Positions 1 through 41,314 of a stretch of 41,314 bases of DNA are shown here, in pieces. The DNA is taken from the NCBI RefSeq assembly GCF_002252665.1, contig NZ_NQKZ01000017.1, positions 1-41,314 on the forward strand, read 5' to 3'. Position 1 is the first letter of the stretch. Each line of letters begins with the position of its first letter. The translations under genes and the position numbers were made by a program. The notes under the pieces are model-generated. The model ran no database searches. It was not told the origin of the DNA and was given only the letters and a program-made list of their open reading frames with translations. The stretch is from Synechococcus sp. 8F6 (lineage in GTDB: Bacteria > Cyanobacteriota > Cyanobacteriia > PCC-6307 > Cyanobiaceae).

Positions 1-1961
1 TGGGCTCGGGGATGATCCGCGGCATCGGCCCGATCTACGCCAGCAAGCTGGTTGAGGCCTTTGGTGCGGAGGTGTTCGAGGTGATCGAGCAGGCGCCTGA
101 GCGCCTGCGGGAGGTGCCCGGCATCGGCAAGGTGCGAGCGGGCCGTATCGCCCTGGCCTGGGCCGATCAGAAGGTGGTGCGCGAAATCATGGTGTTCCTG
201 CACAGCCATGGCGTTGGCACGGCCCGGGCGGTGCGGATCTTCAAGACATATGGGAATGACGCCGTGCAGGTGATGGCGGAGAACCCCTACCGCCTGGCCC
301 GCGACATCCGCGGCATCGGCTTCCGCACCGCCGATGCCATTGCGGCCAGGCTGGGGATTGAGCACACCGCAACCATTCGGCTGCGGGCGGGCATCAACTA
401 CGCCCTGCTGGAGGCCAGCGGCGAGGGGCACTGCGGCCTGCCTACCGCCGAGCTGCTCAAGTTGGCGGGTGAGCTGCTGGCGGTGGAGGGACCGGACGGC
501 ACTCGCGGACCGCTGGAGCCCGCCGTGATCCAGGCGGCCCTGGACCTGGAGCTGGCCGAGGGCGCCGTTGTCGCCGACAGCCTGGCGGGCGAGCCGGCCA
601 TCTTTCTGAGCCACCTGCACCGCGATGAACGCCGCATCGCGGAGGCCCTGCTGGAGCAGGTGCAGGGGGCACGGCCCTGGGGCGTCATTGATGCGGGTAA
701 GGCGATCAGCTGGGTGGATCAACGCCTGGGCCTGCAGCTGGCGGCCAGTCAGAAAGCTGCGGTGGAGCAGGCCCTGGCCAGCAAACTGTTGGTGATCACG
801 GGTGGGCCCGGCGTGGGCAAGACCACCTTGATCAACGCGATCCTGCAGATCCTGGCGGCCAAGAAGCTGCGCATCCAGCTCTGCGCCCCCACCGGCCGCG
901 CCGCCAAGCGGATGGCAGAGGCCACCGGTCTGGAAGCCAAGACCATCCACCGGCTGCTGGAGTTCGACCCGGCCAGCTACGGCTTCCGGCGTGGCGCCGA
1001 GCTGCCTTTGGAGTGCGACCTGCTGGTGGTGGATGAGACCTCGATGGTGGACGTGCCGCTAATGGCCTCGCTGCTGGCCGCCATCCCGCCGGAGGCGGCG
1101 CTGCTGCTGGTGGGGGATGTGGACCAGCTGCCCTCGGTGGGTCCGGGTCAGGTGCTGGCCGATGTGATCGCCAGCGGGGCCGTGCCGGTGACGCGGCTCA
1201 CCGAGGTGTTCCGCCAAGCGGCCAGTAGCCGCATCATCACCACCGCCCACGCCATCAACAGCGGCACCATCCCCGACCTGCGTGCTCCAGCTGACGGGGC
1301 GAGCAGCGATTTCTATTTCCTGCCGGCCGAAACGCCCGAGCAGGCGGTGGCCCTGATCCTCAAGGTGGTGGGCGAGCGCATCCCGGCCCGTTTTGGCTTC
1401 GATCCGGTGGGCGAGGTGCAGGTGCTCTGCCCGATGGCTCGCGGCGGTTGTGGCTCAAGGTCGCTGAACATCGAGCTGCAGCAGCTGCTCAATCCTGATC
1501 CCGCCGAGCAGGTGGAGCGCTTTGGGTGGCGGTTTGCGCCGGGCGACAAGGTGATGCAGATCGCTAACGACTACGAGAAGGAGGTGTTCAACGGCGATGT
1601 CGGCACCATCGATGCAATCGACAGCGACAACAGCGAACTGAGCGTGCTGTTCCCCGCCAGCGAGGCTGGTGTCGCCGGCAGCCGGGCGGTGATCTACGGC
1701 TGGGGAGAGCTCGACCATCTGGTGCCGGCCTACGCCTGCACGATCCACAAGAGCCAGGGCAGCGAATACCCGGCGGTGGTGATCCCGCTGCTCACGCAGC
1801 ACTACGCGATGCTGCAGCGCAACCTGGTGTACACGGGCCTCACCCGCGGCAAGCAGCTGGTGGTGCTGGTGGGCCAGAAGAAGGCCCTGGCCATGGCGGT
1901 GAAGAACCACCTGGGCCGCAGGCGCTGCACCAAGTTGGCGGAGTGGCTCAGCGGCTCTTGA
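1..1961 (+). CDS. recD2: RecD2-like ATP-dependent DNA helicase, 5' end outside window
   Basis: Superfamily 1B 5'-3' DNA helicase of the RecD/TraA family (the RecD2 type that acts without RecBC). The reading frame is open to the left edge, and the first ATG (12) lies inside the helix-hairpin-helix region (GIGPIYASK, then VPGIGKV, then [11 protein letters not shown]), so the gene starts upstream. Walker A GGPGVGKT is at 801-824, Walker [10 protein letters not shown] near 1027-1053, and the C-terminal SF1 motifs [10 protein letters not shown] (about 1741-1770) and VYTGLTRGK close the protein. The stop overlaps the 3' end of the convergent Cys-repeat gene by 14 bases. Family call is firm; the true start cannot be seen. 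Confidence 0.93.
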
Positions 1962-2277
1962 TGCAGTAGTTGCCGGATGAATACCAGCCCAACGGGCAGG
2001 ACTTGCCGGTTTTCTGAATCGCCTCGCGGTCATTGCTGGGGCTACTGACGCAGTAGTTGCCCGAGGAGTAGAAGCCCAACGGACAGCCCCCGCCCACCTT
2101 CTCAATGGCGCCGCGGGTGTTGCCACCGGAGCTGGGCACGCAGTAGCCACCGGAGATGTAGTAGCCGAGGGGGCACCCTCCCACTTTCGGCAGGGGCTGC
2201 ACCGGCTGCTGAGCTAGGGCGCTGCCGGTGAAAAGCGTCCCGATGGCGAGGGCAAACAGCAGCGAAAGGGGAGCCAT
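1948..2277 (-). CDS. Small secreted protein with three CPLGxYxSGxYC repeats
   Basis: 109 residues from the ATG at 2277; an open frame extends further upstream, but this ATG begins a clean signal peptide ([18 protein letters not shown], likely cut after ALA at residue 22). The mature part is three near-identical units of about 30 residues, each with a C-P-L-G-[YFW]-Y-x-S-G-x-Y-C core: Cys pairs 35/46, 65/76 and 94/105, all C-x10-C. Between cores are polar linkers rich in Gly, Ser and Asn, with a recurring A-I-[EQ]-K segment. The spacing suggests one small disulfide loop per unit. Function is unknown; it is predicted to be periplasmic or extracellular. It converges on, and slightly overlaps, the helicase gene. 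Confidence 0.75.
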
Positions 2278-2360
2278 GGTGAGCTGGTTCAGAGCACCAG
2301 ATTGGCGCCATTCCGCAGCCGGCGCAGTAGCCATGCAGGGGCTGCATTGAAAGGCTGCCC

Positions 2361-2640
2361 GTGCAAACTCCAGCGATGGCAAGCAAGGCTCTGCTGGTTG
2401 TAGCGGCATTGACGGCCCTGGCCTGGCCGCCTGGTGGAGCTGCCCAGGGAGTTATGGCCACGGTGCTGTCGATCGGTGACGGCGACACCATCCGCGTACG
2501 CCAAGCCGGCAAGGCCGTCACCGTGCGGCTGGCCTGCATCGATGCCCCTAAAACCGCCCAGAGTTTTTACGGCCAGCAGCCCGCACTGATCTGCAGCAAT
2601 ACCTCCCCCTCGGCCAGACCGGTCTTTACCGCCATTGAGT
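2361..2640 (+). pseudogene. Thermonuclease (SNase-like) remnant, N-terminal half, frameshifted
   Basis: From GTG 2361 or ATG 2376 there is a signal peptide (ALLVVAALTALAWPPGGAAQ), then the SNase N-terminal core: ATVLSIGDGDTIRV followed by RLACIDAPKTAQ and YGQQ. At 2577-2580 the frame is lost. Reading on from 2579 in the next frame restores the family sequence ARTDLQQYLPLGQT, so a single base has been deleted. The restored frame stops at about 2638, and no C-terminal half follows before the opposing gene at 2674. The acidic residue usual after D-A-P is Lys here (DAPK instead of DAPE), which would replace the catalytic Glu of staphylococcal nuclease. Almost certainly inactive. Confidence 0.8.
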
Positions 2641-2673
2641 GGAGCGGCGCCATCATTGGGCGGCTCGGAAACA

Positions 2674-3366
2674 TCAGGCCGCCCAGGGCGGAGCTGGGAA
2701 GACCGTCAGACAGTCCTCCACCACAAGGGTGTGGTCAGCCTGGCTGTCAACGCGAAAGCGTCCCCAGGTTGCCATCGGTTCAGTGCTGATCACTCGAAGC
2801 GGCCAGTCGAGGCGTTGACCGCCGTAGGTGAGCCCCACACAGGTGAGGCTGGCATCGTCGCCCAGTAGGCTCCAGAGCACGGAGAGTCTGCTGCGCTCGT
2901 AAGGCGCCGAAGCCAACTCCTCGGGGCAATCAGCGATCGAACCCGGCTGCAGGCTGAGGCGAAGGTCGCGCTCCCAGCTCAGAAAAGTGCCGTCGTGCGT
3001 GGGATAAAACCAGCAGGTGGCATTGCTCAGCTCGCTCAACGCCACGCGATCGAGGCACTGCAGGCTTGTGGGTTCCTCTGGTTCACCTTGGTAGACACCG
3101 AGCCAGTGGTGCTGTGGCTCGATCCGCAGGATCAGGGCATCACACAACATCTCGGTGCCATCGCTGCTGCGGCGCAGCTCACCAGTGAGGCGGCCATCGA
3201 CAGGGAGCCCGCCCAGGTCGGGGTGATCGGCGCCCCGATTGAAGATCCGCAAGGAGAAACCGGAGGAGGGTCCTAAAGCCTGCGCCACCTGAAGATCCTC
3301 CAGTGAGGTGTTGGCTTCTGGCAGCAGCGTGGCCGGGGCTACCACGAAGATCAGCGGTGGGGTCAT
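2674..3366 (-). CDS. Hypothetical protein, 230 aa
   Basis: I do not recognise the family. The intact 230-codon frame begins at ATG 3366 (MTPPLIFVVAPATLLPEA). The protein is probably soluble: it has no signal peptide with a proper charged n-region, no transmembrane helices, many Trp, Asp and Glu residues, and a run of short beta-like segments. There are five Cys, none in a metal-binding spacing. Its 3' end abuts the decayed thermonuclease on the other strand. Codon use is like the neighbours', which supports a real gene. No function can be assigned. Confidence 0.65.
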   Translation of the reverse strand: MTPPLIFVVAPATLLPEANTSLEDLQVAQALGPSSGFSLRIFNRGADHPDLGGLPVDGRLTGELRRSSDGTEMLCDALILRIEPQHHWLGVYQGEPEEPTSLQCLDRVALSELSNATCWFYPTHDGTFLSWERDLRLSLQPGSIADCPEELASAPYERSRLSVLWSLLGDDASLTCVGLTYGGQRLDWPLRVISTEPMATWGRFRVDSQADHTLVVEDCLTVFPAPPWAA

Positions 3367-3458
3367 GGCGACAGAAGGTATTCAAGGCATTGGCCTTGGA
3401 GGGAGGCTCGATTACGGCGAGGATCCCTCCCTCACTCTGATTGGCGCCACTGGGTTCT

Positions 3459-3482
3459 GGGGGGCCAAGTCGGTGGCCCCTT
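3459..3482. other. GGGGCCA/TGGCCCC hairpin
   Basis: Inverted repeat GGGGCCA-AGTCGG-TGGCCCC in the 149-base gap between the hypothetical gene and the DoxX-like gene. The stem is stable, but neither strand has a T-run after it, so it is at most a weak terminator for the leftward DoxX-like gene. Confidence 0.35.
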
Positions 3483-3515
3483 AGCGAGGGAGCATCGGCG
3501 CCAGCGCTGGTTGGC

Positions 3516-4187
3516 TCAACCCCGGGACCCTGAGTTCACGCTGATGGGGATGGCGCGCAGCTCGCCGGCTTCCACTGAAGAGACACCAGCATCAGAGGCA
3601 GCGGATTCACTGAGGTCAACTAGCAACACAGGGATGATGCCAGCATCAAAGGAGAAACGACCGGGGCCGTTGAACAGCAGGGCGAGGCTGCCGCCGAGAT
3701 AGAGGAGCACCAGCTCCAGCACATAAATGTTGAGGCCGGCGGTGGAGATGTGCTGATAGGCCGCCACCGTCATCGTGCCGCTCAGGGCCAGGGCACCCAC
3801 GGGCGTGAGCAGGCCAAGGATCACAAGCCAGCTGCCGATCAGCTCCGAGAAGCCGGCGGCGTAGGCGAAGAACAGCGGGAAGGGCAGGTGCAGCGAGGCC
3901 ACATAGGTGTTGGCGAACTGCTGGGGATCGGCGAGCTTCTCCTGGCCATGGTGAATCATCAGCCCGCCGATGCTCAGGCGCAATAGCAGCAGACCGATGG
4001 AAGCCAGCAAACCTGGGCGCTGCAGGTAGGCGCGGACGGCAGGCGCCACTGCTGCGAGCCCAGCCAGAGGTGCAGACCTAGAGGCGGGAATGTCAATCGC
4101 GACGAACCTGTTCATCGAGAAGAACCAAAGGGCGACACAGGCGGCCATGAAGCCGCCGAACAGTTCGAGCAGGGTGTACGTGGACAT
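3516..4187 (-). CDS. DoxX-like integral membrane protein
   Basis: 223 residues. An N-terminal hydrophobic helix (residues about 5-25) is followed by a DoxX-type four-helix core from about residue 58: LRLSIGGLMIHHGQEKLADP, then FAYAAGFSELIGSWLVILG, TPVGALALSGTMTVAAY and a last helix YVLELVLLYLGGSLALLF ending in NGPGRFSFD. The short HHGQEKL segment and the F-x-E-L-x-G pattern are typical of DoxX/SURF4-like proteins, some of which are linked to respiratory or thiol redox chemistry. The C-terminal 35 residues are hydrophilic. Partners are not evident from the context. Confidence 0.82.
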   Translation of the reverse strand: MSTYTLLELFGGFMAACVALWFFSMNRFVAIDIPASRSAPLAGLAAVAPAVRAYLQRPGLLASIGLLLLRLSIGGLMIHHGQEKLADPQQFANTYVASLHLPFPLFFAYAAGFSELIGSWLVILGLLTPVGALALSGTMTVAAYQHISTAGLNIYVLELVLLYLGGSLALLFNGPGRFSFDAGIIPVLLVDLSESAASDAGVSSVEAGELRAIPISVNSGSRG

Positions 4188-4334
4188 GGGGTGGGGTCGT
4201 TTTCAAAAATCATGGCAAGCTTCGTTAAGGAACGTGAAGCGCCACGGGCACCAATGCCATCCCGGTCACGGCGTGCCTTAAGGGCGGCGGCTCGGAGCCC
4301 CAGACCTCACGGACGCTCCGCCAGGCCGCCAGGA

Positions 4335-4352
4335 TGTAACGAGTTTGTTACA
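4335..4352. promoter_or_regulatory. TGTAAC-N6-GTTACA dyad upstream of small gene
   Basis: Perfect 6-bp inverted repeat with a 6-base spacer, ending 5 bases before the ATG of the 67-codon gene. It resembles a dimeric regulator site. The spacing fits neither the NtcA consensus (GTA-N8-TAC; here GTA-N10-TAC) nor the CRP pattern (TGTGA-N6-TCACA). Its position would cover the ribosome-binding region, so an mRNA hairpin controlling translation is also possible. Confidence 0.35.
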
Positions 4353-4357
4353 AACCG

Positions 4358-4561
4358 ATGACTACAGGCGAGCTGTTTCTTGAGAGCCTGAGCTCCGGGG
4401 TGATCACCCAGGTCGAGATCGACTGGCTGTTGAGCCAGCAAGATCACCTCCCCAGGTCTGAGCAGGCGGCGATTCAGCGGCTGGGCCGCTTGCTCGATCA
4501 AGGGCAGATCCAGCTGGGCTGCCGAGTCGCACCGCACCTGCAACGCACCGCCAGGAGCTGA
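4358..4561 (+). CDS. Small hypothetical protein, 67 aa
   Basis: ATG at 4358. Sequence pattern LFLESLSSGVITQVEIDWLL, then a charged linker and AAIQRLGRLLDQGQIQLGCR: two predicted amphipathic helices with an acidic-to-basic gradient and no signal peptide. The style resembles small conserved picocyanobacterial proteins, but I cannot name a family. Longer minus-strand frames across the same bases give low-complexity Arg/Ser-rich products and look like shadows. The gene stands alone, with an 18-bp dyad just before it. Confidence 0.55.
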   Translation: MTTGELFLESLSSGVITQVEIDWLLSQQDHLPRSEQAAIQRLGRLLDQGQIQLGCRVAPHLQRTARS

Positions 4562-4783
4562 ACGAGTGGATCGAACCGCTGGTGAGGCGGCGCAGATCCT
4601 CCCTGGCCTGAACCGCCTGAAGCAAAACGGCACGACAGTGCGGAGATCCGCCAGGCTTGACGCTCGCACGTCCCATCTCTTGATTCAAAACTATCTGATA
4701 TAGGAGATCCTGCAGCCCCGGCGAAAAGAGGAACTCGGCAAACACACTCCGATCCCACCACCGAGAGTGGCAAGACAGCAAGC

Positions 4784-5497
4784 ATGAAACGCACTATCCC
4801 CTTGCAACTGTCTCGCAGCCTGCTTGAAGCCGCTCGAGTTTCAGCGTCGTTGCATCATCTTGAAAGAATACCCACCAGAAATAGACTGCTTATTGTCAGC
4901 AACCATCGCAGCCTGCTAGATGCTCCCCTGCTGATGTCGGCAATCAGTCGCCCCGTGCGATTCGTCTGTCACTATTACATGAGCCAGGTGCCGCTATTGC
5001 AGCAGGCAGTTGCGCTGATGGGTGCCTTTCCACTCGAGGCTGATCAGCGAACGCAGTCGTCGTTCTTTCAGCAGTCGGCCAGGTTTCTGCAAGCCAATGA
5101 GGTGGTGGGTGTGTTTCCTGAGGGTGCGGATCCGATGGTGAAGGTCAAACCCCCCCAGCAGCTCAGCCCGTTCCATAGGGGCTTTGCCCATCTTGCCCTG
5201 AGGGTGCCTGTGGATGGCCTGGCGATCCTGCCGGTTGCGATTGCTTCAAGGGAAGAAAAGCAGGGAAGGCTTGCTCCGCTTGCCTTGTTTCGGCGCTTCG
5301 ATCCATCGGAAGCATTGTTTCAACGCGATGGCTGGCACTCTGCAATCCTTTATCGGCATGTTGATGTTTTCTTTGGCCATCCTCTGCTGATCGATGAGGG
5401 TTGGAAATCTCGGTACTGCGGCAGCAGTGGAGCTGCTCTAGCCCGAGAACTCACCCATGCCTGTTGGAGCCAGATCGCGGAAATGTTGGCCCAGTGA
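4784..5497 (+). CDS. 1-acylglycerol-phosphate-type (PlsC-like) acyltransferase
   Basis: 237 residues with the LPLAT signature: NHRSLLD with catalytic H41-x4-D46, and FPEGAD (111-116) corresponding to the FPEG acceptor-binding motif. The middle contains F-V-C-H-Y-Y-M followed by a G-A-F-P region, as in lysophospholipid and diacylglycerol acyltransferase-like proteins. There is no N-terminal membrane anchor, so it is probably a peripheral membrane protein. The next gene, 22 bases downstream on the same strand, is an alpha/beta hydrolase. In plant phytyl ester synthases (PES1/PES2) these two domains are fused in the opposite order (hydrolase first), which suggests acyl transfer to phytol, diacylglycerol or a plastoquinol-type acceptor. 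The substrate is inferred, not shown. Confidence 0.8.
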   Translation: MKRTIPLQLSRSLLEAARVSASLHHLERIPTRNRLLIVSNHRSLLDAPLLMSAISRPVRFVCHYYMSQVPLLQQAVALMGAFPLEADQRTQSSFFQQSARFLQANEVVGVFPEGADPMVKVKPPQQLSPFHRGFAHLALRVPVDGLAILPVAIASREEKQGRLAPLALFRRFDPSEALFQRDGWHSAILYRHVDVFFGHPLLIDEGWKSRYCGSSGAALARELTHACWSQIAEMLAQ

Positions 5498-5519
5498 GAC
5501 TGATCAGTCCTCCCAAACC

Positions 5520-6362
5520 ATGAACACCACCCCCAAGTCCCTGCGGCTCATCGCTTGCACATCTGCAACACCGTCTCGGCCGCTGTTTGTCTTTTTGCCG
5601 GGCATGGATGGCAGTGGTGCGTTGCTTCAACCACAGGTTCCTGGACTCAGCAGTGGCTTTGACATTCGCTGCTTGTCCATTCCCCCAGACAACCTCAACG
5701 GTTGGGACGAGTTGACCGAGCAGGTCGCCGCTCTAATCCAGATTGAGCAGCAACGGCATCCTGGACGAATGACTACCGTTTGTGGTGAATCGTTTGGTGG
5801 TTGTTTGGCGTTGAAATTGTCCACGCGCTTTCCGAAGCTGTGTGATCAACTGATTCTGGTCAATCCCGCCTCATCAGCGCAGTGTCAACCCTGGATCGGT
5901 GCCTGTAGCTCTTTGACTCAGCTGCTGCCGGCACCGATTTACCAGCTCTCCACCTTAAGCCTGTGCAATCTGCTGATTCAATCCCATCGGGTCAGCAGGT
6001 CAACACGGCAGCAGCTGCTGACTGCCATGCAGGCTGTGAAGCCTCAAAGCGCTGCCTGGAGATTGGCATTGCTCCGACAGTTCCGCCTGGAGGATCTTTC
6101 CCTTGATCGCGTGCGTCAGCCTGTTTTAATCCTGGCCTCAGAAGCGGATCGACTCCTGCCTTCCCGAAGTGAAGCGAAGCGATTGTCACGCTTTCTTCCA
6201 AACACCACAATTGTTCACCTTCCGGATAGTGGGCATGCCTGCCTTCTGGAGGATCAACTCAATTTGTCTGCCATTCTCAAGTCGCAGGGTGTTTGTCCTG
6301 ACCTATCGCTGTCCACGTTGCCGGTGAACGCGCCAGCCCAAGCGGCTGCAGCTCTCTGGTAG
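5520..6362 (+). CDS. Alpha/beta hydrolase, PES N-domain-like
   Basis: 280 residues from ATG 5520; an open frame extends back to 5457 inside the acyltransferase, but this ATG gives the natural N-terminus. Motifs: VFLPGMDGSG (24-33, oxyanion region), nucleophile elbow GESFGG with Ser91, followed by CLALKL; the later LASEADRLLPS carries the probable acid and DSGHACLLED the probable His. The GxSFGGCLAL string and the FLPGxDG start are the pattern of the hydrolase half of plant phytyl ester synthases. It is probably co-transcribed with the upstream acyltransferase. Likely role: releasing or transferring acyl groups from galactolipids or acyl-carriers. Confidence 0.78.
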   Translation: MNTTPKSLRLIACTSATPSRPLFVFLPGMDGSGALLQPQVPGLSSGFDIRCLSIPPDNLNGWDELTEQVAALIQIEQQRHPGRMTTVCGESFGGCLALKLSTRFPKLCDQLILVNPASSAQCQPWIGACSSLTQLLPAPIYQLSTLSLCNLLIQSHRVSRSTRQQLLTAMQAVKPQSAAWRLALLRQFRLEDLSLDRVRQPVLILASEADRLLPSRSEAKRLSRFLPNTTIVHLPDSGHACLLEDQLNLSAILKSQGVCPDLSLSTLPVNAPAQAAAALW

Positions 6363-6471
6363 CACACTTGGTGTGGGTGAAGCCTGCGACACCAGTGGAG
6401 GGAACCGTGCGGGAAACCGGCCGCGCCTCGCATGCCCACCGCTTAACGTTTTGTAATACTGCCTAAGAATC

Positions 6472-6657
6472 ATGCTGGATTCAGATCTCAGCCGCCTGTT
6501 CGTTGTTGAGACCCAGGCCAGAGCCATCGATGCCTGCAACGACGTGGCCGAGCTCAGACGCATCGCCAAAACACTGCTGACGGCCTGGCATCTGCAGACC
6601 GACATGACGCGGCGCTTTGGCGCCCAAGCGCTGGGCATCACTCCGCCATCGCCATGA
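6472..6657 (+). CDS. Small conserved-type hypothetical protein, 61 aa
   Basis: ATG 6472, preceded by a possible -10 box (TAATAC, 6456-6461). All-helical and soluble: FVVETQARAIDACND, then LRRIAKTLLTAWHLQTDMTRR. The stop overlaps the ATG of the MarC-like gene (ATGA, 6654-6657), so the two are translationally coupled. I recall similar short proteins in cyanobacteria but cannot give a function. Confidence 0.65.
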   Translation: MLDSDLSRLFVVETQARAIDACNDVAELRRIAKTLLTAWHLQTDMTRRFGAQALGITPPSP

Positions 6658-7247
6658 GCCTGTCCACTCTGGCGGTAGGTCTGCTGGCCCTAAGTGACCC
6701 GGTGGGGTTGCTCAGCGTCGTGGGCCAAGCCGGTGCCGGGAGCGGTTCCCGTCTGCAGCGGATCAGTCGACTGGCGGTGCTCACTTACCTGGCTGTGTTG
6801 CTGGTGGCCTGCTGGTGGGGATCGGGCCTGCTTGGGCTATTTGGGATCAGCCTGCAGGCTTTCAGGGTTGCTGGTGGCCTGATCCTGCTGCCTTTGGGGC
6901 TGAGGTTGCTGGAGGGGCGGCCGGCGCTGCTGGGAAGTGCCTTGGCGGATGATCCGGCAGCGGCGATTGTGCCGATCGGGGTGCCGTTGATGGCAGGTCC
7001 CGGCACGATCTCACTGGTGGTTGCGGAAGCTCCCGACGCCTGGACCGGGCGACTGCTGGTGAGCCTGGTGATCTGCGCCATGGCTATGGGGCTTTACCTG
7101 TTCCTGCAGCTCACGCCGCGGCTGCGGGGCTGGCTTGGTCAGACCCGCGAACGGGTGCTGCAGCGCTTGATGGGTCTCTTGATCACTGCGGTGGCGGTGC
7201 AGATTCTGGTGAACGGGCTGAAGGGCTGTTTCCCTATCCTTGCTTGA
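6654..7247 (+). CDS. MarC family integral membrane protein
   Basis: 197 residues with six predicted membrane helices. MarC/YhgN-type motifs: LSDPVGLLSVV at the N-terminus, GISLQAFRVAGGLILLPLGL in the middle, then VPIGVPLMAGPGTISLVV, and a final helix MGLLITAVAVQILVNGLKG. MarC proteins are inner-membrane proteins of unproven transport function; the old link to multiple antibiotic resistance has been withdrawn for the E. coli protein. It is coupled by a 4-base overlap to the 61-residue gene. Confidence 0.87.
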   Translation: MSLSTLAVGLLALSDPVGLLSVVGQAGAGSGSRLQRISRLAVLTYLAVLLVACWWGSGLLGLFGISLQAFRVAGGLILLPLGLRLLEGRPALLGSALADDPAAAIVPIGVPLMAGPGTISLVVAEAPDAWTGRLLVSLVICAMAMGLYLFLQLTPRLRGWLGQTRERVLQRLMGLLITAVAVQILVNGLKGCFPILA

Positions 7248-7305
7248 GAGGGGCTCGGAAGGACTGAGAATGAGCCTGGCCAGTTCCTGATCTCTCCTCA
7301 ACACC

Positions 7306-7524
7306 ATGCCTGCTGAAGTGGTGATCGAGGGAACAACGCTGCGATTGGCAAGACCCAGCGATGTCGCCGTTGTGCGGCGTGTTGCGGCCCATTTCCAGCG
7401 CCGCATCGCTGAGGACGACTGGCGCCCCTACCGGAGCAGAGCGGATGCGGTGCGGGCCTGGACCCGGCTGGGGGGCATCCGCCTCCAAGTGATGCAGGCG
7501 CTGAGTCTGCTGAGCGAGTCGTGA
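7306..7524 (+). CDS. Small hypothetical protein, 72 aa
   Basis: ATG 7306, 58 bases after the MarC-like gene. Charged, Arg-rich and alpha-helical (VIEGTTLRLARPSDVAVVRR, then AHFQRRIAEDDWRPY). The beginning resembles the first beta-strand and helix of a GNAT fold (LRLARPSDV), so it may be the stump of an acetyltransferase, but the rest does not continue that fold. It borders a decayed segment and could itself be degraded. Confidence 0.4.
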   Translation: MPAEVVIEGTTLRLARPSDVAVVRRVAAHFQRRIAEDDWRPYRSRADAVRAWTRLGGIRLQVMQALSLLSES

Positions 7525-7850
7525 ACGTTCGCTGCATCGCAGACACCAGCCGCACCCGATCTCGCAGGTGGTGCTGCACGGCCCCAGTGATGGAGCAACC
7601 CAGAGAAGGCGCTAGCTCCACGGGCACGCACGCAGGACAGCAGCCTGGCGGGCAGGACACTGCTGATGGCAGTGAGTAGCAGCGGCACCGGCAACCGGAT
7701 CATGACCAGCCCCGACTGCCTCAGAGCCGCTGTTGCTCACCGCCGCAAACTGCCTGTGATGGGGCGACCAGCAGAGCGAGCACCAGCCCAGATCGGACCG
7801 GGAGCTGCGCACCGCCCAGCCGGCTACCGGGTGATGGTGAGCCCCAGAAC

Positions 7851-8058
7851 CATGACTGACACCACGACACCCCTCCCAGCAATGGGCTCGCGCTGCTGGC
7901 GCGATCTGATCAGCCCCGAGACCGGAGCCAAAGTGCTCAGCCTTGCGGCCGAGACGCCCAAGGAGGATCCGATGGTGGAATTAACCTACGACGAAGGCGG
8001 CAGCGGCTAGTGGCCGCCCTCGAGCTGCTGGCGCAGCGCGGCGATGGCCTTCTTCTGA
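7851..8058 (+). pseudogene. Broken small gene (stop and frameshift)
   Basis: ATG 7851 opens a short soluble frame with DLISPETGAKVLSLAAETP and MVELTYDEGGSG, then TAG at 8008-8010. Directly after the stop the frame gives W-P, and a shift then gives LELLAQRGDGLLLIP. Read together, the sequence looks like an EGGSG-[W]-WP-LELL ending, in which a Trp codon became TAG and one or two bases changed nearby. I recall small cyanobacterial proteins with a GGSGWWP-type ending, but this rests on memory. It could instead be a real 52-residue gene. Confidence 0.4.
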
Positions 8059-8079
8059 TCCCGCATCACCGACATGGCG

Positions 8080-8242
8080 CTGATCTCCAGCCGCTCCGCC
8101 GCGGCCGAGAGGTCTCCCTCGAAGTCAAAACCACCGATCGCTAAGGCCGTTCTGTGACCGAAGTGATCAGTGACACCAACATCAACCTAGTGCTGGTGGA
8201 AGACGGCCAGGCCTTTGCTTATGGAAGCAGGCCCCAGTAGGA
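8080..8242 (+). pseudogene. Thermonuclease (SNase-like) remnant, C-terminal half with in-frame stop
   Basis: Reading the frame that passes through 8162 gives ADLQPLRRGREVSLEV, then KTTDR-stop-GRSVTEV and ISDTNINLVLVEDGQAFAY, ending at a stop at 8240. This is the SNase C-terminal core, in which the family normally reads TTDRYGR; the Tyr codon is TAA here (8141-8143). Nothing of the N-terminal half lies upstream, and the normal ending after AFAY is lost. It complements the N-terminal fragment at 2361-2640, 5.4 kb away on the same strand. Confidence 0.72.
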
Positions 8243-8247
8243 AGCTC

Positions 8248-8287
8248 CGCACAAGCCGGCGGACTCTGGGGTCCGCCGGCTCGTGCG
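8248..8287. repeat. Long hairpin, 17-bp stem
   Basis: Arms CGCACAAGCCGGCGGAC and GTCCGCCGGCTCGTGCG around the loop TCTGGG, with one mismatch. It lies 6 bases after the end of the thermonuclease fragment. No T-run follows on either strand, so it is not a standard Rho-independent terminator; it is more like a repeat-element or transposon-end structure. Confidence 0.7.
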
Positions 8288-8324
8288 CTCCAGGGCAAGG
8301 TTCAGCGGAGTTCTCGGCGACTAA

Positions 8325-8345
8325 CCGGCCAACGTGGTTGTCGCC
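8325..8345 (+). repeat. Dispersed repeat CCGGCCAAC-N4-TTGTCGCC, copy 1
   Basis: CCGGCCAAC at 8325-8333 and TTGTCGCC at 8338-8345, followed by a diverged second start (CCGATCA). The same two-block unit recurs at 8477-8519 and, inverted and in tandem, at 41235-41266. Confidence 0.6.
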
Positions 8346-8424
8346 TGGTGCCGATCAGAGGAACTTAGTGCTGGCAATGGCTCGGACTGATGGGTAGCTC
8401 AGTTTTCGTGTCGCCTCCAGCGTC

Positions 8425-8464
8425 ATCGCCCCCCGGTTGTCGCCGGCGACAACCGGGGGGCGAT
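8425..8464. repeat. Perfect 40-bp palindrome
   Basis: Left arm 8425-8444 (ATCGCCCCCCGGTTGTCGCC) is the exact reverse complement of right arm 8445-8464, with no spacer. The inner half of each arm contains TTGTCGCC, the second block of the dispersed repeat nearby, so the palindrome is an inverted junction of two such ends. It lies 62 bases upstream of the CPA2 antiporter start. Confidence 0.85.
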
Positions 8465-8476
8465 CAGTTCCCCTAA

Positions 8477-8519
8477 CCGGCCAACTTGATTGACGCCAAT
8501 CGGCCAAGGGGCTTGACGC
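8477..8519 (+). repeat. Dispersed repeat, copy 2 (tandem, slightly diverged)
   Basis: CCGGCCAAC (8477-8485), TTGACGCC (8490-8497), CGGCCAA (8501-8507) and TTGACGC (8513-8519): two tandem units of about 23 bases with T-to-A changes in the second block. It ends 7 bases before the antiporter ATG and so covers its promoter and ribosome-binding region. Confidence 0.6.
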
Positions 8520-8526
8520 GGGACAG

Positions 8527-9882
8527 ATGTTGTCGATCTCTCCGGTGTTGCTGGAGTTCAGTTCCCACCAGCTTGAAGTGGCGGAAACCCTGATTCAGGT
8601 GGGTCACTTTGTGGTGATCTTCATCGCCGCTCGGGCCATCGCCGAAGTGATGGTGCGGCTGCAGCTGCCCACCATCCTTGGGGAGTTGGTGGCTGGGGTG
8701 TTGATCGGGATCTCGGGCCTGCATCTGATCGTGCCGCCAGAAACCCAGGCCCAGCTCAGTGCCGGAGTTGCCGGCCTGCTGGCCTCCCTGGCTCAGATCA
8801 GTCCTGAGGCGGCGCGCGAGGTCTACAGCGAAACCTTCCCCAACCTGCAGGCGGTGTCACAGCTGGGGCTGTTTGCTCTGTTGTTTCTCACGGGCTTGGA
8901 GAGCGAGCTCGATGAGCTGGTGGCTGTGGGCGTTCAGGCCACCACGGTGGCTGTGGCTGGTGTGGTGCTGCCCTTTGCCCTGGGTACGGCTGGCCTCTAT
9001 TTCCTCTTTCATGTGCCGCTGATTCCAGCGGTGTTTGCTGGTGCCGCCATGACGGCCACCTCGATCGGCATCACCGCCAGCGTGTTTGGCGAGTTGAAGT
9101 GGCTCAAGAGGCGCGAGGGCCAGATCGTGATCGGTGCCGCTGTGCTCGACGACATCATCGGCATCGTGATCCTGGCGGTGGTGGTGGCGATCGTGGGCGG
9201 TGGCGCCTTCAGCCTGGGCCCGGTGTTGAAGTTGTGTCTGGCGGCGGTGGCATTTGTGGCGGTGGCCCTGGTGCTGAGCCGCAAGGCCGCACCCGCCTTC
9301 GACTGGGTGGTGGATCAGCTCAAGGCGCCCGGCGATGTGGCCGTGGCCAGCTTTTTGGTGCTCACCGTGTGCTGCTTTGCCGCCCAGGCCATTGGCTTGG
9401 AGGCGGCCCTGGGGGCCTTCGCCGCTGGCTTGATCCTGAGCGCCTCGAAGCACACCCACGACATCGATGCGGCGGTGAAGCCCCTGGTGGCCCTGTTTGC
9501 CACCGTGTTTTTTGTGCTGATTGGCACCGGCCTGGATCTTTCGGTGCTCAACCCCTTCGATCCGGCCAATCGGGAGGGCCTGATCGTGGCCGCGTTCCTG
9601 CTGGTGGTGGCCATGGCCGGCAAGGTGGCCGCCGGCTGGAGCTACCTCAGCACGGAACCCACCAACCGCCTGGTGGTGGGGCTGGGCATGATGCCCCGCG
9701 GCGAAGTGGGCTTGATTTTTCTGGGCCTTGGCAGCCAGGCCGGCATCCTCACCCCCGCCCTGGAGGCCGCCATCCTGCTGATGGTGATTGGCACCACTTT
9801 CTTGGCGCCGATCCTGCTGCGGATTGTGATTCCCAGCGAGCCTGGCGAGGGCGGAAGTCTCCAGTCAGAGCAGCCAGCCTGA
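8527..9882 (+). CDS. CPA2 family Na+(K+)/H+ antiporter
   Basis: 451 residues with about 12 membrane helices. The early part reads LQLPTILGELVAGVLIGISG, typical of KefB/NapA-type proteins, and LFLTGLESELDEL follows. The transport core carries AVLDDIIGIVILAVVVA with the adjacent acidic pair D208-D209, the arrangement of electrogenic CPA2 antiporters such as NapA. AALGAFAAGLILSASK and a later MPRGEVGLIFLGLGSQAG are also family signatures. Synechocystis NhaS3 is a likely functional relative, but orthology cannot be proven here. The start is an ATG immediately after the dispersed repeat, so its expression signals may be borrowed from that element. Confidence 0.9.
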   Translation: MLSISPVLLEFSSHQLEVAETLIQVGHFVVIFIAARAIAEVMVRLQLPTILGELVAGVLIGISGLHLIVPPETQAQLSAGVAGLLASLAQISPEAAREVYSETFPNLQAVSQLGLFALLFLTGLESELDELVAVGVQATTVAVAGVVLPFALGTAGLYFLFHVPLIPAVFAGAAMTATSIGITASVFGELKWLKRREGQIVIGAAVLDDIIGIVILAVVVAIVGGGAFSLGPVLKLCLAAVAFVAVALVLSRKAAPAFDWVVDQLKAPGDVAVASFLVLTVCCFAAQAIGLEAALGAFAAGLILSASKHTHDIDAAVKPLVALFATVFFVLIGTGLDLSVLNPFDPANREGLIVAAFLLVVAMAGKVAAGWSYLSTEPTNRLVVGLGMMPRGEVGLIFLGLGSQAGILTPALEAAILLMVIGTTFLAPILLRIVIPSEPGEGGSLQSEQPA

Positions 9883-10137
9883 CCCTGTGCCCCTGACACC
9901 CCCCCGCATGCGCTCGATTCGGAGCGCAGGTGTGGCGTTGGCGCGGAGTCATGGCACCCTTAGGCCTCGCCTTCCCTGTCGCTCGTGCGGCACGGCCACA
10001 GAGCTAACCGCTGCAGACATCTGGGGCTGCGTCGCCTGGGGCGATCAGACGAAGCGCATCAGATGGCGCGGCCCCGCCGCGATGGACTCTCGGCCGCTGA
10101 TCCGGGTCATGGCCCGTGGTGCAATCCCTGAGAGCAA
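9883..10137. other. Intergenic, no gene supported
   Basis: A 105-codon plus-strand frame spans most of this stretch (9887-10204), with a CRSC pair and a Trp-rich middle. It has no recognisable fold, begins within the antiporter's stop region and overlaps the better-supported small minus-strand gene at 10138. I see no RNA gene or terminator. Confidence 0.4.
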
Positions 10138-10296
10138 TCAGCCGACGCTGCCGTGCCCGGGAGCCCACTGGTGGATCAGTTGTTCGAGGCGCACGAGCTG
10201 GTAGCGGGTCTGCTCGTTGGGCTGCTCGGAGTAGGCGCTGCGCAGGCTGTTGAGTTCAGCGTCGAGAGAGAGCAACACGGGATGGTTGTCGTTCAC
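10138..10296 (-). CDS. Small hypothetical protein, 52 aa
   Basis: GTG at 10296 with an AGGGA ribosome-binding site about 8 bases before it; stop TGA at 10138-10140. The product is acidic and helical: NDNHPVLLSLDAELNSLRSA, then QPNEQTRYQLVRLEQLIHQW. Such regular heptad-like composition over the whole frame, with no low-complexity shadow signature, supports a real gene. No family recognised; too short to be called by length alone. Confidence 0.6.
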   Translation of the reverse strand: MNDNHPVLLSLDAELNSLRSAYSEQPNEQTRYQLVRLEQLIHQWAPGHGSVG

Positions 10297-10371
10297 GGAC
10301 TGGTCCCTAAACCAATTGCCTAAATCTTAAGCCTTCCTTTAGCGGCGGGCTTGTGAAACCGCTGTATGTGC

Positions 10372-10749
10372 TCAGCCGCTGACGCCGGAGGCGTGGGGAA
10401 GGGGTCCGTTTTGGTCGGAGCGGAAGCTGAGGGGCATGGCCTGAGCGTGCTGCTGAAGCAGCTCCAGCAGCCGCTCAAACACCTTGCGGGTGTGGGGAGC
10501 GGTGGCGCCCATCGCTTCGCGGCTGAGCAGCACCAGCTCCAGCTCCTTGCCGTCGGCTTTCGATTGCACATCGGCAAACAGCTGCATTCGCTGGCTTTCG
10601 CCGCCTCCGCGGATCATGGCGCTGAGGTGGGCCGGGGTGCGGTGCTCGATCTCGGCATTCAGGGCCTCAAGCACCGGATGGAGGGCCCCAAGCATCGCCT
10701 CTGGCGCCATGGCAGGGCTGGGTTTGAGCACCACCAGAAAACGGGCCAC
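10372..10749 (-). CDS. Hypothetical protein, 125 aa
   Basis: GTG at 10749 is chosen because AGGGAG lies 5 bases before it and the sequence upstream in the same frame turns into low-complexity shadow of the next gene. Pattern: ARFLVVLKPSPAMAPEAM, then FADVQSKADGKELELVLLSR and KVFERLLELLQQHAQAMPLS. A mixed alpha/beta soluble domain, not recognised. It follows the DCC-type oxidoreductase gene by 23 bases on the same strand, so the two probably form an operon. Confidence 0.7.
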   Translation of the reverse strand: MARFLVVLKPSPAMAPEAMLGALHPVLEALNAEIEHRTPAHLSAMIRGGGESQRMQLFADVQSKADGKELELVLLSREAMGATAPHTRKVFERLLELLQQHAQAMPLSFRSDQNGPLPHASGVSG

Positions 10750-10772
10750 AACCACTCCCTTTGTAGTGAACG

Positions 10773-11222
10773 CTACTTGTTGCGACCGGCGCCAACGGCT
10801 TGGTCGGGGTCGAGCGGTAGGCCCTTGATAGCGAGGGCCAACCGCCGCGCCAGCAGCAGCAGTGGATAGGTGCGGCGGGCCCGCTGCGGCGTTGCCAGCA
10901 GGGGACCCAGCAGCTGGAGCAGGGAGGTGCTGGGGTGCAGCCGGCTGCAGATCCACTGAATCGCTTCAGCGCCGTGCAGCACCCGCCCTTCAGCGAGCAC
11001 CACCGCTCCCTGGCTCAGGTCCCAGCCCTGCTGACGCAGTTGCCGGCGCAGAGCGTGGTCGCTGCGCCCATCCCGGATCGTCAGCCCCGCGATGCCACTG
11101 CGCAGTTCGCTCAGTTCGGCGAAGTGGCGGCAGAAGGGGCAGCCGCCGTCAAACACCAGCACCGGTTGCTCTGATGCCAGTTGCACAGATGCCGTTTGCA
11201 GAGACGCCGGGTGGTCAGCCAT
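10773..11222 (-). CDS. DCC family thiol-disulfide oxidoreductase (DUF393)
   Basis: 149 residues. The defining motif is VLVFDGGCPFCR (21-32): Asp25 with the C28-x2-C31 pair, the DxxCxxC start of the DCC/DUF393 family, which is thioredoxin-like. The rest (GAEAIQWICSRLHPSTSLLQ) also fits the family. No signal peptide, so cytoplasmic. It diverges from the renalase-like flavoprotein gene, 59 bases away, which suggests shared regulation of two redox proteins. Confidence 0.87.
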   Translation of the reverse strand: MADHPASLQTASVQLASEQPVLVFDGGCPFCRHFAELSELRSGIAGLTIRDGRSDHALRRQLRQQGWDLSQGAVVLAEGRVLHGAEAIQWICSRLHPSTSLLQLLGPLLATPQRARRTYPLLLLARRLALAIKGLPLDPDQAVGAGRNK

Positions 11223-11281
11223 CGGCTGCAGTCTTGGGGATCGCTGTCATCCTGAAGGCAACGCAGGCTTCGTTGGTGTCG

Positions 11282-12472
11282 ATGCCCCGATCGGGCCCTG
11301 AATCCATTGCTGTCATCGGTGCCGGGGTTGCGGGCTGTGCGTTGGCAGCCCAGCTGCGGCGGCTGGGCCATCGCGGCTCAGTGAGCCTCTGGGAGACCGG
11401 TCGCGGGCCCGGCGGGCGGGCCAGCACCCGTCGTTCCCGCCACGATGCCGCGCTGCGCATCGACCACGGTGCGCCGCTGCTCAACATCACTGGAGAGACC
11501 GATCCGCTGTTGCTCCAGCCCCTGCTGGCCGGCGGTTGGCTTGAGCCCTGGTCGGGGGTGATCGCCCAGTTGCAGGGGGAATCAACCCTCAAGTTGGGTC
11601 AGGCCGATGCCCTGGGGCTGGGACAGCTCTACCGGGGGGCCGGTGGCATGGATCATCTGGGCCAGGGTTTGCTCCACCTCGCCGGCGAGAACGTCGATGC
11701 CCACTACGGCACCCTCGTGCGCCACCTCAGCATCGAGGACGGTGTCTGGCAGTTGTGGGGCCGCGAGCGGGAGCTGCTGGGCCAGGCCCACTGGCTGGTG
11801 CTGAGCAGCACCTTGCTGGCCCACCCCCGCAGCCGCATGATCTTCGGCTGGGATGACGTGCCCCTGAAGCAGGCGGTGGCCCCGCTGGCGGATCTGCAGC
11901 TCGACCACGCCCTCACCTTGATCGCCGGCATCCGCACCGAGGCCCGCAGCAACCTGCTGGTGATGTTGGATGCCGTGGCAGCAGGCCCCTGGCGGGCTTT
12001 GCCTTTCGGCCTGCTCCATTTGGACGCGGCGGCCCAGCAGCACTGGGGGCTGCAGCGGATCACCGTTCAGCCCCTGGCTGACGGACGCTGTGCCGTGGTG
12101 GCCCATTCCACCCATGCCTTTGCCGCCGACCACCTTGATGTGTACGGCACCCATTCCGCCGTGGCCCGCATGCTGAAGTTGCCCCCGGATGAAGGCCGCG
12201 AAGACATCGTGGTGGCGGCCCTCACCACCGCCTTGGAGCAGGTGATGGGCCTCTGGTTGCCTCGGCTTGATTTGGGCCAAACCGACCGCCAGCTGATGCG
12301 CTGGGGTGCCGCCTTCCCCCTGGCGCCGGGGCTGCCCTCAGAGCTGATGTTCTGCCCCCGCAGCCGGGTGGGCTTCTGCGGCGACTTCATCGCCGGTGTC
12401 GGTTTTGGGCGCATCGAAGGGGCCCTGCGCAGCGGTGAGCTGCTGGCCCATGAGCTGTTGGCCTTCACTTGA
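11282..12472 (+). CDS. Renalase-like FAD-dependent oxidoreductase
   Basis: 396 residues from ATG 11282; the open frame reaches back to 10862, but that part is antisense to the neighbouring gene. The Rossmann dinucleotide-binding motif IAVIGAGVAGCALAAQL (GxGxxG 13-18) is followed by WETGRGPGGRASTRRS, the second FAD-contact region seen in renalase-like proteins (GGR-x-S-T-R). The C-terminus, FCGDFIAGVGFGRIEGALRS, is the last flavin-binding segment with Gly-Asp contacting ribityl. Substrate unknown; enzymes of this group include NADH-isomer oxidases and carotenoid- or quinone-acting oxidases. Confidence 0.83.
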   Translation: MPRSGPESIAVIGAGVAGCALAAQLRRLGHRGSVSLWETGRGPGGRASTRRSRHDAALRIDHGAPLLNITGETDPLLLQPLLAGGWLEPWSGVIAQLQGESTLKLGQADALGLGQLYRGAGGMDHLGQGLLHLAGENVDAHYGTLVRHLSIEDGVWQLWGRERELLGQAHWLVLSSTLLAHPRSRMIFGWDDVPLKQAVAPLADLQLDHALTLIAGIRTEARSNLLVMLDAVAAGPWRALPFGLLHLDAAAQQHWGLQRITVQPLADGRCAVVAHSTHAFAADHLDVYGTHSAVARMLKLPPDEGREDIVVAALTTALEQVMGLWLPRLDLGQTDRQLMRWGAAFPLAPGLPSELMFCPRSRVGFCGDFIAGVGFGRIEGALRSGELLAHELLAFT

Positions 12473-12490
12473 GCGGGGCTGTTTGATGGC

Positions 12491-12526
12491 GACGGCTGTT
12501 TCATTTCAGACGGCTGTTTCATTTCA
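12491..12526 (+). repeat. Two tandem 18-bp direct repeats
   Basis: GACGGCTGTTTCATTTCA occurs at 12491-12508 and again at 12509-12526 with no change. A degenerate third start (GGGGCTGTTTGATGG) precedes them. They lie between the flavoprotein stop and the AraC-type gene and could be activator-binding half-sites for it. Confidence 0.8.
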
Positions 12527-12637
12527 ATTGATGCAGCGTTGCGACAGTTCCCCCGGACGGTGACCGATGTGATTGCCGCGTCTGGTCCGGGGGGGTTATT
12601 AGTTGGAGCAGAGACGTCCTTTGCGTCTTGGAGTGCC

Positions 12638-13090
12638 ATGCGGCCGGTTCCCCCACCCACTGCCGCCTGTTCCGACCGGCATGCTCTGCCCCGGCGGTGG
12701 CGGCAATTGCCTGTGGCTCCCGCGCAGCAGCTGGATGTGGTCAACCAGGCAGCCCGCTATTTCGCCCATCACTTTTCTGAAAACATCGAACTCGAGGTGA
12801 TGGCCAGCTCGATCGGGGTGAGTGCCGAGTGGCTTGATCTCTGTTTTGACCACTGCCGAGGCAAGACACCGTTTCAGGCGTTGCAGCACTTTCGCCTCAG
12901 CCGCCTGTTTGAGGGCATTGCCGAACATCCCCAATCCACCCTCCAACAGCAGGTGCATCGCTGCGGTCTGGCTTCGGTGATGGCGGCCAACCGGCTGTTT
13001 GAGGAGTTGTTTGGTATTGGTCTGGCCCCCTTCCGCCGGGTCTGCCGTCGTGCGGCCGCCGATCGGCTGCTGCTCCATCGCTGCCCCTGA
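12638..13090 (+). CDS. AraC-type HTH protein without sensor domain
   Basis: 150 residues from ATG 12638 (GGAG 7 bases before it); a TTG start at 12539 is possible. After about 35 unstructured residues comes a degenerate AraC double helix-turn-helix: AARYFAHHFSENIELEVMAS, SIGVSAEWLDLCFDHCRGKT, and a second HTH with CGLASVMAANRLFEELFGIG and P-F-R-R. The usual N-terminal ligand-binding domain is absent. The GT2 gene follows 4 bases later on the same strand, so the regulator probably controls that operon, possibly through the 18-bp repeats upstream. Confidence 0.7.
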   Translation: MRPVPPPTAACSDRHALPRRWRQLPVAPAQQLDVVNQAARYFAHHFSENIELEVMASSIGVSAEWLDLCFDHCRGKTPFQALQHFRLSRLFEGIAEHPQSTLQQQVHRCGLASVMAANRLFEELFGIGLAPFRRVCRRAAADRLLLHRCP

Positions 13091-13094
13091 CCTC

Positions 13095-14300
13095 GTGAGT
13101 GGCCTCTTGAGTGCTCTGGCCCTGGTGTCGTGCCTGGGGCTGGGGGTGATGCTGGCGTTGTTGGAGCGCACCTTCCGCACGGCGCCGGTGCTGCAAGCGG
13201 CTCCTGCCGGCGCTGGCGGCTTGGAAGCCCCCCTGTCTGGCCAAAAGCCCACCTCCTGCACCGTGGTGGTGCCGGCCTACAACGAGGCCGACAACATCGG
13301 CGACTGCGTCACGGCGATCCTCGCCAGTGAGGACCCATGCCCGCGCTGGTCGTTGCTGGTGGTGGATGACGACTCCAGCGATGCCACCGCTGAGCTGGCC
13401 CGGGCCGCGGCGGCGGGAAATCCCGGCTTTGTCCTGCTGCAGGCCGGCGCCCGGCCGGCCGGTGAGCGCTGGGTGGGCAAAAACTGGGCCTGTCACCGGG
13501 CCAGTGAGCAGCTCGACAGCGATTGGGTGGTGTTCATCGATGCCGACGTGCGGGTGGAGCCCGGGGCCCTGCGGGCTGCCCTGGCGGATGCGCAGGCCCA
13601 TGGGGCCGACCTGCTCACCCTGGCGCCGCGCCTGCGCTGCGGTTGCTTGGCGGAGTGGCTGGTGCAGCCGATCATCGCCAGCCTGCTGGGCCTGGGCTTC
13701 CCGATCGCGCGGGCCAACGATCCTGCCGATCCCCTGGCTTTTGCGGCGGGGCCGTTTCTGCTCTTCTGCACCCAGGCTTACCGCGCCGTGGGTGGCCATG
13801 CCGCCGTGGCTGGCGAGGTGGTGGAAGACCTTGCCCTGGCGCGGGCGATCAAGGGTCAGGGGTTCCGGCTGCGCTACCTGCTGGGCCTCGATTGGCTGAC
13901 CCTGCGGATGTACGGGGATTTCGCCAGTCTGTGGGAGGGCTGGACCAAAAACTGGCTGCTGGGCCTCGACCGCGACGTGCTCAAGGCGCTGGGGGCCGGC
14001 GCCGTTGTGGTGCAGCTTTACGCCATTCCCTGGCTGCTGCTGCCCCCAGCCCTGTGGCTGGTCTGGCAGGGCCCTGCTCCACTGGCGCTCCTGCCGCTGG
14101 TGCTGGCGTTGCTGGGCATTGCCCTGCAGCTGGCGATCCGGCTGTGGACCCGCCGTCGCTTCGCGACCCCGCTCGACTGGTGGTGGCTGGCCGGCTTGGG
14201 CGGGCTGGTGATCGGCGCCATCGCTCCGGTGTCAGTGATCAAGACCCTCAGCGGCCGGGGCTGGACCTGGCGGGGGCGCTCCTTGCAGAGCCCGGGTTAG
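13095..14300 (+). CDS. GT2 family glycosyltransferase, membrane-bound
   Basis: 401 residues from GTG 13095. An N-terminal membrane helix (1-24) is followed by a GT-A domain: VVPAYNEADNIGD (58-70), LLVVDDDSSDATAELA, the metal-binding DAD in VVFIDADVRVEP (about 150), and VVEDLALARAIKGQG with the catalytic E-D. WVGKNWACHRAS matches the W-x-G-K-x-W-A segment found in carotenoid glycosyltransferases of the CrtQ/CruC type and in HpnB-like proteins. Three to four C-terminal membrane helices. Likely product: a glycosylated lipid or carotenoid. A related enzyme lies on the opposite strand at 15866-16987. Confidence 0.83.
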   Translation: MSGLLSALALVSCLGLGVMLALLERTFRTAPVLQAAPAGAGGLEAPLSGQKPTSCTVVVPAYNEADNIGDCVTAILASEDPCPRWSLLVVDDDSSDATAELARAAAAGNPGFVLLQAGARPAGERWVGKNWACHRASEQLDSDWVVFIDADVRVEPGALRAALADAQAHGADLLTLAPRLRCGCLAEWLVQPIIASLLGLGFPIARANDPADPLAFAAGPFLLFCTQAYRAVGGHAAVAGEVVEDLALARAIKGQGFRLRYLLGLDWLTLRMYGDFASLWEGWTKNWLLGLDRDVLKALGAGAVVVQLYAIPWLLLPPALWLVWQGPAPLALLPLVLALLGIALQLAIRLWTRRRFATPLDWWWLAGLGGLVIGAIAPVSVIKTLSGRGWTWRGRSLQSPG

Positions 14301-14343
14301 GGCCATACGTTGAGGGCACAGCGCCATCGGGGTTGCCCCAGGG

Positions 14344-14637
14344 ATGCAGAGCCCATTTGGCGATTGGTTGCCCGAGGTGGTGGTGTTCCACCCCACCCGC
14401 TTTGAGGAGGCGCAGTGGATCGTGCACCACGTGCGCGAGCGCAAGACCGTGGTGGTGCATGCCGGGGCGATGGAGCGCAGCGAGGCCCAGCGCTTGATCG
14501 ACTTTGTGGCCGGGGGGGTGAGCGCCATCGATGGTCAGGCCGAATGCCTCGATCCGCTCACCTTCATCTTTGTGCCAGAGATCGTGGCCCTGCGTCGCGA
14601 TCCTGGCGGCCCCGATCCTGAGCGCAACCTGCGCTGA
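14344..14637 (+). CDS. SepF-domain protein (short)
   Basis: 97 residues covering the SepF/DUF552 domain alone: EVVVFHPTRFEEAQWIVHHV, RERKTVVVHAGAMERSEAQR and DFVAGGVSAIDGQAE, ending in FIFVPEIVAL. Bacterial SepF polymerises and anchors FtsZ to the membrane through an N-terminal amphipathic helix; that helix and the linker are missing here. Ordinary cyanobacterial SepF is about twice as long, so this is probably a paralog or a soluble variant. It sits 43 bases after the GT2 gene and 66 before the desaturase. Confidence 0.78.
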   Translation: MQSPFGDWLPEVVVFHPTRFEEAQWIVHHVRERKTVVVHAGAMERSEAQRLIDFVAGGVSAIDGQAECLDPLTFIFVPEIVALRRDPGGPDPERNLR

Positions 14638-14703
14638 GCAAGTTCCGGTGCCGCAGGCTGCAGCGTTCTGCCTCCTAGGCTTAGCGATTGCTCAGGAGAG
14701 GGC

Positions 14704-15555
14704 TTGGTTCCCCGTCTACGTCGCGTTCTATACGCCTTCGGCCCTGTTCTGATCATTGCCAGTCACTTCGGCTGCCTGCTGCTCCTCTGGACCGGGCTCA
14801 GCGTCGGGGCAGCCCTCTGGGGCTTGGGTCTTTACCTGGTGCGCATGCTCGCCACCACGGCGATTTACCACCGCCTGATCACCCATGCCAGCTATCGCGC
14901 CGCCCGACCGGTGGTCTGGATCGGGGCCGCGGTGGCGGCCTCGGCTGGTCAGATGGGGCCGAGCTGGTGGAAGGCCCATCACCAGGAGCACCACCGCCAC
15001 GTCGATACGGCCGCCGATCCCCACACCCCCCTGGCGCCCTCGGCGGGATGGCGAGGCCTGTGGCGCTCCCAGGTGGGGTGGTTGCTGAGCTCCAGCTTCT
15101 TTCCGGCCAGCCTGCCGGCCGACGTGGAGGCGGATCCAGTGCTGCGACTGATCGATCGGCTCCATTTCGTGCCGGCACTGTTGTTGGCTGGCCTGTCCTG
15201 GCAACTGGGGGGTCTGCCTTGGCTGGCAGCCTTCTGCCTCAGCACCACGGTGCTGTTCCACGGTGTGGCCAGTGTCAATTCCCTGGCCCACCTGCTCGGG
15301 GATCAGCCCTTTGCCACCGGTGATGCCAGCCGCAACAACGGCTTTGTGGCGCTGATCACGCTCGGTGAGGGTTGGCACAATCTCCACCATGCCTTCCAGG
15401 CGTCAGTGCGCCAGGGCATCACCCTGCACGCTGGTCGCCCACGGCTGCTGATCGATCCCACCTACCGCTTCATTCGCCTGCTGGAGCGTTGTGGTTGGGC
15501 CTGGGATCTGCGCGTGCCGAGTCAACGTGCCCTACTGGCCCGCGCCGCTGACTGA
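14704..15555 (+). CDS. desC: Delta-9-type acyl-lipid/acyl-CoA fatty acid desaturase
   Basis: 283 residues from TTG 14704, chosen for the AGGAGA ribosome-binding site just upstream. The three di-iron histidine boxes are present: HRLITH (from about residue 56), HQEHHRH (about 92-98) and HNLHH (about 225). Box 1 is usually HRLLTH, so the change is conservative. Membrane helices lie before box 1 and between boxes 2 and 3. The family introduces the first double bond into membrane acyl chains, on the thylakoid or plasma membrane. The symbol is given at family level; picocyanobacteria often have more than one such gene. Confidence 0.87.
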   Translation: MVPRLRRVLYAFGPVLIIASHFGCLLLLWTGLSVGAALWGLGLYLVRMLATTAIYHRLITHASYRAARPVVWIGAAVAASAGQMGPSWWKAHHQEHHRHVDTAADPHTPLAPSAGWRGLWRSQVGWLLSSSFFPASLPADVEADPVLRLIDRLHFVPALLLAGLSWQLGGLPWLAAFCLSTTVLFHGVASVNSLAHLLGDQPFATGDASRNNGFVALITLGEGWHNLHHAFQASVRQGITLHAGRPRLLIDPTYRFIRLLERCGWAWDLRVPSQRALLARAAD

Positions 15556-15556
15556 G

Positions 15557-15778
15557 TCAGATGGCTCCGGCCACCAGGCTCAGCTGCAGCCAGCAGCCGC
15601 CTGGGGCCAGCTTCTCGACCACCATGCTCTGGAGGTGGTCGTTGGCCGCCAGGTGGGCAAAGGTGTCGGCGTCATCGCGGGTGTTGAAACGGGCCGCCTG
15701 CACCTGCAGCGGCACACTCTGCTCGCGCTCGACGACAGCGCGAACGCGATAACGACCCGAAGCGATGGGATCATCCAT
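15557..15778 (-). CDS. Small conserved-type hypothetical protein, 73 aa
   Basis: ATG 15778. Beta-rich start YRVRAVVEREQSVPLQVQAA followed by helix DADTFAHLAANDHLQSMVVE and a final strand WLQLSLVAG: a small ferredoxin-like or RRM-shaped fold can be imagined. Its stop faces the desaturase stop one base apart, so the two are tightly convergent. No function known to me. Confidence 0.7.
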   Translation of the reverse strand: MDDPIASGRYRVRAVVEREQSVPLQVQAARFNTRDDADTFAHLAANDHLQSMVVEKLAPGGCWLQLSLVAGAI

Positions 15779-15865
15779 GAGGCAATTCTGAGTCCCTTTA
15801 GCTGGAATCGCGACGGCCTTTAGGGTTTTCGCGACATTGCGAGCGAGGTGCCACAGAACGATCGC

Positions 15866-16987
15866 TTAGCGGGTGGGGACTTGGCGCCCCTTCCAGTTGA
15901 TTGAGCCTCGCTCCAGGTTGAGAATCGCCAGCAGGAACACCCCGAGGAAAAACAGCACCGGCACGGGGAACACCAGGTTGATCCAGCCAAAGGTGCCAAG
16001 GCGTCGGGTGATCACCAGCAGCTGCAGGGCATAACCGACGTAGACCAGCAGGTTGGGGGCCAGGGCGGGATCGCCCACCATGGGCCAGTGCAGGACGGCA
16101 GCAGGCAGGCACCAGGCGGCCCAGAACAGCCCTGAGAGCCACAGGAGCACCCCGACCATCCAGGGCCAGCGCACCTCGCCGGCTGCGGTGGCGAAGTTCT
16201 TGTCGAAGCCCACCACCATGTCGCTCAGGCCGCCCGGATACATGCGGTAAGCCAGGCTGCCGTGGCCGAGAAACGCGCTCACCGGCAAGCCGGCGGCCTC
16301 GTAACGATGGGCGAGGAACCAGTCCTCCACCACTTTCCCGGCCACCGAGGCATGGCCGCCGATGCGCCCATAATCGCTGCGGCTGGTCACCATTGCTGGC
16401 CCAAAGGCCACCCCCACCCGCGGCCCCAGGGGCACCGCCATCAGCCCCACCAGGTTGAACAGCACCGACAGTTGCTCGTAGGGCTGTTCAGTGCGGTGAA
16501 ACGGCTGCACCGACACCAACCCGCCGTACTGCTGGTGGTTGGCCACCAGCTGGGCCAGAAACGTGGGGCGGGGCTCGGTGTCGGCATCGAGGAACACCAA
16601 CAGATCTCCCTGGCTGCGGTTGGCCCCCTGTTGCAAGGCCCAGGTTTTGCTGCACCAGCCTTGCGGCAGCGGTGCCGAAGCCAGCACCGTGACGCCGGCG
16701 GCGTGGGCGATGGCGGCGTGGGCGATGGCGGCGTGGGCGATGGCGGCGGTGTCGTCGCTGGAGTGGTCGTCAATGACGATCACCTCGAGGGGGTGCAGGC
16801 TTTGGGCGGCTAGGGCTGCCAGCAGCTGGGGCAGGGTGAGTGCCTCATTGCGAGCGGGGATCAGAACCGACACCCGGGGCTGCCCTATGGGCGTGAATTC
16901 GGGTAGGGCCGGCATGCGCAGGCACAGAAACCAGCCCAGCAGCCAGCGCACCAGCAGGGAAATGGCCAGGAGATCGGGGGAGGGCAT
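15866..16987 (-). CDS. GT2 glycosyltransferase, CrtQ-like
   Basis: 373 residues. N-terminal helix, then SVLIPARNEALTLPQ, VIVIDDHSSDDTA, GWCSKTWALQQGA, the metal-binding DAD of LLVFLDADTEPRP, and AGKVVEDWFLAHRYE; three C-terminal membrane helices ending NLERGSINWKGR. The GWxxKxWA and KVVED blocks mark the 4,4'-diaponeurosporenoate glycosyltransferase-like (CrtQ) group, so a carotenoid or lipid acceptor is likely. After the DDHSSDDT motif there is a perfect AIAHA triplet repeat from a 15-bp DNA repeat. It lies 19 bases after the lipase-like gene and is probably co-transcribed with it. Confidence 0.83.
   Translation of the reverse strand: MPSPDLLAISLLVRWLLGWFLCLRMPALPEFTPIGQPRVSVLIPARNEALTLPQLLAALAAQSLHPLEVIVIDDHSSDDTAAIAHAAIAHAAIAHAAGVTVLASAPLPQGWCSKTWALQQGANRSQGDLLVFLDADTEPRPTFLAQLVANHQQYGGLVSVQPFHRTEQPYEQLSVLFNLVGLMAVPLGPRVGVAFGPAMVTSRSDYGRIGGHASVAGKVVEDWFLAHRYEAAGLPVSAFLGHGSLAYRMYPGGLSDMVVGFDKNFATAAGEVRWPWMVGVLLWLSGLFWAAWCLPAAVLHWPMVGDPALAPNLLVYVGYALQLLVITRRLGTFGWINLVFPVPVLFFLGVFLLAILNLERGSINWKGRQVPTR
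16701..16745 (-). repeat. 15-bp tandem repeat (x3) inside glycosyltransferase gene
   Basis: Three identical copies of GCGTGGGCGATGGCG on the plus strand. Read in the gene they encode the repeated AIAHA pentapeptide in a loop after the nucleotide-binding DDHSSDDT motif. The length is a multiple of three, so copy-number change would keep the frame. Confidence 0.88.
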
Positions 16988-17006
16988 GGCATTCAGGGAG
17001 GCTCGC

Positions 17007-17603
17007 TCATGGGCGCAGCAGCTCGGCCACCAGGGGCTCCAGGGCCGCCGGATGGCGCATCAGCTGCTGGTGGGTGCGCACAGGTAACGCCTCGCGCGGC
17101 CCAACCGGCAGAACGGCTCGCCAGCCCGGCAGCACCATCAGGTCACGGCTGCAGTAGTAGCTGTGGCACTCCACGTCACGGAGGCCGTCGAGGTTTTGGT
17201 TGAGTTGGCTCAGCAATGGGCTGCCCCACTTCATGTCGGCGATGCTGGCCAGCAGCCAGCGGGGCCAGGGCTGGGCCGTGAGCGTGCCCCGCTGCGGACT
17301 GCCCACGCTGATGAAGCGACGGGTGCGGCGATGGCCGCCCAGCAGCTGGATCCAGGTGCGACCGATGACCCCACCCATCGAGAAGCCCAGCAGGTCGATG
17401 GGGGTGTCGGGGCCGAAGGCGGCTTCGATGTGGCTGCCGAGCTGGCTGGCCAGTTGGGGGATCGGTGTACTGCCGAGCCCATGGGGCAGGTGGGGGATGA
17501 GCAGGGGCGTCCGCCGATCGCCCAGGGTCTGCTGGAGGCGATGGAACAGCCTGGGGCTATCCCACAGCCCGTGCACCAGCACCAGAGGGGGGTGGGTAGC
17601 CAT
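17007..17603 (-). CDS. Lipase-like alpha/beta hydrolase
   Basis: 198 residues, short for the fold. PLVLVHGLWDSPRLFHRLQ (HG oxyanion motif), nucleophile elbow GFSMGGVIGR with the active Ser, and SVGSPQRGTLTA after it, the pattern of triacylglycerol lipase/EstA-like hydrolases. A later H (THQQLMRHP) is a candidate for the catalytic His. No signal peptide, so cytoplasmic. First gene of a two-gene minus-strand unit with the CrtQ-like glycosyltransferase. Confidence 0.82.
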   Translation of the reverse strand: MATHPPLVLVHGLWDSPRLFHRLQQTLGDRRTPLLIPHLPHGLGSTPIPQLASQLGSHIEAAFGPDTPIDLLGFSMGGVIGRTWIQLLGGHRRTRRFISVGSPQRGTLTAQPWPRWLLASIADMKWGSPLLSQLNQNLDGLRDVECHSYYCSRDLMVLPGWRAVLPVGPREALPVRTHQQLMRHPAALEPLVAELLRP

Positions 17604-17637
17604 GCTCCAAGGCTAGGAAGCTTCCAGGCTCAGCATC

Positions 17638-17663
17638 AAAAAACCGCCCCCTGGGGAGCGGTT
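17638..17663 (-). terminator. Rho-independent terminator of the RRM gene
   Basis: Read on the minus strand: AACCGC-TCCCC-A-GGGGG-CGGTT then a run of T. GC-rich stem of about 11 bp with a tiny loop followed by six T, between the RRM gene (stop at 17737) and the lipase-like gene start (17603). Confidence 0.85.
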
Positions 17664-17736
17664 GGGATATCAGCGTTGGGATCCGGACGAAACCCGAATC
17701 CTGCAAAAAAGGTGAGCTGAATAGGTGAGCTGAAGC

Positions 17737-18105
17737 TCAGTAACGGCCGCCGCCGCCACCGCCGTAGCCGCCGCCACCACCACCACCACCACCGCCATAG
17801 CCGCCGCCGCCGCCGCCGCCGCCGCCGAAATCGCGGCGACCGCCACCACCACCACCGCCACTGCCGCGGGGCTCGGCCTTGTTGACGCGGATGGCGCGAC
17901 CCATCCACTCGACGTCCTGAAGATCGTCGATGGCCTTGGTTTCCTCAGCCTCGTTGGCCATCTCGACGAAGGCGAAACCGCGCTTGCGGCCGGTGTCGCG
18001 GTCGAGGGGAAGGCTGCACTTGCTCACCTGTCCGTATTGGCTGAACAGGTGCTGGACATCTTCCGCTTCTGCATCGAAGGAAAGATTGCCGACGTAAATG
18101 GTCAT
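17737..18105 (-). CDS. Glycine-rich RRM RNA-binding protein (Rbp type)
   Basis: 122 residues. A single RRM at 1-80 with RNP2 IYVGNL (3-8) and RNP1 RGFAFVEM (42-49), followed by a Gly-rich tail from about residue 82 interrupted by Arg/Tyr (RRDFGG, GGYGG). This is the plan of the cyanobacterial Rbp family, in which several members are cold-induced or direct mRNAs to thylakoid membranes. A 5' leader of about 75 bases and a strong terminator frame the gene, so it is monocistronic. The GGN-rich tail DNA is prone to length change. Confidence 0.93.
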   Translation of the reverse strand: MTIYVGNLSFDAEAEDVQHLFSQYGQVSKCSLPLDRDTGRKRGFAFVEMANEAEETKAIDDLQDVEWMGRAIRVNKAEPRGSGGGGGGGRRDFGGGGGGGGGYGGGGGGGGGGYGGGGGGRY

Positions 18106-18181
18106 GAACTCAGAAACTATGAATCGATCCTTCGACGGCCCAACAGAAAGTGGTCAGCTCGCTAGAGAGAAATCTTTGAAT

Positions 18182-18212
18182 CATCAACAATCCTACAGCG
18201 TTCGAGGCCAGG
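18182..18212 (-). promoter_or_regulatory. Candidate promoter of the RRM gene
   Basis: On the minus strand TGTAGGAT (plus 18190-18197) is an extended -10 box; it would start transcription near 18182 and give a leader of about 75 bases before ATG 18105. No good -35 box is seen. The long leader is in line with cold-shock mRNAs, but this is inferred. Confidence 0.4.
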
Positions 18213-18267
18213 CCACCGAATCCTCGAATCTTGGCTAGGCATGTAGGGCTCCACGCCCTGCCCTGCC

Positions 18268-18432
18268 ATGTCGAAAGCTCAGCTCACCGCCTTCATGGTC
18301 AAGGTGGACGCCGATGCGGCCCTCAAGGCCCGGGTCGACGCGGCCGGCAGTGTTGATGCCGTTGTGGCGATTGCCCTGGAGCAGGGGCATGTCTTTTCCC
18401 CGGCGTCCTGGAGCCGCGCCCAACGGGCCTGA
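18268..18432 (+). CDS. Orphan Nif11-domain peptide, 54 aa
   Basis: ATG 18268, stop 18430-18432. The sequence fits a Nif11 domain: SKAQLTAFMVKVDADAALKA, then SVDAVVAIALEQGHVFSPAS ending W-S-R-A-Q-R-A. In the family the start S-x-x-Q-L-x-x-F and the V-V-A-I-A-x-x-x-G-x-x-F-S block are hallmarks. Nif11 domains are leader regions of prochlorosin-type RiPP precursors, but there is no double-Gly cut site and no Cys/Ser/Thr-rich core here, and no LanM-like gene in the window. It is therefore a stand-alone Nif11 protein of unknown job. It faces the convergent potassium channel gene 15 bases downstream. Confidence 0.72.
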   Translation: MSKAQLTAFMVKVDADAALKARVDAAGSVDAVVAIALEQGHVFSPASWSRAQRA

Positions 18433-18447
18433 CAAGCCAACCGGCCG

Positions 18448-19581
18448 TTAGTTGGTCATCACGTCCACGCTTTTGAGGGCGGGGCCCAGTAGCCGGCCGA
18501 AGGCCTCGAGTTGAGGCTGACTGCCCAACACCACCAGCGTCTGGCCCGGTGCCAGGCGGGTGTCACTGCTGGGGTTGGCGATCAGCTCGGGTTCTTCGGG
18601 GCTGTAAGTCGCCCCGCGGTATTGGCGGGTGGCCCCATCCTCGCTGCGTCGGGGGGGCACGATCGCCAGCACAAGGGCGCCGGTGCGGGCACCGAGTTGG
18701 AGGTCGGCCAGGGAGGCCCCATTGAGGGGCCCCAGGTCAGCAGCATCACTGCTGAGCAGAAACTCCTCCACCTCGCAGCCTGAGCCCGCCAGCAGATCCA
18801 TGAAGCTCACGGCCAGGGGGCGCAGGGCCTTGGCTGCCATGGTGCGGCCACCACTCACAAAAGGGCTGACCACCTGGTCGGCGCCGGCGAGGCGCAGCTT
18901 GCGCTCAGCTTCTTCACTGTCGGAGCGGGCGATCAGGCGGCAGTTGGGCGCGATGCCGCGGGCGCTGAGCACCACGTAGAGGTTGGAGGCGTTGTTGGGC
19001 AGGGCTGCCACCAGCGCCCGGCAGCGGTGGATGCCTGCCTCCAGCAGCGTTTCGTCCAAGGTGGCGTCGGCCATCAGCACTGGAAGCCCACGCTCTTCGG
19101 CGGCTTCCCGCCGCTCGGCGTCCATCTCCACCACCAGCATGGGAACGTTCTCCCTGGTGAGCTGTTCGGCGATCTCGTGGCCGATGCGGCCGTAGCCGCA
19201 GAGGATCACATGGTTGTGCATGGATTGCAGCCAGCGGCGGAAACGGCGCTCGCGCAGGCGCCGGAAGTACCCGGATTCAGACAGCCCCAACACGCCCTGG
19301 ATGCTGATCTGCACCACCACCAGGCCGCCCAGGATGAGCAGGGTGGTAACCAGGCGCCCGTTGGCGCTGAGGATCTGGGTGTGGCCATCACTGAAGCCCA
19401 GGGTGCTGAGGGTGATCAGCACCATCCAGTAGCTGTCCCCCCAGTCCCAGCCTTCGCTGAGGCGGTAGCCGAGGGCGCCAGCGTTGACCAGCAGAGCCAG
19501 GGCAAGGGGCGCCCGCCAGGGTTTGCGGTTGCGCGTGGAGGGTGGTCTTTGGGTGGCGTAAAGCCAGGGACGCTTGGGCAT
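18448..19581 (-). CDS. Potassium channel with TrkA-N/RCK domain, atypical filter
   Basis: 377 residues: one membrane helix (about 25-40), pore loop, second helix (75-95), then an RCK part with Rossmann motif ILCGYGRIGHEIAEQL, and a TrkA-C-like end (LAPGQTLVVLGSQPQLE). Architecture as in MthK-type channels. The pore reads TLSTLGFSDGH (T60-L-G-F-S-D65), where K+ channels have T-V-G-Y-G-D: the second Gly is Ser. Ion selectivity is thus uncertain. The gene is divergent from chlN, with 151 bases between them. Confidence 0.85.
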   Translation of the reverse strand: MPKRPWLYATQRPPSTRNRKPWRAPLALALLVNAGALGYRLSEGWDWGDSYWMVLITLSTLGFSDGHTQILSANGRLVTTLLILGGLVVVQISIQGVLGLSESGYFRRLRERRFRRWLQSMHNHVILCGYGRIGHEIAEQLTRENVPMLVVEMDAERREAAEERGLPVLMADATLDETLLEAGIHRCRALVAALPNNASNLYVVLSARGIAPNCRLIARSDSEEAERKLRLAGADQVVSPFVSGGRTMAAKALRPLAVSFMDLLAGSGCEVEEFLLSSDAADLGPLNGASLADLQLGARTGALVLAIVPPRRSEDGATRQYRGATYSPEEPELIANPSSDTRLAPGQTLVVLGSQPQLEAFGRLLGPALKSVDVMTN

Positions 19582-19651
19582 GGGATCTGGACCCGGTGCT
19601 CCAGATCACTCGGCTCAGGGTACGGGCAGTGTCCTGTTGCCGTCTGGTTGA

Positions 19652-20998
<1,347 letters not shown>

Positions 20999-21049
20999 GC
21001 GCCGGCTGCATCCCGCCGCCGCCGCCGCCCCCTCCTGTTCTTCCCTCCC

Positions 21050-22684
21050 ATGGAACTCACCCTCTGGACCTACGAAGGCCCGCCCCATGTGGGCGCCATG
21101 CGCATCGCCACATCGATGGAGGGAGTGCACTACGTGTTGCATGCCCCCCAGGGCGACACCTACGCCGACCTGCTGTTCACGATGATCGAGCGGCGCGACA
21201 AGCGCCCGCCTGTCACCTACACCACCTTCCAGGCCCGCGACCTGGGCGGCGACACCGCCGAGTTGGTGAAGCGCTCGATCAGCGAAGCGGTGGCGCGCTT
21301 CCAGCCGGAGGCCCTGCTGGTGGGCGAGAGCTGCACCGCCGAGCTGATCCAAGACCAACCAGGCGCTCTGGCAGGCGGCATGGACCTGGGCGGCATTCCG
21401 GTGGTGAATCTCGAGCTGCCCGCCTATTCCAAAAAAGAGAACTGGGGGGCCGCTGAAACCCTCTATCAACTGGTGCGGGGCCTGCTGAAGGCCCAGCTGC
21501 CCTCGCCTGGCTTTGCCAAGCCCTCGCCCCAGCGCTGGCGTGACGAGGGCCGGCGGCCGCGGGTGAATCTGCTGGGGCCGTCGCTGCTCGGTTTTCGCTG
21601 TCGTGACGACGTGCGCGAAATCACGGCCCTGCTGGCGGAGTACGGCGTCGAGGTGGCCGTGGTGGCGCCCCTGGGCGCCCGCCCCGCCGATTTGCAGCGC
21701 ATCCCCACGGCCGACGCCAACGTGTGCCTTTATCCCGAGGTGGCGGGTTCGGTGTGCAGCTGGCTGGAGCGCAGCTTCGGCATGGCCACGGTGCGCACCG
21801 TGCCGATCGGCATCGGCGCCACCGCCAGTTTCCTGCGGGAGTTGCACCAGCTGCTGGGCCTGGAGCTTCCCGCTGCGCTGCAGCCTGGAGCCGATGGCAC
21901 CTGCGCCGCCGAACGGCGCTCGCGGCTGCCCTGGTATTCGCGCTCGGTGGATTCCACCTATCTCACCGGCAAGCGGGTGTTCATCTTTGGCGATGCCACC
22001 CACGCCATCGCGGCGGCCCGGATCGCCAGCCGGGAGCTGGGCTTCCAGGTGGTGGGTTTGGGCAGCTACAGCCGCGAGCAGGCCCGAGAGCTGCGGGCCG
22101 CAGCCGCCGAGCTGGGCCTCGAGGCCCTGATCAGCGACGACTACCTCGCTGTAGAGGCGGCCATGGCGGCGGCAGCGCCGGAGCTGGTGCTCGGCACCCA
22201 GATGGAGCGCCACAGCGCCAAGCGCCTCGGCATCCCCTGCGCGGTGATCAGCGCGCCGCTGCACGTGCAGGACGTGCCGGCCCGCTATTCCCCCCAGATG
22301 GGCTGGGAGGGGGCCAACGTGATATTCGATGCCTGGGTGCACCCGCTGATGATGGGGTTGGAGGAGCACCTGATCGGCATGTTCCGGCACGATTTTGAAT
22401 TCGTGGATGGTCACCTCAGCCACCTGGAGGGGGCCAGCGCCCCCACCCGGCCGGCTGAGGCCGAACCCGCCCGTGACCAGGCCGCGGCGACGCCGGTTGC
22501 AACCGCGCTTCCCGGCCATGGTGAGCTGGTGTGGAGCCCAGACGGTGAGGCGGAGCTGGCCAAGATCCCCTTCTTCGTGCGGGGCAAGGTGCGCAAGAAC
22601 ACCGAGGCCTATGCCCGCGAGCGTGGGTTGGAGGTGATCGACAGCGAAGCCCTTTATGAGGCGAAGGCCCACTTCAGCTCCTGA
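21050..22684 (+). CDS. chlB: Light-independent protochlorophyllide reductase subunit B
   Basis: 544 residues, full length. ChlB supplies the fourth ligand of the shared [4Fe-4S] cluster, Asp36, seen in [13 protein letters not shown], which is unusual among nitrogenase-like enzymes. [16 protein letters not shown] and [17 protein letters not shown] are typical. A linker of low complexity rich in Ala/Pro (around residues 460-490) precedes the C-terminal domain ([19 protein letters not shown]). Follows chlN and is separated from chlL by 227 bases. Confidence 0.97.
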
Positions 22685-23811
<1,127 letters not shown>

Positions 23812-23821
23812 ACCCAGGTCC

Positions 23822-24586
23822 GTGCCCATCTCGGAGCCCAATTCTCCCGAGCGCTGGCTGGCCCACTGGCGGGAGCCCTATCTGCTGCTGATTGAGGCCA
23901 GCTGGCCTCAGTTTCTGCTGCTGGTCACCGCGGCCTATGTGCTGATCCATCTGCTGTTTGCGGCCCTTTACCTGCTTGACCCGACGGGGATCGGGGGCCT
24001 GTCCGGCGGCATGGCTCTGCCGCTTCAGGCTTTTTTCTTCTCCGTGGAGACCATGGCCACGATCGGCTACGGGGTGATCTACCCCCTCAGCCACTGGGTG
24101 CATGTGGTGATGACCCTGGAAGCGCTGGCCGGGCTGATCCTGGTGGCCCTGATCACCGGCCTCTCCTTTGCCCGTTTCTCGCGGATGCCCCACTGCATCC
24201 GCTTCGCTGAGACGGTGCAGGTTGTCTCGGTGGAGGGCACTCCGGCCCTGCTGATCGGCCTGAACAGCAAGCGCCGCAACACGATCCTGGATGTCAGGGT
24301 TCAGGCTGTCTGGAAGCACGCCGGTGCCGGGGGGCTCACCGAGTACGAGCCGTTGCCGCTGCAGCTCCCCGATGGCCTGCCCCTGCAGGAGCAGCTCACC
24401 CTCGTCCACCGGTTGGATCCGCAGCGGCCGTTGCAGGGGCTAGAGGGCGCCTTGCTGATCAGCTTCAGCGGCGTGGACGCCACCCTGGAGCGCCCGTTCC
24501 ATGCGGCCCATCTGTATGACGCCAGCCAGATTCTCTGGCGTGAGCTGCCCCCTACTCCCCTTGCCAGCCCTGCTCCCAGCCCTTGA
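23822..24586 (+). CDS. Inward-rectifier (KirBac-like) potassium channel
   Basis: 254 residues from GTG 23822. Two membrane helices flank a canonical filter [12 protein letters not shown] (78-89, TIGYG 80-84). After the inner helix an immunoglobulin-like cytoplasmic domain follows with [17 protein letters not shown], typical of Kir proteins, and an [17 protein letters not shown] segment. Cyanobacterial KirBac channels can help set membrane potential. The frame ends inside the 3' end of the opposite RND gene (35-base overlap). Its close spacing after chlL suggests read-through. Confidence 0.87.
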
Positions 24587-27500
24587 TCATCCCGTAGATC
24601 ACTGGCACCACGAACAGGCTCAGCACGGTGGCCACCAGCAGTCCGAAGAACACCACTGTGCCGATGCTCACCCGGCTGCCGGAGCCGAAGCCGCTGGCCA
24701 GCAGCAGGGGCAGGAAGCCCGCCAGCGAGGAGACGGCTGTGAGCAGGATCGGCCGCAGGCGGGCGGTGGCCGCACCCCGGATCGCCGTGTCCAAATCGAG
24801 GCCTTCCGCCATGCGCTGGTTGGCGAATTCCACAATCAGGATGCCGTTCTTGGCGGCCAGGCTCACCAGGACCAGCAGGCCCATCTGGCCATACACGTCG
24901 AGCGGCAGGCCGCGCAGCATCAGGCCGCCGATGGCCCCCAGCATCGCCAGGGGCACCGTCACCAAGATGATGAAGGGATCGGCAACGTTGCCGTAGAGGG
25001 CCGCCAGCACCAGCACCATCACCACGATCGCCAGGGCGAACACGCGCATGTTGCCGCCGCCCGCCTTCGCTTCTTCCCGGGCCAGGCCCGCCCACTCCAG
25101 ATCGGTGCCGCTGCCGCGTTGCCGCTGCACCTGCTCCAGGGTGGCCATGGCCTGGCCGCTGCTCACCCCCGGCCGGGGCAGGGCCCGGATGCTGATCGAG
25201 CGCACCAGCCGGGTGTGGTTGATCGAGGTGGGGCCGCTGCCCGGCTCGATGCGCACCAGCTGGGCCAGGGGAATCAGCAGCCCCTCGCGGTTTTTCACCT
25301 GCAGAGCCAACACATCCTCGGCGCTGCGCCGCGCCTGGCCATCCAGTTGTACGATCACCTTGCGCACCTGATCGCTCTCGAAGCTGTCGTTGACGTAGTC
25401 GCTGCCGAAGCTGGCGCCGAGGGTGTCGACCACGGTGCTCAGATCCACGCCGAGGGAGGCCATCTGCAGGCGGTCGGGCACCAGTTGCACCAGGGGGGCT
25501 CCGGCGCTGAAGCGGGTGGACACCCGCTCAAAGCGGTTGGTGGCTCGGACGTCGCGGATGAAGGTCTGGGCCTGCTGCTCAAAATCCGAGAGGCTGAGTT
25601 GGCCGTTGCTGCTGTCGAGCAGTTCGAGCTCCAGCCCCCCTTCGGCGCTGAAGCCCCGCACAGATGGGGCCTCGCTGAGTTGCACCACGGCACTGCTGAT
25701 GCGGCGACGCAACTCGCCATCGAGCCGGCGTGCTACAGCCCGTGTAGAGGCCTCAGGACCCCGGCGTTGCTCGATTGGCGCCAGGCGCACGAAGAAGCTG
25801 CCTTTGTTGGGGCTGCTGTCGCCGAAGGAGCGCCCTGCATAGAAATTGGCGCGGGTGATCAGGGGCTCAGCGGCCACCACCTGGCGCACCTGGTCGAGCA
25901 CCCGCTGGGTCTGCTGCAGCCCCAGGCCGTCGGCCAGGATCACGACCCCCCGCAGCTGACCGTTGTCTTCCTGGGGGATGAAGGCCTTGGGCACGGTCTG
26001 CAGGGCGCCGCCGGTGAGCAACAGACCCGCCAGCAGCAGGGCTACCACCAGGCGCCGGCGTGCCATTGCCCAGTTCAGCCAGCGGCCATAGGGGGTTTCC
26101 AGGCTTTCGAGCCAGCGGCGGGGTGGATCGATCCAGCGCAGCAACCAGGCCGGTTCCCGTTGCTGCGGGCCCAGCAGCCGACTGCCGGCCACCGGGGTGA
26201 AGCTGAGGGCGTTGAGGGTGGAGAAGGCGATGGCGCCGCTGATCGTGATCGCGATCGGGGCATAGAGCCGGCCGAGGCTGCCGCCAAGCCCCAGCACCGG
26301 GATGAACACCACCACCAGCACCAGTGAGGTGGCCACCACGGCGCCGCCCAGTTCGGCCATGGCTTCTCGGGCGGCCTGCAACGGCGGCTTGCCGGCCTCC
26401 AGCCGTCGGCCGATGTCCTCACTCACCACGATGGCGTCGTCGACTACCAGGCCTGTGGCCAGCACGAGACCAAACAAGGTGAGGGTGTTGAGCGATTGGC
26501 CCGCCAGTTTCAGCACGCTCAGCGAGCCGATCAGGGCCACGGGCACCGCTGCGGCGGTGATCAGGGCGAGCCGGCTGTTGCCCAATCCGAGCAGCAGCAC
26601 CACAAACACCAGCACCACTGCATCGCGCAGGCTGTTGAGGGTGCCCTGGATGCTGCCGCGCACGAAGTCGGCCTCATCCACGATCAGCTGCTGATCAACC
26701 CCCGGCGGAAACTGGGGCGCCAGCTCCTCGAGGCCGGCATTCACCGCCTCGCTGACGGCAATCGCATTGCTGCCATCGCGCTGGTAGATCACCACGGCCA
26801 CCGTGGGCCTGCCCTGGAGGTTGGTGGCGATGGTGTCGTAGGTCTCGCTGCCCAGGCTCACCCGGCCCACATCGCGCAGCAGGGTGACCCCCCCGTTGGC
26901 GCTGCGGGCCACCACCAGCTGTTCAAACTCCGCCGTGCTGCGCAGGCGTCCCTCCATCCGTAGGGGCAGGGTGATCTCCTGGCCGGTCGGGGCTGGTGCC
27001 TCTCCGGTCTGGCCCAGGGCCGCCAGCACGTTCTGCTGCTGGAGGGCCGTGCGCACCTCGGCAATCGTCAGGCCCCGCTCCTCCAGTCGCGCCGGGTCGA
27101 GCCAGAGGCGGAAGGCCAGGCTGTTGCCGCCGGAGAGGGTGACGTTCCCCACCCCAGGCACCCGCTGCAGCCGCTCCTTAACCACCTGGTCAAGCCAGCC
27201 GCTCAGGAAGGTGTCGCTGTAGAGGGTCGGATCGGCACTGAAGCTCAGCACCATCAGCAGGTCGTCGGAGCTGCGCCGCACCTGCACCCCGAAGCGGGCC
27301 ACCTGCGCCGGCAGTTGGCGGGTCACCACTGCCGCTTCGTTCTGGGTGTTGATCTGGTTGAGTTCGGGGTCGCCGCCCTCAAAGCCCAGGGTGATGGAGC
27401 TGCCGTTGGCGGAGCTGGTGGAGCGGATGCTGTCGAGCCGCTCCAGTCCGTTGAATTGCTTCTCGAGCAGGGCGGTCACGCCCTGTTCCACCACCTCCGG

Positions 27501-27668
27501 CCCGGCGCCTGGATAGTTGGCCCGCACCGTCACCCGCCCGGGCGCAATCGGCGGCAGGTTTTCCACCTGCAGGGCGGGCAGGCTCACCAAGCCACCCAGC
27601 AGCACCAGCAGGCTCACCACCAGGGTGAGCACGGGCCGGCGCAGAAAGGGATCGGAGATCGATTTCAT
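24552..27668 (-). CDS. RND multidrug efflux transporter (AcrB/MexF-like)
   Basis: 1038 residues with the usual plan: TM1 after [15 protein letters not shown], the large periplasmic loop, TM2-6, a second loop, and six C-terminal helices. The proton relay [20 protein letters not shown] with the D-D pair in TM4 is intact, and in the second half [17 protein letters not shown] carries the TM10 Lys. Typical partners, a membrane-fusion protein and an outer-membrane channel, are not in this window, so it must borrow them from elsewhere. It exports hydrophobic or amphipathic substrates. Minus-strand neighbour of the DUF3136-like gene. Confidence 0.93.
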
Positions 27669-27708
27669 CGGCGCCGCAGCGAGCGTGCTGGCGAATCAGG
27701 CGAATGAA

Positions 27709-27924
27709 TTAGCCCAGATCGCGTTTCAGCACCACACAGAGGTAATCGGGTGCTTTGTAGCGGCTCGGTAGGCAGATGTGCAGTTGCTCGAGGCGGCTCC
27801 AGCACACCGTGCGTTGAATGGCGGCCACGGTTTTGCCCTCCTTGAGCAGCAGCCGCAGCGCCTTGCAGTAGAGCGAATAATTGGCTTCGAGTTCCCCGAT
27901 GGTGAGTCCCTGGCTACTGCTCAT
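27709..27924 (-). CDS. DUF3136-like small protein
   Basis: 71 residues from ATG 27924 (a TTG 27 bases further up gives 80). LTIGELEANYSLYCKALRLL, then TVAAIQRTVCWSRLEQLHIC and PSRYKAPDYLCVVLKRD: a compact, mostly helical domain typical of the DUF3136 family of cyanobacteria. The name is recalled, not searched. It lies 42 bases after the stop of the pyrF-pyrE gene, same strand. Confidence 0.75.
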   Translation of the reverse strand: MSSSQGLTIGELEANYSLYCKALRLLLKEGKTVAAIQRTVCWSRLEQLHICLPSRYKAPDYLCVVLKRDLG

Positions 27925-27966
27925 CTCACGGGTTGCGTCCAGGAGTGGCAAAGACGCTTTCTCACC

Positions 27967-29484
27967 TTACGGCGCGCTGGAACGGCCGTTGTCGCCGTGG
28001 CCCGAGCCCAGGACGGCCGCCTGGGCATCGCTCAGCCGGCCGGCACGATGCAGCACCCCGGTGATCTGCTCGATGGCCAGCACGGCATGGCAGCGATAAC
28101 CGGCCGCCGCCAGGCGCTCCCGGGCTTGGCGATCGTGGTCGCCGCCGTGGTCGCCGCCGTGGTCGCCGCCGTGGTCGATGAACACCACCACGTCTTCCAC
28201 CACCAGGCCCGAGCTCTCGAGCTTGGCGATGCCCTCCAGCACGCTGCCGCCGGTGATCAGGATGTCGTCGACCACCACCACCCGGTCGCCCTCTTCGAAA
28301 TCCCCTTCGATCAGGCGGCGGGCCCCATGGGCTTTCACCTCCTTGCGGGGGTAGATCAGGGGCTTGTGCAGTTGCAGCGACAGGCCGGTGGCGGTGGGCA
28401 GGGAGCCATAGGGGATGCCGGCGATGCGGTCGAAGTCGAGTTCTTGCAACAGCCCGGCGTAGGCGTGCAACACCCGGTGAAACAGGTTGGGGTCGGAGAT
28501 GATCTGGCGCAGGTCGACGTAGTAATTGAAAACGGCTCCTGAGGCCTGCACGTAGTCGCCAAACAACAGGCAGCCGATGTCGAACAGGTCGACGATCAGG
28601 CTTTCGAGCGGATCGCTGCTGTTGGGCAACCACAGTGCGCAGGTGCTGGACTCGCTTTGCGCGCGGCTCTCCAGCCAACGCTCCCGCCGGGCCGTGATCT
28701 GGTGTTTGAGGGCCTCGGCACGGGGGGCAATGTCGTCTTCGACCAGCAGGTTTTGGGGCAGGGGCAGCAGCAGCCCGTCACTGGCCGCGGTGAAGCCCGC
28801 TTCGAGCATGGCCTCGAGCTTTTCCTCCTCCCCCCAGAGGCTGCGCAGGATCAGGAAGCGCTCCGGGGCTTCGGCGCGCACCCGCGCCAGAATCTCCGGA
28901 TCGCTGGTGCCCACTTCCAGCAGCAGCTGGTCGGGGGTGGCCCAGAGCTGGGTTTCGCGCACGATCCGCACATAAAGCGGCTCGGTTTCATTGGGGTGGT
29001 GCTGGATCACCCGAGCTGCCTGGTTGGAGCTGTGGCAGGTCATCACCACGGCCTTGCCCGGGTAGAGCAGGAAGGGGGCGGCGATGTCCTGTCCGGCCAG
29101 GGGCGACAGGGTGACCGCATCGGCCCCGAGCTCCTTGAACAAATAATGGGCCAGGGCGGAGGAGGAGTTGAGATCGCCGTGCTTGGCATCGACGATCAGG
29201 GGGAGATCGCGGGGCACCAGGTCGCGCACCTCAAGCAGCAGCTCCAGGCCTACCGGCCCGAGGGCCTGGTAGAAGCCGAGGCTGGGTTTGTAGGCGCACA
29301 CGTGGGGTGCGGTGGCCTCGATCACCGCCTTGATCCAGTGGCGAGCCTGGCTGAGGAAGGAGCGTCCGGCCAGTCCGCGGCGGGCGGCCCAGCTCTGCAG
29401 CATCTCCGGGTTGGGGTCCAGTCCTGTCACCAGTAGCGACTGGCGATCGGCGATGGCGTCGGTGAGTTGAACGAAGAAGCCCAT
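27967..29484 (-). CDS. pyrFE: Bifunctional OMP decarboxylase / orotate phosphoribosyltransferase
   Basis: 505 residues from ATG 29484; an open frame runs 37 codons further up without a good start context. N-terminal OMP decarboxylase with VTGLDPNPEML, and the catalytic D-x-K-x-x-D in LIVDAKHGDLN; C-terminal OPRT with LFGDYVQASGAVFNYYVDLR and the PRPP-binding VVVVDDILITGGSVLEGI. The order is PyrF-PyrE, the reverse of animal UMP synthase; the same order is known in other cyanobacteria and in kinetoplastids. It completes UMP synthesis. A 12-bp tandem repeat encodes DHGGDHGGDHGGDH in the OPRT, in place of the usual I-D-x-x-x-G-G segment. The ackA gene ends 90 bases upstream. Confidence 0.92.
   Translation of the reverse strand: MGFFVQLTDAIADRQSLLVTGLDPNPEMLQSWAARRGLAGRSFLSQARHWIKAVIEATAPHVCAYKPSLGFYQALGPVGLELLLEVRDLVPRDLPLIVDAKHGDLNSSSALAHYLFKELGADAVTLSPLAGQDIAAPFLLYPGKAVVMTCHSSNQAARVIQHHPNETEPLYVRIVRETQLWATPDQLLLEVGTSDPEILARVRAEAPERFLILRSLWGEEEKLEAMLEAGFTAASDGLLLPLPQNLLVEDDIAPRAEALKHQITARRERWLESRAQSESSTCALWLPNSSDPLESLIVDLFDIGCLLFGDYVQASGAVFNYYVDLRQIISDPNLFHRVLHAYAGLLQELDFDRIAGIPYGSLPTATGLSLQLHKPLIYPRKEVKAHGARRLIEGDFEEGDRVVVVDDILITGGSVLEGIAKLESSGLVVEDVVVFIDHGGDHGGDHGGDHDRQARERLAAAGYRCHAVLAIEQITGVLHRAGRLSDAQAAVLGSGHGDNGRSSAP
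28135..28176 (-). repeat. 12-bp tandem repeat (x3.5) inside the OPRT domain
   Basis: GTGGTCGCCGCC repeated three times plus a half unit. It encodes the GGDH repeat in the OPRT domain. The insert is a multiple of three, so the frame is kept; the segment sits next to the strand VVVFIDH that lies near the PRPP site. Confidence 0.88.
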
Positions 29485-29573
29485 CGCCCGCAGGCTGCCT
29501 GGGCCTGTTGCTAAGCCAGCCGACAGCCCTGGCGCGGGCTGGTGACACAGCTCGTTGTAAACCCGGAGCCGGG

Positions 29574-30626
29574 TTAGGTGGCGGCAGCCACGCACAGGCG
29601 CGCCATCAGCCCTTCCTCATCGGCGGGCACCCGCAGCCAGCGCACGGCCGGCAACCAGCCCAGGGCCTCCTCCAGTTCGGTGGCTAGAGCTTGATCGTGC
29701 TCGCCGATGCCGCCGGTGAGGGCGATCGCATCCACGCCCCCGAGGCTGGCTGCCATGGCTCCGATCCCCTGCAGCAGGCGGTGGCGAAACACCGCGATCG
29801 CCAGCTGGGCTCCAGCGTGTTGCTCCGCGGCCCGCAGCCGCAGCTCCCTCATGTCGCCGCTCAGCTCGGAGAGCCCCAGCAGGCCGCTGTGGTGGTTCAA
29901 AGTGTCATCGAGCTCGCTTGCGCTCACCCCCTGGCGCAACAGGTGCAGCAGCAGGCCGGGATCGACGCTGCCGCTGCGGCTGGCCATCACCAAGCCCTCC
30001 AGCGGCGTGAAGCCCATGGTGGTGTCGACACTGCGCGGCGGGCCATCGGGGGGGATGCGGATGGCACAGAGCGAGCAGCCGGCGCCGAGGTGGCAGCTGA
30101 TCAGGCGGTGCACGGCAGGTTCGCAGGCCGCCACCGTTTCGGCCACGTGCTGGTGGTTGAGGCCGTGAAAGCCGTAACGGCGCAGGCCCTGCTGGCGCCA
30201 GTGCGCCGGAATGGCATAGGTGGACGCGGCCTCGCCCAGGCTGGCGTGAAAGGCGGTGTCGAAGCAGGCCCATTGCTGGATGTCCTGGGGCGCCAGCCGG
30301 CCCTGCAGCCACTGGATGGCCTCCAGGGCCGGGCCGTTGTGGAGCGGGGCCAGGGGCACCAGGGTGGCCAGCTCCGTCAGCACCTCCGCTGTGAGCGGTG
30401 TGGGGGCGATGAAGCGGGAGCCACCGTGCACGAGCCGGTGCACCACCAGCTCCGGGGGCGGGCTGGCTTCGGCCAGCCATGGGGCTAGCCACGTCTCCAG
30501 CAGGGCGGGGAGATCCTGGCTCCAGCTGCGTTGCTGCTGCCAGAGCCGCCGCCCGCTGGCAACACAAAGCGCCAGCTTGACGCTGGAGCTGCCCGTGTTC
30601 ACCACCAGGATGGAATGGGGTGTCAT
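29574..30626 (-). CDS. ackA: Acetate kinase
   Basis: 350 residues, about 50 shorter than the usual 400. Conserved blocks: VVNTGSSSVKLAL at the start, HRLVHGGSRF, PLAPLHNGPAL, FDTAFH, RRYGFHGLNH, CHLGAGCSLCAIR, MGFTPLEGLVMASRSGSVDP and TGGIGEHDQ. It converts acetyl phosphate plus ADP to acetate and ATP. Placed between pyrC and pyrFE on the same strand, which suggests a shared transcript but no direct pathway link. No phosphotransacetylase is in the window. Confidence 0.92.
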   Translation of the reverse strand: MTPHSILVVNTGSSSVKLALCVASGRRLWQQQRSWSQDLPALLETWLAPWLAEASPPPELVVHRLVHGGSRFIAPTPLTAEVLTELATLVPLAPLHNGPALEAIQWLQGRLAPQDIQQWACFDTAFHASLGEAASTYAIPAHWRQQGLRRYGFHGLNHQHVAETVAACEPAVHRLISCHLGAGCSLCAIRIPPDGPPRSVDTTMGFTPLEGLVMASRSGSVDPGLLLHLLRQGVSASELDDTLNHHSGLLGLSELSGDMRELRLRAAEQHAGAQLAIAVFRHRLLQGIGAMAASLGGVDAIALTGGIGEHDQALATELEEALGWLPAVRWLRVPADEEGLMARLCVAAAT

Positions 30627-30661
30627 GGCGGAAGGGACGAGGTCTTCACAGCAAGCGCCGG

Positions 30662-31729
30662 TTAGGTGCCGGTGCGCAGCCGCCAGGCCAGGGTTTCGCC
30701 CGCGTGGAAGGGCACCAGATTCACCGCGCTGCCGGCGGCGTCGTTGCAGTGCAGCCGGCTGGGCACCTCATGCGGCTGCCGCTCCAGGGTGATCATGCCT
30801 GCGTTGAGCGGCAGCCCATAAAACCGAGGCCCGAATTCGGAGGTGAAGGCTTCGAGTTTGTCCAGGGCCTTCTCCTGCTCAAACACAGCCGCATAGCTCT
30901 CCAGTGCAAACGGGGCGTTGAAGATGCCGGCGCAGCCGCAGGCCGATTCCTTGGCCTCGCGGCTGTGGGGGGCTGAATCGGTGCCGAGGAAAAATTTGGG
31001 ATTGCCGGAGGTGGCTGCCCCCCGCAGGGCGATGCGATGCAGTTCGCGCTTGGCCACCGGCAGGCAATAGAAGTCGGGTCGCAGGCCACCGGCAAACATC
31101 GCGTTCCGATTGATGTGCAGGTGGTGGGGCGTGATCGTGGCCGCCAGGTTGGCTGGGCCGCTGCGCACAAAGTCGACCGAATCCATGGTGGTGATGTGCT
31201 CGAGCACCACCTTCAGGCCCAGGTGGCGCTGCAGCAGCGGTTCCAGCACCCGCTCGATGAACACCGCCTCGCGATCAAAGATGTCGATCTCAGCGTCGGT
31301 GACTTCGCCGTGGATCAGCAGCGGCATGCCGATGCGCTCCATCACTGCCAGCACCGGCTCAATGCGGGCGAACGCTGTGACGCCGGAATCGGAGTTTGTG
31401 GTGGCGCCGGCCGGATAGAGCTTGGCGGCCGCCCACACGCCCTCGGCAAAACCGCGCTCGATCTCCTGTGGATCAATGGTGTCGGTGAGGTAGGCCGTCA
31501 TCAACGGCGTGAAGCCGCTGTGATCGGGCAGGGCGGCCCGGATGCGCTCCCGGTAGGCACTGGCCGCCGCCACCGTGGTGACCGGCGGCCGAAGGTTGGG
31601 CATCACGATCGCCCGGGAGAATTGGGCGGCCGTGGCCGGCGCCACCGCCTGCAGCATCGCCCCGTCGCGCAGGTGCACATGCCAGTCGTCGGGCTGGCGG
31701 ATGGTGAGCTGCTGCAGGGGCTGCGGCAC
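30662..31729 (-). CDS. pyrC: Dihydroorotase
   Basis: 355 residues, class II (E. coli-type) zinc dihydroorotase. Metal His pair DWHVHLRDG near the N-terminus, the carbamylated-Lys segment [16 protein letters not shown], a further HGEVTD and LEHITT, and the Asp in [12 protein letters not shown]. It closes carbamoyl aspartate to dihydroorotate in UMP synthesis; the pathway ends in the PyrFE fusion two genes later. ackA starts 35 bases after its stop. Confidence 0.94.
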
Positions 31730-31837
31730 GGCGAGCGCACAGGGATTACCACCACCCTGGCAGGCCTGAAAGATTCACTGCAATCGGCTGGCGGTAGGCC
31801 TCCCGGCCATCTCGATCTGAACCACGTGCCGTCGACG

Positions 31838-31871
31838 CCCGCTACGGCCATGTGCTCACGGCTGTAGCGGG
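31838..31871. other. 12-bp hairpin
   Basis: CCCGCTACGGCC and GGCTGTAGCGGG pair around a 10-base loop with one G-T change. Located between the pyrC start and a gene remnant. Could be what remains of a terminator or an operator for the pyrC transcript. Confidence 0.5.
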
Positions 31872-32040
31872 CCGACCAGAAAGAAGCGGTGTTCCAGGTC
31901 AGCGAGGGTGAGGCCAGCCGCGAGGAGGTGATCCCCTACGACCTGCTGCACGTGACCCCGCCGATGGGGCCGCCCCTGTGGTGGTGGCCAACCTGCTGGC
32001 CCACCTAGCCGTGCAGGCGCCGCCCCTCACGCAGCACTTC
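31868..32040 (+). pseudogene. Sulfide:quinone-oxidoreductase-like remnant with internal deletion
   Basis: Just after a TAG (31865-31867) the plus strand reads DQKEAVFQVSEGEASREEV, IPYDLLHVTPPMGPP, the segment before the last third of SQR-type flavoproteins (family: DLLHVTPPM). Then, one frame over, PVVVANLLAHLAVQA, which is the C-terminal helix following the KQAPVVVANLL signature. The 80 or so residues normally between the two pieces, including the second FAD motif, are gone. A relic on the plus strand; its end overlaps the 3' end of the AraC gene. Confidence 0.6.
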
Positions 32041-33033
32041 AGAGGGGCGGATGCCGAAAACGCCGTGGAAGTCGCGACTGAACGCCGAGAGGTTGCGGAA
32101 ACCGAGTTTGGACGAGATGCCGGCGACGGTGTCGCTGGCCGCGGGGTTGAGCAGGTGTTGGCGAGCCAGCTCCAGACGCTGGCGGCGGACCCACTGGATC
32201 GGCCCGCAGCCGAAGCGCTGGCTAAAGGCCAGCTGCAGGTTGCGCCGTGAGTAGCCGCTGCGCTGCTCCAGCTCGGTGAGGCTGATGGGGCTGTGCAGAT
32301 TGGCCTGAATCCACTCCAGCAGCTCCTTGAAGATCAGCTGGCGCGACAGCCCTTCGCGCTGGTGGCGGGTTTGTTGGTCGGCGTCGGCGAGCTTGGAGCA
32401 GAGGGCCAGGGCCAGGATGCGATAGATGAGGTCGTCAATCTGAAGCGTCGCCAGGTCTCCTCGGTTCTCCAGTTCGGGTGCGTCCACCAGGGCAAAGGCC
32501 CGCCGCAGGGTGAGGAGCAGCTCGGCTTGCCGCTTCTCGGTCATGGCGAGCACTTGGGGCCGCTGCAGATCCGGGGCGAAGCGGCGGCCGGAGAGGCCGA
32601 CACCTCCAATGGTGGCGGCTGTGTTCTGCAGCCTTTGTAGGTCTACATGCAGCACCAATCCGTTGTAGTGGTCGGTGGCGTAGCGGTATTCGAGGCCTGG
32701 ATTGAAGTAGAGGGGCGCTTCGCCATGGATGCTGTAGCTGCGGCCGTCCACCTCGTAGTTCGCGGCCCCCGGGTAGCAGATGTTGATGGCGCTGATCCCG
32801 GGGTTTTCACCGATCGCTCCGATGATCGGAGAGGTGTACCCCGAGGTGAGGCTCAGCTCGCCAACGTTGGCAGTGCTGGCCCGATGCAGGAATGGACTGG
32901 ACTCGGAGAGGCGGGGGGCAAACTCGAGCACCCTGAAGTGCTGGTTGAGTTTGTTGGCCAAACCCTGGGGATCCCGATCCACAACTGCTTGGTGGTTGTG
33001 GAAGCCCAGGGGTAGGTGGGCAACAGGATCCAA
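32005..33033 (-). CDS. AraC family transcriptional regulator
   Basis: 342 residues (TTG 33033; a later start is possible). N-terminal part resembles the AraC-binding-like (cupin) sensor domain, with NPGLEYRYATDHYNGLVLHV. The C-terminal double HTH is complete: SPISLTELEQRSGYSRRNLQ and the AraC signature DTVAGISSKLGFRNLSAFSR plus FHGVFGIRPSEVLR. Full-length, unlike the HTH-only protein at 12638. It borders an SQR-like relic; the target is unknown. Upstream on the minus strand are direct repeats and a hairpin that might be its operator. Confidence 0.83.
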   Translation of the reverse strand: MDPVAHLPLGFHNHQAVVDRDPQGLANKLNQHFRVLEFAPRLSESSPFLHRASTANVGELSLTSGYTSPIIGAIGENPGISAINICYPGAANYEVDGRSYSIHGEAPLYFNPGLEYRYATDHYNGLVLHVDLQRLQNTAATIGGVGLSGRRFAPDLQRPQVLAMTEKRQAELLLTLRRAFALVDAPELENRGDLATLQIDDLIYRILALALCSKLADADQQTRHQREGLSRQLIFKELLEWIQANLHSPISLTELEQRSGYSRRNLQLAFSQRFGCGPIQWVRRQRLELARQHLLNPAASDTVAGISSKLGFRNLSAFSRDFHGVFGIRPSEVLREGRRLHG

Positions 33034-33085
33034 GCCAGCCTTTCAGCGGTGGTCAGATTTTAAGAGTGATCGACAGGACGGCCAT

Positions 33086-33138
33086 TCGCCGAGGTCACTC
33101 GTCATACGCCGAGGTCCGGCATTGATACGCAATGCCGG
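33086..33138. other. Direct repeat and hairpin upstream of AraC gene
   Basis: CGCCGAGGTC occurs at 33087-33096 and 33107-33116 (20 bases apart), then a perfect hairpin CCGGCATTG-ATACG-CAATGCCGG at 33116-33138. Lies between the AraC start and the stop of the DUF7219-like gene. The two repeats two helical turns apart fit an AraC-type operator. No T-run, so not a plain terminator. Confidence 0.4.
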
Positions 33139-33149
33139 GAGCTCTGGCC

Positions 33150-33437
33150 CTACTCCCCTTTCTGGGACTTCAGCAACGCGTCCTTGCTGTCCTTGAGTTC
33201 CTTCCAGATGTTGCGGATCTGGGCGTAGGCCTGCTCCTGGCTCACCTTGCCATTGCTCTGCAGCCCCACCACCAGTCCCACCCGCTCGGCGAAAGACTCA
33301 AGGTTTTGGTGAAACATCAAACGCTGGGGTGTCCAGTCCGGTCCGCGGTACGGCGAATGGGGCTCCATGGGTGAGCGCACACCGGTGGGCTCGGCATCCG
33401 ACTCGGGAGGTGTGGGACGCGATCCCGCAGTGGCCAC
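33150..33437 (-). CDS. DUF7219-like small cyanobacterial protein
   Basis: 95 residues (ATG 33437; ATG 33365 gives 71). Variable N-terminus, then PQRLMFHQNLESFAERVGLV, GLQSNGKVSQEQAYAQIRNI and WKELKDSK, matching the N-L-Q-E-F-A-Q-R-V / G-G-K-L-S-P-E-E-A-Y pattern I recall for DUF7219 in cyanobacteria. Soluble, helical. Role unknown. Confidence 0.7.
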   Translation of the reverse strand: MATAGSRPTPPESDAEPTGVRSPMEPHSPYRGPDWTPQRLMFHQNLESFAERVGLVVGLQSNGKVSQEQAYAQIRNIWKELKDSKDALLKSQKGE

Positions 33438-33571
33438 AGGGGTCCAGCGAACTTTTTCAGCTTAGAAGCCAGGGTTTAAGAGGTGGTGAAGGCTTGGCCT
33501 TGTGTTGCCGGGAGCACTGGCGCGTTTCTGGTGGTGGCTGCACCATTTCACTCCCGAGGCGACGCCATGCC

Positions 33572-33718
33572 ATGGATCATTCTTCCCAGGGTTGGTGGCC
33601 CCAGGTGTTGCTCTGCCTGCTGATCCAGGCCAGCATCGTGGGTGGCGGCCAGGTGCTGAACCGCTGGCTGGCCCCTGTTCCCACTCCGCCGTGCTGCGCC
33701 CCACCCCTGGTGCACTGA
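33572..33718 (+). CDS. Possible 48-aa membrane peptide overlapping CorA-like gene
   Basis: ATG 33572; one membrane helix VLLCLLIQASIVGGGQVL followed by a Pro/Cys tail. Its end overlaps the start of the CorA-like gene by 28 bases in another frame, allowing translational coupling. May be a real small protein or chance. Confidence 0.4.
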   Translation: MDHSSQGWWPQVLLCLLIQASIVGGGQVLNRWLAPVPTPPCCAPPLVH

Positions 33719-34791
33719 ACTCCCATCTGCTGGAGGAGCGCCCCGCCAATCTGCCGGCCCATCTCTACGTTTCTGGGGGGCGCCACCGAAGCTGCTTCAG
33801 TGCCGTGCTGTTTGAGCCCGAAGGGCCGCGGTTGCTGCAGCTCCAGTCGCCCCAAGAGCTCGAGCCGGTGCAGCGGCTCGGCTATCCCCTCTGGCTGCGG
33901 GTGATGGGCTTGGGCGATCCCCGGCTGGTTGAGGCGATGCTCGACACCCTGCAGGTGCCTCCCATGCTGCTGCCGCCGTTGCTCGAGGTTCCGCAGCGCT
34001 CGCGGGTGGATGGGCTCGGCGAAGCGGTGATCGTGGTGCTGCACCGACTCAGTTTTGCCCGCGATCCCCTGCATCTGCTGAGTGCCCAGGTGGGGTTGCT
34101 GCTGATGCCCAACCTGCTGGTCACCTTTGAGGAGGCACCGGCGGGTGAGTCGTTTCCGGAGCTCACCGCCTGGTTGGAATCGCAGGCGGGGGCTGTGGAA
34201 CACCGCGACCTCGACGACATCCTCCATTTCCTGGTGGATGAATTGCTCGATGCTCTGTTTCCGATGCTGGAGCAGATCGCCAACCGCCTTGATGATCTGG
34301 AGGAGGCAGCTCTGCGGGACCCCAAACCGAAGCTGCTGGCCAGAGCTTTCGTGCATCGCAGCAACCTGCGCACGATTCGCAACCAGGTGTGGCCCCTGCG
34401 CCATCAAATCCGGGTGCTGCTGCGCCAGGGGCAACAGCTGCTGGGCCCTGATGCGCTGGGGGGCTTTCAGGAAATGGCTGATCTGGTGGAGCTGTTGTTT
34501 GAAAACTGTGAGTTGTTGCGCCATCAGTGCGATGCCATTACCCAGGCCTATGCCGCCAGCGTGGGCAATCGCATGAACCAGGTGATGAAAACCCTCACCA
34601 TTCTCACCAGTATTTTTGCGCCGCTCACCTTCATCGGTGGGATCTATGGCATGAATTTCGCCAACATGCCTGAGCTCAATTGGCGCTATGGCTATCTCTA
34701 CGCTCTGCTGTTGATGGCGATTGTGGCTTTGATTCAGTCCTATTGGTTGTGGCGCCGTGGCTGGTTTCAGGATTGGACGGCGCCGCGCTGA
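33691..34791 (+). CDS. corA: CorA-like Mg2+/Co2+ transporter
   Basis: 366 residues from GTG 33691; the frame is open from 33502, but upstream it is not protein-like. Long N-terminal cytoplasmic alpha/beta part, helices FPMLEQIANRLDDLEE and LRTIRNQVWPLRHQIRVLL, then two C-terminal membrane helices with the signature YGMNFANMPEL (GMN at 320-322) between them. The GMN loop is the ion filter. Divalent metal uptake or release at the plasma membrane; substrate is taken from the family. Confidence 0.9.
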   Translation: MLRPTPGALNSHLLEERPANLPAHLYVSGGRHRSCFSAVLFEPEGPRLLQLQSPQELEPVQRLGYPLWLRVMGLGDPRLVEAMLDTLQVPPMLLPPLLEVPQRSRVDGLGEAVIVVLHRLSFARDPLHLLSAQVGLLLMPNLLVTFEEAPAGESFPELTAWLESQAGAVEHRDLDDILHFLVDELLDALFPMLEQIANRLDDLEEAALRDPKPKLLARAFVHRSNLRTIRNQVWPLRHQIRVLLRQGQQLLGPDALGGFQEMADLVELLFENCELLRHQCDAITQAYAASVGNRMNQVMKTLTILTSIFAPLTFIGGIYGMNFANMPELNWRYGYLYALLLMAIVALIQSYWLWRRGWFQDWTAPR

Positions 34792-34808
34792 CGCATCGGG
34801 TCCGGAAG

Positions 34809-34827
34809 CACAACCTGGCCTTAACCG
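34809..34827 (+). promoter_or_regulatory. Pho-box-like direct repeats, upstream of SphX-like gene
   Basis: CACAACCT-GGC-CTTAACCG: two 8-mers spaced by 3 bases, resembling the cyanobacterial Pho box (CTTAACCT-type repeats, SphR/PhoB). The first repeat fits poorly. 48 bases before the ATG. Confidence 0.4.
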
Positions 34828-34874
34828 CCTAGGAGCTCGAGATCGCCCAGAGTTCTGTCGCGGATGTGACCGTC

Positions 34875-35894
34875 ATGCACCCCCTCCTGCGCCTCGCCTG
34901 GCTTGCCCCGATGCTGCCCCTCCTGCCAGAGGCGGCTCTGGCGGCGCCTGATCCGGTTCGCATTGGCGGCTCGAGCACAGTGTTTCCGGTGCTGCAGGCG
35001 GCGATTGCGGCTTACCAGAAGGGGGGAGCCAACCGCCAGGTTCGCTTCGAGCTCAAGGAAACGGGCACCTCGGCGGGATTCCGGCAGTTCTGCAGCGGCC
35101 AGTTGCCCTTGGCCAATGCCTCCCGTCCGATCAATGCCAAGGAGCTCAAGGCCTGTGCGGCCAAGGGCGTGACCTTTCTGGAGCTGCCGATCGGCTTTGA
35201 TGCGATCACGGTGGTGGTGAACCCTGCGAACACCTGGGCGTCCAGCATCACCATTCGGGAGCTGGCGCGGCTCTGGAATCAACGGGCAACGGGATCGGTG
35301 AAAACCTGGAGCCAGGTCAATCTGGATTGGCCCAACCAGCCGATTCGACTCTGCGGCCCTGGCAAGGATTCCGGCACCTATGATTATTTCAATAAGGCCA
35401 TCAATGGAGGCGAGCGCAATTCCAGGTCAGACTATTTTGCCAGTGAAAATGACAATGATCTGGTTGCTTGTGTGGCCAAGAACTCAGATGCACTGGGTTA
35501 TTTTGGTTTTGCCTACTACCAGTCCAATGCCAAGCGTCTGAAGCCCCTGAGCGTCGTGGGCAAAAAGGGTGCTGCGATGCCATCGTTGGCGTCGGTTCAG
35601 AAAGAACTCTATCTGCCCCTGTCGAGGCCTTTGTTTCTCTACGTCAACGACAAAGCCCTGCGGCAGCGCCTTGAACTCCAGAAATTTGTGACGTATACCG
35701 TGAAGAATGGGCTCAAGCTGGTGAAGCAGGCTGGCTACATCCCGATGCCCACCCGAACCTACTTGCTGGTTGAAAGCAAGCTGTATCGGCATGTGACCGG
35801 CACGGCTTTTGGCGGCAATCTGCCTGTGGGCCTGACCACGGGTCAGGCGTTGCAGCGGAGTTTGGAGAGCATCAAGAAACCGGAATTCCGCTGA
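34875..35894 (+). CDS. sphX: PstS/SphX-type phosphate-binding protein
   Basis: 339 residues from ATG 34875 (GTG 34866 also possible). Signal peptide LRLAWLAPMLPLLPEAALA, then the phosphate-binding core: VRIGGSSTVFPVLQAA, LKETGTSAGFRQFCSG, LPLANASRPINAKELKAC and LCGPGKDSGTYDYF. The GSSTVFP start is typical of SphX, a PstS relative in Synechococcus induced by phosphate shortage. Symbol is by likeness. No pst permease or ATPase genes follow; instead the CHAD protein gene starts 7 bases later. Confidence 0.8.
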   Translation: MHPLLRLAWLAPMLPLLPEAALAAPDPVRIGGSSTVFPVLQAAIAAYQKGGANRQVRFELKETGTSAGFRQFCSGQLPLANASRPINAKELKACAAKGVTFLELPIGFDAITVVVNPANTWASSITIRELARLWNQRATGSVKTWSQVNLDWPNQPIRLCGPGKDSGTYDYFNKAINGGERNSRSDYFASENDNDLVACVAKNSDALGYFGFAYYQSNAKRLKPLSVVGKKGAAMPSLASVQKELYLPLSRPLFLYVNDKALRQRLELQKFVTYTVKNGLKLVKQAGYIPMPTRTYLLVESKLYRHVTGTAFGGNLPVGLTTGQALQRSLESIKKPEFR

Positions 35895-35901
35895 GCTCTG
35901 C

Positions 35902-36870
35902 ATGGCATTCCCAACCCGCTCCCAGCCCCTGAGCAATGGCAGCTTCGCCAGGGAGCTGTTGCACAAACACGTGGCCAAACTGGTGGAGCTGCAGGCACCG
36001 GTGTCTGAGGGCAAGGGCACCGAACCGTTGCATCAGATGCGGGTGACCATGCGTCGCCTACGCACCACGTTGCTCCAGTTTGAGCCGGCCCTGCAGTTGC
36101 CCCCGGCCATCAACGACCAGCGCCTGGCCAAATGGGTGCGGCACCTGGGCATGGCACGGGATCTCGATGTATTGCGTGAGCGCCTGGAAGATGGTTTCTT
36201 GCCCCAACTGCCGCAGGCCGAGGTGAAGGCCCTGCGGCCGGTGATCAAGCAACTACGGCGCGAGCGCCAGCTGGCCTACGGCCATGTGGTGGAAGTGCTG
36301 CAGAGCCGCTCCTATCTGGAGGGCCTGGCCCAGTTGCAGGGCTGGTTAAAGCAGCCAGAATTTTCGCGGTTGGGGGAGCAGCCGATTCGGGAGTGGCTGC
36401 TCGAATGGCAGGGCCCCAGCCTGGCCAGCTTGTTTCTGCATCCGGGCTGGCAGGTTTCCAGCGCGGCCGGCGAGGTGGAGGTGCTGCACGAGCTGCGGCG
36501 GCAGATCAAGCAAGCGCGCTACCGCCTCGAGAATCTCTCCGAGCTTGCGGGTGGCCACACCGTGCCCTGGATCGGCCGCTTCAAGCAGGGCCAGGAGCTG
36601 CTGGGTGAATTCAACGATCTGCAGGTGCTGCAGCGCGCCATCAGCGATCAAGTGCCGGGGCGGTTGGAGCAGGCGCTGCCCCAGCTGGAGTGGCTCCTGG
36701 TGCAGCATCAACGCCATTGCTGGGAGCAGTGGCGCGAGCTGGTGATCGAGGTGCTGCCCACTCGGCAACGGCGCCGCCTTTGGCAGGCGTTGTCGTCCAG
36801 GTCACTGACATGCAGCCCTTGGAATTGGGTGAAGGTGGGATTAAGGCGGGCAGCTGCCCGGTTCGGCTAA
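35902..36870 (+). CDS. CHAD domain protein
   Basis: 322 residues, helical. Conserved-His alpha-helical motifs: LHQMRVTMRRLRTTLLQFEP near the start (H-x-x-R-V-x-x-R-R-x-R), WVRHLGMARDLDVLRERLE, and a second half starting LHELRRQIKQARYRLENLSE and FKQGQELLGEFNDLQVL. CHAD domains bind inorganic polyphosphate through these basic surfaces. It follows the SphX-like gene closely, which supports a phosphate-storage role. No enzymatic residues can be pointed to. Confidence 0.87.
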   Translation: MAFPTRSQPLSNGSFARELLHKHVAKLVELQAPVSEGKGTEPLHQMRVTMRRLRTTLLQFEPALQLPPAINDQRLAKWVRHLGMARDLDVLRERLEDGFLPQLPQAEVKALRPVIKQLRRERQLAYGHVVEVLQSRSYLEGLAQLQGWLKQPEFSRLGEQPIREWLLEWQGPSLASLFLHPGWQVSSAAGEVEVLHELRRQIKQARYRLENLSELAGGHTVPWIGRFKQGQELLGEFNDLQVLQRAISDQVPGRLEQALPQLEWLLVQHQRHCWEQWRELVIEVLPTRQRRRLWQALSSRSLTCSPWNWVKVGLRRAAARFG

Positions 36871-36903
36871 GGGTGGGTTGTTCACAGTTGCTTTGCCCAC
36901 GCC

Positions 36904-37086
36904 ATGCTCAGTCCCAACTGTTTTTGGATGATGGGTGATGAGCGCCTGGCCGACCTGGGAGCCTTGCTGGTGTTTCGGCATTGGTTGCGTCAGCAACTCG
37001 AAGAACTCGCTGCTGAGAGCGACGCCACGATTCCTGAGCAGGAGCCAGGCGCTTCTTCGGAATCCTATGGCCGGTTGTTTTTTTAA
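36904..37086 (+). CDS. Small hypothetical protein, 60 aa
   Basis: ATG 36904, or 36931 giving MGDERLADLGALLVFRHWLR. An amphipathic helix followed by an acidic tail ending YGRLFF. No family known. Codon use is plausible; it lies alone between the CHAD and porin genes. Confidence 0.45.
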   Translation: MLSPNCFWMMGDERLADLGALLVFRHWLRQQLEELAAESDATIPEQEPGASSESYGRLFF

Positions 37087-37235
37087 GCTGCGGCACAACT
37101 GCATCTCATCTGCTGGTTTGCATGTGTTCTGCAACACAACCCTGATGTAGTGCACGTGCTCGTTTCATGCATTGGCCCTCGATAGATTGCGGCCGACTTC
37201 CTTTGTGAAGTCATCCCTATCGGTGTGAGGACCCG

Positions 37236-38795
37236 ATGAATCTTTCCAAAAAGCTGCTGCTGGCTCTGGCTGGCACCAGCCTTGCGGCCCCGATGGCTGC
37301 TTCCGCCCAAGAGCTGGCTTCGTTGAGCGGCGCTGCCGCCATCAACGAGTACATGCAACAGCAAGATGTGGATCGCTTCCGCGCCTGGGAATCCAAAAAC
37401 CAGGTCACCAGCGTCAACCAGTTTTCTGATGTTCAGCCCACCGACTGGGCCTATCAGGCCCTGAGCAACCTGGTGGAGAAGTACGGCTGCGTCGCCGGCT
37501 ACCCCAACGGCACCTACAAGGGCGGCAACGCCATGACCCGCTTCGAAGCGGCTGCCCTGCTGAATGCCTGCCTGGATCGCGTCACTGAGGTGACCGACGA
37601 GCTGCAGCGCCTGATGGATGAGTTCAAGACTGAGCTCGCAGCGCTTACCGGCCGCGTGGATGGCCTCGAGAAGAAAGTGGGCAAGCTGGAAGCTCAGCAG
37701 TTCTCCACCACCACCAAGCTGCGTGGTGAAGCCAGCTTCGTTATTGGTGGTCTGCCTAACAACAATGCAACAGCGTCAGGAGCAAGACGTAATAAAACGA
37801 CATTCAACTACGATTACCGCCTGAGCTTCGACACCAGCTATACCGGTAAGGATTTGCTTCGGGGTCGCCTGCGCAGCGGCAATTTCACCGCGCCCTTTGG
37901 CTCCAGCAGCAACATTTTCAACCTTGACAAGGCCACTAGTACTAATAAAGATGTAGTGATTGACCGTCTTTACTACACCTTCCCGGTGGGTAATGAGGTC
38001 AAGCTGACAGCAGGTGCTCTGGTTCGCAACACCGAACTACTGTCCTTCCGCCCATCGGTTTACAATTCTGGTCTGCTCGACTTCTTTGGCTTGTCGGGTG
38101 CTACTGGTACCTACAACAAGGCTACTGGCGCTGGCTTTGGCTTCCAGTGGAAGCAGAAAGTGAAGAAGGGAGATCCCTACGCCACCTTTGACGCCAGCTA
38201 CATCGCTGGCGGTAAGACGTTTCACGACTCATCAGTCGGCGCTTTCAATGAGGATTCCGGAATCAGCGTGCTGACACAGCTGGGTTTCCGCGGACAGAAC
38301 TGGGGCACCGCCATCGCCTACCGCTATGGCGGTGCATTTTCTCAAGTGGGGCGCGACGGCAACTTGGCTTCGGACTTGGGCACGCTATCAACCGGTCAAA
38401 CCTCTAACAGCGTCTCGATTGGTGCATTCTGGCAGCCCACTGATGCCAGCTGGATGCCCTCCATCTCCGCTGGCTATGGCTTCTCTAATGTGAGTGGGGC
38501 AGTCAGCACCTCCATTCCCAATCAAGGCAACATCCAGTCCTGGATGGTTGGCTTCCAGTGGAAGGATGTCTTCCAGAAGGGTAACAATGCAGGTTTTGCC
38601 TTTGGCCAAGCCCCCTTTGCTAGCAACGCAACTGCGGCGAATTCTTCTGAAAGCTTCCTGTGGGAGTTCTTCTACAAGTATCAAGTTACTGACAAGATCT
38701 CGATTACCCCTGGCATCTTCTACGCTTCCAGCTATCAAGCTGCTGGTGGCGACAGCACCTGGGGTGGCGTGATTCAGACCACCTTCCGCTTCTGA
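37236..38795 (+). CDS. SLH-domain outer-membrane porin (SomA/iron-uptake porin type)
   Basis: 519 residues. Signal peptide LLLALAGTSLAAPMAASAQE; an SLH domain NQFSDVQPTDWAYQALSNLV and GYPNGTYKGGNAMTRFEAAA that binds pyruvylated cell-wall polymer; a coiled coil (ELQRLMDEFKTELAALTGRV); then a beta-barrel with a terminal aromatic residue (TTFRF). This is the main outer-membrane porin plan of cyanobacteria. Segments in 37750-37960 use AT-rich codons unlike the rest and encode loop-like sequence, probably surface-exposed. It ends in a strong terminator. Confidence 0.93.
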   Translation: MNLSKKLLLALAGTSLAAPMAASAQELASLSGAAAINEYMQQQDVDRFRAWESKNQVTSVNQFSDVQPTDWAYQALSNLVEKYGCVAGYPNGTYKGGNAMTRFEAAALLNACLDRVTEVTDELQRLMDEFKTELAALTGRVDGLEKKVGKLEAQQFSTTTKLRGEASFVIGGLPNNNATASGARRNKTTFNYDYRLSFDTSYTGKDLLRGRLRSGNFTAPFGSSSNIFNLDKATSTNKDVVIDRLYYTFPVGNEVKLTAGALVRNTELLSFRPSVYNSGLLDFFGLSGATGTYNKATGAGFGFQWKQKVKKGDPYATFDASYIAGGKTFHDSSVGAFNEDSGISVLTQLGFRGQNWGTAIAYRYGGAFSQVGRDGNLASDLGTLSTGQTSNSVSIGAFWQPTDASWMPSISAGYGFSNVSGAVSTSIPNQGNIQSWMVGFQWKDVFQKGNNAGFAFGQAPFASNATAANSSESFLWEFFYKYQVTDKISITPGIFYASSYQAAGGDSTWGGVIQTTFRF

Positions 38796-38856
38796 TCTCC
38801 AGAACGGCATATTCACTCCTCACGTAGTCCTCACCTGCTTTATCACACACGCCTCT

Positions 38857-38884
38857 AGCCCCCCAGCAATGGGGGGCTTTTTAT
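38857..38884 (+). terminator. Rho-independent terminator of the porin gene
   Basis: AGCCCCCC-AGCAAT-GGGGGGCT followed by TTTTTATT, 62 bases after the porin stop. Confidence 0.93.
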
Positions 38885-38930
38885 TAGAGGCATAGGCGGA
38901 TGTCGGGTTCGGTCGGGGAAATATAAGCCC

Positions 38931-38982
38931 CTTAATTGCCAACCTTGACCGCCCCTTAACCATGGCATAACGACACTAGGAT
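38931..38982 (+). promoter_or_regulatory. Pho box and -10 of pstS
   Basis: CTTAATT at 38931, CTTGACC at 38944 and CTTAACC at 38955; the last two keep the 11-base period of the Pho box (SphR/PhoB). A -10-like TAGGAT is at 38977-38982, 15 bases after the last repeat, fitting a Pho-activated promoter without a -35. The leader would be about 40 bases. Confidence 0.6.
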
Positions 38983-39024
38983 CAGCCCCTTGCTAATAAG
39001 GGTCTGACCCTAAAAGTCTTTTCC

Positions 39025-40032
39025 ATGACCTTCGCCAAGAAGGCCTTTATCTTTGGCACCACGGCCGCGATTGCTGCCGGTGCCACAAGCTTCGCCATCC
39101 CCGCGTTAGCCCAGGCCACCATCAGTGGAGCTGGTGCCAGCTTTCCGAATGCCATCTACCAGCGCTGGGCTGTGGAGTATGCCCGTGAGAAAAATGCCAA
39201 AGTGAACTATCAGTCGGTGGGTTCGGGCGCCGGTGTGCGTCAGTACCTGGCTGGCACCGTTGACTTTGGTGGTACTGACGAAGAACTGAAAGCTGCTGAT
39301 TTCACCAAGGGATCAGCTGGTTCCCGCGGCGTTGTGCAGATCCCCATGGTGGGTGGCACGGTGACCCCGGCCTACAACAACCCCAGCTGCCAGAATCTCA
39401 AGCTCACCCAGCAGCAGGTGGCCGATATCTTCCTCGGCAAGATCACCACCTGGGAGCAGCTGAAGTGCGGCAAGGGCAAGATCACCACGGCTCACCGCTC
39501 CGACGGTTCGGGCACCACCTACGTATTCACCAACTCCCTGTCTTGCTTCTCCAATGAATGGAAGAGCAAGGTGGGTAAGGGCAAGGCGGTGAAGTGGCCC
39601 GTGGGAGTGGGCGGCAAGGGCAACGAGGGCGTGGCCGGCGTGATCGGCAACACCCCAGGCTCGATCGGTTACCTCAACCAGGCCTATGTGAAGGGCAGGA
39701 TCAAGGCGGCTGCCGTTCAGAACAAGGCCGGCAGGTTTGTGATGGCCAACGATGCCACCGGAGCCGTGGCTCTGAACGGCATCAGGCTTAATGCCAACCT
39801 CGGCGGTGAAGAGTGCAACCCCGCTGGTGCTAACGCCTTCCCGATTGCCTCCTTCACCTGGATCCTGGCTTACCAGAAGGGCAACGGCGCCAAGGCTAGT
39901 GCTATCCGCAACTACCTGCTCTGGGCCCTCTCGCCCAAAGCCCAGAAGATGGCAGCCGAGCTCGATTACGTTCCCCTCAAGGGTGATGTGCTCAAGCGCG
40001 CCAAGGCCGCTGTGGCCAAGATCGGCCAGTGA
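39025..40032 (+). CDS. pstS: Phosphate ABC transporter substrate-binding protein PstS
   Basis: 335 residues. Signal peptide AAIAAGATSFAIPALAQA, then ISGAGASFPNAIYQRWAVEY, YQSVGSGAGVRQYLAGTVDFGG (phosphate loop), IFLGKITTWEQLKCGKG, and TAHRSDGSGTTYVF, the last loop that binds phosphate oxygen. Full-length PstS with family-typical spacing. It is the periplasmic receptor of the Pst transporter; the permease genes are not adjacent. Pho-box repeats lie upstream; UUCG-loop terminator downstream. Confidence 0.96.
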   Translation: MTFAKKAFIFGTTAAIAAGATSFAIPALAQATISGAGASFPNAIYQRWAVEYAREKNAKVNYQSVGSGAGVRQYLAGTVDFGGTDEELKAADFTKGSAGSRGVVQIPMVGGTVTPAYNNPSCQNLKLTQQQVADIFLGKITTWEQLKCGKGKITTAHRSDGSGTTYVFTNSLSCFSNEWKSKVGKGKAVKWPVGVGGKGNEGVAGVIGNTPGSIGYLNQAYVKGRIKAAAVQNKAGRFVMANDATGAVALNGIRLNANLGGEECNPAGANAFPIASFTWILAYQKGNGAKASAIRNYLLWALSPKAQKMAAELDYVPLKGDVLKRAKAAVAKIGQ

Positions 40033-40059
40033 GTTGCGTGATTGAACGCAGCATCTTCA

Positions 40060-40081
40060 GGGGCCTTCGGGCCCCTTTTTT
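40060..40081 (+). terminator. Rho-independent terminator of pstS
   Basis: GGGGCC-TTCG-GGCCCC followed by TTTTTT, 27 bases after the stop: a stable UUCG tetraloop hairpin. Confidence 0.95.
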
Positions 40082-40106
40082 GTTGCGCGTCTGCGCCGAC
40101 TGAACT

Positions 40107-41230
40107 TCAGCGGGCTTCCAGCTGTGGATCGTCCGGCCGCAACACCCGATCGGCCACCAGGCTGCTGAGCCACGCCCCCAAGGGTGCTGTGGTGAGGATG
40201 CTGAGCACGGCTACCGCCAAGATGATCTCCCCGGGGCCGCTGGGCAGACCTGCGGCCTGCATCGCCAGCAGCGGCATCGCTCCGATCGCCGCCTGCACCG
40301 TGGCCTTCGGGATGTAGGCCACCGTCACAAAGAGCCGTTCGCCTGCGCTGAACCCACTGCCCGCCAGACAGGCCAGCACGGCCGCGCAGCGTGTCACCAG
40401 TCCGATGGCCAGCACCGCCAGACCCGCCAGGCCGCTGTGCCAGGCCACATTCAGATCCACCTGGACCCCCACCAGGGTGAACAGCACCAGCTCGGCAAAC
40501 ACCCAGATCGAAGCCAACTTGGTGGCGATCGGCTGCGCCAACTGGGGCCGCAGCTCCAGCAGCAGCACCCCTAGAGCGAGCGCGGCCACCAGGCCGGTGA
40601 AGGGCACCAGCCCCTGGATGCTGTCCTGCAGCCGCAGCAGCAGTAGCGCGAGGGCCAGGATCAACAGCACCTGACGGTTCACCTGGGGCCCAAAGCGCTC
40701 GATCCAACGCAGCAGCATCAGGCCCAGCCCCGCGCCTGCGGCGGCTCCGAGCAGCAGCCCCAGGGGTAGCCCGGCCAACTGGCTCCACGGCAGCTGCAGC
40801 CCAGGGCTGCTGGCCTGTTGCACCAGCAGGCCCAGCAGCATTCCATTCACCACGATTACGGCGATGTCATCGAGGGAGGCTGCCGCCATCACCAGTTGGG
40901 GGATGGCCTTGGCGGTGCCCCGTTTCTCCTCGATCAACCGCAGCATCAGCGGCACCACCACGGCGGGCGAAACCGCCGCAATCACCGAGCCCAGCAGGGC
41001 CGCCTCCAACGAGCCCAGCCCCAGGAGGGGCTGGGCCACCAGGGTGATCGTGAACCCCTCCACCGCTGCCGGAATCCAGGCCAGCAGCAGCACCCGCCGG
41101 CCCACCTGCTGAAGTGTGCGCAGGTTGAGGCCCAAGCCCACCCGCAGCAGGATCACCACCAGCGCCATCTGGCGCAGCTCGCCGCTGAGGGCCAGCAGCT
41201 TGGGATCGAGCAGCCCCTGTCTGCCGACAA
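40107..41230 (-). CDS. Cation/proton antiporter, N-terminus apparently lost
   Basis: From ATG 41168 this reads 353 residues with about 10 membrane helices: MALVVILLRVGLGLN, VIAAVSPAVVVPLMLRLIEE, the acidic ASLDDIAVIVVNGML and VAYIPKATVQAAIGAMPLLA, as in CPA-type Na+/H+ exchangers. The family-like frame continues upstream to about 41230 (GLLDPKLLALSGELRQ); before that the first membrane helices are expected, but only Arg/Pro/Ser-rich sequence overlapping the dispersed repeat follows to the window edge. The gene is thus probably broken or partly replaced at its start. Confidence 0.75.
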
Positions 41231-41234
41231 TGAA

Positions 41235-41266
41235 GTTGGCCGGTCGGCGACAAGCTCGTTGGCCGG
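41235..41266 (-). repeat. Dispersed repeat, copy 3 (tandem)
   Basis: On the minus strand CCGGCCAAC-GAGC-TTGTCGCC-GA-CCGGCCAAC, followed by TTCATTGTCGGC: nearly two units of 23 bases. The unit is the same as at 8325 and 8477. It sits exactly where homology of the antiporter to its family ends. Confidence 0.65.
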
Positions 41267-41314
41267 TGGGGTGAGTGCTGGAGAGCCTGGTGCCGATGCG
41301 CAGGGACCAGGGGA

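Follow-up and report, generated by a model that had tools for sequence, protein, structure and literature searches.

A closely comparable system described in cyanobacteria is the acyltransferase MFAT (slr2103 or SYNPCC7002_A0918). According to the available excerpts of PMC12048435, MFAT acts on several alcohols and makes triacylglycerol, phytyl esters, and both types of acyl-plastoquinone. Overexpression of slr2103 alone gave acyl-plastoquinol in Synechococcus elongatus (excerpts of PMC11973298). Gloeobacter violaceus PCC 7421 is without MFAT, yet it makes acyl-plastoquinol; the same excerpts of PMC12048435 describe very little triacylglycerol or phytyl ester in this strain, and acyl-plastoquinone C was not detected. 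Whereas MFAT has several ester products, Gloeobacter makes mainly acyl-plastoquinol, and this is attributed there to a narrow, MFAT-independent acyltransferase whose isolation is under way. Two strains without slr2103 orthologues are cited as producers of acyl-plastoquinol in the excerpted text of PMC11973298, and a commentary names Gloeobacter among such producers (PMC12174987). Synechococcus PCC 7942, in which MFAT is absent, makes little or no acyl-plastoquinol (excerpts of PMC12048435).

In plants, PES1 and PES2 (the ELT family) unite an acyltransferase from the LPLAT superfamily with an alpha/beta hydrolase. The same combination is found in the window, which is the whole stretch of 41,314 nucleotides from Synechococcus sp. 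8F6 that we analyzed:

4784-5497, + strand: AT, a PlsC-like acyltransferase of 237 amino acids, with the motifs NHRSLLD (HX4D) and FPEG (PF01553)
5520-6362, + strand: AH, an alpha/beta hydrolase of 280 amino acids if it starts at the ATG at 5520 (Hydrolase_4, Abhydrolase_1)

The plant proteins differ from this pair in two ways. First, PES is a single chain with the hydrolase first, whereas AT and AH are two genes with AT first. Second, the acyltransferase of PES is of the DAGAT/MFAT type, whereas AT is PlsC-like, with FPEG.

Both genes in the window are intact. A preliminary description had reported that they are adjacent and co-directional, 22 bases apart, and had quoted motifs from each, and all of this is present in the sequence. 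Scans for consensus promoters and terminators gave no usable operon signal. The neighbors of the pair encode a DoxX protein, on the opposite strand, together with a Na/H exchanger and a MarC protein. As ratios of the computed dN and dS, dN/dS was about 0.22 for AT and 0.30 for AH when compared to the pair of genome G005, and about 0.15 and 0.25, respectively, when compared to the L084 pair, which is closer to the pair in the window. By this measure, both AT and AH look to be under constraint. Elsewhere in the window, an open reading frame at 2361-2789 matched no Pfam family up to E of 0.001; its start (GDGDTIRV, LACIDAPK) resembles that of a thermonuclease, and it may be a frameshifted remnant.

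The only Pfam family that AT matched up to E of 1 was Acyltransferase (PF01553, 75.6 bits); in particular, it had no match to PF03982, the family of MFAT, up to that E value. The first motif of the MFAT proteins is of the HNGG type, in contrast to the NHRSLLD of AT. In an alignment of 13 sequences, H41, D46, and F111-G114 (FPEG) of AT were invariant. The best solved match to an AlphaFold model of AT (pLDDT of 88) was PlsC from Thermotoga maritima (5kym). By its fold and its HX4D and FPEG motifs, AT is of the PlsC type. PlsC is a lysophosphatidate acyltransferase whose known work is on lysophospholipids. AT shares its fold and its HX4D and FPEG-type motifs, but AT lies in a distinct group, is accompanied by AH in 146 of 146 genomes, and scored only 60.3 bits against the curated LPAAT model TIGR00530, which is below the cut-off of 102.95.

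To place AT, we built a tree from 30 AT, 17 PlsC-like, and 20 MFAT sequences. These formed three separate groups, and the AT group was intact in 98% of 200 bootstrap trees; the tree is unrooted, so which two of the three groups are sisters is not decidable from it, the bootstrap had not yet converged, and the AT of Gloeobacter is a long branch. Branch lengths from the center of the tree were about 2.8 for AT, 2.6 for PlsC, and 5.3 for MFAT. When profiles were compared, AT matched PlsC with E of 3.4e-22, for a set of PlsC sequences that had been chosen by their similarity to AT, and MFAT with E of 2.8e-8. AT forms a clade of its own and, by branch length and profile similarity, is nearer to PlsC than to MFAT.

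AH matched Hydrolase_4 (49.8 bits) and Abhydrolase_1 (44.3 bits). Its predicted catalytic triad is Ser91 (in GESFGG), Asp210 (DRLLPS), and His239 (SGHACLLE), all of which were invariant across 15 sequences. The predicted structure (pLDDT of 89.6) matched many alpha/beta hydrolases and did not indicate any single function. Eight genomes have two AH matches each at E up to 1e-40 (G129, G149, G176, G228, G241, G273, G311, and G317). Relatives of AH (43-44% identity) are also carried on the cyanobacterial plasmids AP017309.1, NC_014533.1, AP018204.1, and NZ_CP092420.1; in the two plasmid regions that we examined, from Gloeothece and Leptolyngbya (L271 and L272), there was no annotated acyltransferase alongside. 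When viral contigs were scanned with the AH profile, the only match was a single weak locus.

We then asked how widely the pair is conserved. Among 60 relatives, close matches (E < 1e-40) were found for AH in 16 genomes and for AT in 13, and all 13 have AH. In a scan of named genomes, we retained the best 80 loci from 505 relatives. At least 16 of these are from Cyanobium, Synechococcus, or close cyanobacteria, and the closest genus-named matches among those listed are Cyanobium and Synechococcus, which fits the proposal that the DNA came from a picocyanobacterium. In 72 of the best 80 loci, a homologue of AT is found on the same strand less than 400 nucleotides upstream of AH. The other eight have a full AT at 428 or 692 nucleotides (two loci), a partial AT (one), AH at the end of a contig (three), or no AT (two). 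With 72 of 80 loci linked among the matches listed, adjacency by chance was ruled out, and the two-gene pair that had been claimed is a conserved unit. The preliminary description would have been undercut if the pair were not conserved in neighbors; within the window's own family, the pair is indeed present in just 2 of 37 sampled genomes, but outside of that family it is widely conserved.

Across 84 loci, the neighbors of the pair include metG (44 loci), pepA (20), a plsX-like gene (16), and a fabH-like gene (10); one example each of pepA, plsX, and fabH was confirmed with Pfam. Genome G222 has metG on the opposite strand, then AT, then AH, an arrangement shared with many of the 84 loci. In four genomes that have AH and MFAT and are AT-negative in the 291-genome search described below (G040, G131, G174, and G209), metG, as recognized from its first residues, still adjoins AH, and AT is missing from between them. 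This retained synteny of metG and AH suggests that the class of genomes with AH and MFAT arose via the loss of AT. The linkage is not universal: in G296, AT is beside metG and AH is elsewhere, and AT and AH are also unlinked in G282 and G087. The MFAT gene of G174 (L253:3708-6021) adjoins a gene for an RPE65-type carotenoid oxygenase (PF03055), which is a possible link of neutral lipid esters with carotenoid cleavage.

To examine co-occurrence, we searched 291 genomes from the class with profiles for AT, AH, and the slr2103-type MFAT, at E up to 1e-40. AT was found in 146 genomes, AH in 165, and MFAT in 113. All three were present in 70 genomes, AT and AH in 76, AH and MFAT in 19, MFAT only in 24, and none of them in 102. 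No genome among the 291 has AT without AH, whether or not MFAT is present, and none has AH without either AT or MFAT. Fisher tests gave P values of 2e-62 for AT with AH and 6e-6 for MFAT in genomes with AH (with versus without AT), with the genomes treated as independent even though they are related. The 19 genomes with AH and MFAT represent 13 genera and 7 families; one family, f32, where MFAT is common, accounts for much of this class, and completeness is just 68% and 88% for two of the genomes. If each family is counted once, and given the 48% rate of MFAT in genomes with AT and AH, finding MFAT in 7 of 7 families would have a chance of about 0.6%.

AH therefore seems, from these patterns, to have two alternative acyltransferase partners, AT or MFAT. 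MFAT was found in 19 of 19 genomes that are AH-positive and AT-negative; MFAT and AT possibly do the same kind of job. MFAT itself does not need AH, because overexpression of slr2103 alone gave acyl-plastoquinol in S. elongatus (excerpts of PMC11973298), and 24 of the 113 genomes with MFAT are without AH. The genome of the window has no match to PF03982 or to MFAT.

There may be exceptions to the rule of co-occurrence. Outside of the genomes that were counted for AT and MFAT, no AT adjoins AH at the loci that we opened in G414, G418, G440, G445, G448, G482, and G507. In G418, G445, and G507 (L280, L281, and L282), the contigs with AH are 2.8-3.1 Mb, and AT is not beside AH. A wider search found 84 genomes with AH, all of them from the same class, and we take this result to bear on that class only. 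G195 and G268 are among the genomes with MFAT only, and where MFAT lies in G195 suggests that this genome is related to Synechococcus PCC 7002. One published slr2103 primer had no match in any of 9 genomes, and four primers had at least 7 mismatches in two loci.

The pair is also present in what we take to be Gloeobacter violaceus. Genome G048 encodes a 359-amino-acid protein with the same residue at every position as the solved GLIC channel, a protein of Gloeobacter violaceus, so we treat G048 as that species. G048 has AT directly before AH (with the chosen ATG as the start of AH, the two genes share a few bases) and has no match to PF03982 or MFAT. Among the genomes listed with AT, five more belong to the family of G048, f13 (G067, G081, G106, G117, and G148), and they likewise have AT and AH and are without MFAT. 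In the genus of S. elongatus, two genomes (G046 and G065) have only PlsC-level matches to AT. The KaiA of G046 is close, and not identical, to the solved KaiA of S. elongatus, so we take G046 to be related to that species. None of 14 control genomes, S. elongatus among them, had a match to PF03982.

Given the acyl-plastoquinol that is reported for Gloeobacter in the excerpts of PMC12048435, AT and AH may be its MFAT-independent plastoquinol acyltransferase; the pattern is consistent with this and is not proof. Acyl-plastoquinol was among the products that the preliminary description had suggested for the pair, and this part of the suggestion gains support from an organism that has AT and AH, has no MFAT, and makes the lipid (in the same excerpts), with plastoquinol as the presumed substrate. 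However, G048 also has a second, weak match to AT, so it contains at least one further PlsC-like acyltransferase as an alternative candidate for the enzyme that makes acyl-plastoquinol.

The preliminary description had also proposed that the two genes are a split form of plant PES. For this comparison, our query was a provisional, unauthenticated PES1 sequence, as we found no plant sequence in the collections that we searched; the acyltransferase motifs of the provisional sequence agree with the published description. The N-terminal half of this provisional PES1 scored 156 bits against the AH profile. It also matched 180 of 180 AH copies at 56-124 bits, whereas just 6 of 26 other hydrolases of related kind were matched, none of them above about 15 bits. 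(These and the following counts are of open reading frames and include repeats from overlapping loci.) The C-terminal half gave weak matches, of 31 bits at most, to 50 of 52 MFAT copies, and it matched none of the 165 AT copies and none of 18 PlsC copies. A scan of viral contigs with a half of the provisional PES gave no match.

Thus, one half of the proposal is supported and the other is not: judging by the provisional sequence, the hydrolase appears to be of the kind found in the N-terminal half of PES, but the acyltransferase is not of the PES type. We rejected a simple split of PES into two genes, as AT grouped apart from MFAT, the acyltransferase half of the provisional PES matched 0 of 165 AT copies, and the order of the genes is reversed. 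If authentic sequences confirm these comparisons, then plant PES would be AH joined to an MFAT-type acyltransferase, and the pair in the window would be a PES-type hydrolase with a different acyltransferase in the reverse order. We did not see a bacterial fusion of AH and MFAT: no MFAT frame among the matches listed is longer than 375 amino acids, and the longest AH frame among them (506 amino acids, in G048) reflects an upstream extension that overlaps AT in another frame.

The explanation that we prefer, with a probability of roughly 0.4, is that AT and AH form a conserved cyanobacterial system for neutral-lipid esters, in which AT most likely acylates plastoquinol and AH acts in the same pathway or beside MFAT. 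With its HX4D motif, AT would transfer a fatty acyl group from a thioester to a lipophilic acceptor (an alcohol or a quinol, and most probably plastoquinol), to give acyl-plastoquinol. AH would be a serine esterase or lipase of the type that is fused in plant PES; it might draw the acyl groups for this transfer from membrane lipids, or turn the ester over, or, alternatively, it might serve beside MFAT. What we infer is which substrate and which acyl donor are used, what AH does, and whether AT and AH are in physical contact. The case for acyl-plastoquinol is built on the co-occurrence, the synteny with metG, the pair in Gloeobacter, the absence of AT from two genomes of the S. elongatus genus and of PF03982 from S. 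elongatus, the likeness of AH to PES, and the neighboring genes related to fatty acids (plsX and fabH). Because the genomes are related to each other, the co-occurrence is confounded as support for it. The independence of MFAT from AH (as reported in excerpts of PMC11973298), the unlinked AT and AH of G296, G282, and G087, and the nearness of AT to PlsC count against it.

The main rival to the acyl-plastoquinol explanation is a cycle of membrane-lipid remodeling, in which AH deacylates a galactolipid or phospholipid and AT reacylates the lyso-lipid (a cycle of the Lands type); neutral lipids would not be involved. A lipase-like gene and an acyltransferase gene in one conserved unit would suit such a cycle. 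Also, the closest solved fold to AT is PlsC, and AT is nearer to PlsC than to MFAT by branch length and by profile (for PlsC sequences that were picked by similarity to AT). However, AT scored below the LPAAT cut-off (60.3 versus 102.95 bits), and remodeling would not account for the presence of MFAT, a neutral-lipid acyltransferase, in 19 of 19 genomes that have AH and no AT, or for the resemblance of AH to the hydrolase half of PES (in the provisional sequence). We consider this cycle unlikely.

Another possibility is that the pair makes a different ester, such as phytyl esters, triacylglycerol, or carotenoid (xanthophyll) esters, instead of acyl-plastoquinol. There are precedents in the excerpted sources: phytyl esters and triacylglycerol are products of PES (PMC12526585), for which a link to xanthophyll esters is also described (PMC9111173), and MFAT accepts several alcohols (PMC12048435). 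But in Gloeobacter, where the pair is present and MFAT is absent, triacylglycerol and phytyl ester are both very scarce (PMC12048435, excerpts), and we view this as rather improbable. Finally, it is quite doubtful that AH is a catabolic esterase that works in opposition to AT by degrading the neutral lipid esters that are made by AT or MFAT: AH does retain its Ser-Asp-His residues and is found with either of two different acyltransferases, but this would not explain why such a hydrolase is fused to a synthase in plant PES or why 24 of 113 genomes with MFAT are without AH.

If AT and AH do act on plastoquinol, then a broader history can be proposed, which we consider somewhat unlikely as a whole. 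AT and AH would be an early form of neutral-lipid synthesis in cyanobacteria and the MFAT-independent plastoquinol acyltransferase system of Gloeobacter as well as of other cyanobacteria; AH would have later gained MFAT as a partner; AT would have been lost in several of the lineages with AH and MFAT; and plant PES would be AH fused with an MFAT-type partner.

In the literature that we searched, we found no prior description that names the pair, although an earlier mention may exist. AT and AH are a concrete, testable two-gene candidate for the MFAT-independent synthesis of acyl-plastoquinol. AH is, in addition, a possible source of the hydrolase half of plant PES. And the proposal predicts which of the cyanobacteria that lack slr2103 should make acyl-plastoquinol.
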